DNA from: Lutibacter sp. Hel_I_33_5
Lineage (GTDB): Bacteria; Bacteroidota; Bacteroidia; Flavobacteriales; Flavobacteriaceae
DNA: 64,000 bases
Direction: 5' to 3'
Assembly (NCBI RefSeq): GCF_007827455.1
Contig: NZ_VISM01000001.1
Span: forward strand, 2,847,001 to 2,911,000
Shown: one piece after another, positions 1 to 64,000 of the stretch
Position numbering within the stretch: the first letter of the stretch is position 1
Layout: the number at the start of each line of letters is the position of its first letter
The notes under the pieces: generated by a model
Seen by the model: the letters and a program-made list of their open reading frames with translations, nothing else
Databases searched by the model: none
What the model was told of the DNA's origin: nothing
Program-made: the position numbers and the translations under genes

Positions 1-519
1 GTCGTCTGTGGAAATTAAAAACTTATTGTAACTAGCGTTTAGATTGATGCCAAAGGCATTTTTTATCTGATATTTCCAACCAACTGCTGGGGAAAAATTA
101 TAGATATCATGAATAAAACCTTGTAATTCTTCACCGTAAGCTGCAGGGCCAATTACACCAATTTGTAGACTTGTTTTTAAAGTAGAGTTGTTTTTATAAA
201 TTCTATTGATGCCAAAACTACCATATAAATAAGCAGCAAAAGGTCTGTCGTGTAATTTAACACTTGTAATTACTGCCTTAAAAGGCGTATACATATATTG
301 GCCAACTTGCCATTCGTAGATTTTTTTCGCTAACTTTTCATTGTTGTTTTTTGTAAGATGTCGGTAGGTTAAAAACATACCATTGGTGTAATATCTATCT
401 TTAGAAATAGATACATACAGGTCATTATCATTTACAAAACTAAATTCTTTAGCAAATTTTTCTTGTGATAAAACTGAAATCGATAGCAATAAAAAGAGAC
501 AGCAACTAATTTCTTTCAT
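1..519 (-). CDS. LpxR-like (DUF2219) outer membrane protein, C-terminal part outside window
   Basis: Read on the minus strand from ATG at 519, the frame is open to the window edge, giving 173 residues of an incomplete protein. It begins with a signal peptide (MKEISCCLFLLLSISVLSQ). The motifs that follow are those I associate with the lipid A 3'-O-deacylase LpxR / DUF2219 beta-barrel family: an N-D-N-D stretch near residue 30, D-R-Y-Y-T-N-G near residue 41, R-P-F-A-A-Y-L-Y-G-S near residue 92 and I-G-V-I-G-P-A-A-Y-G-E. Family members sit in the outer membrane and remove acyl chains from lipid A. Activity here is inference, because the rest of the barrel is not visible. A TATATTTG element ends 5 nt before the ATG, so the message may be leaderless. 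It is divergent from the PPK2 genes. Confidence 0.7.
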   Translation of the reverse strand, partial: MKEISCCLFLLLSISVLSQEKFAKEFSFVNDNDLYVSISKDRYYTNGMFLTYRHLTKNNNEKLAKKIYEWQVGQYMYTPFKAVITSVKLHDRPFAAYLYGSFGINRIYKNNSTLKTSLQIGVIGPAAYGEELQGFIHDIYNFSPAVGWKYQIKNAFGINLNASYNKFLISTDD

Positions 520-524
520 TGGGG

Positions 525-532
525 CAAATATA
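525..532 (-). promoter_or_regulatory. -7 promoter element (TATATTTG) for the LpxR-like gene
   Basis: The minus strand reads TATATTTG at 532-525, an exact match to the Bacteroidota -7 consensus TAnnTTTG. It is followed by five bases and then the ATG at 519. No clear TTG -33 element is at the expected distance, which lowers confidence. If real, transcription would start at or within a base or two of the start codon. Confidence 0.45.
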
Positions 533-620
533 GTAGTTGTAGTTTTAAAATAATTTCTTTTTATCAGTTTAATTAAAAAAAGTGCTTATTTTTAGCTCCG
601 TTTTATACCAAACATGTTTT

Positions 621-1478
621 ATGGAGCAACAACCAAAATTAACTTTAGAGGATTTTCAACGTATTCAATCAAATGAAGACTTAATTGAATGCTTAAAAGA
701 AAAGAAAATTCCTTTTCATAAAGTTGAAAAAACCATATTATATAATGAAGAATTACGTTTGCTTCAAATAGAATTGGTAAAGTTGCAACAATGGATTTCT
801 AAACAGAATAAGAGAGTAGCAGTAATTTTTGAAGGTAGAGATGCAGCTGGAAAAGGTGGAAATATCCGTCGTTTTATGGAGCATTTAAATCCGCGTTCTA
901 CAAGTTTAGTTGCTTTAAATAAACCTACTGAAGTTGAAAAAGGACAATGGTATTTTCAACGTTATATTAAAAAATTACCAAATCCTGGTGAAATTGTTTT
1001 TTTTGATAGAAGCTGGTATAATAGAGCAGTTGTAGAACCTGTAATGGATTTTTGTACTAAAAAAGAGTATAAAGATTTTTTATTGCAAGTACCAGAATTT
1101 GAACATATGTTGTATGAAGATGATATGATTATTATTAAATTTTGGTTATCCATTTCTAAAGAAGAGCAGCAAAAACGTTTTGATGGAAGAAAAGATAATC
1201 CTTTAAAACGCTGGAAATTTAGTCCAGTAGATCAAAAAGGGCAAGAGTTATGGGATAAATACACCGTTTATAAGGAAGAAATGTTTAGTAAAACACATAC
1301 TTCTTATTGTCCATGGATGATTATAAAAACCAATGATAAAAAAACAGCAAGATTAGAAGCAATTAGACATGTGTTATCACAGTTTGATTATGATGGGAAA
1401 TCAGCAGCTTCAACAACTATAATTCCAGATCCAAATGTAGTTATGCGTTATTATCGTTCATCAACTAATTTAGATTAA
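621..1478 (+). CDS. ppk2: Polyphosphate kinase 2 family protein (first of a tandem pair)
   Basis: This 285-residue protein is a single-domain PPK2, the family that transfers phosphate between polyphosphate and nucleoside di/triphosphates in the cytoplasm. It shows Walker A G-R-D-A-A-G-K-G-G at residues 72-80, the Walker B-like D-R-S-W-Y-N-R at 129-135, and the lid region with K-R-F and N-P-L-K-R-W-K. The C-terminal half resembles class I PPK2. The frame is also open from ATG 582, but ATG 621 places the start just before conserved sequence and avoids a non-conserved 13-residue extension, so 621 is preferred. The next PPK2 starts on the base after this stop codon, so the two are surely co-transcribed. 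Direction of reaction and nucleotide preference cannot be read from the sequence. Confidence 0.9.
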   Translation: MEQQPKLTLEDFQRIQSNEDLIECLKEKKIPFHKVEKTILYNEELRLLQIELVKLQQWISKQNKRVAVIFEGRDAAGKGGNIRRFMEHLNPRSTSLVALNKPTEVEKGQWYFQRYIKKLPNPGEIVFFDRSWYNRAVVEPVMDFCTKKEYKDFLLQVPEFEHMLYEDDMIIIKFWLSISKEEQQKRFDGRKDNPLKRWKFSPVDQKGQELWDKYTVYKEEMFSKTHTSYCPWMIIKTNDKKTARLEAIRHVLSQFDYDGKSAASTTIIPDPNVVMRYYRSSTNLD

Positions 1479-2264
1479 ATGGAAAAAGAATTTACAGATT
1501 TAGATATTAAAAAACTGAATTCTAATAAGGGTTTGTTAGCGCTTTTGTCTAAAGAACCTTTAAATGTAGAACGTGCGCTTAGGTATTTGAATTATGAGAA
1601 AAAGTTAAAAAAACTTCAAGTAGAATTAATTAAATTACAAACCTGGGCGATAGAAAATAATGAGCGAATCATTATTTTGTTTGAAGGTAGAGATGCCGCA
1701 GGAAAAGGGGGAGCAATAAGAAGAATTACTGAGCGTATTAATCCGCGTCATATGCGTATTGTTGCGTTACCAAAACCAAGTGAAGACCAAACTACTCAAT
1801 GGTATTTTCAACGATATGTAGAGCAATTCCCAAAAGCAGGAGAAATTGTTTTCTTTGATAGAAGTTGGTATAACAGAGCTATTGTTGAGCCTGTTAATGA
1901 TTTTTGTACTAAAGAAGAATATGAAATTTTCATGAATCAAGTAAATGATTTTGAAAAAATGATTTTACAAAGCGGAATTTTCTTGGTTAAAATTTACATG
2001 TCTATTTCTAAAAAAGAACAAGCTAAACGTTTTGAAGACTTACAAAACGATCCATTAAAACAATGGAAAATGACTGCTGTTGATAAACGTGCGCAAGAAT
2101 TATGGGATGATTATACAGAGTATAAAAAAGCCATGTTTTCTAAAACAAATACCGAAATATCTTCATGGAAAGTAATTAGAGCTAACAGAAAAACTGAAGC
2201 AAGAGTTGCTGCAATTAATCATGTGTTAGACAAAATTCCTTATCAAAAAGATATTAAGATTTAA
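1479..2264 (+). CDS. ppk2: Polyphosphate kinase 2 family protein (second of a tandem pair)
   Basis: This 261-residue paralogue of the preceding gene begins at the base directly after its TAA stop, implying translational coupling. Walker A G-R-D-A-A-G-K-G-G lies at residues 70-78 and D-R-S-W-Y-N-R at 127-133. The lid differs in detail (N-D-P-L-K-Q-W-K-M-T instead of N-P-L-K-R-W-K-F-S). Two diverged PPK2 copies in one operon suggest either heteromer formation or split nucleotide specificity; both are inference. A weak hairpin followed by a T run lies 12 nt after the stop. Confidence 0.9.
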   Translation: MEKEFTDLDIKKLNSNKGLLALLSKEPLNVERALRYLNYEKKLKKLQVELIKLQTWAIENNERIIILFEGRDAAGKGGAIRRITERINPRHMRIVALPKPSEDQTTQWYFQRYVEQFPKAGEIVFFDRSWYNRAIVEPVNDFCTKEEYEIFMNQVNDFEKMILQSGIFLVKIYMSISKKEQAKRFEDLQNDPLKQWKMTAVDKRAQELWDDYTEYKKAMFSKTNTEISSWKVIRANRKTEARVAAINHVLDKIPYQKDIKI

Positions 2265-2275
2265 AATAATCAATC

Positions 2276-2294
2276 AAGTTAAATAAACTTTTTT
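2276..2294 (+). terminator. Weak hairpin plus T-tract after the PPK2 pair
   Basis: AAGTT (2276-2280) and AACTT (2286-2290) form a 5-bp stem with a 5-nt loop, followed by a run of T. The stem is short and AT-rich, so it may not terminate well, but it is the only such structure between the PPK2 pair and the next gene. Confidence 0.35.
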
Positions 2295-2340
2295 AATATT
2301 TGTATTTTTTTGATTAAATTGTTTTGTTAAATAAATAGTA

Positions 2341-3681
2341 TTGAAGTTTATACCCTATAAATTGAGAAAAATAATCGTTTTATTTTTAGTGCTTTTTTCT
2401 TGTAAAAGTTTTTCTCAAGCAGAAATCTCTTATCTGCCTGATACAAGCAATCAAAATACTATAGATAATGTTAAGAATCTAGAATTTATAAAAGTAGATA
2501 AAACCATTAACAAAGGCATTAACAATGGTGTTTATTGGTTTAAGATAGAAAATGTTGCAGAAAAAACGATTATTCAGTTTCCTAACAATCATTTAGCAAA
2601 TGGTGTAGCTTATTATAATGACAAAGAAATTTTGTCAGAAAAAAATGAACGCTTTTTAACCTTTATTATAGAGCAATCACCAACGTTTATAAAACTAAAT
2701 ATAATTAAAGAAGCTTATATTCCTATTACCATACAAGAGTATTCAGATTATAAATATAGTAGTAAAAAAGATAATTTATTTACTGGTTTTTACTACGGTT
2801 TTGCCTTTGTTGTAGTATTAATAAACCTCTTTTATTTTATCAACTTTAGAGATAGAACTTTTTTATACTATGCACTTTTTTTATTTGGTGTTTCAGCATC
2901 TTTATTTATAAGTGATGGTATTTTAAGTTTTTTTAGTTTATCAGAAAAAACTATAGATATTATTACTTTAGTAGTTCATATTACAACTTCTATTTTAGGT
3001 GCTTTATTTGCTACATCTTACTTACAAACAGATAATTATTATCCTAAGTTGCAATATGTTATTTTAAGTTATATAGTTATTCAGGTTCTATTATTTATAC
3101 TTTATTTAGTAACTAATAGCTTTAATTACTTTGCTTTAATAGAAGTTTTTTCATTTACCTTATTAGGTATTTACTGGGTAACAAGTTTATTTTTATTTAA
3201 TAAAAATATTTTCACCAAAGTATTTGCAGTGGCTTATGTGTTTATCTTTTTACTAGGAGTAGATTATTATGTACTCAAGTTATTCGGATTTCAATTACTT
3301 CAAATTAGCAGAGATTATATAAAAATGGCAGGTTTTTTCGAAATGATTTTACTCTCATTCGCGGTAATTTACAGGATGCGTATTTTGCATGAAGAAAACA
3401 TACAAATGCGAAATGACATTACTAAGTACGCAACACAAATATCTTCCTTATCTGAAGAGTTAGAAAAAAACAAACAAGGGAAAACCAATTATTTTACCGA
3501 GTATGATTTATCTGAAAGAGAGCAAGAAATTTTTACGCTGTTAGCACAAGGAAAAAGCAATAAAGAAATTGCAGAAACACTTTTTATTTCTGTAAATACC
3601 GTTAAATATCATATTAAAAAAATATACAGCAAACTGAACATTAAAAATAGAGAAGAAGCCAAACAAATTTCTGTAATTTAG
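2341..3681 (+). CDS. Membrane-anchored 7TMR-DISM-like sensor with LuxR-type DNA-binding domain
   Basis: This 446-residue protein begins with TTG in the called frame. It has an N-terminal signal/hydrophobic segment (residues about 8-26), an extracytoplasmic beta-rich region up to about 145, and a block of roughly seven hydrophobic helices at about 148-345. A short coiled coil (about 345-382) leads to a LuxR/GerE helix-turn-helix at about 390-440 with the typical L-S-E-R-E-Q-E-I and N-T-V-K-Y-H-I-K-K-I-Y-S-K-L signatures. The layout matches 7TMR-DISM receptors, in which an outside ligand signals to a cytoplasmic output. Here the output is the HTH itself, with no kinase or receiver domain between. 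The next gene is a giant surface protein whose upstream region carries a perfect 25-bp palindrome, so it is a plausible target; that link is inference. Confidence 0.75.
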   Translation: MKFIPYKLRKIIVLFLVLFSCKSFSQAEISYLPDTSNQNTIDNVKNLEFIKVDKTINKGINNGVYWFKIENVAEKTIIQFPNNHLANGVAYYNDKEILSEKNERFLTFIIEQSPTFIKLNIIKEAYIPITIQEYSDYKYSSKKDNLFTGFYYGFAFVVVLINLFYFINFRDRTFLYYALFLFGVSASLFISDGILSFFSLSEKTIDIITLVVHITTSILGALFATSYLQTDNYYPKLQYVILSYIVIQVLLFILYLVTNSFNYFALIEVFSFTLLGIYWVTSLFLFNKNIFTKVFAVAYVFIFLLGVDYYVLKLFGFQLLQISRDYIKMAGFFEMILLSFAVIYRMRILHEENIQMRNDITKYATQISSLSEELEKNKQGKTNYFTEYDLSEREQEIFTLLAQGKSNKEIAETLFISVNTVKYHIKKIYSKLNIKNREEAKQISVI

Positions 3682-3775
3682 TTTAATTATTGAAAAATAG
3701 TTATTTATCGTTTTACAACTACCCCTCAACTACCCTCTATTTTTCTTCATTTAAGTAAACGTTTTGTAATTTTAT

Positions 3776-3800
3776 AATTATAAAAATCATTTTTATAATT
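3776..3800. promoter_or_regulatory. Perfect 25-bp palindrome upstream of the first T9SS giant gene
   Basis: AATTATAAAAA (3776-3786) and TTTTTATAATT (3790-3800) are exact inverted repeats around TCA, ending 12 bases before the ATG at 3813. It could be a binding site for a dimeric regulator, such as the LuxR-type protein just upstream, or an all-A/U hairpin in the 5' UTR. No G:C pair is present in the arms. Confidence 0.45.
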
Positions 3801-3812
3801 GCTATAAATTAT

Positions 3813-7801
<3,989 letters not shown>

Positions 7802-7802
<1 letters not shown>

Positions 7803-7969
7803 TGAAAGAATCTTCAAAAATAATAACAAGAAAAGAAGCTATTCAAAAGATAGGAAAGTATAGTAAATATGCTGCCTTAACATCTTTAGCTACTTATATG
7901 ATTTTGCATCCCAAATCTGCACAAGCTATGAGTGATGCTCCAGATGATGGTTTAGGAATTGGTTTTTGA
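7802..7969 (+). CDS. Small 55-residue protein encoded between two T9SS giants
   Basis: ATG at 7802 overlaps the TGA stop of the preceding giant gene (TGATG), and the frame runs to TGA at 7967-7969. The product starts M-K-E-S-S-K-I-I-T-R-K-E-A and has a basic N-terminus, a moderately hydrophobic stretch (A-A-L-T-S-L-A-T-Y-M-I-L) and an A-Q-A segment resembling a signal-peptidase site. It ends with a short acidic, glycine-containing tail. The overlap implies translational coupling. I recall similar short ORFs beside T9SS cargo genes in flavobacteria, but I cannot name a family or function. The next giant gene starts 33 nt downstream, so all three are probably one transcript. Confidence 0.6.
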
Positions 7970-8002
7970 AAAACTTAAGAATTATATTAATTTTATGCCC
8001 TT

Positions 8003-11000
8003 ATGAAAATAAAATTACTGATTTGCTTAACTTATATTGGTTTCCTATGCCTATCATCATTTAGTCAAACAATCTATGTAGATATTACTGCCTCTGGTAG
8101 TAACAATGGTACTTCTTGGGTAAATGCGTATACCAATATACAAGATGGGGTAAATGCAATTTCTACAGGTGGCGAAATTTTAATTGCAGCAGGTACATAT
8201 AAACAAGGCGCAGAAATAACTATTAATAAAGCGTTAACCTTAAAAGGTGGTTATCCTACTGGAGGTGGTACACAAGACATTACCAATAATGCAACTATTT
8301 TAGATGGTAATACTACACACAGAGTGTTAAGTGCTACACATACTACAGGTACTTTATTTTTAGAAGGACTAACCATACAAAAAGGACATGCTAACAATCA
8401 TGGAGCTGGTATTTATGCTACTGGTACTTTAGACTTACAGCAGGTAGTGGTATCTACCAATCAAACTACCATTACTTCCTCGAATACTGCATCGTTAGAA
8501 GTTTATGGAGGAGGAATTCATGGAACTAATATTACAGTAACTAATAGCAGAATAACTAGCAACAATGCTTCTGCTTATAATAATGCTGGTAATCCTTTGC
8601 CTATGACAAGTAATGCATATGGAGGAGGAATTTATGGAACCAACATTACAGTAACCAATAGCCAAATTACACATAATTCTACATTAACTTTTGTTGATTC
8701 TGCTCAATCAAATTTTAATTCTTTTGGAGGAGGGATTTATGGAACCAATATTACAGTAATCAATAGCAAAGTGGCCAGTAATAATGCTTTTAGTAGTATG
8801 GCAGGAAGTGGGATTAATGTTTCTGATTCTAGTAGAGGTGGAGGAATTTATGGAGCAGCTACCATAACCTTAACAAATTCTTTAGTAACTAATAATTCAG
8901 TTGCTTCTGTACTGTATTTTTTTGGAGGAGGAGTTTATGGAACAACAATTTTACAGAATAGCATTTTATGGGACAATACTAAAAGAGAATTTTCAAATGC
9001 TAATTTTATACCTAGCGAGCATGAAAGCGGAACATTAACCGCTAATTATAGCCTTATTAAAACCCAAAACCCAGCAGGTACTGCAAATATAGATGCAACA
9101 GTTGCTGGTTTTAACCCGCTATTTGTAGATGAAGCTAATGGAAATTATAGCTTACAAACATGTAGTCCACTTAAAAATTCAGGTAATGATTCATATAATG
9201 CTACCACACAAGATTTAGATGGTAATACACGTAAAGTGGGTACTATAGATATTGGCCCTTATGAATATAGCCTTTCTAATAATGGAATAAATATCATTTA
9301 TGTAGATATTACTGCTAATGGAAGTAACAACGGAGGTTGTTGGGCAAATGCATATAACTCTTTACAAGATGCAATAGCAGCAGCAACTGCAGGATCTGAA
9401 ATTTGGGTTGCCAAAGGAACGTATACACCAGATGTAGGTGTAAATGTAACTTTAGGTGATAGAAACGCCTCTTTTGTTATGAAAAACAATGTAGGCATTT
9501 ATGGAGGTTTTAACGGTACAGAAACCTTACGAACTCAAAGAGATTGGGAAAATAATACCACTATTTTATCTGGAGATATAGGCATTTTAAACACAGAAAC
9601 AGACAATTCTAAAACAATTATAAAATTTGAAAACCTAGATGCAACTCCTGTTTTAGACGGATTTACCATTACCAAAGCTTATGGAACGGAGACTCTTGGT
9701 GGTGGCTTATATATAGATGAATCTTCTCCAACAATTTCAAATTGTATCATTACAAATAATAAAAGTAAAAATGGAGCCGCTATTTACACTAGATTAGAGA
9801 ACCCTGTTTTTAAGAGCTGCACCATTAGTTTTAACCACGCTTTACCTAATGGTAATGCTGTTGTGTATACAAATGCTAACGATACATTTATAAATTGTAA
9901 ATTTATTGGTAACTCTTCAAATTATGCAAGTGGTGGTGCTATTCTTAAAAGTTCTAATGATAGTAAAGCCATCAATTGTTTTTTTGATGACAATACAGGT
10001 TATACTGCTGGAGTGATATTAAGAGGCGGCGGTTCTTTTGATTTTACCAATTGTACGTTTACCAATAACAGATCTCTTAATAATGTTGGTACTGTAGCAT
10101 TTGGAAGTGGTTTAACCTTTGTAAATAGTATTTTGTGGGGAAATATAGGCGGATCAAAAATAAACGGTACTATTAGTTATTCTATTTTACAAGACGACAC
10201 AGAAGATGGTACGGTTACTTTTCCTAGTGGAGTTACCGATGGCGGACATAATTTAGACAGAAACCCAAACCTTGTTGAGGGTTATAAAGAACTCCCTTGT
10301 ATAAGTCCTTCTATAAACAGCGGTAACAATGCTGCACCCAATTTGTCGGGTATTACCACAGATATAGATGGAAACCCTCGAATTTATGAAGGAACGGTAG
10401 ATATAGGTGTTTTTGAATTTCAACAAGATAAGAATCCCACTTTTAATTTCCCGGATGATATTATTTATGTCAATAAAAATGCAACCGGAGCTAACAATGG
10501 GTCTTCCTGGGTAAATGCTTTTACAAAATTATATGATGCCTTATTTTATATCAATGGATGTGGAGCAACAGCCTCTCAAATTTGGGTTGCTAAAGGGACT
10601 TATATTACAGATGATAGCTTCTTTAACAATGTAGGGGATAGAAACAACCATTTTAAATTACCCAATATTAGTATTTATGGAGGTTTTGCGGGGAATGAAG
10701 CACCAACGTTTAATCTCAATACCCGAGATTTACAAGCCAATGAAACCATTTTAAGTGGCAATATTGGTAATGAAATAAGCAATACAGACAACACTTATAC
10801 TGTTGTAATTGCCAATAATTTAAACAATATAACCATAGATGGCTTTACAATACGTGATGGTTATGGTACGAGTCCAAAAAATGGCGGTGGTATTCAAATA
10901 CTTAACTGTAACAACACCGTTACTTTTAAACAACTTAAAATTACTAATAACAACAGTGCAAGATATGGTGGGGGCGTATATATCAGTAACTCTCAATCCA

Positions 11001-13348
11001 ATATAACCCATAGTCTTATAAAAGATAATTTCGCTTCCTCTAAAGGTGGAGCTATGTATACTACTAATTCTTCCCCAAATCTAAGCAATATTACCTTTTC
11101 AGGAAACACCGCTAATATCGCTGGAGGTATGTATAATAATAATTCTTCCCCAAGCATTACCAATACCACCTTTTCGGGAAACACAGCTACAGTTGGTGGT
11201 GGAGGTGGTATCTTAAACGCTGAATCTTCTTCTCCAAACCTTATCAATACTACGTTTTCAGGAAATACTGCAAATTATGGCGGTGGTATGTATAATGATT
11301 ATACTTCTTCTCCAAACCTTATCAATACTACGTTTTCAGGAAATACTGCAAATTATGGTGGTGGTATGTATAATGAATTTCCTTCTTCTTCTCCCACACT
11401 ATATAATACGGTATTATATGGAAATGGTACAGATATTGTAAATGGTTCCGGTGCAACTATACATGCAAGTAGTGCAAATAACTTTTCGCAAAACTTTACA
11501 GGAACAAGTTTTACCACGCTAACGGCAGATCCTTTTAAAAATAGTGTAGATCCTGATGGTACCGATAATATATTTAGTACCCCAGATGATGGTTTTGTAC
11601 CAGCAATAGGTAGTCCGCTTATTAATGCAGGTAATAATACCTTTAATTCTTTAACAACAGATATTGCAAATAATACACGTTTTGTAGGTACTATAGATAT
11701 TGGTGCGTATGAATTTAATGGAGCAACAAACGCCAATACATCTTGGACAGGAGCAACAAACACACTTTGGCAAGAACCCACCAACTGGAACAATGGTTTA
11801 CCAGATGTAAATAGTAACGTAACTATACCTACAGGTCTAGGAAATTACCCAACAATTACCAATCTAAATAATGCAACAGCTTTTAATGTAGAAAATCAAA
11901 CAGGAGCAAGTGTAACAGTTAATGCAGGAAAAGGATTAACCGTTGGTAACAATGTAACCAATAACGGAACAATTACCATACATTCTGATGCTACAAGTAG
12001 TGGTTCTTTGGTTGTAAAAGGAAATGCTTCAGGAAATATTACCTATAACAGATACGTTACAGACAATTGGCATACAGTTGGTGCTCCAGTACTAGAACAA
12101 AGTATTCAAACCGTTGCAGAAAACAACCAAGTAATTCAAAACGGAGATAATACAAAATATGCAATTGCTCCTTATAATAATGATATTCCTTCTTCTAATT
12201 GGGAATATGAAACTGTTGCTAATATTGCTTCTGCTGGTAATTTTGTAAACGGAAAAGGTTATTCTATGAAACGCGCTACAGCTGGAACATACAGTTTTAC
12301 AGGAAGCATAGAAAACGGCGATAAAACAGTAATCTTAACAGACGGTTTTAAAAATAGATGGAACCTAATTGCAAATCCGTATCCCAATTTTTTAAAGTTT
12401 AATAATTTAGCTGATGCAAGTAGTAATCTATTGTTACAAAATGTAGCACAAATAAATACCAATAATTTAGCAGTTTATATTTGGGATCCAGCAACTTCTG
12501 GATATAAACCTTATAATCATGCAAGTACCAACTTGCAATATATTGCACCAGGACAAGCATTTTTTGTAAATGTAAAAGATGGAGGTGGTACATTTACTTT
12601 TAATAAAAGCTTACAAACAAATCATTCAGGAAATGTTTTTGCAAGAGTTAAAAACGAAATATTTGAAATGAGTTTAACAGTTTCTGATGGGAAAAATGTA
12701 AAATCCACAGAAATAAAATATTTAGATAACACTACTAAAGGTTTAGACGCTGGTTATGATTCAGAAATTTTTACAGCCCAAGACAATAGTTTTAACGTTT
12801 ATACACATTTGTTAGCAAACAATAACAACAAAGCATTTGCTTTGCAATGTTTACCGCCAACAAATTTTGAAGAACAAATAATACCTATAGGTATTAATGC
12901 AGATGCTAATACAGCTATTAGTTTTACAGTAGAAGCAAAAAACATTCCATCAGGAATGAACATCTATTTAGAAGATAAACAAGAAAATACGTTTACAAAA
13001 TTGAATGATAATGGAAATTATGAAATTGTATTATTAGAAGCACAAAGTGGAGAAGGACGTTTTTATTTGCATACTACAAGTGAAGTTTTAAGTACTGAGT
13101 TCTCGACTGCGCTCGAACAGACAAAAATTTGGTTATCAGAAAACAGGGTTTTAAAAATTTCAAATCTAACTTCTGAAAAAGCAACTATAAAATTGTTTGA
13201 TATATTAGGAAATGAGGTTTTTAAAACAAGTTTTAAGACAGAAAATAATTCTTCAATTAAATTACCTGAAACTATTACAAATGCAATGTATTTAGTACAA
13301 TTAAAAACAAAAAAAGGAATAAAATCTACTAAGATTTTTGTTGACTGA
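8003..13348 (+). CDS. Giant T9SS-secreted surface protein with three beta-helix modules
   Basis: This 1781-residue paralogue of the first giant protein has a signal peptide ending S-S-F-S-Q (about residue 22). Three successive beta-helix modules each begin with I-Y-V-(D/N) plus G-(S/A)-N-N-G and S/C-W-(V/A)-N-A, near residues 24, 432 and 822. Each ends with a D-I-G-x-(Y/F)-E closing motif (about 417, 811 and 1235). The final part, from about residue 1240, matches the C-terminal 550 residues of the first giant protein closely, including the type A T9SS tail. It has no LamG domain. Tandem coding repeats occur at about 8510-8940 and 11090-11380. Extracellular, probably cell-surface; the ligand is not evident. 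Lateral swapping of a common C-terminal module with different N-terminal helices is the simplest history. Confidence 0.85.
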   Translation: MKIKLLICLTYIGFLCLSSFSQTIYVDITASGSNNGTSWVNAYTNIQDGVNAISTGGEILIAAGTYKQGAEITINKALTLKGGYPTGGGTQDITNNATILDGNTTHRVLSATHTTGTLFLEGLTIQKGHANNHGAGIYATGTLDLQQVVVSTNQTTITSSNTASLEVYGGGIHGTNITVTNSRITSNNASAYNNAGNPLPMTSNAYGGGIYGTNITVTNSQITHNSTLTFVDSAQSNFNSFGGGIYGTNITVINSKVASNNAFSSMAGSGINVSDSSRGGGIYGAATITLTNSLVTNNSVASVLYFFGGGVYGTTILQNSILWDNTKREFSNANFIPSEHESGTLTANYSLIKTQNPAGTANIDATVAGFNPLFVDEANGNYSLQTCSPLKNSGNDSYNATTQDLDGNTRKVGTIDIGPYEYSLSNNGINIIYVDITANGSNNGGCWANAYNSLQDAIAAATAGSEIWVAKGTYTPDVGVNVTLGDRNASFVMKNNVGIYGGFNGTETLRTQRDWENNTTILSGDIGILNTETDNSKTIIKFENLDATPVLDGFTITKAYGTETLGGGLYIDESSPTISNCIITNNKSKNGAAIYTRLENPVFKSCTISFNHALPNGNAVVYTNANDTFINCKFIGNSSNYASGGAILKSSNDSKAINCFFDDNTGYTAGVILRGGGSFDFTNCTFTNNRSLNNVGTVAFGSGLTFVNSILWGNIGGSKINGTISYSILQDDTEDGTVTFPSGVTDGGHNLDRNPNLVEGYKELPCISPSINSGNNAAPNLSGITTDIDGNPRIYEGTVDIGVFEFQQDKNPTFNFPDDIIYVNKNATGANNGSSWVNAFTKLYDALFYINGCGATASQIWVAKGTYITDDSFFNNVGDRNNHFKLPNISIYGGFAGNEAPTFNLNTRDLQANETILSGNIGNEISNTDNTYTVVIANNLNNITIDGFTIRDGYGTSPKNGGGIQILNCNNTVTFKQLKITNNNSARYGGGVYISNSQSNITHSLIKDNFASSKGGAMYTTNSSPNLSNITFSGNTANIAGGMYNNNSSPSITNTTFSGNTATVGGGGGILNAESSSPNLINTTFSGNTANYGGGMYNDYTSSPNLINTTFSGNTANYGGGMYNEFPSSSPTLYNTVLYGNGTDIVNGSGATIHASSANNFSQNFTGTSFTTLTADPFKNSVDPDGTDNIFSTPDDGFVPAIGSPLINAGNNTFNSLTTDIANNTRFVGTIDIGAYEFNGATNANTSWTGATNTLWQEPTNWNNGLPDVNSNVTIPTGLGNYPTITNLNNATAFNVENQTGASVTVNAGKGLTVGNNVTNNGTITIHSDATSSGSLVVKGNASGNITYNRYVTDNWHTVGAPVLEQSIQTVAENNQVIQNGDNTKYAIAPYNNDIPSSNWEYETVANIASAGNFVNGKGYSMKRATAGTYSFTGSIENGDKTVILTDGFKNRWNLIANPYPNFLKFNNLADASSNLLLQNVAQINTNNLAVYIWDPATSGYKPYNHASTNLQYIAPGQAFFVNVKDGGGTFTFNKSLQTNHSGNVFARVKNEIFEMSLTVSDGKNVKSTEIKYLDNTTKGLDAGYDSEIFTAQDNSFNVYTHLLANNNNKAFALQCLPPTNFEEQIIPIGINADANTAISFTVEAKNIPSGMNIYLEDKQENTFTKLNDNGNYEIVLLEAQSGEGRFYLHTTSEVLSTEFSTALEQTKIWLSENRVLKISNLTSEKATIKLFDILGNEVFKTSFKTENNSSIKLPETITNAMYLVQLKTKKGIKSTKIFVD
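11231..11386 (+). repeat. Two near-identical 78-bp tandem units (coding)
   Basis: Units starting TCTCCAAACC at 11231 and 11309 are almost identical over about 70 bases and encode 26-residue beta-helix coils (N-L-I-N-T-T-F-S-G-N-T-A-N-Y-G-G-G-M-Y-N). More diverged copies precede them from about 11075. Confidence 0.85.
13100..13117 (-). repeat. REP-like palindromic word inside coding sequence (copy 3)
   Basis: TTCTCGACTGCGCTCGAA is identical to 7533-7550 and lies at the same place of the paralogous protein. This shows that the insertion predates, or spread by, exchange between the two genes. Confidence 0.7.
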
Positions 13349-13387
13349 TTAGATTTTAGATTGTTATCGAATTCAGAGTCAATAACT

Positions 13388-14020
13388 CTAAGCCATTAAC
13401 TTCTTTACTTCAGAAAATATAAAATAAACTTCACCAGCAATTTGTTCATTCGTTTTTAAATAAGTTTCGTCTTGTAAATCAGAACCGTCAGAATGTTTAG
13501 GATCTACAAAAGGTAAATGAAAACGATGTAATGCTGATGGAATAAACGGGCAATTTTCGTCTGCATTATTACAGGTAGTTATTGCAAGAAAAGGTTGATT
13601 ATTTTGTGGGTCATCAAATACTTTTGAAAAACCAAGAATAGATTTTTCAGCTCCTTCAAAAGAAATAGAATATTTCGGGTTTTGATGAGAGAAATCTTCA
13701 ACATCAAAATTAAAACCAACACTTTGTAGTGTTTTTACTGTATTTCTAAAAAAAGCTGTTACTTCCGTTCCGCCAGAAAAAGCATTAATATTTACATCAA
13801 AATACTGAGCTGCATAATACCCCCAGACTTGTCCTAATTGACTTCTTCTTGAATTATGAGTACAAATAAAATTCAAGTTTACAACTTTATTTTCTTGTAA
13901 CTCTTTTGCAATAGTATCAGCTATTTTAGCAAGTAATGTTTTTCTATCAGTATCTAAACTGATATTTTTTATTGAGTTTTCAAAGAAGTTTTTAGTAGAA
14001 GTAACCGTAGTATGAATCAT
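13388..14020 (-). CDS. Arsenate reductase / low-molecular-weight phosphatase-like protein
   Basis: This 210-residue protein has the C-X5-R phosphate/arsenate-binding loop of the LMW protein tyrosine phosphatase fold: Cys53-T-H-N-S-R-Arg59. An acidic D-P-K-H-S-D segment near residue 174 could supply the acid residue. Related Bacteroidota proteins are called arsenate reductase (thioredoxin-coupled type) or protein-tyrosine-phosphatase. It is longer than ArsC of this fold (about 130-140 residues), with an extra N-terminal helical part of about 45 residues. No arsR, acr3 or other arsenic gene is adjacent, so a role in arsenic resistance is uncertain. It is convergent with the giant gene on the left and divergent from the Smr gene on the right. 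Confidence 0.7.
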   Translation of the reverse strand: MIHTTVTSTKNFFENSIKNISLDTDRKTLLAKIADTIAKELQENKVVNLNFICTHNSRRSQLGQVWGYYAAQYFDVNINAFSGGTEVTAFFRNTVKTLQSVGFNFDVEDFSHQNPKYSISFEGAEKSILGFSKVFDDPQNNQPFLAITTCNNADENCPFIPSALHRFHLPFVDPKHSDGSDLQDETYLKTNEQIAGEVYFIFSEVKKLMA

Positions 14021-14082
14021 CTTAGTATTTTTGTGTAAATATAGTTATTGATATCACATTAAAAATTAATTTAAAGTTAAGA

Positions 14083-14643
14083 ATGCGTTTAGAAATTGGA
14101 GATAAAGTTGCGGTTTTAGATGATGTAATTTCTGGTAAGGTTGTTAAAGTTGAAAATAATAACATTACTATAGATGAAAATGGAATGTTGTATACTTTTG
14201 AAGCTTCTGAATTGGTGAAGATTGAACAAGATCAACATGATTTATCAAAGTATTTAGATATCAATAATAGCATGCTTAAAGAGAAAGAATCAGAAGTTGT
14301 TAAAAAGAATTCTGCGTTTAAAAAAACAAAGAATGAAGTTATTATGGAAGTTGACTTACATATTAATCAACTTATAAAATCTACAAGAGGTTTAGATAAT
14401 TATGATATGCTAAACTTGCAATTAGATACTGCAAAACGTAAATTAGAGTATGCAATTAGTAAGAGAATTTCTAAATTAGTTTTTATTCATGGAGTGGGAG
14501 AAGGTGTTCTAAAAACCGAGCTTCAGTATCTTTTTAATAAATACCCAGTAAAATATTACGATGCTTCTTATCAAAAATATGGATTGGGTGCAACTGAGGT
14601 GTATATTTATCAGAATGTAAATAATTTCGAAAATAATTATTGA
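14083..14643 (+). CDS. Smr-domain protein with N-terminal KOW/SH3-like domain
   Basis: This 186-residue protein begins with a small beta-barrel-like part (about residues 1-50, G-D-K-V-A-V-L-D-D and G-K-V-V-K-V). A linker (about 50-85) leads to a C-terminal Smr domain, with V-D-L-H-I-N at about 90 and the typical F-I-H-G-V-G-E-G-V-L-K motif at about 141. Smr domains, known from MutS2, bind or nick nucleic acids; stand-alone forms are common in Bacteroidota and often labelled DUF2027. No MutS core is present. The gene ends 36 nt before the cysteine desulfurase, which has its own promoter. A TATTTTTG -7-like element at 14026-14033 could serve this gene. Confidence 0.75.
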   Translation: MRLEIGDKVAVLDDVISGKVVKVENNNITIDENGMLYTFEASELVKIEQDQHDLSKYLDINNSMLKEKESEVVKKNSAFKKTKNEVIMEVDLHINQLIKSTRGLDNYDMLNLQLDTAKRKLEYAISKRISKLVFIHGVGEGVLKTELQYLFNKYPVKYYDASYQKYGLGATEVYIYQNVNNFENNY

Positions 14644-14675
14644 TTGTTAAACAATCTTTAAAAAATGTACTTTTG
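14644..14675 (+). promoter_or_regulatory. Promoter of the cysteine desulfurase gene
   Basis: TTG at 14644-14646, a 21-nt spacer and TACTTTTG at 14668-14675 match the Bacteroidota housekeeping promoter exactly. The ATG at 14680 follows after only four bases, so the transcript is probably leaderless. An ATG at 14665 in the same frame lies upstream of the -7 box and would not be transcribed. Confidence 0.75.
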
Positions 14676-14679
14676 CGCT

Positions 14680-15813
14680 ATGAATGCTATATATTTAGAT
14701 AACGCTGCCACTACTTTTTTAGATAAAGAAGTGATTGAAGTTATGCATCAATCTATGATTGATATTAATGGAAATCCTTCTTCTACGCATCAGTTTGGTA
14801 GAAAAGCGAAAGCATCTATAGAAACGGCAAGAAAAAATATTGCTAAGCATTTTAATGCCTCAGCTGCTGAAATTATTTTTACTTCTAGCGGAACAGAAGC
14901 TGATAATTTAATTTTATTTAATGCAGTAGAAAACTTAGGTGTAAAAACTGTAATTACTTCAAAAGTAGAGCATCACGCTGTTTTACATACCTTAGAATAT
15001 TTAGAAAAACAGCAAAATATTAATGTAAAATATGTTGATGTAAACGATAAAGGTAGCATTAATTTAGAGCATTTAGAACAACTCTTAAAGGATACTGCTG
15101 AGAAGACTTTAGTGAGTTTAATGCTTGTGAATAATGAAATAGGTAGCATTTTGCCTATTGATAAAGTTTGTAAACTTTGTGATGATCACAACGCTTTATT
15201 TCATTCGGATACAGTTCAGGCTGTTGGTCAATATCAAATAGATTTACAAAAAACTCCAATTGATTTTATGGTGGCGAGTGCTCATAAATTTCACGGACCA
15301 AAAGGAGTAGGTTTTGCGTATTTTAAAAAGGGTTTTGGAATTCAGCCAATGATTCATGGAGGTGAACAAGAAAAAGGTGTTCGTTCTAGTACCGAAAATG
15401 TGCATTCTATCATAGGAATGGAGAAAGCATTAGAAATATCGTTAAAAAATATCGAGAATAATAGCACGAAGATTAAAGCCTTAAAAAGTTACTTTATTAC
15501 TGAACTAAAATCAAATTTTTCAAATATTTCATTTAATGGTGATTCTGATGACTTAGAAAATAGTTCATATAAGATTTTAAGTGTTCGTTTTCCCGTTGAA
15601 AATAATATGTTGCTTTTTTCTTTAGATTTAGCTGGTATAGCTGTTTCTGGCGGAAGTGCTTGCCAAAGTGGAAGCAATAAAGGATCTCATGTGTTACATG
15701 CTTTTTTAAACGAGGATGATGCTTTAAAAACTTCAGTTCGTTTTTCTTTTAGTAAACAAACAACAAAAGAAGAGTTAGATAGAGTTGTTGTAAAACTAAA
15801 AGAGCTTCTATAA
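14680..15813 (+). CDS. Cysteine desulfurase (IscS/NifS family)
   Basis: The 377-residue PLP enzyme takes sulfur from cysteine as a persulfide for Fe-S clusters and other thio-cofactors. It opens with Y-L-D-N-A-A-T-T and has the PLP lysine in S-A-H-K-F-H-G-P-K-G (Lys203) and the catalytic cysteine in G-G-S-A-C-Q-S-G-S (Cys328). The S-G-S after the cysteine and the short loop fit the NifS/IscS group. Start 14680 is chosen because the promoter -7 box covers the upstream in-frame ATG at 14665. No iscU, sufB or other cluster gene is adjacent. The last 44 bases and the terminator are repeated about 5.5 kb downstream as part of a segmental duplication. Confidence 0.9.
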   Translation: MNAIYLDNAATTFLDKEVIEVMHQSMIDINGNPSSTHQFGRKAKASIETARKNIAKHFNASAAEIIFTSSGTEADNLILFNAVENLGVKTVITSKVEHHAVLHTLEYLEKQQNINVKYVDVNDKGSINLEHLEQLLKDTAEKTLVSLMLVNNEIGSILPIDKVCKLCDDHNALFHSDTVQAVGQYQIDLQKTPIDFMVASAHKFHGPKGVGFAYFKKGFGIQPMIHGGEQEKGVRSSTENVHSIIGMEKALEISLKNIENNSTKIKALKSYFITELKSNFSNISFNGDSDDLENSSYKILSVRFPVENNMLLFSLDLAGIAVSGGSACQSGSNKGSHVLHAFLNEDDALKTSVRFSFSKQTTKEELDRVVVKLKELL

Positions 15814-17469
15814 ATAGAAGCTCTTTTTAAATAATTAACTCAGACAAATGTGTTAATTTTTTATAACAATTTTCTTATTTATAATTCCTTTATTGGTTTT
15901 AATTTTTACAACATATAATCCTTTGCTAAACTTTTTTCTTAGTTTAAGTTTAAACTTATTACGTTGCTTTTTAATATTCCAATTTTGTACTTTTCTACTA
16001 TTAATTCTAAACAATGAAACTTGTTTAACTTTAATTTTATCTTTTTTAACAACTACAATTCTGTTGTTCTTCTTGTTATAGAATACCTTTAAAGGGTTTT
16101 TAGTTTCTTTTGTAGCTTCATCTTCATTTTCACCATCAAAAGCAAGAGCAAATCGATCAGTATAGGTTCCAGAAGCTAAATTTAAAGTTGCTTTAGAATC
16201 ATTAAGTTTATATATAGTGTCGTTTTCTATATCTTTTAAGAATACGTTTCTATTAATGTATTGCCATTCATCAATCTTAATAGTTAACTCACCAGCATTT
16301 TCTACAACAAGCTCTAAAGGAACTTCTAATTCTGGAGTAATAGCTTGCACACCAGCAATAGCATACTTGTTTTCATCTTCATCAAATTTCCAATAGAAAT
16401 CTGTATTACTTTCTACATATACTTTAGAGTCGTATCCCTTGTCTGAAGCAAAGGTGTTATTCTTATTGAAAGAAATACCAATCTGTCTATGTAAACCAGC
16501 ATCATTTTGATCTTTATAATCTAATCCAAGCTTTATAATTGGTAAAGTGTTCTTACTAGTTTTAGTTACTTTTTTAGCTGCGCTTGCAGTTCTAAAGAAA
16601 ACTGATTCTGTTCCTTCTGTCTTATATTCTCTTTGACTATTGTTAAAAGTAATTGCACCACCATCAGTATCTCCACTAATAAAGAAACCTTGCCCTACAG
16701 CAATATAAGGCTTAGGAGCTGTATAACTACCACTCCCTAAAGAAGGTGTAGAGTCATCACTATTATCATTAGAAGTTACCTGATCTGCAGATAATCCCAT
16801 AGAAATATTTCTAGTAGAATATCCACCTACATAACCAGCATAATTATGACCGCTTGTATCGGTAGAAGTATCTTCTTCACCAGCATGTTGCCAGAAATAC
16901 AACGTACCATCTATAGCATCTATATTATCTTCAATAAATTTCTTAGCGCTCAATGCAGATGCATAAGGATTCCCAACTAAATATGATTCGTTTGCACCAA
17001 TAGCCGTTGGAAGGTTACCATCTTTAGGCGTACCCGAGAATGTGTAATTCTGTGCTTGTCCAGGCCCTTTAAATGTAAAACCATCTGTTTGTGGTATATC
17101 TCCAGCTTTTCCTTTTCTAGACCAGTTAGATCTTCCACCATCACCACTTGCATAGGTATAAATCCAATAATCTGCAATTGCAATAGGAGAGGAGGTGTTA
17201 CCATCATATCCACCTACAAAGGTGATGTCTTGTGCCATATTATTTCCAGGAGTACCAGAAAAAGAAGTAGGATTAGTTCCATCTTTTAATACATCTTCAA
17301 TAGAAAAAGTACTACTACCAACTGTGTTAACAGGAGAACTTAAATAGTTATATCTGTATTTACTTGGTACTTCAGAATTTTGATCTATATACAATTTTCC
17401 ATCACCAGTAATTTTTGTAGCATCTGTATGCGTTTGGATTAATTGAGAATTTCCAACTAATCGTATTTC
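15770..17469. repeat. 1.7-kb near-identical direct repeat, copy A
   Basis: This segment matches 21250-22949 at a constant offset of 5480, so there is no net length change, with only scattered substitutions. It spans the last 44 bases of the desulfurase gene, the terminator and the last ~538 codons of the T9SS gene. Beyond 17469 similarity falls abruptly to the level of diverged paralogues. Confidence 0.95.
15797..15828. terminator. Bidirectional intrinsic terminator between convergent genes
   Basis: AGAGCTTCTAT (15801-15811) and ATAGAAGCTCT (15814-15824) form a perfect 11-bp stem, flanked by A residues on the left and T residues on the right. It therefore serves both the desulfurase (plus) and the giant T9SS gene (minus). 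The stem overlaps the desulfurase stop codon at 15811-15813. Confidence 0.85.
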
Positions 17470-20400
17470 ATCGTTAGTATTAGTTAATGTGATATCATTT
17501 GTAACTACCAATAAATTATTTGTTACTGTTAAATTGTTATTATTAGTAACAACCAACTTTCTTGCACTTAATTTATCTGTATGATTATGATCTTGATTAA
17601 TAACTACATGTCTTGATCTATCTGGATACCCATTAGACCAATCAGTATTTTCTCTAGTGGTTAAATTTATTCTATGTAAACCTAATAATGTATTAGCTTC
17701 ACTATTAGAATTCACTATTTCAGAAAGTAAAGGATCATGGGGATGTCTTTGTGGACCTCCATTTGCTAAATCTCTATACGGATCTAAATTATCATCAACA
17801 AAAGCTACCCATTCTGATGCTGTAAATGTTGTATTAGGTTCTGTAACATCGTCAATTCTCACATAAGACGTATTATTTTCTATGGTATGTACTTCATCAA
17901 TTCTATTACTCCAAGAACTGTTATCGTTGGTTTTTGAAATAACAATGACATCATTTGTATCAGAAAAATCTGTAACATTATTGTCTGTAACCGCACTTCC
18001 TTTTATATTAGAAATACCTGAAGAGTTCGATTTAATTAAGATAGATTCTCCTGCATTTATTATTTCTGAATTTGTAAAAGAAGCAGTAGGTGACACATTA
18101 GAATTATCTCCAGTTGAATCTTTGAATAATGAAAGGTAAAAACTTGATTTTGATATGATACCACTTTGGTGTGTGTTTGTGATTTCTATCCATCTTTCTG
18201 TAGCTGTTTGATAGATTTGTGTAATCATTGGAACACCACAGGCACTTAGGTCACTGTCTAATGCATTTGCATAACTATTTGTGAAATTTGATGCTGCTGT
18301 TGAAGTATCATTATCTTCCAAGCTATTTGCATATCCATTTGCACCAACTGGATCTATATTTATATCTATTACTGCATTGTCTGTATTATTTGCAATTCCG
18401 TCATCTGGATTCGTTCCACTAGCTATTAAAGTTGTTGGTACACCTGCTTCTGCAGCGTCTGAACATCCATCTCCATCAGAATCTAAATCTAAAGAATTTA
18501 TGATACCGTCACCATCAATATCATTATTTGAAACTGTATTTGATGCCCAAGTTTGTCCAGTTGCGCCAAAATAATTTGAAACAATAACTTCACCTTCATA
18601 GGTAATACTTGCAATACCATACCCAGCTGCTGTGGCACTCGTTGCTATTGCAGCATTTGTTCCACCAGAATTAAAATCAAAATTTGGTAAATTCCCAAAA
18701 ACATATTTAGCATCTGTTTGTGTAAATAAAATACCAGACATGGTATCTTCTATTTTAATTTTTATCGCTTTTGTGTAAACATGGTCATATGCAAGTACCC
18801 AAATTTCATCACCACTATTAAAATCTGCAGGAATGGTAACAGTCTGAGTTTTTTCTGAAAGAAACCAACCTCCATCTAATACAACAGTAATTGGTTTATT
18901 TCTTAAAGAAACTACAGTTTCTCCATAATCTTCTTCTGTGTCTAAAATTCCATCATTATCATCATCAATATCTATATGATCTAAAACCCCGTCATTGTCT
19001 GAATCTATACAAGCATTTATTGCACTGTCGATTGCAATTTGATAAGTTTCATTATAATCCGGAGTTCCATCATTGGCTGTTCCGTTATTTGCACCATTAT
19101 CAACTAAATCAACTAATCCATCATTATTTGTATCAGTACCAGAAAATTGAAAGTTCGTTGTTAAATCTCCTGTTGCACCTACTTCTGCTGCATCAGAACA
19201 ACCATCACCATCAGAATCTAGGTCTAATCTATCTACTATACCATCGCCATCTGTATCTTTATCTGTACAGGTATAGGCTGAATTTTTCTCAGATATTTTA
19301 AAGTTTTCAAATGTTTTGTCAAATATACCAGATGAGAAAACAATTTTATAATCGCTATTTTGCCCTTGAAAAGATCTGTATTGAGTTCCATTTCTTTTTA
19401 ATGTTACAAAACCAGTTACATCAATATCCATTTCAAATTTATCACCAGCTGTATATGCGTTATGACCAGTCTGCGCATTGTTATGTAATGACCAATGACT
19501 ACCAGCAGCTAAATATATTTTTTCTCCTAAATCTAAGTATCCATTAGGTACTTCTGTTCTGTTTGTAGCTATTAAGCCAATCATTGCATAATTTGTAACT
19601 GTGGGAACTGTAAATTCTAAATGAATAGGTAAAGAGAATTCTTGATCTGAATATGCCGACTTCCAAGTATTATTGCTTGTTAAATCTAAAGTTGATCCAT
19701 CAAAACTAGAAATGATAGAAGTTGTTCCGTGAAATGAAGCTTCGCTTAAGTTTTCTGATTGACTACAATTTATTGATTCTGTTGAATCTAATATTCCATC
19801 ATTATCATCATCTATATCTATATGATCTAAAATTCCATCATTATCTGTATCTGTACAAATATTTGTTGTACTGTCGATTACAAACTGGTTAGAAGCAATA
19901 TAATCAGGTATTCCATCGTTAGCTGTTCCATTATTTGTTCCATTGTCTACTAGGTCTACTAATCCATCATCATTAGAATCTACATCTGGAAATTGATAAT
20001 TAAATGTTAGATTTCCAGTTGCACCAGATTCTACAGCATCTGAACAACCATCGCCATCAGAATCTAAGTCAAATCTATCTGGTTTGTTATCATTATCTGT
20101 ATCAATATCTGAACAGACTCTTTCTGTATTAGCATCAGAAATAATAAAGTTTTGGAACTCTTTTCCAATTGATTGTGATGTTACGGCTATTTTATAATTT
20201 GATGCTTGTCCTTGATAACTTCTTATTTCAGTTCCGTTTCTTTTTACGGTAACAAATCCATTTTCATCAATATCTAATTCAAATTTATCGTTTGTGCTAT
20301 ATGCTGTAGCTCCTGGGTTCCAAGTCGCATTAAAATAACCATAGAATCTATTACCTGCCCAAAAGAAAAACTTTTCAGCATTATCATTCCAACTAGTACT

Positions 20401-20889
20401 TCTCTCAGTGTCATTTACTGAGATTAATCCTAACATAACTCTTCCTGCTGTTGTAGGTGTTGTAAACTCTAAATGTATTGGTAATTCTAGTTCTTGATCT
20501 GAATATGCAGATCTCCAGCCATTTGAATTTCCAACAGCGACATTAAAATCTGTTCCTGACACATTTGATATTATTGAAGTTTCTCCATGAAAAGTAAACG
20601 TTGATAAATCTATACTTGCAGTACAATTTATAGATTCTGTAGTGTCTAAGATTCCGTCATTATCGTCATCTAAATCAATATCATTACAAATGCCATCTCC
20701 ATCAAAATCATCATTGTCAGCCATGCCGCCAATTATACCGTTACAGGGAGTTGAGTTTTGAGTTATGCTATTTGCGTATATATTTTGTGAAGTAAATATT
20801 ATTAAACAAAAGCTAAGTAATACAATAAGCTTGTTTATTACTGATACTTGTTTTTTATTATGTAGTGTGTCTTTCATATTTATTTGCAA
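15853..20889 (-). CDS. Giant T9SS cargo protein with thrombospondin type 3 repeats (1678 residues)
   Basis: A secreted, probably calcium-binding surface protein. After a signal peptide (about residues 12-40) come D-x-D-x-D-G rich thrombospondin type 3 repeats (about 65-90, 260-300, 345-372, 545-580, 630-660, 785-830). Between them lie two copies of a ~180-residue jellyroll-like module (about 90-260 and 372-545), each with S-A-Y-S-D-Q-E and F-V-T-(V/L)-K-R-N-G-T. From about 885 a lamin-tail-like domain (M-I-T-Q-I, W-I-E-I-T-N-T) begins the part shared with the next giant gene. The last ~538 residues are almost identical to it and end in a very lysine-rich T9SS tail. Its 3' end faces the cysteine desulfurase across a shared terminator. 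Calcium binding is known for the repeat family; the biological role is inference. Confidence 0.85.
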   Translation of the reverse strand: MQINMKDTLHNKKQVSVINKLIVLLSFCLIIFTSQNIYANSITQNSTPCNGIIGGMADNDDFDGDGICNDIDLDDDNDGILDTTESINCTASIDLSTFTFHGETSIISNVSGTDFNVAVGNSNGWRSAYSDQELELPIHLEFTTPTTAGRVMLGLISVNDTERSTSWNDNAEKFFFWAGNRFYGYFNATWNPGATAYSTNDKFELDIDENGFVTVKRNGTEIRSYQGQASNYKIAVTSQSIGKEFQNFIISDANTERVCSDIDTDNDNKPDRFDLDSDGDGCSDAVESGATGNLTFNYQFPDVDSNDDGLVDLVDNGTNNGTANDGIPDYIASNQFVIDSTTNICTDTDNDGILDHIDIDDDNDGILDSTESINCSQSENLSEASFHGTTSIISSFDGSTLDLTSNNTWKSAYSDQEFSLPIHLEFTVPTVTNYAMIGLIATNRTEVPNGYLDLGEKIYLAAGSHWSLHNNAQTGHNAYTAGDKFEMDIDVTGFVTLKRNGTQYRSFQGQNSDYKIVFSSGIFDKTFENFKISEKNSAYTCTDKDTDGDGIVDRLDLDSDGDGCSDAAEVGATGDLTTNFQFSGTDTNNDGLVDLVDNGANNGTANDGTPDYNETYQIAIDSAINACIDSDNDGVLDHIDIDDDNDGILDTEEDYGETVVSLRNKPITVVLDGGWFLSEKTQTVTIPADFNSGDEIWVLAYDHVYTKAIKIKIEDTMSGILFTQTDAKYVFGNLPNFDFNSGGTNAAIATSATAAGYGIASITYEGEVIVSNYFGATGQTWASNTVSNNDIDGDGIINSLDLDSDGDGCSDAAEAGVPTTLIASGTNPDDGIANNTDNAVIDINIDPVGANGYANSLEDNDTSTAASNFTNSYANALDSDLSACGVPMITQIYQTATERWIEITNTHQSGIISKSSFYLSLFKDSTGDNSNVSPTASFTNSEIINAGESILIKSNSSGISNIKGSAVTDNNVTDFSDTNDVIVISKTNDNSSWSNRIDEVHTIENNTSYVRIDDVTEPNTTFTASEWVAFVDDNLDPYRDLANGGPQRHPHDPLLSEIVNSNSEANTLLGLHRINLTTRENTDWSNGYPDRSRHVVINQDHNHTDKLSARKLVVTNNNNLTVTNNLLVVTNDITLTNTNDEIRLVGNSQLIQTHTDATKITGDGKLYIDQNSEVPSKYRYNYLSSPVNTVGSSTFSIEDVLKDGTNPTSFSGTPGNNMAQDITFVGGYDGNTSSPIAIADYWIYTYASGDGGRSNWSRKGKAGDIPQTDGFTFKGPGQAQNYTFSGTPKDGNLPTAIGANESYLVGNPYASALSAKKFIEDNIDAIDGTLYFWQHAGEEDTSTDTSGHNYAGYVGGYSTRNISMGLSADQVTSNDNSDDSTPSLGSGSYTAPKPYIAVGQGFFISGDTDGGAITFNNSQREYKTEGTESVFFRTASAAKKVTKTSKNTLPIIKLGLDYKDQNDAGLHRQIGISFNKNNTFASDKGYDSKVYVESNTDFYWKFDEDENKYAIAGVQAITPELEVPLELVVENAGELTIKIDEWQYINRNVFLKDIENDTIYKLNDSKATLNLASGTYTDRFALAFDGENEDEATKETKNPLKVFYNKKNNRIVVVKKDKIKVKQVSLFRINSRKVQNWNIKKQRNKFKLKLRKKFSKGLYVVKIKTNKGIINKKIVIKN

Positions 20890-21249
20890 TTAAAAATGTT
20901 CTAAATAAATACTAATTAAGTATTTTCTTTTTATAAAGATTGCTTAATTAATCCATGTTAAGAGTGTTAATTTTTTACTCCTAACTTCAGTAAATAAATT
21001 TAGATTTTTGCTTAATTCGACTGAATTAATATTTGGGGTATGTAGCAAATAAATATTTAATATATGCTTCTTTAAATTTTAGTAGCATATGTATTAAATT
21101 TCTTACAACAATAATACATCTTTTTATGGATAGTATCTTTTTTTTTAGATAAATGACATTTATAGAAAGGTGAAATACCCTTTTTATTAGGCAACCTTAA
21201 TAATTTATAAAAATAAAATTGATTAATTTTCGTGAGTATTGTGCTTAAT
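20890..21249. other. Intergenic region upstream of the 1678-residue gene
   Basis: About 360 bp of AT-rich sequence between two minus-strand giant genes. No ORF is supported. An imperfect dyad ATATGCT (21062-21068) and AGCATAT (21084-21090) is present. No exact TAnnTTTG was found on the minus strand, so the promoter of the gene starting at 20889 is not identified. Confidence 0.5.
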
Positions 21250-21293
21250 AAGAGTTAGATAGAGTTGTTGTAAAACTAAAAGAGCTTCTATTT
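21250..21293 (+). pseudogene. Duplicated 3' tail of the cysteine desulfurase gene
   Basis: These bases repeat 15770-15813 and would encode E-L-D-R-V-V-V-K-L-K-E-L-L. Nothing of the rest of the gene is present upstream, and the stop codon has changed (TAA to TTT). This is a passive remnant of the duplication and marks copy B as the derived one. Confidence 0.85.
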
Positions 21294-21309
21294 ACAGAAG
21301 CTCTTTTTT
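21278..21309 (-). terminator. Intrinsic terminator of the 1272-residue giant gene (duplicated copy)
   Basis: AAAAGAGCTTCT (21278-21289) and AGAAGCTCTTTT (21296-21307) form a 12-bp stem with a 6-nt loop. It derives from the terminator at 15797-15828. Substitutions shortened the inner stem but pairing is kept. Confidence 0.8.
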
Positions 21310-21332
21310 AATAATATACCCAGACAAAGGTG

Positions 21333-24300
21333 TTAATTTTTTATAACAATTTTCTTATTTATAATTCCTTTATTGGTTTTAATTTTTACAACATATAATC
21401 CTTTGCTAAACTTTTTTCTTAGTTTAAGTTTAAACTTATTACGTTGCTTTTTAATATTCCAATTTTGTACTTTTCTACTATTAATTCTAAACAATGAAAC
21501 TTGTTTAACTTTAATTTTATCTTTTTTAACAACTACAATTCTGTTGTTCTTCTTGTTATAGAATACCTTTAAAGGGTTTTTAGTTTCTTTTGTAGCTTCA
21601 TCTTCATTTTCACTATCAAAAGCAAGAGCAAATCGATCAGTATAGGTTCCAGAAGCTAAATTTAAAGTTGCTTTAGAATCATTAAGTTTATATATAGTGT
21701 CGTTTTCTATATCTTTTAAGAATACGTTTCTATTAATGTATTGCCATTCATCAATCTTAATAGTTAACTCACCAGCATTTTCTACAACAAGCTCTAAAGG
21801 AACTTCTAATTCTGGAGTAATAGCTTGCACACCAGCAATAGCATACTTGTTTTCATCTTCATCAAATTTCCAATAGAAATCTGTATTACTTTCTACATAT
21901 ACTTTAGAGTCGTATCCCTTGTCTGAAGCAAAGGTGTTATTCTTATTGAAAGAAATACCAATCTGTCTGTGTAAACCAGCATCATTTTGATCTTTATAAT
22001 CTAATCCAAGCTTTATAATTGGTAAAGTGTTCTTTCTAACTTTGGTTACTTTTTTAGCTGCACTTGCAGTTCTAAAGAAAACAGATTCTGTTCCTTCTGT
22101 CTTATATTCTCTTTGACTATTGTTAAAAGTAATTGCACCGCCATCAGTATCTCCACTAATAAAGAAACCTTGCCCTACAGCAATATAAGGCTTAGGAGCT
22201 GTATAACTACCACTCCCTAAAGAAGGTGTAGAGTCATCACTATTATCATTAGAAGTTACCTGATCTGCAGATAATCCCATAGAAATATTTCTTGTAGAAT
22301 ATCCACCTACATAACCAGCAAAATTATGACCGCTTGTATCAGTAGAAGTATCTTCTTCACCAGCATGTTGCCAGAAATATAAGGTACCATCTATAGCATC
22401 TATATTATCTTCAATAAACTTTTTAGCACTCATTGCAGAAGCATAAGGATTCCCCACTAAGTATGATTCGTTTGCACCAATAGCCGTTGGAAGGTTACCA
22501 TCTTTAGGCGTACCAGAGAATGTATAATTCTGTGCTTGTCCAGGCCCTTTAAATGTAAAACCATCTGTTTGGGGTATATCTCCAGCTTTTCCTTTTCTAG
22601 ACCAGTTAGATCTTCCACCATCACCACTTGCATAGGTATAAATCCAATAATCAGCAATTGCAATAGGAGAGGAGGTGTTACCATCATATCCACCTACAAA
22701 AGTGATGTCTTGTGCCATATTATTTCCAGGAGTACCAGAAAAAGAAGTAGGATTAGTTCCGTCTTTTAATACATCTTCAATAGAAAAAGTACTACTACCA
22801 ACTGTGTTAACAGGAGAACTTAAATAGTTATATCTGTATTTACTTGGTACTTCAGAATTTTGATCTATATACAATTTTCCATCACCAGTAATTTTTGTAG
22901 CATCTGTATGCGTTTGGATTAATTGAGAATTTCCAACTAATCGTATTTGATCATTAGTAAACCTAAGTTCAATGTCATTAGTAACTACTAAAAGATTATT
23001 ATCTATTGTTAAATTTTTATTATTTTGAACTAACAACTCTCTAGCACTTAATCTAACTCCAGTATGATTGTAATGTTGATTTATATGTACATTTCTACTT
23101 CTATCTGGAAAACCGTTATTCCAAGCTCCATTTGTTCTTGCTGTAAGTTTTGTTCTGTGTAAACCTAAAAGAGTATTTGCTTCTGTGTTTGAGGTTGCAA
23201 TTTCTGAATATAAAGGATCATGAGGATGTCTTTCTGGACCACCATTGGCTAAATCTCTATAAGGGTCTAAATTATCATCAACAAAAGCTACCCATTCAGA
23301 AGCTGTATACGTTGCATTAGGTTCTATAACACTATCTATTCTTACATAGCCTGTATTGTTGGTTATGCTATTAATTACATCTGTTTTACTTTCCCAAGTT
23401 AAGTTGTTTTTAGCTGTAGAGAGTGTTAAAATATCATTTCCATCCCAAAGTCTTGTTATGTTAGTATCTACTATTGATGGTGCATTAACATTTGTAATAA
23501 GGCTAGAGGATCCTCTTTTAAATAATAAAGATTCACCAGGATTTAGAACTGTATTGTTTGTCGCTGTATATGTTGGAGAAACACCCGTTTGATCTCCTGT
23601 TTTGTTTTGAAATAATGATAGCACAAGAGAATTTGCAGGAACAACCGCAGTTGAATGAATATTCGTAATTTCTATATATCTATTTGCGCCAGGACTTGTA
23701 GTTTGTACTACTTGTGTTATCATTGCTATACCACAACCACTTTTTGTATTATCTAATGCATATGTTGCATAATTAGTAGCAATAAAAGCATCGTTTGCTG
23801 TTGCAGAACTAGTATCGTTACTTTCTAAACTAGCTGCAAAACCATTGTCACCAACTGCGTCTAAACTAGTGTTTATAACTGCATTTTCTGTGTTGTCTGT
23901 TATACCATCTGTTTTTATACCACTACTTTGTAATGTAGAATGTACAGATGCTTCTATTGCATCTGGACAGCCATCATTATCTGAATCTAAATCTAACTTA
24001 TCTATAATTCCATCATTATCTGTATCTGTACATAAAGCAGTTGCAGATGCACCAGACCAATCTAGATTTTTAATATAAAAATCATCTCCATTTGCAGTAA
24101 ATACCCAATCTATTGTGTTATTTATTTTTGGATTTGGTATAGATAACGTAATAGAGGTGAAAGCGCCTGTAGTTGTAGTAACTGAAAAAGTAGCAGGGCT
24201 TACAGTTGCACCATTTGAGGCTACAGCGGTAGCAGTTGTATTCGCTGATAGGTTTGAAAATGTTGCATATATAACTCCATTTATAACAAACTCTAAAGTT

Positions 24301-25151
24301 GCTATTTGTGATGAATTAATAAAATCATTTATACCATTTGTTCTGATATCAAAAGTGAGCTCTAAAGTTTCTAAACCAATGTTAGAAAAATTGATGGTTG
24401 GTGAAGAAAAAGTATCATTATTAATATTATCTTCTTGATTAAAAACCTGGGTTGAATTAATTAATTGCCAGCCACTTGTATTAGAATTTGTGTAATTATT
24501 AAAATCCGAAATATCTGGTGTGGTACCTTTACATTCGTCTTTATCTAAAATACCATCATTATCATCATCAATGTCAACTGAGTCAGGAACACCATCATTA
24601 TCAGTATCAATTTCATAACATAAATTAAGTGTTACTGTGTTAATTGTACCACCATCAAATTCAATTGCATCTGTTACTTCTAAAGTCCAATTTCCACTTG
24701 AATTTTCTGAATTAAAATCACTAAGATTCCCTTCAGGATTAAAAGTCCCGTTGATTGTTGAATTATTTGTTGGTAAGTTGTTCGTAGAAGCGTCATCAAA
24801 TGTAGCATTGTAATTCTCGCCGCTTCCTCCATTTGCTGTAGATAGTTCTACTCTAGTACCTGTAGGTGATATAAGAAATATTTCTAAATCACTATTCCAA
24901 GTATGTGTAATGTTTACAGAAACATTTACATCAGAAATCGTAAAACTGTCTGGTACGTTTATGGTTGTGTTATACGTTACATTAGCTGCTGTTGTAATTG
25001 TTGTATTTGGATTTACGGTATAATCACTACAAGTTTGTGCAGTTAAATTAAGAGATGTTAAAATTACAAATAGAAAAATTGCTTTTGTAATTGTTTTTTT
25101 TGAGAATAGCATTCCCACAAATGCATCAACTCTAAAATTCTTTTTTATCAT
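21333..25151 (-). CDS. Giant T9SS cargo protein with P/Homo B-like domain and TSP3 repeats (1272 residues)
   Basis: The N-terminus has a signal peptide (hydrophobic core about residues 22-38). The Met at residue 14 (25112) would give a more typical signal peptide and may be the real start. Residues about 42-183 look like a proprotein convertase P domain (H-T-W-N-S-D-L-E-I-F-L-I-S-P-x-G-T, then G-N-W-T-L-E-V-T-D). Thrombospondin type 3 repeats follow (about 185-210 and 370-395) around a beta-rich module. From about 470 comes the lamin-tail-like domain and the C-terminal part shared with the 1678-residue protein, ending in the same lysine-rich T9SS tail. The 5' UTR contains a terminator-like hairpin. 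Secreted and probably Ca2+-binding; function unknown. Confidence 0.85.
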   Translation of the reverse strand: MIKKNFRVDAFVGMLFSKKTITKAIFLFVILTSLNLTAQTCSDYTVNPNTTITTAANVTYNTTINVPDSFTISDVNVSVNITHTWNSDLEIFLISPTGTRVELSTANGGSGENYNATFDDASTNNLPTNNSTINGTFNPEGNLSDFNSENSSGNWTLEVTDAIEFDGGTINTVTLNLCYEIDTDNDGVPDSVDIDDDNDGILDKDECKGTTPDISDFNNYTNSNTSGWQLINSTQVFNQEDNINNDTFSSPTINFSNIGLETLELTFDIRTNGINDFINSSQIATLEFVINGVIYATFSNLSANTTATAVASNGATVSPATFSVTTTTGAFTSITLSIPNPKINNTIDWVFTANGDDFYIKNLDWSGASATALCTDTDNDGIIDKLDLDSDNDGCPDAIEASVHSTLQSSGIKTDGITDNTENAVINTSLDAVGDNGFAASLESNDTSSATANDAFIATNYATYALDNTKSGCGIAMITQVVQTTSPGANRYIEITNIHSTAVVPANSLVLSLFQNKTGDQTGVSPTYTATNNTVLNPGESLLFKRGSSSLITNVNAPSIVDTNITRLWDGNDILTLSTAKNNLTWESKTDVINSITNNTGYVRIDSVIEPNATYTASEWVAFVDDNLDPYRDLANGGPERHPHDPLYSEIATSNTEANTLLGLHRTKLTARTNGAWNNGFPDRSRNVHINQHYNHTGVRLSARELLVQNNKNLTIDNNLLVVTNDIELRFTNDQIRLVGNSQLIQTHTDATKITGDGKLYIDQNSEVPSKYRYNYLSSPVNTVGSSTFSIEDVLKDGTNPTSFSGTPGNNMAQDITFVGGYDGNTSSPIAIADYWIYTYASGDGGRSNWSRKGKAGDIPQTDGFTFKGPGQAQNYTFSGTPKDGNLPTAIGANESYLVGNPYASAMSAKKFIEDNIDAIDGTLYFWQHAGEEDTSTDTSGHNFAGYVGGYSTRNISMGLSADQVTSNDNSDDSTPSLGSGSYTAPKPYIAVGQGFFISGDTDGGAITFNNSQREYKTEGTESVFFRTASAAKKVTKVRKNTLPIIKLGLDYKDQNDAGLHRQIGISFNKNNTFASDKGYDSKVYVESNTDFYWKFDEDENKYAIAGVQAITPELEVPLELVVENAGELTIKIDEWQYINRNVFLKDIENDTIYKLNDSKATLNLASGTYTDRFALAFDSENEDEATKETKNPLKVFYNKKNNRIVVVKKDKIKVKQVSLFRINSRKVQNWNIKKQRNKFKLKLRKKFSKGLYVVKIKTNKGIINKKIVIKN

Positions 25152-25162
25152 TTTGTATATTT

Positions 25163-25206
25163 AAAAAAAGGGGGTGCATAAAGCACGTCTATATATTATG
25201 ACCCCT
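25163..25206 (-). promoter_or_regulatory. Terminator-like hairpin in the 5' UTR of the 1272-residue gene
   Basis: On the minus strand AGGGG (25206-25202) can pair with CCCCT (25173-25169). An inner stem of GTGC (25186-25183) with GCAC (25177-25174) is directly followed by seven T (25169-25163). The T run ends 11 nt before ATG 25151 and downstream of a predicted -7 box at 25231-25224. A stable GC hairpin plus U-tract in a leader suggests conditional termination; it could also just be a UTR hairpin. Confidence 0.5.
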
Positions 25207-25223
25207 AAAATTTTTAAAGGTCA

Positions 25224-25231
25224 CAAATATA
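25224..25231 (-). promoter_or_regulatory. -7 promoter element (TATATTTG) for the 1272-residue gene
   Basis: The minus strand reads TATATTTG at 25231-25224, matching TAnnTTTG. At the -33 position, after a 20-nt spacer, TCG replaces TTG. The implied 5' UTR of about 65 nt contains the hairpin at 25163-25206. Confidence 0.45.
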
Positions 25232-25387
25232 CTGCGAAATTTAATATTTTACGAATCTTATATTTTACACAAAAATAGTAGTATTAACTCATTAGTTTTT
25301 ATTTAATAGATGAAGTAAGCTTTTTATTAGATAAACGGAAGTAAAAGTTAGATAATGGTTTTTTTTCATGTAAGTTTTATGTTTACT

Positions 25388-25423
25388 AAAAAAAAAGAGA
25401 GCTATTTTTAAGTAGCTCTCTTT
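25388..25423 (-). terminator. Intrinsic terminator of the 2761-residue giant gene
   Basis: AAAGAGAGCTA (25394-25404) and TAGCTCTCTTT (25413-25423) form an 11-bp stem with an 8-nt loop. On the minus strand this is followed by a run of T (the A run at 25388-25396). It lies 24 nt after the stop codon. Confidence 0.85.
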
Positions 25424-25446
25424 AAGTTTTTTATTTAAAAATTTAA

Positions 25447-28400
25447 TTAATTGATAATTAATTTTTTTGAAATTTTACCTTTATCTGTTGTTATGTTAAC
25501 AATATAAATTGAAGATGAAATAAAGTCTGTATTTAATTTATTATACGTGCCTTTAATATTTTTCCAACTAGAAACTTTTCTTCCCAAAAGATTAAATATC
25601 TCAACGTTATTAATAAGATTATTACTGTTATTTTTAATGACTAATTCGTTGGCACTATTATCTGAATAGATATTAATATTTTTGCTTAACTCTAGATCTC
25701 CAGTGCCTAATGCTGCACCTCCAAAAGTTATAATAAATCTTTCAGTATAAGTTCCTTTTGGTAATGTTAATGAAACAGGTCTCGTTAAATCAAAAATTTG
25801 TCCCGTAACTAAATCAACCAAATAAATGTCATAACCATCCATGTTTTCTTTTTCATCTATCATCACATGCATAGGATCTTCTGTGATAACATTAAGTCCG
25901 AGAGGAATTCTCATGTCTTGAGTTATTTTCCCAATTCCAGCAATCACTAAATTTGATTCTGCTTCAGGAAATTTCCAGAATAAATCATTAGCTTGTAAGT
26001 CAAATATTGCACTATCAAAACCACTTTCATAGGCAAATGTATTTCCTTCTTTAAAGTTTAATCCTAATTGTCTGTGTACAACAAAATTATTTTCATTAGT
26101 GTAATCAAAACCAAGTTTTAATGTTTTAATTTCGTTATTAGTTCTAAAGAAAATATTATTTGAACCAAAGTCTCTTTGAGAATTTCTAAACCTTATAGTA
26201 CCACCTAAATTAGCTGAAACAAAGAACCCTTGTCCAACTGCAATAAATTGATCTGGTTCTGTATAAGAATGATTTCCTAAGCCAGCAGTTCCGTCAATAA
26301 CTGAATTTGCTGCAACTCCCATAGCTTGATTTCTTTGCGAATATCCTCCTTCATAACCAAATTTACCATGACCTTCTGCTTGTGGGTCAGTTGTTGTACT
26401 TTCTCCTTTGTGTTCCCAGAAATATAAAGTACCATCAATTACATTTGTATTGTCTGCTATAAATGTTGTCGTATTTATATTACTTGGATATGGATTTCCT
26501 AATAAAGAAGCTGTTCCAGGAGAAATCACTTTATTGATATCTCCATCATTAGGAGAGCCTACAAAAGTAAAGTTTTGTGGATTTCTACCTGTACTTTTCA
26601 TAATATATCCCTCTCCAATATTTACTGGATTAGTATGACCTTTTTGAGCCCAGTCATCTCTTGTTACTCCGTTAAAATAAGAGAATATCCAGTAGCTTGC
26701 AATCGTAATTGGATCCGTTTGTGCTCCATTTAAAGATGCTAGATTAGTATATGGTATGAAATTAATGTCTTTTGGTGAAGAGTTTAGAGATGTTGGTGTT
26801 GAGCCATCTTTCATAACACTTGCAACGGTAAATGATGTTGCACCTCTAGCTGCTACAACAGGTGATGACCAATAATTATATCTATAGGTGTTAGGTAGGT
26901 TAGAGGCTTGATCTCTATATATTTTACCATCCCCTTGTACATTATTATTACCAGTATGCCTTTGAATAATTTGCGCATCTCCAATTAATCTAATTTCTCC
27001 ATCTAATATGAAATCTTCATCAAACCATAAATAATTATCATTTGCAATAGTAAGTTTAGAATTTGCTTTTACCCAAACACATTCTACTACTGCATTTTCA
27101 GTTAAACTTGCATGCGTTAATGTTGCTTCTGCATCAATAATTAGCACTTTATCTACATCTGAAGTTTCATCACTAGGGCCATTTGCATTTCCAGCACCAC
27201 CTGTCCAAGCATTAGTGTCTCCATTCCAGAAAATTCCATTTATTTCAGAATACGTAAAATATTTAGTACCGTTAAAATCTACATTAGCAACATAATTACT
27301 AACAGTATTACCTCCTTGAGTTATATCTTTAGTTGTGTTAATTTGATAATACTCTAAGTTTGTTGTAAAGTTTGAATCGTCTGCAACCTTTAATACCTTT
27401 AAAGTGCTAGGAGTGTTAAGTTGAGAGTCGATGTTTGTTACGGGGACAGCTACTTCTACCAAACCAATATTTCCAGTTTCTACTACTTTCCATACTCTAT
27501 CTAATTGTTTTTCAGGTGCACAAACTATTTCTGTTGTAGTTGTGTTGGTTAAACTAGAATTATTATTACCCCATACTAAGAATGAGTTGTTGCTGCTAAT
27601 ATTATTATTGTTTGCAGGGTTTGAATCTGCAATACTAACATGACCTATAGTTATAATGCCATCGCTATTAACAGAGGAAGATTGCTTTTGCATTAACGCT
27701 AAAGCATCATACCTTCCAATTCCAGCGACATCATTATGATAGGTGCTATTAGCATCTCGATCCCAAATAGTTGTTGTCGTTGTGTTGTCATATAAAATAT
27801 AATCTCCTTCAGTAATATTTGCACTTGTATTAGTTTCATCTAGCGTAAATCCATATTTAATTGCTAAATAACTTTCTACTTGTTGCCTTTCTACGTCAGT
27901 ATGTTGGGTGCTAAATAGCATTACTTCTGCAACACTACCTGTAATTCCTCTTGTGTTATTTGTTCTATCTCTACCAACATAATATGTATGACCAGCATTT
28001 GATGGATTAGAATCAAATATTCTTGAATGTAATTCGTAATTATCTGGTCTAGCTCTTGTTGTAAAATCTATTGCAAAACCATTAACATATTCTGTTCCGT
28101 CTCTTACTTCAGCAGGAGTGAAGGTTGCATCATATAGTTGTGAATCATCTGTAAAACCATGACCAATCCCATCTCCATCGTTATTAGTAAACGCGGTAGT
28201 AAATCCAGCAGTTGATGTATCATTATATACTATATACATAGAACCTGGATTTAAATTACCAGTATAAGTAAGAAAATCTGCACCGTTATTAAAAGTTACA
28301 ACGGGGTTAAAGTTTAAATTGTTTGCTGTTACGGTATTATCTGGTGTACCAGCACCAGTAAAATCTGCATTTGATGTAGTTTGATCCTCCCAGTCTGTTA

Positions 28401-31400
28401 CTGTAGCACCTCCTGTTACACCAATATCTGCACGTAACCATAAGGTATTACCCATTACTGCAGGATCTACAGAATCGTCTGAATCATCTCTATAGTCTAA
28501 ATCTTGTCCAGAACCCGAATCTCCATCCGTATCTGGTAATATACTTGCTAACGGATTGTTTATATCATCATTAGAATCCCAATTTTCTCCTGCTGTTGAG
28601 TTAATTCCTTCAAAAGCATCATCTAAACCATCACCGTCAGAATCTGTACCTGAGGCAGTATTCGCCATTCCGTTTTCTTCTATATCTGGTGTTCCATCAT
28701 TATCTGAGTCTAAGTCTAAATAATCTGGAGTATCTGTATTATCTGTGTTTGTTATTGGAAGATTGGTTGTACCACTATCGTTCACATCTTCATAAATATC
28801 ATATAAACCGTTTGCTCCAACACTACCAGATGGTGCAACATATCCAGCACTTGTTTGTGCTTCTATATTATCTGGAATACCATCACCGTCTGCATCAATA
28901 TCTAAAGAGTTAATAATACCATCACCATCTGTATCACAACCCAATATTAAATTTACTTGAGTGGTCGTTAATGCAGTTTCGTAGTATGCAAATTCATCCA
29001 TTAATCCAGTGAAAAAATTACTACCAGCTGATCCAAATGCATTAGAAGCATTGGCGCCACCAAAACCACTATTATCAGTGTGTTGGGCTAAAGTGCCATA
29101 ACCTGTTGATAATGTTGGTGTAGCTACCCCATCTAAATATAATGTAACATTACCGTTTGCATATGTTAATGTTATATTATACCAAGTTCCCACATTTAAA
29201 GTAGTAAGAGAAGATGTGTCTAGATTTTGTTGTACATTATTTTCTCTAACTGCAGCTTCTAAAACATTTCCATTTAATCTTATCGCAACACCATTACCAT
29301 TACCACCTTCATCTAGTAAAAATTGTGTTCCAGTAACTGAACTTGGATTTACCCAGAATGAATGCGTGAAGTTCTGAATAGTTTTCTCTAAAAAATCTGC
29401 ATTTGTACTATAATGTAATAAATAGCTTCCATTAAATGATACAGAATGTGACCCTCTAACCGCATTTGTAGAATAACTAAGTGCGCCTGGATTATTTACT
29501 AAATTATGATTTGTAGTAGAATCATCTGTTGTAGAATCAAAACTATAATGTGCTTCATAATTTGGTACAGAAGGTAAACAGTTACTGTTCTCAATTGAAT
29601 CTGGTATTCCATCATTATCATCATCAATATCTACACTGTCAGGAATTCCATCTCCATCTGTATCAATATCAGATGTAGTATCTCTATAATCTAAATCACC
29701 AGCTGCATTAGCATCTCCATCCACATCTGGTAAAATGCTTGATAAAGGATTGTTTATTTCATCATTTACATCATAATCATTAGTGTTTCCACCTTCAAAG
29801 CTATCATCTAAACCATCTCCATCAGTATCAGTTCCGCTAGCAGTATTTGCCATTCCGTTTTCTTCAATGTCTGGTGTTCCATCATTATCGGAGTCTAAAT
29901 CTCTATAATCTGGTAAATCTGTATTGTCATGATTATTGGGAGATAGTCCTGTTGCTGTAAACGTATCATTATTTTCATAAGCACTATCTACACCGTTAGA
30001 ACCTACATTTCCTGTTGGTACTACATAACTTTGTGTTGTTTGTGCTTCTATATTATCTGGAATACCATCGTTATCAGAATCAATGTCTAAATAATCTGGG
30101 TTTCCATTAGCGTCTGTATTTGTTAAAGGTAAATTTGATACAGCTCCTGGAGTATCATTATCCTCATAACTTGCATATAAACCATTGTTACCCACACCAC
30201 CAGATGGCGCTACATAACCCGCAGTTGTTTGTGCTTCTATATTATCTAAAATACCATCGTTATCTGAGTCTAAATCTAACGAGTTTATAATACCATCTCC
30301 ATCAAAGTCGTTACAACTAGGCAATGAAACATTTGCTGCTTGTACCCATAAGCTTAAACTTTCATTTGCAGGTATTTCACCATTATTCCACAGTGTTCGT
30401 TGATGATCTGCATTCGGAAACCAAGTAAAACCATTTACATTACCACAAGGGTGTATTATTTTTTGATGTAAAAGGAAATTTGAACCGGATGAACAATTTG
30501 CATTTACTGTTAATTCTGTTGCTCCTGTACCAGACCAACTATTATTTAGAGTGTTGTCATCACCATTTCCATCATTAAGGTTACCTCTATGTAAAGAAAT
30601 ATTTGAAGTAATTCTAGACAAATAGGTAGCATCAGTTGATGTTGCATCAATTAAACCACCAGAATGAGATACTCTTACACTTGTCGCATCTGTTAACGTT
30701 GCTAAAATTGTTGGATTTAGTATACCACGTGCAGCATCTGTTAAGGCTGTTCCTTGTGGTAAATTACCAGCGCCGTTACCAAAATCTACTGCAATTTGCA
30801 CAAAACCATTTGCATCTACGTATGTAGAGAATTGATTGCCATTTAAATTAAAAAAGTAAACACCGGCGCTTGAAACAGATCTTGCCTGCCCTAATGAAGT
30901 AAAAGCAGTGCCAACTGAAGTACCGTCAATACAAGAATTACTAGCATCTTCTACCGTATCTAAAATACCATCGTTATCATCATCAATATCTATTGAGTTT
31001 ACAATACCATCACCATCAGTATCGATACCAGCTAGATTATCTCTATAATCTAAATCTCCACCTGAATTAACATCAGTATCAACATCTGGTAAAATACTTG
31101 ATGCAGGTGTATCAATATCATCATTTGCATCCCAAGGTTCATTAGCTGCGCTATTTCCACCTTCGAAAGCATCGTCTAACCCATCTCCATCAGAATCTGT
31201 ACCTGTTACAGCATTTGCCATGCCGTTTTCTTGAATATCAGGAGTTCCATCTTCATCAGCATCTGTATCTCTATAATCTGGTTCGTCTGCTAAGTTATCT
31301 GTATTTGTTGGTGTAAGACCAACTGCATTATAATTGTCTGTAAAATCGTAGGCATTATCTAATCCATTTACGCCTACAGTACCAGAAGGTGCAACATATC

Positions 31401-33732
31401 CTAATGTTAATTGTGCTTCTATATTATCTGGTATACCATCGTTATCAGAATCGATATCTAAATAATCGGGTATTGTCCCTGATGCATCAGTATCAGAATT
31501 AGGAATTGGTAAGTTTGATATTCCACTTTCATTAACATCTTCATAAATATCATATAAACCATTTGCACCTACTGCTCCAGTTGGAGCAACATAACCTGCA
31601 GTAGTTTGTGCTTCTCTATTATCTATGATTCCATCATTATCAGAATCTAAATCTAAAGAATCTACAATACCATCTCCATCCGTATCTCTAGTACAAGAAA
31701 AATAAGCACCTACCACTGCTTCAGCAACTTCAAATCTACCACCAGATCTATTAATCATTTCTACTTGAATATACTGTGTATTTGAATCTAATACATAATT
31801 TATAGCTGTTACATTTGTGGCTATTACTGATTGATCGATAATAAAGGGGTTTGTGCCATTTCCTAAATCTTGAGTTGCATTTGTTAATTCGGCAACTCTT
31901 AGTTGTTTTGCTCCTGTATTATTTTTCCAAATATGAAATGTGATTGTAGTACCAGAAGGAATTATTCCTCCTAAATCTAAAACAAAATATTCTCCATTGC
32001 CATTTAAATGTACACCTAAATTATCTGAAATAATTCCATCATTTATAGTAAGAAGACCACTGTTAATTCCAAAATTTGCACCTATACTACCAGGTGGACC
32101 ACTAGGATTATTAACACAACCTTCATCAGTATCTAATATTCCATCATTATCATCATCAATATCCACAGAATCTGGAATTCCATCACCATCAGTATCTAAT
32201 CCGTTAACCGTATCTCTATAATCTAAATCTCCTACAGTATTTACATCGGTATCACTATCTGGTAAAATACTGGAAGCTGGCGTGTCAATTTCATCATTAG
32301 AATCGTAATCAGTAGTATCACTACCTTCAAAAGAATCGTCTAAACCATCACCATCTGTATCTGTTCCAGAAGCAGTGTTAGCCATTCCGTTTTCTTCTAA
32401 ATCTGGTGTTCCATCATTATCAGAATCGGAATCTCTGTAATCTGGTTCATCTGTTAAATCTGTATTGGTTGGATTTAAAGCTGTTGGGTTATAAGTGTCA
32501 TTATTTTCATAAATACTATAAACTCCATTTGAGCCAACAACTCCAGAGGGAGCAACATAACCAGTTGTAGTTTGTGCTTCTACGTTGTCTGGAATACCAT
32601 CATTATCTGAATCGATATCTATATAATCTGGATTTCCATTAGAATCTGTATTGGTAAGTGGTAAATTTGAAATCCCACTTTCATTTACATCTTCATATAC
32701 ATCATATAAACCATTTGCTCCAACATTTCCAGCAGGTGCTGTGTAGAATCCTGTATTTTGCGCTTCAGCATTATCTAATATACCATCATTATCGGCATCT
32801 AAATCTAAATGATTTGGAATTCCGTCTAAATCAAAATCAAAATGATCTTGAACTCCATCATTATTAACATCTCCTAAATTTCCACCACTACCATTATTAT
32901 CTGAGTCTAAATAATTAGGAACTCCATCATTATCTGCATCTGCACTTGGGTCTGTACCAGTTGAATTTTCTGCGGTATCTGGAATACCATCATTATCATC
33001 ATCTATATCTACACTATCATCTACTGTATCGCCATCTGAATCAAGTACTTCTATTGCATTTACGTCGTCGACAGAAAACAAAAGTGCTTCCCAGTTAACT
33101 CCTTCAGGTGTTCCTTCAAAAGTTGCGTCTGCACCTGGAAAGACTCTAAAGCGCATTGTTGTTGCATCTGCAACAAAAATAAATGTATTTTGAGACCAAA
33201 CATCTTGAGAAACATTTGTTATAGTTACCCTTTGATAAGTACCAAACTGATATTCAAAAAAGTTTAAATATGTACCGGCATAATATGCGTTATTTCCACT
33301 TCCACCATTTGCATTTGTTCTAGCAGTCATTGAAAATACTCTTAATTTATAAATCTTTCCAGGAATTAAACCAGTAATATTAGTTTCAACATTTTCTTCA
33401 AAACCGTCACCCCCTATATCTCTTAACGTAATAAAACGGACATCTCCAGTTGGAGGCAATGGTAATTGACCTCCAGGAACATTCCATGAAGCACCTGCAC
33501 CAACAAATCCCTCTCCTCCAGCTATATCTCTATTAGAAATGTCAGGAGTACCATCAATACCATCATCTGCTTCCTGCCAATCAATTGGATTACAATTCCC
33601 ACAAATAGCAGAGGAAGAACCTGTACCTGGGATAGTTTGTGAAAAAGATTGCGTGTTTGTTAATAACAATAGTGCTAAAACAAAAAAGAAAATAGCATTG
33701 TTACCTACTGGGAATAGTCTTAATAATTTCAT
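25447..33732 (-). CDS. Giant T9SS cargo protein rich in TSP3 repeats, with LamG-like domains (2761 residues)
   Basis: The largest gene in the window encodes a secreted, aspartate-rich, probably calcium-binding protein. After a signal peptide (about 12-33) and a beta-rich N-terminal domain (about 35-225) come four to five long blocks of thrombospondin type 3 repeats (starting near 230, 520, 700, 920 and 1350). The same D-x-D-x-D-G and I-E-A-Q-T-T-x-G-Y-V units recur in these. Between them lie a discoidin-like insert (about 545-685), a second insert (about 930-1140) and a LamG jellyroll at about 1384-1600. A second LamG-like region (about 1760-2030) is followed by a module with Y-R-Y-N-Y-W-S-S-P and L-L-G-N-P-Y-P-S, shared with the neighbouring giants. 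The type A T9SS tail is at about 2690-2761. It has a well-matched promoter and its own terminator, so it is a single-gene unit. Confidence 0.85.
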   Translation of the reverse strand: MKLLRLFPVGNNAIFFFVLALLLLTNTQSFSQTIPGTGSSSAICGNCNPIDWQEADDGIDGTPDISNRDIAGGEGFVGAGASWNVPGGQLPLPPTGDVRFITLRDIGGDGFEENVETNITGLIPGKIYKLRVFSMTARTNANGGSGNNAYYAGTYLNFFEYQFGTYQRVTITNVSQDVWSQNTFIFVADATTMRFRVFPGADATFEGTPEGVNWEALLFSVDDVNAIEVLDSDGDTVDDSVDIDDDNDGIPDTAENSTGTDPSADADNDGVPNYLDSDNNGSGGNLGDVNNDGVQDHFDFDLDGIPNHLDLDADNDGILDNAEAQNTGFYTAPAGNVGANGLYDVYEDVNESGISNLPLTNTDSNGNPDYIDIDSDNDGIPDNVEAQTTTGYVAPSGVVGSNGVYSIYENNDTYNPTALNPTNTDLTDEPDYRDSDSDNDGTPDLEENGMANTASGTDTDGDGLDDSFEGSDTTDYDSNDEIDTPASSILPDSDTDVNTVGDLDYRDTVNGLDTDGDGIPDSVDIDDDNDGILDTDEGCVNNPSGPPGSIGANFGINSGLLTINDGIISDNLGVHLNGNGEYFVLDLGGIIPSGTTITFHIWKNNTGAKQLRVAELTNATQDLGNGTNPFIIDQSVIATNVTAINYVLDSNTQYIQVEMINRSGGRFEVAEAVVGAYFSCTRDTDGDGIVDSLDLDSDNDGIIDNREAQTTAGYVAPTGAVGANGLYDIYEDVNESGISNLPIPNSDTDASGTIPDYLDIDSDNDGIPDNIEAQLTLGYVAPSGTVGVNGLDNAYDFTDNYNAVGLTPTNTDNLADEPDYRDTDADEDGTPDIQENGMANAVTGTDSDGDGLDDAFEGGNSAANEPWDANDDIDTPASSILPDVDTDVNSGGDLDYRDNLAGIDTDGDGIVNSIDIDDDNDGILDTVEDASNSCIDGTSVGTAFTSLGQARSVSSAGVYFFNLNGNQFSTYVDANGFVQIAVDFGNGAGNLPQGTALTDAARGILNPTILATLTDATSVRVSHSGGLIDATSTDATYLSRITSNISLHRGNLNDGNGDDNTLNNSWSGTGATELTVNANCSSGSNFLLHQKIIHPCGNVNGFTWFPNADHQRTLWNNGEIPANESLSLWVQAANVSLPSCNDFDGDGIINSLDLDSDNDGILDNIEAQTTAGYVAPSGGVGNNGLYASYEDNDTPGAVSNLPLTNTDANGNPDYLDIDSDNDGIPDNIEAQTTQSYVVPTGNVGSNGVDSAYENNDTFTATGLSPNNHDNTDLPDYRDLDSDNDGTPDIEENGMANTASGTDTDGDGLDDSFEGGNTNDYDVNDEINNPLSSILPDVDGDANAAGDLDYRDTTSDIDTDGDGIPDSVDIDDDNDGIPDSIENSNCLPSVPNYEAHYSFDSTTDDSTTNHNLVNNPGALSYSTNAVRGSHSVSFNGSYLLHYSTNADFLEKTIQNFTHSFWVNPSSVTGTQFLLDEGGNGNGVAIRLNGNVLEAAVRENNVQQNLDTSSLTTLNVGTWYNITLTYANGNVTLYLDGVATPTLSTGYGTLAQHTDNSGFGGANASNAFGSAGSNFFTGLMDEFAYYETALTTTQVNLILGCDTDGDGIINSLDIDADGDGIPDNIEAQTSAGYVAPSGSVGANGLYDIYEDVNDSGTTNLPITNTDNTDTPDYLDLDSDNDGTPDIEENGMANTASGTDSDGDGLDDAFEGINSTAGENWDSNDDINNPLASILPDTDGDSGSGQDLDYRDDSDDSVDPAVMGNTLWLRADIGVTGGATVTDWEDQTTSNADFTGAGTPDNTVTANNLNFNPVVTFNNGADFLTYTGNLNPGSMYIVYNDTSTAGFTTAFTNNDGDGIGHGFTDDSQLYDATFTPAEVRDGTEYVNGFAIDFTTRARPDNYELHSRIFDSNPSNAGHTYYVGRDRTNNTRGITGSVAEVMLFSTQHTDVERQQVESYLAIKYGFTLDETNTSANITEGDYILYDNTTTTTIWDRDANSTYHNDVAGIGRYDALALMQKQSSSVNSDGIITIGHVSIADSNPANNNNISSNNSFLVWGNNNSSLTNTTTTEIVCAPEKQLDRVWKVVETGNIGLVEVAVPVTNIDSQLNTPSTLKVLKVADDSNFTTNLEYYQINTTKDITQGGNTVSNYVANVDFNGTKYFTYSEINGIFWNGDTNAWTGGAGNANGPSDETSDVDKVLIIDAEATLTHASLTENAVVECVWVKANSKLTIANDNYLWFDEDFILDGEIRLIGDAQIIQRHTGNNNVQGDGKIYRDQASNLPNTYRYNYWSSPVVAARGATSFTVASVMKDGSTPTSLNSSPKDINFIPYTNLASLNGAQTDPITIASYWIFSYFNGVTRDDWAQKGHTNPVNIGEGYIMKSTGRNPQNFTFVGSPNDGDINKVISPGTASLLGNPYPSNINTTTFIADNTNVIDGTLYFWEHKGESTTTDPQAEGHGKFGYEGGYSQRNQAMGVAANSVIDGTAGLGNHSYTEPDQFIAVGQGFFVSANLGGTIRFRNSQRDFGSNNIFFRTNNEIKTLKLGFDYTNENNFVVHRQLGLNFKEGNTFAYESGFDSAIFDLQANDLFWKFPEAESNLVIAGIGKITQDMRIPLGLNVITEDPMHVMIDEKENMDGYDIYLVDLVTGQIFDLTRPVSLTLPKGTYTERFIITFGGAALGTGDLELSKNINIYSDNSANELVIKNNSNNLINNVEIFNLLGRKVSSWKNIKGTYNKLNTDFISSSIYIVNITTDKGKISKKLIIN

Positions 33733-33775
33733 ATAAAATTATATAATTCATAAATTACTGGGGAACAATAACAAG

Positions 33776-33806
33776 CAAAAATACAGTTGTATATCTATAT
33801 ATGCAA
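33776..33806 (-). promoter_or_regulatory. Promoter of the 2761-residue giant gene
   Basis: On the minus strand TTG (33806-33804), a 20-nt spacer and TATTTTTG (33783-33776) match the Bacteroidota promoter. The expected start near 33770 gives a 5' UTR of about 38 nt before ATG 33732. Confidence 0.7.
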
Positions 33807-33967
33807 ATTTAGAGTAATTTATTTGCGATGTGTTAAGTGGTTGTAGGTTAGTTTGTTGAGTGTTGATATGAAAAAGTTAGTTAATAATTTCGTTTATTTT
33901 TAATAATGAAATTTCTATCATCTAATTTTATAATAGACATAAAAAAATAAAATAAACTCTTTTTTAC

Positions 33968-33999
33968 TTGGATATTAAATTTTTCTAAGCATATATTTG
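33968..33999 (+). promoter_or_regulatory. Promoter of the methionine operon
   Basis: TTG (33968-33970), a 21-nt spacer and TATATTTG (33992-33999) match the Bacteroidota consensus exactly. Transcription would begin near 34005, just ahead of a short palindrome (34011-34027) and the SAM riboswitch. Confidence 0.75.
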
Positions 34000-34010
34000 C
34001 ATTCACAAAG

Positions 34011-34027
34011 TTCAATAACTTATTGAA
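34011..34027 (+). promoter_or_regulatory. 7-bp perfect palindrome at the predicted transcript start of the methionine operon
   Basis: TTCAATA (34011-34017) and TATTGAA (34021-34027) are perfect inverted repeats with a 3-nt centre. They lie between the predicted start site (about 34005) and the first base of the riboswitch P1 stem (34029). The sequence could be an operator or a 5' stabilising hairpin. Confidence 0.4.
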
Positions 34028-34028
34028 A

Positions 34029-34160
34029 TGTTATCAAGAAAGGTGGAGGGATTAGACCCGTTGAAACCTTAGCAACCCTTTAGTAATAAAGAAGGTGCTA
34101 AATTCTACCCTGTGCTGAACTAGTTTCAGTATCTCATTAAAAGAGATTGGATAGATAACA
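34029..34160 (+). ncRNA. SAM-I (S-box) riboswitch
   Basis: The region has the S-box core: TTATCAAGAAAGGTGGAGGG, then ACCCGTTGAAACCTTAGCAACC, and further on AAGGTGCTAAATTCTACCC. P1 is closed by a perfect 7-bp pairing of TGTTATC (34029-34035) with GATAACA (34154-34160). S-box RNAs bind S-adenosylmethionine and turn methionine genes down when SAM is high. It sits 125 nt ahead of the O-acetylhomoserine sulfhydrylase gene, in the expected orientation. No GC-rich terminator with U-tract is seen between the aptamer and the ATG. A weak hairpin CATCAA/TTGATG (34222-34238) is present, so the mode of control is not clear. Confidence 0.92.
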
Positions 34161-34285
34161 AAAATGAATTTTCTATTTCTAGAACATTCAATTTTCTTAA
34201 TAACATTTTTCGAGTAAGGTTCATCAAAATAATTGATGCATTTGACTTTTGGTTTAATTAATTATTAACTCAAAAAACTAGAAAA

Positions 34286-35563
34286 ATGAGTACATTAAAA
34301 TTAGCAACAAACGCATTGCACGCAGGACATGACGTAACTGCCAATGCAGGAACTAGAGCAGTTCCTATTTATCAAACAACATCGTATGTTTTTAACAATT
34401 CAGAACATGCTGCAAATTTATTCTCTTTAAAAGAATTAGGATTTATTTACACACGTTTAAATAATCCAACAAATCAAATTTTACAAGAGCGATTAGCTGC
34501 TGTAGAAGGCGGAATTGGAGCTGTAGTTTTTGCTTCTGGAACATCTGCAATTGCTACAGGTTTATTAACGTTATTAAAATCTGGTGATCATATTGTGGCG
34601 TCAAGTAGTTTATACGGAGGAACGTATAATTTATTAAATGTAACGCTAAAAAGATTCGGAATTACAACTACGTTTGTAGATGCTTCTAATCCAGAAAATT
34701 TTGCATCAGCAGTACAAGATAATACAAGAGCATTTTTTGTAGAATCATTAGGAAATCCAAAATTAGATGTCTTAGATTTAGAAGCAATTGCTGTTCATTC
34801 TAAAGCAGCTGAAGTTCCTTTTATTGTTGATAATACAGTAGCTACACCTGCTTTATTAAATCCATTAAAACATGGAGCAAATATTGTAATTCATTCGTTA
34901 ACAAAATATATTGGAGGACAAGGAACTTCTATTGGAGGTGCAATTGTAGATGGAGGAACATTTAATTGGGCAAATGGTAAATTCCCAGAATTTACTGAGC
35001 CTTCTGAAGGATATCATGGATTAGTATATCATGAAGCATTAGGTGCTGCTGCATTTACTTTTAAATTAATTTTAGAAGGTTTACGTGATTTAGGTGGCGC
35101 ATTAAGTCCAACAAACGCGTTTAATATTATTCAAGGTTTAGAAACGTTGCCAGTTAGAATTAAACAGCATTCAGAAAATGCTTTAGCATTAGCAAAATGG
35201 TTAGAGCAACAAGATGAAGTTGCTTGGGTAAATTACCCAGGTTTAGAAAGTAGTAAATATAATTCTTTAGCTAAAAAGTATCTACCAAAAGGACAAAGCG
35301 GAATTGTAACATTTGGTGCTAAAAAAGGATTTGAGGCAGCAAAAAATATTGCAGACAATACTAAGGTATTCTCTTTGTTAGCAAATATTGGTGATACAAA
35401 ATCATTAATTATTCACCCAGCAAGTACAACACATCAACAATTAGATGAAGCGGCTCAAGCAAGCGCTGGTGTTTCTCAAGATTTAATAAGATTATCTGTT
35501 GGTATTGAAGATATAGAAGATTTAAAAACGGATTTAAAAGCAGCATTTGCTGAAATAAAATAA
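34286..35563 (+). CDS. O-acetylhomoserine sulfhydrylase (aminocarboxypropyltransferase)
   Basis: A 425-residue cytoplasmic PLP enzyme of the Cys/Met metabolism family that makes homocysteine from O-acetylhomoserine and sulfide. Features: Q-T-T-S-Y-V-F near 31, Y-T-R-L-N-N-P-T near 53, and the PLP lysine in H-S-L-T-K-Y-I-G-G (Lys207). The length (about 425, longer than cystathionine gamma-synthase at about 385) and the G-G-x-F-x-W insertion after the PLP lysine fit the Met17/MetY type. It is the first gene behind the SAM riboswitch, with the MetX-containing fusion gene 9 nt downstream, which supplies its substrate. Confidence 0.92.
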   Translation: MSTLKLATNALHAGHDVTANAGTRAVPIYQTTSYVFNNSEHAANLFSLKELGFIYTRLNNPTNQILQERLAAVEGGIGAVVFASGTSAIATGLLTLLKSGDHIVASSSLYGGTYNLLNVTLKRFGITTTFVDASNPENFASAVQDNTRAFFVESLGNPKLDVLDLEAIAVHSKAAEVPFIVDNTVATPALLNPLKHGANIVIHSLTKYIGGQGTSIGGAIVDGGTFNWANGKFPEFTEPSEGYHGLVYHEALGAAAFTFKLILEGLRDLGGALSPTNAFNIIQGLETLPVRIKQHSENALALAKWLEQQDEVAWVNYPGLESSKYNSLAKKYLPKGQSGIVTFGAKKGFEAAKNIADNTKVFSLLANIGDTKSLIIHPASTTHQQLDEAAQASAGVSQDLIRLSVGIEDIEDLKTDLKAAFAEIK

Positions 35564-35572
35564 AACAAAACT

Positions 35573-38500
35573 TTGAGCAAGAATTTGCAACATATCGATA
35601 TTCTTAGTTTTACTACAGAAAGTGGTACACAATTTAAAGACATCCAATTAAGTTATCAATTGTTTGGTCAAAAATTGGGTACTGCCCCTGTGGTTTTGGT
35701 CAATCATGCATTAACTGGTAATAGTGATGTTGCTGGCGAAAATGGTTGGTGGAAAGATGTAATTGGATCGCATTTAGCGATTGATACAAATCAATATACC
35801 ATTCTTGCTTTTAATATTCCTGGAAACGGTTTTGATGGTTTTTTAATCGAAGATTATAAAAGTTTTATTGCAAGAGATATTGCAAATATCTTTTTAATCG
35901 GATTAAAAGAATTAAAAATTGATCAACTATTTGCTTTAATTGGAGGTTCTTTAGGTGGTGGAATTGCTTGGGAAATGACAGTTTTAAATCCTGATATTAC
36001 TCAACATTTAATTGCTGTTGCTACCGATTGGAAATCTACGGATTGGTTAATTGCAAATTGCCAAATTCAAGAACAATTCTTAGTAAATTCCAGCAATCCT
36101 GTTCACGATGCTCGCATGCATGCTATGTTGTGTTACAGAACACCAGCGTCTTTTAAAGAACGTTTTCATCGCTCTAAAAATGACGAATTAGAAATCTTTA
36201 ATGTAGAAAGTTGGTTGTTGCATCATGGAGAAAAATTACAAGAAAGATATCAGTTAGCTTCCTATAAATTGATGAATCAATTATTGAAAACAATTGATGT
36301 TACCAAAGGAAGAAAAGAAGAGTCTATTTTAGAAACTATAAATGCTGATATTCATATCGTCGGAGTAAATTCTGATTTGTTTTTTACTGCTGAAGAAAAT
36401 AGAGAAACGCATCGAAAATTAGCATCAAAACATGCAAATGTAACTTATAACGAAATTGATTCTGTTCATGGTCATGATGCATTTTTGATAGAATACGAAC
36501 AATTAGAAAAAATTATTGAGCCAATTTTTAATAAAGACTCAAAAAATAGAAAAATGAAGATTTTAAAGTTTGGAGGAAAATCATTGTCTAATGATGGAAT
36601 TCCACACGTACTTGAGATTATTGAAAAGAAAATCAATAATAAAGAAAAAATTGCAGTTGTCGTTTCTGCAAGAGGAGAAGCAACAGATCAATTAGAAGAA
36701 ATTTTAGAAAGAGCTTCAAAAAATAAAGAATTTCAAACTTCGTTTGATGCTTTTAAAAATTATCAAAAAAAGTTAACTCCTGAGGTCGATTTTTCCGAAG
36801 AATTTTCTCGTTTAAAAAACCTTTTTGAGGGCGTAAAATTATTAGGAGATTATAGTCAGAAAATAAAAGATGAGGTGTTGGCACAAGGAGAATTATTGTC
36901 GATTAAAACCTTGTCGAATTTATTACAAGAAAAAGGTATAAAAGCCAATGCAACTGACGCTAGAAATTTACTAAAAACCGATGAGAATTTTGGTGATGCA
37001 AAACCGTTAAGTAACGTTTCTAAAGAAAATATTATAGCTCATTTTAAAAAGTACAATGGCGCTACAGTTAATGTTATTACTGGATTTATTGCTTCTAACT
37101 TAAAAAATGAAACTACAACGTTAGGTAGAAACGGAAGTAATTATACAGCAGCACTTTTAGCAAATTATTTAGATGCAGAGGAGTTGCAAAATTACACACA
37201 TGTTGATGGTATTTTTACTGCAAATCCAGATTTAGTTTCTGATGCAAAAAAAATTGAAGAATTATCGTATTCAGAAGCGAATGAATTAGCAAATTTTGGA
37301 GCCAATATTTTACATGCAAAAACCATCATTCCGTTATTAGAAAAGAATATAAATTTACGTATTTTAAATACGTTTAATCCAGAAGATAAAGGGACATTAA
37401 TTACGGCAAAATCTACATTAAAAGGAATTAAATCGTTATCAACATTAAACAATGTTGCTTTAATTAATTTTGAAGGTAGAGGTTTACTTGGTAAAGTTGG
37501 TATTGATGCTAGAATTTTTAGAGCCTTAAGTAATAAAAATGTAAATGTAAGTATCATTTCTCAAGGATCATCTGAGCGTGGTATTGGTTTTGTTGTCGAT
37601 AAACATAAAGCAAAAGATGCTGTTGAAGCGCTAGAATTAGAGTTCGAAAATGATTTATCTACACAAGATGTGCACCAAATATCTGTGATAGATGATGTGT
37701 CTGTAATTTCTATTATCGGTCAAGATTTAAGTGAATTTCATTTACCATATAATGCATTGATAAAAAATCAAATAGTTCCAGTATTATTTAATAACTCAAT
37801 TTCTGGTAAAAATGTGAGTTTGGTTGTTAAAAAGAAGCAATTAAACAAAGCTTTAAATGTAATTCATGGACAAGTTTTTGGAGTCGCTAAAAAGATAAAT
37901 ATTGCATTATTTGGTAAAGGTTTAGTTGGTGGAACGTTAATTGAGCAAATATTAGAAAACGCAAAAACGATTTTAGAAAAACGTAAAATTCAGTTAAACA
38001 TTTTTGCGATAGCAAATTCTAAAACTGTTTTATTAAAGCAAAATGGAATTTCTAAAAACTGGAGAAAAAATTTAGAGGATTTAGAAGATGATAAAAATGC
38101 AATAAATTCGATTATAGAGTTTGCAGCTAAACATCATCTAGAAAATTTAATTGCAGTAGATAATACAGCAAGTGTTCCTTTTACAGAAAATTATATTTCA
38201 TTAGTAAATGCTGGGTTTGATTTAGTTTCGTCAAATAAAATAGCCAATACCTTGTCTTTTGATTTTTATAAAGAATTAAGAAGAACTTTAGAAAATAATA
38301 ATAAAAAATATTTATACGAAACTAATGTTGGTGCAGGTTTACCGTTAATCGACACAATTAAATTATTACATGATTCAGGTGAAAATATTACAAGAATTAG
38401 AGGTGTTTTCTCAGGTTCATTAAGTTATATTTTTAATCGTTATTCTGCCGATGATGTATCTTTTGATACAGTGTTGCAGGAAGCAATTGATAAAGGTTTT

Positions 38501-38968
38501 ACCGAGCCAGATCCAAGAGAAGATTTATGTGGGAACGATGTTGCTAGAAAACTACTAATTTTGGCAAGAGAATTAGATTTAGAAAATGAGTTTGATGATG
38601 TGAAAATAGAAAATTTGATCCCAACAGCTTATAGAGAAATATCTTCTCAAGAATTTTTATCAGACTTAATAGTTTTAAACACTAATTTTGAAGATAAAAA
38701 AGGAAGTCAAGATGAAAATCATGTATTGCGATATATTGGTGATTTATATGGAGATTTATCACAAACAAAAGGGGATTTGGATGTGAAATTAGTTTCAGTA
38801 CCAACAAGTTCTCCGTTAGGAAGCTTAAAAGGTTCGGACGCAATATTCGAGATTTATACAGAATCGTATGGTGAGCAGCCTATTGTAATTCAAGGAGCAG
38901 GAGCAGGAGCAAAAGTAACTGCAAGAGGTGTTTTTGGAGACATTTTACGATTAGCAAATAATAATTAA
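35573..38968 (+). CDS. Trifunctional fusion: homoserine O-acetyltransferase-like + aspartate kinase-like + homoserine dehydrogenase
   Basis: One 1131-residue frame starting at TTG. Residues 1-327 are an alpha/beta hydrolase of the MetX type, with the nucleophile elbow G-G-S-L-G-G (Ser126), an acid in N-S-D-L-F and a base in G-H-D-A-F. Residues 328-1131 resemble ThrA/MetL: aspartate kinase (about 328-600), ACT-like region (about 600-775) and homoserine dehydrogenase with G-K-G-L-V-G-G near 783 and V-G-A-G-L-P-L-I-D near 920. Together these could take aspartate steps to O-acetylhomoserine for the neighbouring sulfhydrylases. Kinase motifs deviate: K-F-G-G-K-S instead of K-F-G-G-T/S-S, and G-R-N-G-S-N instead of G-R-G-G-S-D (Asn520, Asn523). 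An internal ATG (36554) starts the ThrA part. One extra A in the A6 run at 36541-36546 would create a stop just before it. Confidence 0.85.
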   Translation: MSKNLQHIDILSFTTESGTQFKDIQLSYQLFGQKLGTAPVVLVNHALTGNSDVAGENGWWKDVIGSHLAIDTNQYTILAFNIPGNGFDGFLIEDYKSFIARDIANIFLIGLKELKIDQLFALIGGSLGGGIAWEMTVLNPDITQHLIAVATDWKSTDWLIANCQIQEQFLVNSSNPVHDARMHAMLCYRTPASFKERFHRSKNDELEIFNVESWLLHHGEKLQERYQLASYKLMNQLLKTIDVTKGRKEESILETINADIHIVGVNSDLFFTAEENRETHRKLASKHANVTYNEIDSVHGHDAFLIEYEQLEKIIEPIFNKDSKNRKMKILKFGGKSLSNDGIPHVLEIIEKKINNKEKIAVVVSARGEATDQLEEILERASKNKEFQTSFDAFKNYQKKLTPEVDFSEEFSRLKNLFEGVKLLGDYSQKIKDEVLAQGELLSIKTLSNLLQEKGIKANATDARNLLKTDENFGDAKPLSNVSKENIIAHFKKYNGATVNVITGFIASNLKNETTTLGRNGSNYTAALLANYLDAEELQNYTHVDGIFTANPDLVSDAKKIEELSYSEANELANFGANILHAKTIIPLLEKNINLRILNTFNPEDKGTLITAKSTLKGIKSLSTLNNVALINFEGRGLLGKVGIDARIFRALSNKNVNVSIISQGSSERGIGFVVDKHKAKDAVEALELEFENDLSTQDVHQISVIDDVSVISIIGQDLSEFHLPYNALIKNQIVPVLFNNSISGKNVSLVVKKKQLNKALNVIHGQVFGVAKKINIALFGKGLVGGTLIEQILENAKTILEKRKIQLNIFAIANSKTVLLKQNGISKNWRKNLEDLEDDKNAINSIIEFAAKHHLENLIAVDNTASVPFTENYISLVNAGFDLVSSNKIANTLSFDFYKELRRTLENNNKKYLYETNVGAGLPLIDTIKLLHDSGENITRIRGVFSGSLSYIFNRYSADDVSFDTVLQEAIDKGFTEPDPREDLCGNDVARKLLILARELDLENEFDDVKIENLIPTAYREISSQEFLSDLIVLNTNFEDKKGSQDENHVLRYIGDLYGDLSQTKGDLDVKLVSVPTSSPLGSLKGSDAIFEIYTESYGEQPIVIQGAGAGAKVTARGVFGDILRLANNN

Positions 38969-38980
38969 TTACTATTAAAT

Positions 38981-39026
38981 GATTAAAAAATTAAATAATT
39001 CAATTAAGAGTTTTTATTTTTTAATC
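38981..39026. repeat. 10-bp AT inverted repeat between the fusion gene and the metZ-like gene
   Basis: GATTAAAAAA (38981-38990) and TTTTTTAATC (39017-39026) are exact inverted repeats with a 26-nt loop, in the only sizeable gap of this operon. It may be a weak terminator or RNA processing site. Confidence 0.35.
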
Positions 39027-39046
39027 TTTAAATTATTCAATAAATA

Positions 39047-40213
39047 ATGAGCGATTATCATTTTGAAACGGATGCAATTAGAAATCAAACAGAAAGATCA
39101 CAATTTTCTGAGCATTCTACACCTTTATATTTAACTTCAAGTTTTGTTTTTGATGATGCTGAAGAAATGAGAGCTTCTTTTGCAGAAGAAAAGCAGCGAA
39201 ATTTATACAGTAGATTTTCAAATCCCAATACAACAGAATTTGTAGATAAAATTGTAAAAATGGAAGGTGCTGAAGCTGGTTATGCTTTTGCAACGGGTAT
39301 GTCTGCTGTTTTTTCAACATTTGGTGCGTTGTTAAACGCAGGAGATCATATTGTTTCATGTCGTTCTGTATTTGGATCTACACATTCTATGTTTACCAAA
39401 TATTTACCTAAATGGAATATTGAGACTAGCTATTTTAAAATCAATGAAACTGAGAAAATTGAAAGTTTAATTCAGCCGAATACTAAGGTTTTATATGCAG
39501 AAACACCAACGAATCCAGGAGTTGATATCATAGATTTAGAGTTGTTAGGTGAAATTGCAAAAAAACATAATTTATTATTAATAATAGATAATTGTTTTGC
39601 AACACCTTATTTACAAAATCCTATAAAATTTGGAGCTGATTTGGTTATTCATTCAGCAACTAAATTAATTGATGGTCAAGGAAGAGTTCTTGGAGGCGTT
39701 ACAGTTGGTAGTGAAGATTTGATAAGAGAAATTTATTTATTCTCTAGAAATACTGGGCCAGCAATGTCGCCATTTAATGCATGGGTTTTGTCTAAAAGTT
39801 TAGAAACGTTATCAATTAGAGTAGAAAAGCATTGTGAAAATGCGATGAAAGTAGCTGAATTTTTAGAAGACAATGCAACTGTAAATTTTGTAAAATATCC
39901 GTTTTTAAAATCGCATCCTCAATATGAAGTAGCAAAGAAACAAATGCGTTTAGGAGGTAATATTGTTGCTTTCGAAATAAAAGGAGGTATTGAAGCTGGA
40001 CGTGCTTTTTTAAATAAAATTAAGATGTGTTCTTTATCAGCAAATCTAGGAGATACAAGAAGTATTGTTACGCATCCTGCATCTACAACGCATGCAAGTT
40101 TATCTGAAGAAGATAGATTAGAAGTTGGAATTACAGATGGTTTGGTTAGAGTTTCTGTAGGTTTAGAACATGTAGATGATATTATTGCAGATTTAAAACA
40201 GGCTTTACAATAG
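39047..40213 (+). CDS. metZ: O-succinylhomoserine sulfhydrylase / trans-sulfuration PLP enzyme (MetZ-like)
   Basis: This 388-residue Cys/Met metabolism PLP enzyme has the PLP lysine in H-S-A-T-K-L-I-D-G-Q-G-R (Lys206), S-R-F-S-N-P-N near 56 and D-T-R-S-I-V-T-H-P near 340. The I-D-G-Q-G-R after the lysine is typical of MetZ-type enzymes, which use activated homoserine and sulfide directly. A cystathionine synthase or lyase role cannot be excluded. It is a second, clearly different enzyme from the first gene of the operon, so the two may prefer different acyl-homoserines or sulfur donors. It is followed 27 nt later by the Rrf2 regulator, which has its own -7 box. Confidence 0.82.
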   Translation: MSDYHFETDAIRNQTERSQFSEHSTPLYLTSSFVFDDAEEMRASFAEEKQRNLYSRFSNPNTTEFVDKIVKMEGAEAGYAFATGMSAVFSTFGALLNAGDHIVSCRSVFGSTHSMFTKYLPKWNIETSYFKINETEKIESLIQPNTKVLYAETPTNPGVDIIDLELLGEIAKKHNLLLIIDNCFATPYLQNPIKFGADLVIHSATKLIDGQGRVLGGVTVGSEDLIREIYLFSRNTGPAMSPFNAWVLSKSLETLSIRVEKHCENAMKVAEFLEDNATVNFVKYPFLKSHPQYEVAKKQMRLGGNIVAFEIKGGIEAGRAFLNKIKMCSLSANLGDTRSIVTHPASTTHASLSEEDRLEVGITDGLVRVSVGLEHVDDIIADLKQALQ

Positions 40214-40226
40214 TTTTTTATTTGAG

Positions 40227-40234
40227 TATATTTG
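40227..40234 (+). promoter_or_regulatory. -7 promoter element (TATATTTG) of the Rrf2 gene
   Basis: TATATTTG matches TAnnTTTG and ends six bases before ATG 40241, so the message would be almost leaderless. The -33 position has TTT rather than TTG. Confidence 0.5.
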
Positions 40235-40240
40235 TAGAAT

Positions 40241-40654
40241 ATGCTTTCTAAAAAAACAAAATACGGAATTAAAGCGCTTACTTATTTAGCAAGACAGGAA
40301 GATAGAAATCCTGTGCAAATTGCTACAATTTCTAAGAGCGAAAATATTTCTTTAAAATTTCTAGAAAGTATTTTGTTAACGCTTCGAAAAAATGGTTTTT
40401 TAGGTTCTAAAAAAGGAAAGGGTGGTGGATATTACCTCCTAAAAGAACCTTCAGAAATCAAAATGACTTCAGTTATGCGTGTTCTTGAAGGTCCAATAGC
40501 TATGGTGCCTTGCGTTAGTTTAAATTTCTATGAAAAGTGTGATGATTGTCCTGATGAAAACCTTTGTGCTGTCCATAAATTAATGATTCAGGTTAGAGAC
40601 AATACGCTAGAAATTTTCAGAAATACTTCGTTAGCAGATTTGTGTAATTGCTAA
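40241..40654 (+). CDS. Rrf2 family transcriptional regulator (CymR/IscR-like), probable sulfur regulator
   Basis: This 137-residue Rrf2 winged-helix protein has Y-G-I-K-A-L near residue 8 and the typical K-K-G-K-G-G-G-Y wing at about 57-64. It carries four cysteines in the dimer/cluster region (C91, C100, C103, C109) plus C135 and C137, so Fe-S binding is possible though spacing differs from IscR. Family members such as CymR control cysteine metabolism and sense the cysteine synthase complex. It sits directly upstream of, and in the same direction as, the sulfate assimilation/cysteine operon. That operon's promoter contains a 23-bp palindrome (40794-40816), the natural candidate target. The role is inference from family and position. 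Confidence 0.85.
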   Translation: MLSKKTKYGIKALTYLARQEDRNPVQIATISKSENISLKFLESILLTLRKNGFLGSKKGKGGGYYLLKEPSEIKMTSVMRVLEGPIAMVPCVSLNFYEKCDDCPDENLCAVHKLMIQVRDNTLEIFRNTSLADLCNC

Positions 40655-40783
40655 TACAATAAGTCAATTCTTAACTTAATTCAATATTCTTAATATTTTA
40701 CATAAAAATTTATTAATCTACTAAATCTATAGGATTTAACGAATTATTCACTTTCATTCTTATTTTTATTAATAAAAATGCAT

Positions 40784-40791
40784 TATGTTTG
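40784..40791 (+). promoter_or_regulatory. -7 promoter element (TATGTTTG) of the cysteine operon
   Basis: TATGTTTG matches TAnnTTTG; the -33 position lacks a clear TTG, as expected for an activated or weak promoter. The predicted start near 40797 falls inside the candidate operator. Confidence 0.5.
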
Positions 40792-40793
40792 CA

Positions 40794-40816
40794 TACTCTA
40801 TTGAATTAATAGGGTA
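40794..40816. promoter_or_regulatory. Candidate Rrf2 operator at the cysteine operon promoter
   Basis: TACTCTATT (40794-40802) and AATAGGGTA (40808-40816) are inverted repeats (8 of 9 positions) around GAATT. The site starts 3 nt after the -7 box and covers the predicted start, an ideal place for repression. No second copy was noticed in the window. Confidence 0.6.
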
Positions 40817-40835
40817 ATAAAAATGTTGAATTATT

Positions 40836-41099
40836 ATGATTTTAGATCAGGTGATTTTAAATAAAAAAGAAGCAAAAGGAAGTTTTGAGGATGATAAAAA
40901 TTCTGAGAAACCGATACGTAGCGTAGCAAAAGCATTGAGTTGGAGAATTGTAGGGACGCTAGATACGTTAGTGGTTTCATATTTTATCAGCGGAAAAATA
41001 GCATTAGCAGCTACCATAGCATCCGTAGATTTTTTAACAAAATTAGTGTTGTATTTCTTTCATGAAAGAGTTTGGAATACTATAAAATGGGGGAGATAA
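40836..41099 (+). CDS. DUF2061 small membrane protein
   Basis: The 87-residue protein has a polar N-terminus (about 1-30), then the DUF2061 signature: K-A-L-S-W-R-I-V-G-T-L-D-T near 33 and F-L-T-K-L-V-L-Y near 68, followed by H-E-R-V-W. Two hydrophobic helices (about 40-57 and 60-78) predict an inner membrane location. Function unknown. DUF2061 genes often accompany sulfate assimilation genes in Bacteroidota, as here, where its stop codon overlaps the cysH start (TAATG). A role in sulfate or sulfur compound transport, or as a partner, is possible but not shown. Confidence 0.82.
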   Translation: MILDQVILNKKEAKGSFEDDKNSEKPIRSVAKALSWRIVGTLDTLVVSYFISGKIALAATIASVDFLTKLVLYFFHERVWNTIKWGR

Positions 41100-41725
41100 T
41101 GAGTTTACAAGCAGAATTAAATTTAGAAGAATTAAACGAAGGATTAAAGAATTTAAATCCTAAACAAATAGTGGAATGGGTTTTTGAATTGAATAAAAAA
41201 ACCATCATCACAACTAATTTTAGACCTTATGAATCCGCCATTTTAGGACTGGTTTCTAAGGTGAATCCATCTACAAAAGTTATTTGGTGCGATACAGGTT
41301 ATAATACTCCGCAGACATATAAACATGCTGAAGAATTGATTGAAACATTAGAGTTGAACATCCATTTATATGTTCCAAAACAGTCTGTAGCACATAGAAA
41401 CATAGTGTTAGGATTGCCTTCTGTAGAGGATCCAAAACATGTAACGTTTACAGAGCAAGTAAAGTTAGAGCCATTTAAAAGAGCATTGGCAGAACATCAG
41501 CCAGAAGTATGGTTTACAAATTTAAGAAAAGGGCAAACTGCCTTTAGAAATAGCATTGATATTTTATCATTTAGTAAAGACGGAGTCTTAAAAGTAAGTC
41601 CATTTTACAATTATTCTGATGAACAATTAGATGCGTATTTAGAAGAAATTAATTTACCAAATGAGTTCAAATATTTTGATCCAACAAAGGTAGAAAGCAA
41701 CAGAGAGTGTGGTTTGCATATATAA
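41099..41725 (+). CDS. cysH: Phosphoadenylyl-sulfate (or adenylyl-sulfate) reductase
   Basis: This 208-residue cytoplasmic enzyme reduces activated sulfate to sulfite using thioredoxin. It has W-C-D-T-G near 64 and the catalytic R-E-C-G-L-H-I at the very C-terminus. The only two cysteines are those in these motifs, so the CC...CxxC set that binds [4Fe-4S] in APS-type reductases is absent, pointing to the PAPS type. ATG 41099 is preferred over an in-frame ATG at 41072, because it makes the common 1-nt overlap with the previous stop and fits the family N-terminus. No APS kinase gene is in the window. Confidence 0.9.
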   Translation: MSLQAELNLEELNEGLKNLNPKQIVEWVFELNKKTIITTNFRPYESAILGLVSKVNPSTKVIWCDTGYNTPQTYKHAEELIETLELNIHLYVPKQSVAHRNIVLGLPSVEDPKHVTFTEQVKLEPFKRALAEHQPEVWFTNLRKGQTAFRNSIDILSFSKDGVLKVSPFYNYSDEQLDAYLEEINLPNEFKYFDPTKVESNRECGLHI

Positions 41726-41730
41726 AAGAC

Positions 41731-42642
41731 ATGGTTATGAACACAAATACAATTAAAGTAGGCGCATTAGAAAGCGAAGCAATTTACATTTTTAGAGAAG
41801 TTGTTGCGCAGTTTGAGAATCCGGTATTGTTATTTTCAGGAGGAAAAGACAGTATTACTTTGGTAAGATTAGCTCAAAAAGCATTTTATCCAGGTAAGAT
41901 TCCATTTCCTTTAATGCATATTGATACAGGTCATAATTTTCCAGAAACGATTGAATTTAGAGATCGTTTGGTGAAAGAATTAGGCGTAAAATTGATTGTA
42001 AGAAACGTACAAGATAATATTGATAACGGACGTGTAAAGGAAGAGCAAGGTAAGTATGCAAGTAGAAATATGTTGCAAACAGAAACTTTGTTAGATGCTA
42101 TTGAAGAGTTTGGTTTTGATGCTTGTATTGGAGGAGCGAGAAGAGACGAAGAAAAAGCGAGAGCGAAAGAGCGTATTTTTTCAGTAAGAGATGATTTTGG
42201 TCAATGGGACGAAAAAAATCAACGTCCAGAATTGTTTGATATGTTAAATGGTAGAATTGATTTAGGTCAAAATGTACGTGTTTTTCCAATATCAAACTGG
42301 ACAGAATTAGATGTTTGGTCGTATATCAAAGCAGAAGATATTGAAATTCCATCGATCTATTTTGCGCATAAAAGAAAAACATTTTTTAGAGATGGATTAA
42401 TCTGGTCTGCGGATGATGAGATTGTATATAGAGATGAGGAAGAGGAAGTTGTAGAAAGAATGGTTCGATTTAGAACTGTAGGTGATATGAGTTGTACGGC
42501 AGCAGTTTTATCAACAGCAGTAGATATAGAAAAAGTAGTAGAAGAAATTAGAGATTCTTCAATTTCAGAAAGAGGAGCAAGAATTGATGATAAGCGTTCT
42601 GAAGCTGCAATGGAAAAAAGAAAACAACAAGGATATTTTTAA
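41731..42642 (+). CDS. cysD: Sulfate adenylyltransferase small subunit
   Basis: CysD is the PP-loop ATP pyrophosphatase subunit of ATP sulfurylase and makes APS from sulfate and ATP with CysN. The PP-loop S-G-G-K-D-S lies near residue 36, and the R-R-D-E-E-K-A-R-A-K-E-R motif and the C-terminal K-R-K-Q-Q-G-Y-F ending are standard. The length is 301-303 residues. Starts at 41731 and 41737 are both plausible; ATG 41707 would overlap cysH and adds non-conserved residues. It begins 5 nt after cysH and is followed 10 nt later by cysN. Confidence 0.93.
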   Translation: MVMNTNTIKVGALESEAIYIFREVVAQFENPVLLFSGGKDSITLVRLAQKAFYPGKIPFPLMHIDTGHNFPETIEFRDRLVKELGVKLIVRNVQDNIDNGRVKEEQGKYASRNMLQTETLLDAIEEFGFDACIGGARRDEEKARAKERIFSVRDDFGQWDEKNQRPELFDMLNGRIDLGQNVRVFPISNWTELDVWSYIKAEDIEIPSIYFAHKRKTFFRDGLIWSADDEIVYRDEEEEVVERMVRFRTVGDMSCTAAVLSTAVDIEKVVEEIRDSSISERGARIDDKRSEAAMEKRKQQGYF

Positions 42643-42652
42643 AGTTAAGAAG

Positions 42653-43900
42653 ATGAACGTACTAAAAATAGCAACAGCAGGAAGTGTAGATGACGGTAAA
42701 AGTACCTTGATTGGTAGAATTTTATACGATACAAAATCATTAACAGATGATAAGTTAGAGGCAATTGAAGAAAAAAGTAGACAACGTGGTTTTGACTATT
42801 TAGATTTTTCTTTAGCAACTGACGGATTAGTAGCGGAAAGAGAACAAGGGATTACAATTGATGTAGCTCATATTTATTTTTCTACACCAAAAACTAGTTT
42901 CATTATTGCAGATACGCCAGGTCACGTAGAATATACAAGAAATATGGTTACAGGAGCTTCAAATTCACAAGCTTCAATTGTTTTAGTTGATGCAAGAAAT
43001 GGAGTAGTAGAGCAAACATATCGTCACTTTTTTATCAATAATTTGTTGAGAGTAAAAAACGTAATTGTTGCTGTAAATAAAATGGATTTAGTTGATTTTT
43101 CTCAAGAAAAATTTAATCAAATTAAAGGAGAAATAGAATATCTTTCTTCTAAAAGCGAATATCAGAATCAGCAAATAACATTTATACCAATTTCTGCTTT
43201 ACAGGGAGATAATGTAGTTGATAAATCGGATAAAATGGATTGGTATCAAGGAGAAACACTATTGAATTATTTAGAAGGTTTAGAGCCAGAAGATGTTCAA
43301 GAACAGTCTCAAACGCGTTTTCCTGTACAGAATGTTATTCGCCCTAAAACAGAAGATTATCATGATTATAGAGGATATGCTGGAAAAATTTATGGAGGTG
43401 ATTTAACTGTTGGAGATGAAGTGACAGTTTTACCATCAGCAACAAAATCAAAAATAAAAAGTATTCAGTTTTTTGATAAAGAATATTTAAAAGCAAAAAG
43501 AGGAAGTTCTGTAAGCATCACTTTAGAAGATGATGTAAATGTAAGTAGAGGAGATATGTTAGTAAAGTCTGGCGAAGAACCAACAGTTACTAAGCAATTA
43601 GATGCTACTATTTGTTGGATGGATAAAGATCCTTTACAAGCGTCATCTAAATATTATATAAAACATGGTGTTAATGATGCGCAGGCAAAAATCATGAATT
43701 TATCGTCGATTATTCATACAGATTTTTCAGGAAAAACAGAAGATGTTTCTCAATTAACATTAAATCAAATTGGTGAAGTAAGCTTAAAGTTAAGCAAACA
43801 ATTATTTGTGGATAGTTATGAAAATAACAAAGCAAATGGCGCCTTTATTTTAATCAACCCAAAAACAAACACAACAGCAGGAGTAGGCTTTATTAAGTAA
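42653..43900 (+). CDS. cysN: Sulfate adenylyltransferase large subunit (GTPase)
   Basis: The 415-residue elongation-factor-like GTPase couples GTP hydrolysis to APS synthesis by CysD. G1 is G-S-V-D-D-G-K-S-T (about 10-18), with D-T-P-G-H near 90 and N-K-M-D near 145. The EF-Tu-like beta-barrel domains follow, and there is no C-terminal CysC (APS kinase) domain. An open frame extends upstream to 42584 inside cysD, but ATG 42653 fits the family start. It is shorter than the enterobacterial protein (about 475). Confidence 0.93.
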   Translation: MNVLKIATAGSVDDGKSTLIGRILYDTKSLTDDKLEAIEEKSRQRGFDYLDFSLATDGLVAEREQGITIDVAHIYFSTPKTSFIIADTPGHVEYTRNMVTGASNSQASIVLVDARNGVVEQTYRHFFINNLLRVKNVIVAVNKMDLVDFSQEKFNQIKGEIEYLSSKSEYQNQQITFIPISALQGDNVVDKSDKMDWYQGETLLNYLEGLEPEDVQEQSQTRFPVQNVIRPKTEDYHDYRGYAGKIYGGDLTVGDEVTVLPSATKSKIKSIQFFDKEYLKAKRGSSVSITLEDDVNVSRGDMLVKSGEEPTVTKQLDATICWMDKDPLQASSKYYIKHGVNDAQAKIMNLSSIIHTDFSGKTEDVSQLTLNQIGEVSLKLSKQLFVDSYENNKANGAFILINPKTNTTAGVGFIK

Positions 43901-43923
43901 GTTACTGTTAAAAAGATAAGAGT

Positions 43924-46026
43924 ATGCAAAGTTTTAGAACAGAAATAGAAAACCCAGTTGTAGAAAAAGATATTATAGAATTAGCAGATAAAATTGCAAA
44001 GTTCAATAATTTACAAATCGACGAAGAAAAATTTAGAAGTCTACGTTTAGCTAGAGGTGTTTACGGTCAGCGTCAAGCAGGCGTTCAAATGATTCGTATA
44101 AAATTACCATATGGTAAAGTTAAGAGTAATCAATTAAGAAGAATTTCTGAAGTTTCGGACGAATATTCTAGAGGAAGATTACATATTACAACGCGTCAAG
44201 ATATTCAAATTCATTACGTAGATTTAAATAGAACTCCAGAATTATGGGCAGAATTAGAGCGTGATGATGTTACCTTACGTGAAGCTTGTGGTAATGTTGT
44301 TAGAAATGTAACAGCATCAGAAACTGCAGGAATTGATGTAAACGAACCTTTTGATGTTTCTCCGTATGCAGATGCATTGTATAAATTCTTTTTACGTAAT
44401 CCAATCTGTCAAGAAATGGGGCGTAAGTTTAAAGTTTCTTTTTCTTCTACGGATGAAGATACAGGTTTGTCTTATTTACATGATTTAGGATATATTGCTA
44501 AAATTCAAGATGGTGTTAGAGGTTTTAAAGTGATGGTAGCTGGTGGATTAGGTTCTCAACCTAGACATGCAGAAGTGTTATATGATTTTTTACCTTCTGA
44601 TAAAATTATTCCAGTAATGGAAAGAGTTTTAAGAATTTTTGATCGTTTTGGTGAGCGTAAAAGTAGAGCGAAAGCAAGAATGAAATTCTTATTAAAAGAT
44701 ATCGGTTTAGAAGCTTTTAGAGAATTAATTGAACAAGAACAAAATGCAATAGAACTTAAAACAGTTGCTATTGATGCAGATTCTTATGTGCCATCTACTC
44801 CAGTTTCTGTAGATACGCCAAAAGTAGAAATTAAAGATCAAGCAGCATTTAATTTATGGAAATCAACCAATTTAATTCCACAAAAACAAGAAGGTTTTTA
44901 TGGAATCGGAATTAAGGTTTTATTAGGAGATTTTTATACAGATAAAGCACGTTTATTAGCAGATTTAGTAGAAAAATATGCAGCAGGTGAAATTCGTTTA
45001 ACATTACGTCAAAATATTGTTATACCGTTTGTTAAAGAAGATTTGATTCCGTATTTCTATCAAGAATTAGAAAAATTAGGTTTTGTAGAAGCTGGATATA
45101 ATAAAGCAGTAGATATTACAGCGTGTCCAGGAACAGATACATGTAATTTAGGGATAGCAAGTAGTACAGGAATCGCAGAGGAATTAGAAAGAATGATTGC
45201 TGCTGAATATCCTCAATATTTAGAAAATCAAGATTTAGTTATTAAGATTAGTGGATGTATGAATGCTTGTGGACAACACAATATGGCAAACATAGGTTTT
45301 CAAGGGATGACAGTAAGAACTCCAGAAAAATTAGTTGCACCAGCTTTACAAGTTTTATTAGGCGGTGGTAATTTGGGTGATGGAAATGGAATTTTTGCTG
45401 ATAAAGTTGTGAAAGTACCTGCTAGAAGAGGGCCAGAAGCTTTACGTAGAATTTTAAATGATTTTGAAGCCAACGCAAACGGAAAACAATTTGTTGACTA
45501 TTATAAAGAAAAAGGTGAGAAATATTTTTATGATTTTTTAAACGATTTACAAGATGTTTCTAATTTAACTCAAGAAGATTTTATTGATTGGGGAGAAGAA
45601 GAAAAATATGTAAAAGAAATCGGAATTGGAGAATGTGCAGGTGTTGTTATTGATTTAATTGCAACATTATTCTTGGAAAGTGAAGAAAAAATAGACAATG
45701 CAAAAGAAGCTTTTGAAAACGGAGTGTATTCTGGAGCAATTTATTACGCATATCAATCTATAGTGAATTCTGCGAAAGCATCATTATTAGCAGAAAATAA
45801 GAAAACTAATACACACGCTAGTATTATTTCTCAATTTGATGAATTATTTGTTTCATCTGGGAAAATAGATTTAGGAGCTTCTTTTTCTGATGTGATTTAT
45901 CAGATAAACAAGTATGCTCCAACTGCAGAATTTGCAGAGAAATATATAAAAGATGCAAATGTATTTTTACAAAAAGTAAGAGCGTGTAGAGAAGCTGAAA
46001 CAGCTGTTGTAGAAAAAACGATATAA
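43924..46026 (+). CDS. Siroheme-dependent sulfite reductase with C-terminal HEPN-like domain
   Basis: The 700-residue protein combines a ferredoxin-type nitrite/sulfite reductase core (about 1-560) with an added helical domain. Siroheme/[4Fe-4S] ligands are clear: C401-P-G-T-D-T-C407 and C445-M-N-A-C449, with two ferredoxin-like half domains. From about 591 to 692 the sequence looks like a HEPN domain (A-x-x-x-x-N-G-x-Y-x-x-A-I-Y-Y-A-Y, then A-K-A-S-L-L and T-H-A-S-I-I). It lacks the R-x4-6-H motif of HEPN nucleases. Position in the cysteine operon says the substrate is sulfite. Electrons likely come from the ferredoxin reductase and ferredoxin encoded a few genes downstream. The stop overlaps the next start. 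Confidence 0.88.
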   Translation: MQSFRTEIENPVVEKDIIELADKIAKFNNLQIDEEKFRSLRLARGVYGQRQAGVQMIRIKLPYGKVKSNQLRRISEVSDEYSRGRLHITTRQDIQIHYVDLNRTPELWAELERDDVTLREACGNVVRNVTASETAGIDVNEPFDVSPYADALYKFFLRNPICQEMGRKFKVSFSSTDEDTGLSYLHDLGYIAKIQDGVRGFKVMVAGGLGSQPRHAEVLYDFLPSDKIIPVMERVLRIFDRFGERKSRAKARMKFLLKDIGLEAFRELIEQEQNAIELKTVAIDADSYVPSTPVSVDTPKVEIKDQAAFNLWKSTNLIPQKQEGFYGIGIKVLLGDFYTDKARLLADLVEKYAAGEIRLTLRQNIVIPFVKEDLIPYFYQELEKLGFVEAGYNKAVDITACPGTDTCNLGIASSTGIAEELERMIAAEYPQYLENQDLVIKISGCMNACGQHNMANIGFQGMTVRTPEKLVAPALQVLLGGGNLGDGNGIFADKVVKVPARRGPEALRRILNDFEANANGKQFVDYYKEKGEKYFYDFLNDLQDVSNLTQEDFIDWGEEEKYVKEIGIGECAGVVIDLIATLFLESEEKIDNAKEAFENGVYSGAIYYAYQSIVNSAKASLLAENKKTNTHASIISQFDELFVSSGKIDLGASFSDVIYQINKYAPTAEFAEKYIKDANVFLQKVRACREAETAVVEKTI

Positions 46027-46799
46027 TGATGAATTTAAATAAGCCAAAATTAACCATTGTTGGTGCAGGACCAGGAGATGTTGAGTTAATTACTTTAAAA
46101 GCGATTAATGCTTTAAGAGCTGCTGATGTGGTTTTATATGATGCTTTGGTAAATGATGAACTTTTAGGGTATGTAAATCCAGACGCAGAAATCATTTTTG
46201 TAGGAAAAAGAAGAGGTTGTTATAAATATCAACAAGAACAAATTAACGAATTAATAGTTGCAAGAGGTCATTCTCATGGGCATGTTATCAGGTTAAAAGG
46301 AGGAGATCCATTTATATTTGGTAGAGGTGCAGAAGAAATGGAGTATGCAGCAAAATATGGTTTAGAAGTATCGGTAGTTCCAGGAATTTCGTCTTCATTA
46401 TCAGTTCCAGCTTATCAAAATATTCCGCTAACCAAACGAGGTATTTCAGAAAGCTTTTGGGTAATTACCGGTACAACTAAACAACATAAAATTTCTAGTG
46501 ATGTTGCTATGGCAGCAAAAACAAATGCAACTGTTGTGATATTAATGGGAATGGGGAAATTATCTCAGATTGTTGAGATATTTAAAGGTGAAGGAAAAGA
46601 AGATTTACCTGTCGCAATTATTCAGAATGGAACTACTAAAGATGAAAAAGTAGGCATAGGAACTGTTTCTACGATAGAAAAAGTTGTTTATGAAAACGAG
46701 TTAAGCAATCCTGCAATTATTGTTTTAGGTGAAGTTGTAAATCATCGCGATGAATTACTTAAGGTACAAGAACAATATCAACAAGGTATTTTAGCGTAA
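46026..46799 (+). CDS. Uroporphyrinogen-III C-methyltransferase
   Basis: The 257-residue SAM-dependent enzyme (SUMT) makes precorrin-2, the first step to siroheme for the adjacent sulfite reductase. Signatures are V-G-A-G-P-G-D near 10, L-Y-D-A-L-V near 38, R-L-K-G-G-D-P-F-I-F-G-R-G near 89 and V-P-G-I-S-S near 117. ATG 46026 overlaps the previous stop by one base; a second ATG follows immediately at 46029. It is the stand-alone form, with the dehydrogenase/chelatase encoded by the next gene rather than fused as in CysG. Confidence 0.93.
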   Translation: MMNLNKPKLTIVGAGPGDVELITLKAINALRAADVVLYDALVNDELLGYVNPDAEIIFVGKRRGCYKYQQEQINELIVARGHSHGHVIRLKGGDPFIFGRGAEEMEYAAKYGLEVSVVPGISSSLSVPAYQNIPLTKRGISESFWVITGTTKQHKISSDVAMAAKTNATVVILMGMGKLSQIVEIFKGEGKEDLPVAIIQNGTTKDEKVGIGTVSTIEKVVYENELSNPAIIVLGEVVNHRDELLKVQEQYQQGILA

Positions 46800-46804
46800 A
46801 AAAG

Positions 46805-47383
46805 ATGGAGAGAAATAATTTATATCCAATTTTTTTAAAAACTAATAACCTTCAAGTTTTAATTGTAGGTGGTGGGTTTGTTGCTGAAGAAAAATTAACT
46901 TTCTTGTTAAAATCAAGTCCAGATGCTAACGTTACAATTATTTCTCCAATGTTTAGAGAAGGTACCATAGCTTTAGCAAAAAAAGGAAATGTAACACTTG
47001 TCAATAAAAAATATAAAAAACGCTATTTAAAAGGAAAGCATATTGTTGTAGCAACGACAGATATCCCAAAAGTAAACGAAACGGTATATGCACATTGTAG
47101 AAAGAAAAATATTTTAGTAAATGTTGCTGATAATCCACCATATTGTGATTTTTATATGGGAGGAATTGTAACCAAAGGAAATGTAAAAGTGGCAATTTCT
47201 ACAAACGGAAAATCGCCAACAACAGCAAAAAGATTACGTCAGTTTTTTGAGGAGGTAATTCCTGAAAATATTGATGATTTAGTGAAGAATTTAAACGAAT
47301 ATAGAAAAACCATCAAAGGAGACTTTGAGGAAAAAGTTGAAAAACTAAATGAATTTACGAAAAGTTTAGTTGAAAAAAAGTAG
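46805..47383 (+). CDS. Precorrin-2 dehydrogenase / sirohydrochlorin ferrochelatase
   Basis: The 192-residue protein corresponds to the Met8p/SirC/CysG N-terminal family, which oxidises precorrin-2 with NAD and can insert iron to give siroheme. It has N-L-Q-V-L-I-V-G-G-G-F-V-A near 15-27, N-V-A-D-N-P near 102 and I-S-T-N-G-K-S-P near 130. The chelatase function is not certain for the short forms. It lies 5 nt after the methyltransferase and 3 nt before the ferredoxin reductase. Confidence 0.9.
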   Translation: MERNNLYPIFLKTNNLQVLIVGGGFVAEEKLTFLLKSSPDANVTIISPMFREGTIALAKKGNVTLVNKKYKKRYLKGKHIVVATTDIPKVNETVYAHCRKKNILVNVADNPPYCDFYMGGIVTKGNVKVAISTNGKSPTTAKRLRQFFEEVIPENIDDLVKNLNEYRKTIKGDFEEKVEKLNEFTKSLVEKK

Positions 47384-47386
47384 ATT

Positions 47387-48442
47387 ATGATTACAACAGA
47401 TATATTAATTATAGGCGCAGGGCCAACAGGATTATTTACCGTTTTTGAAGCAGGATTGTTAAAATTACGTTGTCATTTAATTGATGCGTTAGCTCAACCT
47501 GGCGGACAATGTTCAGAGATTTATCCTAAGAAACCAATTTACGATATACCAGCATATCCAGAAATTTTAGCAGGAGATTTAACTGATAATTTATTAGAAC
47601 AAATTAAGCAGTTTGAACCTGGTTTTACAATGGGTGAGCGTGCAGAAACGATAGAGAAGCAAGATGATGGTTCTTTTATTGTAACAACAAATAAAGGAAC
47701 AAAACACCAAGCACCAATTGTTGCGATTGCTGGTGGTTTAGGTAGTTTTGAACCTAGAAAACCAAAGTTAGAAAACCTAGAAAAGTTAGAAGATAAGGGT
47801 GTAGAATATATTATTAAAGAGCCAGAATTATATAGAGATAAAGATGTTGTAATTGCTGGTGGTGGAGATTCTGCTTTAGATTGGTCTATCTTTTTAACGG
47901 ATGTTGCAAAATCGGTAACGTTAATTCATAGAAGAAATGAATTTAGAGGAGCGTTAGATTCTGTAGAAAAAGTACAAGAATTAAAGAATTTAGGAAAGAT
48001 AAATCTAATAACTCCAGCTGAAGTTGTAGGTATATTAGGGGAAGATAAAGTTTCTGGAGTTGTTGTTCAGAAAAAAGGAGAAGATGCATTTATTGTTGAT
48101 ACAGATCATTTTATTCCGTTATTCGGTTTATCACCAAAATTAGGGCCAATTGCTAATTGGGGATTAGAAATTGAGAAAAATGCTATAAAAGTTAACAATG
48201 CTTTAGACTATCAAACAAATATTCCCGGTATATTTGCAATCGGAGATGTAAATACGTATCCAGGAAAGTTAAAGTTGATTTTATGTGGATTTCACGAAGC
48301 AACTTTAATGTGTCAAAGTGCGTATAAAATCATTCATCCAAATAAAAAGTATGTAATGAAATATACAACAGTTGGTGGTGTTACTGGTTTTGACGGAACC
48401 AAAAAAGAAGCGCCAAAAGCAGTTGTTAAAGCGATAGATTAG
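47387..48442 (+). CDS. Ferredoxin-NADP reductase, thioredoxin-reductase-like type
   Basis: The 351-residue flavoprotein has an FAD-binding G-A-G-P-T-G at about 9-14, P-G-G-Q-C near 42 and an NADPH site G-G-G-D-S-A-L-D near 158. It ends with the A-I-G-D-V motif region near 284 and a C-terminal extension typical of the YumC-type ferredoxin-NADP reductases. It lacks the redox-active C-x-x-C of thioredoxin reductase. With the next gene (ferredoxin) it forms a likely NADPH-to-sulfite-reductase electron chain. Confidence 0.88.
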   Translation: MITTDILIIGAGPTGLFTVFEAGLLKLRCHLIDALAQPGGQCSEIYPKKPIYDIPAYPEILAGDLTDNLLEQIKQFEPGFTMGERAETIEKQDDGSFIVTTNKGTKHQAPIVAIAGGLGSFEPRKPKLENLEKLEDKGVEYIIKEPELYRDKDVVIAGGGDSALDWSIFLTDVAKSVTLIHRRNEFRGALDSVEKVQELKNLGKINLITPAEVVGILGEDKVSGVVVQKKGEDAFIVDTDHFIPLFGLSPKLGPIANWGLEIEKNAIKVNNALDYQTNIPGIFAIGDVNTYPGKLKLILCGFHEATLMCQSAYKIIHPNKKYVMKYTTVGGVTGFDGTKKEAPKAVVKAID

Positions 48443-48771
48443 TGAGTGATATTAACATAAAAATAACCGATAGAGAAGGAGTTGTACACGAAGTTGTAGC
48501 ACCTACAGATATGGCAATGAATTTGATGGAAGTAGTTCGTTCTTACGAGCTTGCTCCAGAAGGAACCATTGGTGTTTGTGGAGGTATGGCAATGTGTGCT
48601 TCTTGTCAGTGTTACGTGAATTCCGATCATGAATTAAATGAAGTGACTGACGATGAAGATGCAATGTTAGCAGAAGCATTTGATGTAGAAGATAATAGTA
48701 GATTAGGTTGTCAAATACAAATGACCCCTAATTTAGAAGGATTGGAAGTAACTTTAGCTCCAGAATCATAA
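48442..48771 (+). CDS. [2Fe-2S] ferredoxin, adrenodoxin-like
   Basis: The 109-residue protein starts with GTG that overlaps the previous TAG stop. The cluster ligands are spaced as in adrenodoxin/Fdx: C46-x5-C52-x2-C55 and C90 in R-L-G-C-Q-I. Here it probably carries electrons from the reductase encoded just upstream to sulfite reductase. No Isc genes are nearby, so it is less likely to be the Fe-S assembly ferredoxin. Its TAA overlaps the ATG of cysE. Confidence 0.9.
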   Translation: MSDINIKITDREGVVHEVVAPTDMAMNLMEVVRSYELAPEGTIGVCGGMAMCASCQCYVNSDHELNEVTDDEDAMLAEAFDVEDNSRLGCQIQMTPNLEGLEVTLAPES

Positions 48772-49526
48772 TGAAAGTAGAAGAAATTACACGTTTGAGA
48801 AGCTATAATGTTTGTTTAAAAGACACCGTAGAAAAATTCACAAAACAATTGTTTTATGCATTGTTTGATGAAGTTTATAAAAGTGCTCATAAAGAAGAAA
48901 TTGAACAGCTTTTTTGTGCAATTTCTTCAAAACTTAACATTAAAGATTTAAAAGGTATTTGGTCAGTTTACACAACTAGTTTTTTAGAAATTAGAGAAGC
49001 GTTAGATTTAGACGCAAATGCTTTTAATAATACAGATCCGGCTTGTAAAAGTTTAGAGGAAGTATATTTAGCGTATCCTGGTTTTTATGCAATAGTTATT
49101 CATAGATTAAGTCATCAATTATACAAATTAGAGGTGCCGATTTTACCTAGAATGATGAGCGAGTTTGCACATAGTTTAACAGGTACAGATATTCATCCAG
49201 GAGCGGTCATTGGAAAATCATTTTTTATTGATCACGCAACAGGAATTGTTATTGGAGAAACGACTGTGATTAAAGATGACGTGAAAATTTATCAAGGAGT
49301 TACTTTAGGCGGAATCCAAGTTGCTAAGAATTTAGCTTCCACAAAGAGGCATCCAACGATAGAAAATAATGTAACTATATACGCAAATGCTACTATTTTA
49401 GGTGGTGATGTTGTAATTGGTGAGAATTCTATTATTGGAGCTAATGTTTGTGTAACTGAATCTATTCCAGAAAATTCTTTAGTAATTGAGCAATCAGAGA
49501 ATAAAATCATAAAAAGAAAGTCCTAA
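48771..49526 (+). CDS. cysE: Serine O-acetyltransferase
   Basis: The 251-residue enzyme forms O-acetylserine from serine and acetyl-CoA. The N-terminal helical part (about 1-130) precedes a left-handed beta-helix of hexapeptide repeats, with T-D-I-H-P-G-A near 142, I-D-H-A-T-G near 153 and G-V-T-L-G-G-I near 178. It is the serine acetyltransferase rather than a sugar acetyltransferase, judging by length, those motifs and position next to cysteine synthase. Confidence 0.92.
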   Translation: MKVEEITRLRSYNVCLKDTVEKFTKQLFYALFDEVYKSAHKEEIEQLFCAISSKLNIKDLKGIWSVYTTSFLEIREALDLDANAFNNTDPACKSLEEVYLAYPGFYAIVIHRLSHQLYKLEVPILPRMMSEFAHSLTGTDIHPGAVIGKSFFIDHATGIVIGETTVIKDDVKIYQGVTLGGIQVAKNLASTKRHPTIENNVTIYANATILGGDVVIGENSIIGANVCVTESIPENSLVIEQSENKIIKRKS

Positions 49527-49527
49527 G

Positions 49528-50415
49528 ATGAAGACAAAAAGTATTATCGATTTTGTAGGAAATACTCCTTTAGTTGAGGTTAGAAATATCTTAAAAAAAG
49601 AGGGTGTACGATTATTACTGAAACTTGAAGGAAATAATCCAGGTGGAAGTGTAAAAGATAGAGCTGCTTTTAATATGATTTCTGAAGCGCTTAAAAGACA
49701 AAACATAAGAGAAGGTGATACTTTAGTAGAAGCTACTAGTGGAAATACAGGTATTGCTTTGGCTTTAATGGCAAAGGTTTTAGGTGTAAATATGGTACTT
49801 GTTTTACCGGAAAACTCTACTCCAGAACGAATTAAAACGATGAGAGCTTATGGAGCGGAAGTTGTTTTGACACCACAGGATTTAGGTATGGAAGGAGCAA
49901 GAGATCATGCCTTAGATTTAAAGTATAAGAAAGGATATTTTAGATTGAATCAGTTTGATAATAACGATAATTTTAAAGCACATTATAAAACTACTGGGCC
50001 AGAAATTTGGAACGATACTGAAGGCCAAGTAACACATTTTGTTTCTGCTATGGGAACAACAGGAACCATAATGGGTGTTTCTGATTTCTTAAAAGAACAA
50101 AATAAAGATATCACTATTATTGGAGCTCAACCCAAAGAAGGTTCTAGAATACCAGGAATTAGAAAATGGTCTGAAGATTATAAACCTGCTATTTTTAATG
50201 CTAAAAAAGTAGATCAAGTTATAGAAGTTGGAGAAGAAGATGCTAGAAATATGACACAGCGATTAGCTAAGGAAGAAGGAATATTTTCTGGAATGAGTAG
50301 TGGTGGAGCAGTTTATTCTGCTTTAGAACTAGCTAAAACAATAGACAAAGGCGTAATTGTTGCTATTATCTGTGATAGAGGAGACAGATACTTGTCTTCT
50401 GATTTGTTTGAGTAG
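49528..50415 (+). CDS. cysM: Cysteine synthase (O-acetylserine sulfhydrylase B type)
   Basis: The 295-residue PLP enzyme forms cysteine from O-acetylserine and sulfide. The PLP lysine is Lys43 in G-G-S-V-K-D-R-A, with E-A-T-S-G-N-T-G-I-A near 70 and a G-T-T-G-T-I-M-G phosphate loop near 176. The K-L-E-G-x-N-P-G-G-S motif is the CysM form; CysK would read more like K-x-E-x-x-N-P. It is the last gene of the operon, 1 nt after cysE. A palindromic repeat element follows and may end transcription. Confidence 0.92.
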   Translation: MKTKSIIDFVGNTPLVEVRNILKKEGVRLLLKLEGNNPGGSVKDRAAFNMISEALKRQNIREGDTLVEATSGNTGIALALMAKVLGVNMVLVLPENSTPERIKTMRAYGAEVVLTPQDLGMEGARDHALDLKYKKGYFRLNQFDNNDNFKAHYKTTGPEIWNDTEGQVTHFVSAMGTTGTIMGVSDFLKEQNKDITIIGAQPKEGSRIPGIRKWSEDYKPAIFNAKKVDQVIEVGEEDARNMTQRLAKEEGIFSGMSSGGAVYSALELAKTIDKGVIVAIICDRGDRYLSSDLFE

Positions 50416-50424
50416 TATTTTTTT

Positions 50425-50500
50425 GTCATTCCTGCAAAAGCAGGAATCTATACCTAAAATTGTTAAAAGGGCTTCTGCTTTCGTAGGAATTAACAAAATG
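50425..50500. repeat. Intergenic palindromic repeat element between cysM and thrC
   Basis: TTCCTGC (50429-50435) and GCAGGAA (50440-50446) form a 7-bp hairpin within GTCATTCC...GGAATCT. A degenerate inverted copy (TTCTGC...TAGGAA, 50473-50489) follows. I know this type of word as a dispersed repeat in Flavobacteriaceae. It lies between convergent operons and may act as a bidirectional terminator. Confidence 0.6.
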
Positions 50501-50522
50501 AAGATTTTAATAGAGTTATAAA

Positions 50523-51806
50523 CTAACTATTCAAAAAACTTTTCAACTCCTCATAAGTTCCAATCTTTAAAGCTTCTTTTTCTTTATCAATAACTGATTT
50601 TATTTGCTCAGGAATTTCAACTTCTACAGGTAGCGTTTCTGTAACAACATCTAAAAATTTTACTGGATGTGCCGTTTCTAAGAAAATTCCGAATTGCTCT
50701 TCTGTTATTTTATATTCTTTTAAACCTAAATACCCTACAGCTCCGTGAGGATCTGCAACATAATTAGCGTTTTTATAGATGTCTTTCATAGCAACTTTCG
50801 TTGCTTCATCCGTAAAAGAATAAGAAGAAAAAGCAGTTTTTAATGCTTCTAAATCGTTATTAAATAATTCTTGAATCCTGATAAAATTACTTGGATTTCC
50901 AACATCCATAGCATTAGAAATTGTTGCTTTAGATGGTTTTGGATTGTAAACGCCGTCTACTAAATAATTAGGAACGGTGTCATTAACATTGGTTGCAGCA
51001 ATAAATTGTTTTACTGGTAGTCCTAATTTTTGCGCCATTAAACCGGCACAAATATTTCCGAAATTTCCACTTGGTACAGAAAAAACAACTTCTTTATTCT
51101 TTTTATATACTTGTTTGTAAGCAAAGAAAAAATAAAACATTTGTGGTAGCCAACGTGCAATATTTATTGAATTTGCTGAAGTTAAGGTTCTAGGAATATC
51201 ACTATCTAAAAAAGCAGTTTTCACCATTTCTTGACAATCATCAAAAACGCCATCAACTTCTAACGCTTTAATATTTTGACCTAAAGTTGTTAATTGCTTT
51301 TCTTGAATATCACTCACTTTTCCGCTAGGATATAAAATAACTACATCTACACCTTTAACACCTAAAAATCCGTTTGCTACAGCACCTCCAGTGTCACCAG
51401 AAGTAGCAACCAAAACAGTAATCTGATTGTTGTTATTTCTATTAAAATAGCCTAAACAACGTGCCATAAATCGTGCACCAACATCTTTAAATGCCATGGT
51501 AGGACCATGAAATAATTCTAAAGTTCCGATGTTTTTTTCAATCTCAACTACAGGAAAATCAAAGTTGATCGTTTCTTTAATAATCTGTTGTAAAACATCT
51601 TTTGGAATTTCATCACCAACAAATTGTTTAATCGCTTCGTAAGCAATTTCTTCATTAGAATAATCACCAATAGTATCAATAAACTCCTTAGAGATTGGCG
51701 TGATGTTTTCTGGAAAATAAATACCTCTATCTGGCGCTAATCCTTTAACAACAGCTTCTTGAAAACTTACTTTTGGTGATTTATGATGTAAACTATAGTA
51801 GTTCAT
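50523..51806 (-). CDS. thrC: Threonine synthase
   Basis: The 427-residue PLP enzyme converts O-phosphohomoserine to threonine. The PLP lysine is Lys107 in H-G-P-T-M-A-F-K-D-V-G, with T-S-G-D-T-G-G-A-V-A near 133 and S-G-N-F-G-N near 247. It begins Y-S-L-H-H-K-S-P, as common for Bacteroidota ThrC. It is last in the thrA-thrB-thrC operon, 36 nt after thrB. Confidence 0.93.
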   Translation of the reverse strand: MNYYSLHHKSPKVSFQEAVVKGLAPDRGIYFPENITPISKEFIDTIGDYSNEEIAYEAIKQFVGDEIPKDVLQQIIKETINFDFPVVEIEKNIGTLELFHGPTMAFKDVGARFMARCLGYFNRNNNNQITVLVATSGDTGGAVANGFLGVKGVDVVILYPSGKVSDIQEKQLTTLGQNIKALEVDGVFDDCQEMVKTAFLDSDIPRTLTSANSINIARWLPQMFYFFFAYKQVYKKNKEVVFSVPSGNFGNICAGLMAQKLGLPVKQFIAATNVNDTVPNYLVDGVYNPKPSKATISNAMDVGNPSNFIRIQELFNNDLEALKTAFSSYSFTDEATKVAMKDIYKNANYVADPHGAVGYLGLKEYKITEEQFGIFLETAHPVKFLDVVTETLPVEVEIPEQIKSVIDKEKEALKIGTYEELKSFLNS

Positions 51807-51842
51807 TTTTTTTGTCTTTAGTGCTAGTTACATTTCTAATAA

Positions 51843-52766
51843 CTAAGAAATTATTTTCACTCCTTCTGTACTAATTTTAGAAGTAAATAAATTATAATCT
51901 ATATTTTTATTTTGATATGCTTTGTCAATCGCATTGTATACTTTTTCAGCAATTTCATCACCTTTACAAAGTGCAAAAATTGTAGGTCCAGAACCTGATA
52001 TTCCAGCACCTAATGCTCCAGCTTTGATAGCTTCACTTTTCACTAAATCAAAATGTGGAATTAAATGTTTTCTTGCTGGCTCTACAATAACGTCGGTTAA
52101 TGAATTGGAAATTAAGTTATAATCATTGGAATGTAAACCGCTAATTAATCCACCAACATTTGCCCACTGAGTTACAGCATCCTTTAAAGGAACGTCTTTC
52201 GGTAAAACATCTCTTGCGTCTTTTGTTTTAACTTCTATTTGAGGATGAATTCCAACAACTCGTAATTCACTCGGAACTGGTAATTTAATGATGTCTAATG
52301 GATGATAACTTCTAATCAATACAAATCCTCCGAAAATTACTCCTGCAACATTATCAGCGATTTGTGTACCACAGGCAGCTTCTTCACCTAACATAGCAAA
52401 TTGAGTTAACTCTAATTGACTAAAAGGTTTGCCTAATAATTCGTTTACACCAAAAGCTGCTCCGGCAGCACTCGCTGCGCTACTACCCAATCCACTACCA
52501 GGAGAAAAACCTTTATGCATGGTCATGGTAATTCCAAAATCTACTGAATGTTTTTCTAGCATTGCTAAAGCAACAACGCCAGCAGCATTATTTTCTGCTT
52601 CGACAGGTAAATTAGCACCAGTTATTAAAGATATTTTTACACCTTTATCCTTGGTTTTAGTAAATGTCATTTCATCTCCTAACGCATCAATTGCTAGCCC
52701 TAAAGAGTCAAATCCACAGGAAACATTTGCAACAGTAGCAGGAGAAAATATTTTTAATTCATCCAT
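51843..52766 (-). CDS. thrB: Homoserine kinase
   Basis: The 307-residue GHMP kinase phosphorylates homoserine, the substrate step for threonine synthase. It has V-A-N-V-S-C-G-F-D near 12, the phosphate loop P-G-S-G-L-G-S-S-A-A near 89 and G-I-S-G-S-G-P-T near 253. It starts 3 nt after the thrA stop, so it is tightly coupled with it. Confidence 0.93.
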   Translation of the reverse strand: MDELKIFSPATVANVSCGFDSLGLAIDALGDEMTFTKTKDKGVKISLITGANLPVEAENNAAGVVALAMLEKHSVDFGITMTMHKGFSPGSGLGSSAASAAGAAFGVNELLGKPFSQLELTQFAMLGEEAACGTQIADNVAGVIFGGFVLIRSYHPLDIIKLPVPSELRVVGIHPQIEVKTKDARDVLPKDVPLKDAVTQWANVGGLISGLHSNDYNLISNSLTDVIVEPARKHLIPHFDLVKSEAIKAGALGAGISGSGPTIFALCKGDEIAEKVYNAIDKAYQNKNIDYNLFTSKISTEGVKIIS

Positions 52767-52769
52767 AAT

Positions 52770-55211
52770 TTAATTATTACCAATTCTAATTACATCTGCA
52801 AATACACCTGAAGCAGTAACTTCTGCACCAGCACCAGCACCTTTTATCTGTAAAGGATTTACAGGATATCTGTCTGTAAAAAACAATACAATATTATCAC
52901 TTCCTTCTAAATTATAAAATGGATGATCTGAAGGAATATGTTGTAAGCCAACATTAGCTTTTCCGTTTTCAAACTCGGCAACATATTTTAATCGACAATT
53001 TTTATCGTTTGCTTCCTTAAATATTTGCTGAAATTGATTTTCAAATTCAGTTAACGACGCGTAAAAATCGTCATTATTAGTAGTTTCTAAGCTTTTTTCT
53101 GGTAAAAATGCATTGTTCTTAATATCTGAAAGTTCTAAGTTATAAACACTTTCACGAGCAAGAATCAATATTTTTCTGGCAACATCAATTCCACTTAAGT
53201 CAATTTTAGGATCTGGTTCTGTAAATCCTTCTGCTTGAGCGGCAGCAACTACATCGTGAAATGTATTTGTATCATTAAAATTATTGAAAACATAATTTAA
53301 GGTTCCAGATAAAACAGCTTGAATTTTATGAACTCTATCGCCTGATGCAACTAAGTTTTTCAAGGTGTCAATTATCGGTAAACCAGCACCAACATTAGTT
53401 TCAAATAGGAAAGGAGCATTGTATTTAGTAGAAATACTCTTTAAATTTTTATAATTATCTAAATTAGAAGCACAAGCGATTTTATTACAAGTTACTACAG
53501 CAATGCTTTGTAGTAAATATTTCTCATATACTTCAGAAACTTTTTGATTTGCAGTATTATCTATAAAGACAGAATTACGGAAATTCAACGATTTTGTTCT
53601 ATCAAAAAAGGATTCTAACGTTGTTGGTTCGCCAGAATCTAATTGTTCTTTCCAGTTCGATAAATCGATTCCTTTTTCATTGAAAACCATTTTTCTAGAA
53701 TTAGAAATTCCAATAACACGAATCTTTAATTTTAAATTTTTCTTAAGGTAAGAAGCTTGTTTTTGAACTACTTCTAAAAAACGTTCGCCAACATTTCCAA
53801 CACCAGTAACAAAAAGGTTTAGTTGTTTTATTTTTTCTTCAAAAAACTGCTCATGCAAGGTGTTTAATGCTTTTTTTGCATCAGAACTATTAATTACAGC
53901 CGAAATGTTTTTTTCTGAGGCTCCTTGAGCAATCGCTCTTATATTTACGTTATTTCTACCTAAAGCGCTAAACATTTGACCACTTAAACCTTGATGATTT
54001 TTCATGTTGTCACCCACTAAAGCTATAATTGCTAAGTCACTTTCAATAGAAACTGGTTTTATCTTTTTACGCTGAATTTCATATTCAAAAACATCGTCTA
54101 ATAAATCTTTTGCTTTTGTAGCATCTTGATCGTAAATACCTATACAAATAGAATGTTCTGAAGAGGCTTGAGTGATAAAAACAATGTTAATATTGTGTAA
54201 AGAAAGATTTTCGAACATTCGTTTAGAAAAACCAGGTACACCAACCATTCCGCTACCTTCCAAAGTAATTAAGCTTATGTTTTCTATATGTGAAATTCCT
54301 TTTACAGCTCTGTTATTTTTTGAATCTTTAGAGATTAATGTTCCTTCGTTTTCAGGGTCAAATGTATTTTTAATTCTGATTGGAATTTGTTTTTGTAAAA
54401 CAGGTTGAATTGTTGGTGGATACAATACTTTTGCACCAAAGTGCGATAATTCCATTGCTTCTTGATATGAAATCTGAGTAATTGCAAATGCTTGTTTTAC
54501 AACTCTTGGATTTGCGGTGTACATTCCACTAACATCTGTCCAAATCTGTAATTCGTTAGCGTCTAAAGCTGAAGCATAAATAGCTGCAGAGTAATCTGAT
54601 CCTCCACGACCTAAAGTTGTTGTTTCGCCGTTTTTATTGCTAGAAATAAATCCGCCTAAAATGGTTACTTGTTTGTTATTTGAATTAAAAAAGTCTTCAA
54701 TATTTTTATTAGTTGTATTAAAATCAACATGTGCATCTACATATACATCATTAGTAGAAATCAATTCTCTACTATCTTTATGTGTTGCATCAAGCTCATT
54801 TTTTGCAGCTTCAGCAATAATATAAGAAGATAATTGCTCACCAAAACTAGCAATAGTTCCTAATGCTTTTGGAGATAATTCTTTTAATAAATGAACACCA
54901 TCATAAATAGAACTTAAACTTTCTAAAAGAGTATTAACTGTTTCTTTTACAGAGGTTTGATTTTCTTTATTGATTAAATCATCAATAACAGAAAAGTGTA
55001 ATTCTTTTAATTCTGAGACTAATTTTTTAGCTTCAGAAATGTTTGTTAAAGCAGCATCAGCAGCAGCTAATAATTTATCGGTAGTTTTTCCAAAAGCAGA
55101 AACGACTACTATTGTTTTTTCTTTATTAGAAACTTGTTTTACAATTTGTAAAACTTGCTTTATGTTTATTTGATTGGCTACAGATGATCCGCCAAATTTT
55201 AAAACTTTCAT
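52770..55211 (-). CDS. thrA: Bifunctional aspartate kinase / homoserine dehydrogenase
   Basis: The 813-residue cytoplasmic protein carries the first and third steps from aspartate to homoserine. The kinase part (about 1-290) has canonical K-F-G-G-S-S-V at 5-11 and T-T-L-G-R-G-G-S-D-Y near 197. Two ACT domains (about 310-455) fit feedback control by threonine. The dehydrogenase (about 465-813) has V-T-G-V-G-N-V-G near 466 and V-G-A-G-L-P-I-I-D near 610. It is first in the thr operon, 101 nt after a threonine-rich leader ORF. A diverged second copy is fused to MetX in the methionine operon, parallel to ThrA and MetL in enterobacteria. Confidence 0.94.
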   Translation of the reverse strand: MKVLKFGGSSVANQINIKQVLQIVKQVSNKEKTIVVVSAFGKTTDKLLAAADAALTNISEAKKLVSELKELHFSVIDDLINKENQTSVKETVNTLLESLSSIYDGVHLLKELSPKALGTIASFGEQLSSYIIAEAAKNELDATHKDSRELISTNDVYVDAHVDFNTTNKNIEDFFNSNNKQVTILGGFISSNKNGETTTLGRGGSDYSAAIYASALDANELQIWTDVSGMYTANPRVVKQAFAITQISYQEAMELSHFGAKVLYPPTIQPVLQKQIPIRIKNTFDPENEGTLISKDSKNNRAVKGISHIENISLITLEGSGMVGVPGFSKRMFENLSLHNINIVFITQASSEHSICIGIYDQDATKAKDLLDDVFEYEIQRKKIKPVSIESDLAIIALVGDNMKNHQGLSGQMFSALGRNNVNIRAIAQGASEKNISAVINSSDAKKALNTLHEQFFEEKIKQLNLFVTGVGNVGERFLEVVQKQASYLKKNLKLKIRVIGISNSRKMVFNEKGIDLSNWKEQLDSGEPTTLESFFDRTKSLNFRNSVFIDNTANQKVSEVYEKYLLQSIAVVTCNKIACASNLDNYKNLKSISTKYNAPFLFETNVGAGLPIIDTLKNLVASGDRVHKIQAVLSGTLNYVFNNFNDTNTFHDVVAAAQAEGFTEPDPKIDLSGIDVARKILILARESVYNLELSDIKNNAFLPEKSLETTNNDDFYASLTEFENQFQQIFKEANDKNCRLKYVAEFENGKANVGLQHIPSDHPFYNLEGSDNIVLFFTDRYPVNPLQIKGAGAGAEVTASGVFADVIRIGNN

Positions 55212-55312
55212 TGTATTTTTATAAGAAATTAATATTGTTTTTTTGTTTAGTTATCTGTTTTTGTTCTTTCAAAAATATAACCTAACCTAGCTGATATGTA
55301 TAGTTTAAACCC
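55212..55312 (-). promoter_or_regulatory. Candidate attenuator between leader peptide and thrA
   Basis: On the minus strand the leader stop codon lies in a small hairpin, ACCC-TTTA-GGGGT (about 55318-55309). Downstream, GGTTAGGTTATATTTTT (55287-55271) ends in a U-rich run. CTACCC near the leader stop can pair with GGTTAG with one mismatch, giving alternative folds. No strong single terminator is obvious by eye, so the mechanism is inferred from the leader peptide. Confidence 0.45.
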
Positions 55313-55411
55313 CTAAAGGGTAGTTGTTGTGTTTGTTGTAGATCCAAAAGAAATCGTTACAGCCGTTGTAGCTGTAGTAGAAGTAATTGTATTTCTTTTG
55401 TTAAAAATCAT
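55313..55411 (-). CDS. thrL: Threonine operon leader peptide (32 residues)
   Basis: Minus-strand ORF from ATG (55411-55409) to TAG (55315-55313). Of 32 residues, 13 are threonine and 3 isoleucine, including T-T-N-T-T-T-T at the end. It lies directly upstream of thrA in the same orientation, the arrangement of amino-acid-sensing attenuation leaders such as enterobacterial thrL: ribosome stalling at threonine codons when charged tRNA is scarce changes the fold of the RNA that follows. A -7 box (TACTTTTG, 55423-55416) ends four bases before the ATG, so the leader probably begins at the 5' end of the message. A second ATG, four bases upstream and out of frame, runs into TAA after four codons. Confidence 0.85.
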   Translation of the reverse strand: MIFNKRNTITSTTATTAVTISFGSTTNTTTTL

Positions 55412-55415
55412 GCAT

Positions 55416-55423
55416 CAAAAGTA
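55416..55423 (-). promoter_or_regulatory. -7 promoter element (TACTTTTG) of the thr operon
   Basis: Minus-strand TACTTTTG matches TAnnTTTG and is identical, including the 4-nt distance to ATG, to that of the cysteine desulfurase. The -33 region has no clear TTG. Confidence 0.55.
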
Positions 55424-55526
55424 TATCTATTTTTTTTTTGATAAAATGTTTTTGTTGTTTTTTTTGTGAAAACTGGTAATTAATATCAATCTAATAATGA
55501 AAACTCTAATAAATTCGAAATTTTAA

Positions 55527-57089
55527 TTATTTACCTCTTTTTTTTACTTTTTCTTTAATGATCTCTGCAATAGGTTTATTCTCTATCTTGCTCTCTAGCC
55601 AAGAAAGGATATCTAAATATAAAAAGGCTCTTTTCTCATAAGGATGATTTTCAAAAACCTTTAAACGAGTATGGATTTTTTTGAATTCCTTCTTTATTTC
55701 ATGTGGAAAAACATCACTTAAAGATCTAATAGAAACAATAAATTCTTTTTGCACCTCTTGCAAATTTTCCATCTTAAGTAAAAACTTAAACGTATCTTTA
55801 AATTGCCTTTCTAGATGATAATCTAATCCACATTCATAATGTGCAATTAAATTTAAAACCCTAGCAAAACATTGTAAATCCTCACCAACATAGAGTTTTT
55901 TAGCATTAATTATTTTTGATAAATACTCGATACATTTTTTATTTTCTCCCATACCAAAATAGAGGCAGGCAATTTTATAGTTCAAAATAGTGGTATGATG
56001 TTTATCTAATCGATGACTGTATTCTTTTATTTTTTGATTGATTTCATCAACTAAATATTCACCTTCTGCAAAAGTTCCATTTAAAAAATGTTTATGTAAC
56101 TGATTTGAATGATAATATTGAAAAATTAATAAATCTGTATTTCTGTTTTTAGGAATAAGGTCATTTTCTATTTCATATTCAAATTGTGTAAGTTCTTTAT
56201 CAAACTCTTCATTTTTTTGGATAAAAAATAAAGCCTCTAATAAATAATTTTTCCCTTTTAAATAGAAAACTGGATGTACCGTTATGTTTTTAGGATTGTC
56301 TTTAAAAAGATATACCCATTTATGTGCATATTTATAACTCTGTAGAAAATCTTGCGTTAATAAACTTCTCCATAAATGCGCTTTATATAGCCAAAGTTTT
56401 TCACGAAAACCAAAGTTTTTAAATTCGTATGAAGGCAATCTTGCATCAAAATATTCATTGACTTTCGTAAACTCAACATCATTTTTCACATATCCGGTTT
56501 TTAATAAAATACCGTAGAGTTGTAATGATAAATTTGATAATTTACTAGTGATGACATTTTGCTGACTAAGTTCTTTTGCTTGTATTGTAAGCTCGTCTGC
56601 TCTTGTATCAATACTTCGTGTAATGTATTGACTTTCAATAACTTTTTCAAGCTCAACAATTTCGTATGCAATGTTTTTTTCTTCATTATCCAGCGCCATA
56701 GTTTTGGCTTTGTCTAATAATTTTAAACTTTGTTTATATAATCCTTTTTGATATAAAACCGTGGCAAAATCTAATTGTTCTCTAATCTGAATTCGTATAT
56801 TTTTATGCGCCGGATTCATTCGTAAACTAATTAAAAGCTGCTTATATAAATGTGCTTTTAAGTTAGAAAGTTGCTGTTTACTAACAATTCCACTGCTAAT
56901 AATGCTCTTTTCATCATAGGTTTTTTGCTTTTCTAAAAATTTAAAAAGCGAAAAGAATTTTGCATCTACATTTCCCTCTAACCGCCCTACATAAAGGTTA
57001 AATTGCCTCTTTTCAGATTTTGATAAAGATTTTATCAAAATAAAAAGAGAATCCTTTTGTTGGTTGGCTGCTGTAACGAATTTATTCAT
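55527..57089 (-). CDS. Uncharacterised alpha-helical, TPR-like protein (520 residues)
   Basis: I do not recognise a named family. The protein has no signal peptide or membrane segment, is rich in Lys, Leu, Glu and aromatic residues, and looks almost entirely helical. Several stretches resemble tetratricopeptide-type helix pairs (for example Q-L-D-F-A-T-V-L-Y-Q-K-G-L-Y-K-Q-S near 106 and I-A-C-L-Y-F-G-M-G-E-N-K-K-C-I near 371). The N-terminus (S-K-S-E-K-R-Q-F) is highly charged. A cytoplasmic scaffold or protein-interaction role is possible. It is divergent from leuA and lies behind the thr leader region, with the thr promoter just downstream of its stop codon. No operon partner. Confidence 0.65.
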   Translation of the reverse strand: MNKFVTAANQQKDSLFILIKSLSKSEKRQFNLYVGRLEGNVDAKFFSLFKFLEKQKTYDEKSIISSGIVSKQQLSNLKAHLYKQLLISLRMNPAHKNIRIQIREQLDFATVLYQKGLYKQSLKLLDKAKTMALDNEEKNIAYEIVELEKVIESQYITRSIDTRADELTIQAKELSQQNVITSKLSNLSLQLYGILLKTGYVKNDVEFTKVNEYFDARLPSYEFKNFGFREKLWLYKAHLWRSLLTQDFLQSYKYAHKWVYLFKDNPKNITVHPVFYLKGKNYLLEALFFIQKNEEFDKELTQFEYEIENDLIPKNRNTDLLIFQYYHSNQLHKHFLNGTFAEGEYLVDEINQKIKEYSHRLDKHHTTILNYKIACLYFGMGENKKCIEYLSKIINAKKLYVGEDLQCFARVLNLIAHYECGLDYHLERQFKDTFKFLLKMENLQEVQKEFIVSIRSLSDVFPHEIKKEFKKIHTRLKVFENHPYEKRAFLYLDILSWLESKIENKPIAEIIKEKVKKRGK

Positions 57090-57182
57090 AAAAAATTGAT
57101 TTACAGTTTTTTATATGGGTGATTAAAAGGTTTAATGTCGTAATACATAAGATTAAAAATACTCGTTTGGAAAGCCAATATA

Positions 57183-57190
57183 TACATTTG
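57183..57190 (+). promoter_or_regulatory. -7 promoter element (TACATTTG) of the leuA-leuB unit
   Basis: TACATTTG matches TAnnTTTG; a -33 TTG is not found at the right distance. The 5' UTR would be about 20 nt. No leucine-rich leader ORF is visible between it and ATG 57217. Confidence 0.45.
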
Positions 57191-57216
57191 TTTTAATAGA
57201 ATAAAGCAAAAGTAGA

Positions 57217-58392
57217 ATGAAGGATAACAAAGTCCAAATTTTTGATACCACACTTAGAGACGGAGAACAAGTTCCGGGGTGTAAATTAGATACAACAGAA
57301 AAACTAATTATCGCCGAACGATTAGACCTTTTAGGTGTTGATATTATAGAGGCTGGTTTTCCTGTTTCGAGTCCAGGAGATTTCAAATCTGTTGAAGAAA
57401 TTGCTAAAATTGTAAAAAACGCAACAGTTTGTGGTTTAACCAGAGCCGTTAAAAAAGATATTGAAGTTGCTGCAGAAGCATTAAAACATGCTAGAATCCC
57501 TAGGATTCATACAGGTATTGGTACTAGTGATTCTCATATAAAATATAAATTCAAAACTTCTCAAGAAGAAGTTATTAGAAGAGGAAAAGAAGCGGTAGCA
57601 TATGCAAAGAATTTTGTAGATGACGTAGAGTTTTACGCAGAAGACGCTGGTAGAACAGATAATGCTTTTTTAGCAAAAGTTTGTGAGGAAGTTATAAAGT
57701 CTGGTGCTACAGTTTTAAACATTCCTGATACTACAGGATATTGCTTGCCTGAAGAATATGGAGCGAAAATCAAGTATTTAAAAGATAACGTTAAAGGGAT
57801 TGAGAATGTAATAATTTCTTGTCACTGTCATAATGATTTAGGATTAGCAACAGCCAATTCTATTGCAGGAGCAATTAACGGAGCACGTCAAATAGAATGT
57901 ACAATAAATGGTATTGGTGAGCGTGCAGGAAATACAGCGTTAGAAGAAGTTGTAATGATCTTAAAACAACACCCATATTTAAATTTAGAAACAGACATTA
58001 ATGCGAAGCTATTGTATGATACAAGTAGAATGGTAAGTGAGAAAATGGGTATGTTTGTTCAGCCAAACAAAGCTATTGTTGGTGCAAATGCGTTTGCGCA
58101 TAGTTCTGGAATACATCAAGATGGAGTCATAAAAAATAGAGAAACCTATGAAATTATGGATCCAGAAGATGTAGGTGTTACAGAAAGTGCAATTGTACTT
58201 ACGGCAAGAAGTGGTAGAGCTGCGCTAGCGTATAGAGCAAAAAAGATTGGGTACGAATTAACTAAAGTTCAGTTAGATTCTGCGTATCAATCATTTTTAC
58301 AATATGCTGATAAACAAAAAGAAGTGATTGATAATGATCTTCATTTAATTATGAAAGAAGTCAATAAAACATCAAAAATTGCAATGGCTTAA
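57217..58392 (+). CDS. leuA: 2-Isopropylmalate synthase, short form
   Basis: The 391-residue TIM-barrel enzyme condenses acetyl-CoA and 2-ketoisovalerate, the first step to leucine. It has [10 protein letters not shown] at 9-18, the metal-binding H-C-H-N-D-L-G near 205 and G-I-G-E-R-A-G-N near 230. It stops after the second subdomain and lacks the C-terminal regulatory (LeuA dimer) domain of the usual ~510-residue enzyme, so leucine feedback through that domain is absent. Homocitrate or citramalate synthase activity is possible for short forms, but the following leuB favours leucine synthesis. Confidence 0.85.
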
Positions 58393-58403
58393 TTAATATA
58401 GTT

Positions 58404-59525
58404 ATGAAATTTAATATTGCAGTAATCCCGGGAGATGGTATAGGACCAGAAGTAACAGCTCAAGCAAAAAAAGCGTTACAAGCTATTGGAGATCAGTATG
58501 ATCATACTTTTATCTTCAAAGAAGCATTAATGGGTGCAATAGCAATTGATAAAACTGGGAATCCTTTACCTGATGAAACTATAGAGATTTGTAAAAATTC
58601 TGATGCGGTTTTATTTGGAGCAATAGGAGATCCAAAATATGATAATGATCCAGCAGCTAAAATTCGTCCAGAGCAAGGTTTACTTAAACTTCGTAAAGAA
58701 TTAGGGTTATTCTGTAATGTTAGACCCGTAAAAGCGTATGAAAAGCTGTTAAAAAACTCTCCTTTAAAAGAAGAAGTGATTAAAGGAACAGATATTGTCA
58801 TTTATAGAGAATTAACTGGAGGTATATACTTTGGTGAGAAAAAACTAAGTGAAGACGGTAAAAAAGCTTTTGATGGTTGTGTGTATTCAACAGAAGAAAT
58901 TGAAAGAATTACTCATGTTGCATTTAAAGCTGCACAAAATAGAAAGAAAAAACTTACACTTGTAGATAAAGCTAATGTCTTAGAGACTTCTAGATTGTGG
59001 AGGAAAACAGTTACGGAAATCGCAAAAGAATATAAAGATGTAACGTTAGAATTTTTATTTGTTGATAATGCAGCAATGCAAATTATTCTAAACCCTAAAC
59101 AGTTTGATGTAATTTTAACCGAGAATCTTTTTGGTGATATTATTTCTGATGAAGCAAGTGTTATAGGTGGATCTATAGGTTTATTAGCTTCAGCATCAAT
59201 AGGGACAGAAAATGCTTTATTTGAACCCATTCATGGTTCTTTTCCGCAAGCAAAAGGAAAAGATATTGCAAATCCATTAGCATCAATTCTATCTGCGGCT
59301 ATGTTATTAGAGCATTTAGGATTAGATGAAGAAGCTGATGCTATTGAAAGGGGAGTACAAAAATCGCTAAACCTAGGTATTACTACAGAAGATATAAAAG
59401 GAAAGAATTCTTATTCAGCTACAACATCTAAAGTTGGGCACTTTATTGCAGATTATATTCAAAATCAGGATGATAGTAATCTAAATTTCCAGAACATTCA
59501 CATGGGGCAGAGTACTATTATTTAA
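58404..59525 (+). CDS. leuB: 3-Isopropylmalate dehydrogenase
   Basis: The 373-residue NAD-dependent decarboxylating dehydrogenase has the start I-A-V-I-P-G-D-G-I-G-P-E-V, R-P-E-Q-G-L-L-K-L-R near 88, R-E-L-T-G-G-I-Y-F-G near 135, the metal ligands in F-G-D-I-I-S-D-E near 243 and the NAD loop E-P-I-H-G-S near 272. It begins 11 nt after leuA. The C-terminus has a short extension after I-A-D-Y-I. leuC and leuD are not next to it in this window. Confidence 0.93.
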   Translation: MKFNIAVIPGDGIGPEVTAQAKKALQAIGDQYDHTFIFKEALMGAIAIDKTGNPLPDETIEICKNSDAVLFGAIGDPKYDNDPAAKIRPEQGLLKLRKELGLFCNVRPVKAYEKLLKNSPLKEEVIKGTDIVIYRELTGGIYFGEKKLSEDGKKAFDGCVYSTEEIERITHVAFKAAQNRKKKLTLVDKANVLETSRLWRKTVTEIAKEYKDVTLEFLFVDNAAMQIILNPKQFDVILTENLFGDIISDEASVIGGSIGLLASASIGTENALFEPIHGSFPQAKGKDIANPLASILSAAMLLEHLGLDEEADAIERGVQKSLNLGITTEDIKGKNSYSATTSKVGHFIADYIQNQDDSNLNFQNIHMGQSTII

Positions 59526-59842
59526 GTAAAACTGACTTTCTTTATTGGTATTTTGAAATATTCTCAGTAAAATTGATTTTTCATTGAAAAATATTAATCA
59601 TTTTGTCTTAAATCAATGAAAATAACTCAATAAAATGGTTGATTTCGATGTTTTTTTTAAATTATTTTCAATGAACTGTCATTTTTATGTCATTCGTAAA
59701 TTATTCACATCATTTTATTGATATCATATTTTATTAATGTTCGTTTAAATTGATTTTATCAAATTTTAATTTTTACCCTATTTTTTTTGACACTCACTTC
59801 GTTTTCGAAATCGTTTTCGTAACGCTTAAGGCTTGCTGTTGT
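59526..59842. other. Regulatory region upstream of the nitrogen operon
   Basis: About 320 bp without a gene. It contains a perfect inverted repeat TTTTTCATTGAAAAA (59577-59591), related words CAATGAAAA (about 59614-59622) and TTTTCAATGAA (about 59665-59675). Two TCGTTTTCG direct repeats (59799-59807 and 59811-59819, 12-bp period) lie about 60-80 bp upstream of the predicted start site. These may be regulator sites for nitrogen control; no sigma-54 type -24/-12 element was seen. Confidence 0.45.
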
Positions 59843-59874
59843 TTGGATTGAAAGACTTTTGTGTAGTAGTTTTG
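59843..59874 (+). promoter_or_regulatory. Promoter of the porin-PII-amtB operon
   Basis: TTG (59843-59845), a 21-nt spacer and TAGTTTTG (59867-59874) match the Bacteroidota consensus. Transcription should start near 59880, 26 nt before ATG 59906. Confidence 0.75.
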
Positions 59875-59905
59875 CTGCATATAAAAATTAAAAAACAAAT
59901 CAATT

Positions 59906-60901
59906 ATGTCAATTAAAAAAACACTTACATTATTACTTTTATCAACATTCAGTTTTACTGTATTAGCACAGGAAGAAAAAGAAGAAAAGGGTACTTTTTC
60001 ACTTAGCGGTACTGTAGATACTTATTACAGTAGTAACTTTTCAAAAAACTCATTAGGTTCAGTTGGCGTATTAACGGATGTTCCAGCAAATGGTTTCGGA
60101 TTAGGAATGGTAAATACTATTTTTTCTTATGAAAAAGGAAAAGCTGGTATTGTTGCAGATTTAGCGTACGGTCCAAGAGCAAATGCAGCAAATGCTTATA
60201 CTGGTGCAATCAATCAATTATATGCGTATTATAAAGCTTCAGAAAGTGTTACAATAACTTTAGGACAATTTAATACGTTTTTAGGGTACGAAGTGATTTC
60301 CCCAACTGGAAACTTTAATTACTCAGTATCATATTTATTTAATGCTGGGCCATTTTCACATACTGGTATTAAATTAGATTATGCTTCTTCAGAAGATTTA
60401 TCATTTATGTTTGCGTTTACAAATCCACATGCAATTACTGCAGGAGCAAACCCAACAGATGATTATCAATTAGGATTTCAAACAGGATATAAAGGTCAAT
60501 ACTTAAACTTAGTATATGGTGCAGTTGCACAGGGTGGACCAACAGATGTATTTTTTATTGATTATACTGGTGGATTTGATTTAACAGATACATTTTATTT
60601 CGGAATCAATGCTGCATACTCAAATTCTAGTAAAGCAGATGCAGGTTACCAAGGTTTAGCTTTATATTTACAGAACAAATTTTCAGAGAAATTTTCGTTA
60701 GGTTTAAGACCTGAGTTTTATACAACTACTTCTGGTGCTGGAGATGCAAATCAATCAGCTTTTACTTTAACAGGTAGTACAACATTAACAGATAGCTTGT
60801 CATTACTTACTGAGGTAAGATATGATACTTCTAATGATGTTACTTTCTTTGGGAAAAACAATGTTACTGGAGCAACGATAGCTGCGGTTTACAAATTTTA
60901 A
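59906..60901 (+). CDS. Outer membrane beta-barrel porin (BBP2/OmpL-like)
   Basis: The 331-residue protein has a signal peptide cleaved near V-L-A-Q (residue 22). Alternating hydrophobic/aromatic strands run to the end, typical of an outer membrane barrel, with terminal A-A-V-Y-K-F ending in phenylalanine. T-V-D-T-Y-Y-S near 36 and G-Q-F-N-T-F-L-G-Y-E near 127 fit the putative beta-barrel porin-2 group. As the first gene of an operon with a PII protein and an ammonium transporter, it likely lets ammonium or other small nitrogen compounds through the outer membrane; the substrate is inference. Confidence 0.8.
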   Translation: MSIKKTLTLLLLSTFSFTVLAQEEKEEKGTFSLSGTVDTYYSSNFSKNSLGSVGVLTDVPANGFGLGMVNTIFSYEKGKAGIVADLAYGPRANAANAYTGAINQLYAYYKASESVTITLGQFNTFLGYEVISPTGNFNYSVSYLFNAGPFSHTGIKLDYASSEDLSFMFAFTNPHAITAGANPTDDYQLGFQTGYKGQYLNLVYGAVAQGGPTDVFFIDYTGGFDLTDTFYFGINAAYSNSSKADAGYQGLALYLQNKFSEKFSLGLRPEFYTTTSGAGDANQSAFTLTGSTTLTDSLSLLTEVRYDTSNDVTFFGKNNVTGATIAAVYKF

Positions 60902-60922
60902 TAACATTTAAATTTTTATACC

Positions 60923-61261
60923 ATGAAAAAAATTGAAGCAATTATTAGAAAATCAAAATTCAGTGCCGTTAAAGACGCATTGCACAAAGTAGGAGTGAAT
61001 TTCTTCTCTTATTGGGATGTAACAGGTTTAGGCAATGAAAAAGAAGGGCATGTTTATAGAGGTGTTTCTTTTAGTACAAGTGATATTCAACGTAGGCATA
61101 TAGCTATTGTAGTAAATGACGATTTTGAAGATATAGCTATTGATGCTATTATTAATTCGGCAGCAACTGGAGAAGTAGGAGATGGTAAAATCTTTGTTTC
61201 TGATATTAAAGATAGTTACCGTATTAGAACTGGCGAAAAAGGAGGAGATACATTAAATTAA
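60923..61261 (+). CDS. PII nitrogen regulatory protein (GlnK-like)
   Basis: The 112-residue trimeric signal protein normally binds ATP/ADP and 2-oxoglutarate and gates AmtB. It starts M-K-K-I-E-A-I-I-R and has the T-loop around G-H-V-Y-R-G (42-47) and the G-E-V-G-D-G-K-I-F loop near 85. At the position of the uridylylated Tyr51 of the E. coli protein this one has phenylalanine (Phe50), so that modification should not occur. It lies 21 nt after the porin and 26 nt before amtB, the classic glnK-amtB pairing. Confidence 0.92.
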   Translation: MKKIEAIIRKSKFSAVKDALHKVGVNFFSYWDVTGLGNEKEGHVYRGVSFSTSDIQRRHIAIVVNDDFEDIAIDAIINSAATGEVGDGKIFVSDIKDSYRIRTGEKGGDTLN

Positions 61262-61287
61262 TTTAACCAAAATACAACAACACACAC

Positions 61288-62505
61288 ATGGAAATATTTA
61301 CAACAAATAATGTATGGATGATGATCTGTACAGCCTTAGTTTTCTTTATGCATACAGGATTTGCATTTTTAGAAATAGGTTTAACAAGACAGAAAAACAC
61401 AATAAATATTTTATTCAAAAACATATTTATTATCACCGTTGGATTGTTATTATATTACTTAATTGGATTTAATTTAATGTATCCTGGAGAATTTAATGGA
61501 TTTATAGGTTCAATTGTTCCAGGAATTACACCACCAGAAAATGGTATGACACCTGAATATGCAGACGGAGGTTATACATGGTGGACAGATTTCTTATTTC
61601 AAGGGATGTTTGCAGCAACAGCAGCTACGATAGTTTCTGGAGCAGTAGCAGAACGTATGAAAATAGGTCCTTTTATGATTTTTACAGTTATTTATGTAGG
61701 TTTAATTTATCCAATTGCAGGTTCTTGGAAATGGGGTGGAGGATTCTTAGACGGGTTAGGTTTTTATGATTTTGCTGGTTCAACATTAGTACATTCAGTT
61801 GGTGGATGGGCTGCCTTAGTAGCAGTTTGGTTATTAGGTCCAAGAATTGGTAAATTTAAAGATGGAGTTTCAAAAGCTATTCCTGGACATAACATACCCT
61901 TAGCAACTGCTGGTGTTTTAATACTATGGTTAGGTTGGTTTGGATTTAATGGAGGCTCTGTACTTTCTGCTGATCCAACATTAACATCATTAACATTAGT
62001 AACAACATGTTTAGCAGCAGCAGCAGGTGGTGTTATAGCAGCATTAGTATCATTTATTAAATATAAGAACCTTGATTTAACCATGTTTTTAAATGGTATT
62101 TTAGGTGGTTTAGTTGGTATTACAGCTGGAGCAGATGTTATGACTCCAGAAAGCGCTATTATTATTGGAGGTATTGCAGGAGCAATTATTGTATTTGCAG
62201 TATCATTAATTGATAAATTAAGATTAGATGACCCAGTAGGTGCTATCGCAGTGCACTTAGTATGTGGTATTTGGGGTACTTTAGCTGTAGGTATATTTTC
62301 TACAAACCCAGAGCATACTTTTATAGCTCAATTAACTGGTGTAGCTTGTTATGCAGCTTTTTGTATAGTTACATCTTTCTTAATATTTTTTATACTTAAG
62401 AAAACTGTTGGAATTAGAGTTTCAGAAAAAGAAGAATTACAAGGTTTAGATAAGCATGAGCATGGAATGAATGCATACCCAGATTTTAGATTAAATGAGC
62501 ATTAA
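61288..62505 (+). CDS. amtB: Ammonium transporter
   Basis: The 405-residue Amt/Rh inner membrane channel has about eleven hydrophobic helices. The pore twin histidines lie in L-V-H-S-V-G-G-W (about residue 171) and V-H-L-V-C-G-I-W-G (about 323). D-F-A-G-S-T near 162 and the cytoplasmic C-terminal tail, the site of PII interaction, are present. The N-terminus has no separate signal peptide; the first helix begins about residue 7. A hairpin and T run follow, so the operon probably ends here. Confidence 0.94.
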   Translation: MEIFTTNNVWMMICTALVFFMHTGFAFLEIGLTRQKNTINILFKNIFIITVGLLLYYLIGFNLMYPGEFNGFIGSIVPGITPPENGMTPEYADGGYTWWTDFLFQGMFAATAATIVSGAVAERMKIGPFMIFTVIYVGLIYPIAGSWKWGGGFLDGLGFYDFAGSTLVHSVGGWAALVAVWLLGPRIGKFKDGVSKAIPGHNIPLATAGVLILWLGWFGFNGGSVLSADPTLTSLTLVTTCLAAAAGGVIAALVSFIKYKNLDLTMFLNGILGGLVGITAGADVMTPESAIIIGGIAGAIIVFAVSLIDKLRLDDPVGAIAVHLVCGIWGTLAVGIFSTNPEHTFIAQLTGVACYAAFCIVTSFLIFFILKKTVGIRVSEKEELQGLDKHEHGMNAYPDFRLNEH

Positions 62506-62546
62506 AAGAATAGAAGAAGAATAGAATTGTTAGTTAATTGTTTTTT

Positions 62547-62584
62547 AAAAAAGTCTATAAAATTTATTTTATAGGCTTTTTTTT
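62547..62584 (+). terminator. Intrinsic terminator after amtB
   Basis: An AT-rich stem (AAAAAGTCTATAAAA pairing with TTTTATAGGCTTTTT, one mismatch) is followed by a run of T at 62577-62584. It lies about 40 nt after the amtB stop. Confidence 0.75.
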
Positions 62585-62750
62585 ATTTACCCAGTTTATT
62601 AAATTATCATTTAAATTGGATTTAATTATCATTATTTAATTTTTTATATAGGTATTTTATTTTCATTATAAAAATCACATCATAAAAGCCAAAACACCTA
62701 ATTATATTCAATAAAATAAGTAATTTAGCTGACTTAATTGAAGAATAATA

Positions 62751-64000
62751 ATGGAGAAACAAGGACTTTATTTACCTGAATTTGAACATGAGAATTGTGG
62801 AGCTGGATTTATTTGTAATCTTAAAGGAGAGAAAACAAATCAAATTATTCATGATGCATTAGAGATTTTAGTAAAACTAGAACATAGAGGTGGTGTTAGT
62901 GCAGATGGAAAAACTGGTGATGGAGCTGGATTATTAATTGATATTCCTCATACATACTTTAAAAGAGTTTGTAATTTTGATATACCAGAGCAAAGAGATT
63001 ATGCAGTAGGCTCGGTTTTCTTACCGAAAAACAAAAATCAATATAAATTCTGTAGAGATACTTTTGAAACAGAAATCAATAATCAAGGATTAAAAGTTCT
63101 TGGTTGGAGAGAAGTACCAGTTGATAACTCTAATTTAGGAGAAATTGCTTTAGCTTCAGAACCAAATATCGAACAACTCTTTATTGGAAAAACAGAAGAA
63201 ATAACTGAAGCTGTTTTTAAAGCAAAACTATATGCTGCTCGTAAAATTACAGAGCATATTATTTCTGGGTCTAAAATGTCTCAGGTTTCTTATTTTTATG
63301 TGTCTAGTTTATCTACAACAACTTTAATTTATAAAGGGATTATAAGACCAGAAGATATTGGTCCTTTTTTTAAAGATCTTCAAGAAAGAGATTTAGTTAC
63401 TCGTTTGGCATTAGTACATCAACGTTTTTCTACAAATACAATGCCTACTTGGGAGCTAGCGCAACCATTTAGATTTATGTGTCAGAATGGAGAAATTAAC
63501 ACGTTAAGAGGTAATGTTTCTAGAATGCGTGTGCGTGAAGAAATCATGAAAAGTGATGTTTTCGGACCACAAATCGATAAATTATTCCCAATTATTTTAC
63601 CAGGAAAATCAGATTCAGCTTCTATGGATATGGTGGTAGAATTATTAACGCATACAGGTAGGTCGTTACCTGAAGTGATGATGATGATGATTCCTGAAGC
63701 TTGGGAAAAGCACAAAACAATGTCACCAGAACGTAAAGCTTTTTACGAATACAACGCGTGTATTATGGAGCCTTGGGATGGGCCAGCTTCTGTACCGTTT
63801 ACAGATGGTGATTATATTGGTGCTTTATTAGATAGAAATGGTTTAAGACCTTCTAGATATACCGTTGCTAAAAGCGGAAAATTAATTATGTCTTCAGAAA
63901 TTGGTGTGGTAGAAGTTGCGCCAGAAGACGTAGAAAGTCACGGTAGATTAGAACCAGGAAAAATGTTCTTGGTGGATATGAACGAAGGACGTATCATCAA
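62751..64000 (+). CDS. gltB: Glutamate synthase large subunit, N-terminal part (runs off window)
   Basis: From ATG 62751 the frame is open to the window end, giving 416 residues of a protein usually about 1500 long. The start shows the glutaminase (Ntn amidotransferase) domain: Cys16 in E-N-C-G-A-G-F should become the N-terminal nucleophile after removal of a short propeptide. L-E-H-R-G-G near 43, H-Q-R-F-S-T-N-T near 223, N-G-E-I-N-T near 245 and R-N-G-L-R-P-S-R near 363 are standard. It transfers glutamine amide nitrogen to 2-oxoglutarate. Placement beside PII and AmtB fits ammonium assimilation. Confidence 0.93.
   Translation, partial: MEKQGLYLPEFEHENCGAGFICNLKGEKTNQIIHDALEILVKLEHRGGVSADGKTGDGAGLLIDIPHTYFKRVCNFDIPEQRDYAVGSVFLPKNKNQYKFCRDTFETEINNQGLKVLGWREVPVDNSNLGEIALASEPNIEQLFIGKTEEITEAVFKAKLYAARKITEHIISGSKMSQVSYFYVSSLSTTTLIYKGIIRPEDIGPFFKDLQERDLVTRLALVHQRFSTNTMPTWELAQPFRFMCQNGEINTLRGNVSRMRVREEIMKSDVFGPQIDKLFPIILPGKSDSASMDMVVELLTHTGRSLPEVMMMMIPEAWEKHKTMSPERKAFYEYNACIMEPWDGPASVPFTDGDYIGALLDRNGLRPSRYTVAKSGKLIMSSEIGVVEVAPEDVESHGRLEPGKMFLVDMNEGRII

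Follow-up and report, generated by a model that had tools for sequence, protein, structure and literature searches.

The threonine operon of E. coli, with its leader peptide thrL and an intrinsic terminator, is the classical case of ribosome-mediated attenuation. Attenuators have reportedly also been listed in Bacteroidetes/Chlorobi, by Vitreschak in 2004 and by Lopatovskaya in 2010; literature searches on attenuation or leader peptides in Bacteroidetes, combined with threonine or amino-acid biosynthesis, returned no relevant paper, and an earlier listing of thr leaders is possible. Further related systems come from Actinobacteria, where ilvL of C. glutamicum is reported to start one nucleotide from the transcription start (PMC11857589), and where the leaderless leaders described in S. 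lividans comprise leuL1, metL, thrL before thrS, and others, some of them presented as having no U-tract terminator (PMC8079986). The same source describes leuA leader peptides without a typical terminator (PMC8079986), and mycobacterial polycysteine leaderless leader ORFs are named in the title of Canestrari 2020. Bacteroidota are reported to lack Shine–Dalgarno sequences (PMC6847099), and leaderless mRNAs are reported to account for 5.5% of 890 examined in F. psychrophilum (PMC9723704), while in a map of B. thetaiotaomicron about 3.7% of 5' UTRs are given as shorter than 10 nt (PMC7366714).

The window, i.e., the whole stretch of 64,000 nucleotides analysed, belongs to Lutibacter sp. Hel_I_33_5 and contains a thrABC locus on its minus strand. 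A Thr-rich leader ORF (55313..55411, minus) with an ATG start, 32 codons, and a TAG stop encodes MIFNKRNTITSTTATTAVTISFGSTTNTTTTL, in which 13 of the 32 codons specify Thr and 3 Ile, and its ATG lies four bases 3' of the −7 box TACTTTTG (55416..55423, minus), a perfect match to the Bacteroidota consensus TAnnTTTG. An earlier sequence-only reading had claimed a 32-codon ORF of this composition just upstream of thrA, with a −7 box ending four bases before the ATG; the first claim reads as stated, and the second is exact. The gene thrA (52770..55211, minus; bifunctional aspartate kinase/homoserine dehydrogenase I, 813 aa; NF006959, 1041.7 bits) begins 101 nt after the leader stop and is followed in the same orientation by thrB (51843..52766, minus; homoserine kinase; NF002288 / TIGR00191) and thrC (50523..51806, minus; threonine synthase; TIGR00260), these identities being assigned by NCBIfam. 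As part of a thrABC operon, thrA is the predicted target of regulation by the leader. The gene upstream of the leader (55530-57089, minus) shows a weak match to the BT2802 family ribose utilization protein (115.7 bits, cut-off 550). Elsewhere in the window, a SAM riboswitch (RF00162, 75.6 bits) is located at 34028-34161 (plus), upstream of ORFs at 34286 and 35573, the latter of which appears to join a homoserine O-acetyltransferase-like domain to aspartate kinase/homoserine dehydrogenase.

The leader frame ends in a small hairpin, hairpin 1 (ACCCTTTAGGGGT, 55309..55321, minus), whose 5' arm contains the last Thr codon and whose loop contains the stop codon; this codon, ACC, and the next C pair with GGGT. 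The conservation of this arrangement was followed in three samples. A search with thrA gave 70 loci, 66 of them with the thrA start, which together with the window make up 67 sequences, mostly from Tenacibaculum and Polaribacter (hereafter, the window's set). In a genus-level sample of Flavobacteriaceae, 119 of 120 genomes matched, the window's own included, and the 88 of the other 118 with a ThrA-type match form the sample, while the remaining genomes, which matched only other aspartokinases, were dropped; one locus (L057, identical with L133) is counted in both sets. A wider sample of the class provided 45 loci, including one from Flavobacteriaceae (L077). The hairpin-1 pattern ACCC..GGG was required in the counts of Thr content of the frame, promoter gaps, terminators, and codon third bases, and likewise in the analyses of fold energy, pairing probability, helix position, accessibility, and the freed arm.

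Hairpin 1 occurs at the end of a Thr-rich frame in 65 of the 67 sequences of the window's set (it is missing in L062 and L063) and in 71 of the 88 genus-level loci, as compared with 0.015 expected per locus after shuffling. Among the 17 genus-level loci that fail the pattern, 15 lack a Thr-rich ORF end within the final 240 nt, and the other two (L209, L211) carry a variant hairpin beside such an end. Thr and Ile are the two commonest residues in the frame with hairpin 1. Within the stretch of 14 codons that ends at the hairpin, they amount to 37.9% and 20.0% in the 65 sequences of the window's set and to 31.9% and 17.4% in the 71 genus-level loci; one Thr in this stretch (7%) is imposed by the search pattern, and the remaining reading frames contain 0.06-0.21 Thr per 14 codons. 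Moreover, the Thr codons upstream of hairpin 1 drift at the third base (ACA 132, ACT 92, ACG 22, and ACC 20 in 62 loci). The Thr codon inside the hairpin is ACC, which is forced by the pattern, but a pattern-free alignment shows the same conserved block.

Taken by itself, the Thr run in the window is only moderately unlikely, its Thr density being matched by 5 of 2000 dinucleotide shuffles of the 260-nt region that precedes thrA, and fewer than half of the loci of relatives exceed all 60 of their shuffles (28/65, 24/88, and 11/45 in the three groups). These figures, together with the 22 C versus 10 G of the leader ORF, are what could be expected if the run were a product of chance or composition, e.g., an AC-rich stretch without structure that is retained for another purpose such as Rho loading. 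However, the enrichment in Thr and Ile is specific to one frame with drifting third bases, and in-frame start codons keep a fixed spacing to the −7 box despite differing ORF lengths, which renders such an origin extremely improbable. Rather than Thr density, the joint conservation of frame, start position, and terminal hairpin appears to be decisive. Aligning the regions upstream of thrA in relatives, as the sequence-only reading had proposed, shows the Thr-rich ORF kept with the third bases of its Thr codons drifting; for its idea of a Thr/Ile leader peptide of thrABC, conservation of the frame, these drifting bases, and a start tied to the box give strong support.

The flavobacterial sigma-A box TAnnTTTG is reported to occupy positions −12 to −5 (PMC9723704), which, together with the gap of four bases, would make the A of the leader ATG (55411) the first transcribed base. 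A −7-like box lies close to the ORF start in 65 of the 67 sequences of the window's set, under a start choice that favoured ORFs with a −7 box no more than 8 nt away and permitted TTTA as the box end; the exceptions are L062, which contains a run of N, and L059, which has no box. The gap between box and start is 4 nt in 42 of these 65 sequences, the window included, 5 nt in 20, and 3, 7, and 8 nt once each, so that in 62 of them the predicted 5' end falls at the start codon (GTG in 38 of the 65 sequences, ATG in 27) or one base earlier. The other loci were surveyed in 76 that show the hairpin-1 pattern (the 71 of 88 genus-level loci and L072-L076 of the class sample), 66 of which have a TAnnTTTG box and thus a measurable gap when ATG and then the shortest gap are preferred as the start. 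The gap is 2-13 nt in 20 of them and 25-30 nt in 3. The tight rule of 4-5 nt belongs to Tenacibaculum, Polaribacter, and near kin, and leaderlessness appears to be a well-supported trait of this clade because 43 of the 66 gaps elsewhere are 14-23 nt long (5' UTR of about 10-19 nt). Within the Tenacibaculum/Polaribacter clade, promoter geometry predicts a leaderless leader with considerable confidence; the claim of a leaderless leader in a Bacteroidota, made from the window alone, would hold for the clade, but it is not supported for the phylum as a whole. In the Polaribacter loci (L008-L065), many leaders show, by eye, an internal ATG some 13 codons ahead of their stop, which is absent at that place in the window and could be an alternative start. 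The trp leader of the same genome starts 7 nt after its −7 box.

Downstream of hairpin 1, a spacer predicted to be unpaired (55283..55308, minus), with a conserved ACATAT block and a GGTTA-like sequence, precedes hairpin 2 (55249..55282, minus), which consists of a covarying outer stem of 6 bp and an inner stem, 6 bp long here, with no U-tract after it. The stop codon is positioned at +6, +12, or +15 from the Thr codon of hairpin 1 in 69 of 76 loci and, therefore, a terminating ribosome would cover this hairpin. Over 83 loci, made up of the window, six further loci of its set, L072-L076, and the 71 genus-level loci, the mean predicted probability of acting as a 5' partner is low from +9 to +23 after hairpin 1 (0.05-0.10, as compared with 0.21-0.25 in shuffled sequences) and reaches 0.58 from +27 to +38 (0.20 shuffled), followed by a 3'-partner probability of up to 0.57 from +42 to +50 (0.23 shuffled). 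The hairpin-2 helix starts 24-36 nt past hairpin 1 in all 62 loci of the window's set and in 60 of the 71 genus-level loci, 67 of which contain the helix. The median distances are 28-32 nt between both hairpins and 41 and 38 nt from hairpin 2 to the thrA ATG, the latter being fairly constant.

Covariation points to the same structure. In the Tenacibaculum alignment A5 (20 loci and the window, 19 distinct rows), compensatory double changes affect 6 of the 13 pairs of hairpin 2, with 24 double-change cells versus 8.0 in shuffled alignments and 98% of the cells paired, and in the Polaribacter-type alignment A4 (37 rows) they affect 6 of 9 pairs, with 27 cells versus 10.3 and 78% paired; in both cases, none of 500 shuffles, which do not keep relatedness, equalled the count of cells. 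These two alignments cover 58 of 62 references, all except L015, L040, L051, and L052. The seed alignment A2 (17 rows) shows double changes in 3 of 13 pairs over both hairpins and in 7 cells versus 1.4 shuffled. In A4 and A2, the number of pairs with double changes does not stand out from the shuffles, being reached by 83 of 500 and by 30, respectively, and neither does the count of pair types, reached by 275 of 500 in A5 and 109 of 500 in A4. The energy of folding is weak (mean z of −0.53 in the 83 loci and −1.68 in the window) and, thus, position and covariation carry the structural argument. RNAalifold on the plain alignment recovered merely three pairs of hairpin 1, with no covariation. 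A scan for long-range and pseudoknot covariation (61 sequences of one clade) was dominated by the split between Tenacibaculum and Polaribacter; among its top pairs only those of hairpin 2 made sense, and no pseudoknot stood out.

Inside hairpin 2, the sequence TATTTTTG (55270-55277, minus) is a perfect match to TAnnTTTG. Its reading as a conserved promoter was rejected, since relatives alter the box yet keep the pairing; it may still fire in this species, where it could be an accidental secondary promoter of thrA. In two distant Bacteroidia loci (L099, L220), by eye, a thr leader hairpin with exchanged arms, ACGGGGTAACCCGT (ACGGG..CCCGT), is found at the stop codon.

A second copy of the element was sought in the genome and not found. 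The exact 13-mer of hairpin 1 is present in a single copy, a search for it with at most two mismatches gave 73 matches, below the 111 of a reversed control, and a covariance model built from 17 sequences of other genera, a seed (R1) picked because its alignment was clean, found nothing convincing elsewhere in the genome (best E of 1.98). Applied to 86 sources, the model returned 39 matches up to E 1, 37 of them at the expected place in our reading, while the remaining sources, including the window's own element, scored below the limit. As for described families, no Rfam 15 match to the element was obtained: positions 55100-55530 (431 bases, E up to 5) gave only chance hits to CrcZ, and a scan of the whole window at gathering thresholds left the thr element unmatched by any model, the Thr leader RF00506 included.

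Terminators were sought with one detector for U-tract hairpins, whose fixed thresholds could miss weak ones. Between the leader end and thrA, this detector finds no U-tract terminator in any of the 65 loci of the window's set, and a single one, in L212, among the 71 genus-level loci with hairpin 1; the sequence after hairpin 2 is mostly mixed or A-rich. This accords with the remark of the sequence-only reading that a terminator/antiterminator fold is not obvious. An intrinsic terminator hidden in hairpin 2 was also considered and discarded, as no U-tract was found. In the same genome, four out of four positive controls gave terminators, namely the leader regions of hisG, pheA, ilvD, and trpE (L243, L244, L245, and L246, outside the window), with the leader peptides MTFIQNHHHHFHICSQAN, MLHNTWNRFYFYFYFFNKR, MYKQVLNIILVSVIVIPLQR, and MMKQINIWWWNSLNQ, respectively, and classical terminators. 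In the wider class, the detector finds 14 terminator-like matches in the 45 loci, i.e., nine loci of the Bacteroidia family f41 together with L083, L092, L093, L098, and L222. In f41, which gives us the impression of being Bacteroides-like, each of the nine thr leaders presents a Thr/Ile-rich ORF and a strong hairpin with a U-tract, and several of the ORF ends (GGAGGAAG) are, by eye, complementary to the 5' arm of the terminator. L083, which belongs to another family, has a hairpin-1-like leader end, CCCGG..CCGGG, at the stop and a strong terminator before thrA.

The classical design thus occurs in the class and, at operons for other amino acids, in this genome; at thr, the search did not find it in nearly all of the Flavobacteriaceae covered. 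Both the f41 leaders, with their complementary ORF ends, and the trp, his, phe, and ilv operons of this very genome would be in line with classical attenuation as at E. coli thr, with a terminator that is merely atypical, as would the terminators of L212 and L083 among loci with a hairpin-1-like end. However, the 65 loci of the window's set and 70 of the 71 genus-level loci contain no U-tract hairpin detected between leader and thrA, and mixed or A-rich sequence mostly follows hairpin 2, so we regard this account as improbable; classical terminator/antiterminator attenuation at thrABC is not supported.

The region was also folded for alternative structures, a check suggested in the sequence-only reading, and no clear mutually exclusive pairing emerged. 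With the ACCC arm of hairpin 1 masked, the predictions place the chief partner of the GGGG arm within the first 30 nt of thrA for 40 of the 83 loci, within the next 30 nt for 29, and at other sites for 14, i.e., there is no single consistent partner across these loci. Pairing into thrA would be one way of achieving translational attenuation, in which translation of the leader refolds the RNA and opens or closes initiation at thrA. Such control would fit with no terminator having been found and with the nearly constant distance of about 40 nt between hairpin 2 and the thrA ATG, and this constancy and the modelled pairing of the freed arm would keep translational control open. Precedents may be found in Actinobacteria, in which terminator-less leader peptides are described (PMC8079986), and in the translation attenuation of cysteine genes of M. 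smegmatis cited in PMC13236596. Nevertheless, the thrA start (−15 to +12) is predicted to be equally accessible (0.52, 0.52, and 0.53) with no ribosome, a stalled ribosome, and a ribosome at the stop, respectively, and sequestration of this start was rejected on account of these equal values. Moreover, the freed GGGG arm of the window pairs weakly (0.30), during starvation, pairing of this arm with thrA would act in the wrong direction, and the codons it pairs with would also be under constraint from the protein. Translational attenuation is, consequently, an unlikely alternative, albeit one with more than a marginal chance.

The reading that best explains the whole, and that we hold to be probable with clear room for doubt, is a ribosome-sensing leader that would tune thrABC to the supply of threonine (and isoleucine); that the leader acts as a Thr sensor is, on its own, very likely. 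From the conserved Thr/Ile-rich ORF, the start codon tied to the box, the two hairpins, and the fact that no terminator was detected, we infer leaderless translation, a response to threonine, and a direction of control as follows. According to its promoter, transcription would start at the A of the leader ATG, and the first ribosome would load on the bare 5' end and translate a peptide that ends in a Thr/Ile run just before hairpin 1. With ample Thr-tRNA, the ribosome would reach the stop in or just after hairpin 1 and depart, and the hairpin would reform. With scarce Thr-tRNA, the geometry suggests that it would stall on the run and hold the ACCC arm, leaving the GGGG arm free. In this manner, the position of the ribosome on the Thr run or at the stop would set hairpin 1 as open, half open, or reformed, and hairpin 2, at a median of 28-32 nt downstream, would be a second conserved signal.

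Since no intrinsic terminator was found, this switch must act through something else. We give an even chance that its output is transcription elongation rather than translation, and our guess is that hairpin 1 could act as a pause hairpin and/or that Rho could act on the untranslated leader. RNA polymerase is known to undergo hairpin-stabilised pauses, and the conserved A/T-rich block located about 8-15 nt past hairpin 1 would suit such a pause. The excess of C over G in the leader could suit Rho; a stalled ribosome exposing RNA to Rho would lower expression, which is the wrong sign for simple Rho attenuation. More tentatively, and with somewhat less than even confidence, a terminator-less sensor of the Flavobacteriaceae threonine operon may be envisaged in which the last Thr codon is itself a hairpin arm, followed by a near-fixed unpaired spacer and a second hairpin, which would operate by programmed RNA-polymerase pausing or Rho and would have no 5' UTR in Tenacibaculum/Polaribacter (often with a GUG start).

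Whereas textbook leader-peptide control rests on a terminator, here a strongly conserved leader occurs without a detectable one. It is kept in most of the Flavobacteriaceae genera examined, while sister operons of the same genome retain their terminators; thus, a missing mechanism is exposed with internal controls. The surprising part is that no terminator was detected beside two conserved hairpins. Leaderlessness has precedents in Actinobacteria, and those in Corynebacterium and Streptomyces take away the novelty that the sequence-only reading had ascribed to leaderless loading as a different way of engaging the sensing ribosome. In a phylum reported to lack Shine–Dalgarno sequences, a leaderless start codon appears to have been fixed across a clade for sensing. 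If true, the proposal would define a new class of leader-peptide switch sharing its genome with four ordinary attenuators.

Judged by its sequence, the element would be a terminator-less, Thr/Ile-sensing variant of the leader peptide, i.e., of a known kind, and one without an Rfam match. It resembles the enterobacterial Thr leader (RF00506) in having a short Thr/Ile-rich ORF directly upstream of thrA in a thrABC operon, but it differs in its lack of an Rfam match or of a terminator found here, its predicted leaderless start, and its other RNA structure. With the leaderless leaders of Actinobacteria, several of which are described without a typical U-tract terminator (PMC8079986), it would share an ORF that begins on the transcription start or no more than one base from it, although phylum, promoter type, operon, and RNA structure are different. 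The LEU element of actinobacterial leuA (PMC1262725) likewise combines a leader peptide that contains a codon run with a conserved RNA structure; according to its description, however, it pairs its codon run with a Shine–Dalgarno box and a pseudoknot is possible, whereas here the covariation scan of one clade brought out no pseudoknot and such boxes are reported to be missing from the phylum (PMC6847099). In Flavobacterium psychrophilum, strong clues for leader peptide attenuation at amino-acid biosynthesis operons have been reported (PMC9723704); the main text of that study never mentions threonine, and its conserved elements precede pheA and hisG, operons that in the present genome have ordinary terminators. 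Finally, the thr leaders of the f41 Bacteroidia are alike in their Thr/Ile-rich ORF upstream of thrA, but they possess a classical terminator and an antiterminator-like complement.
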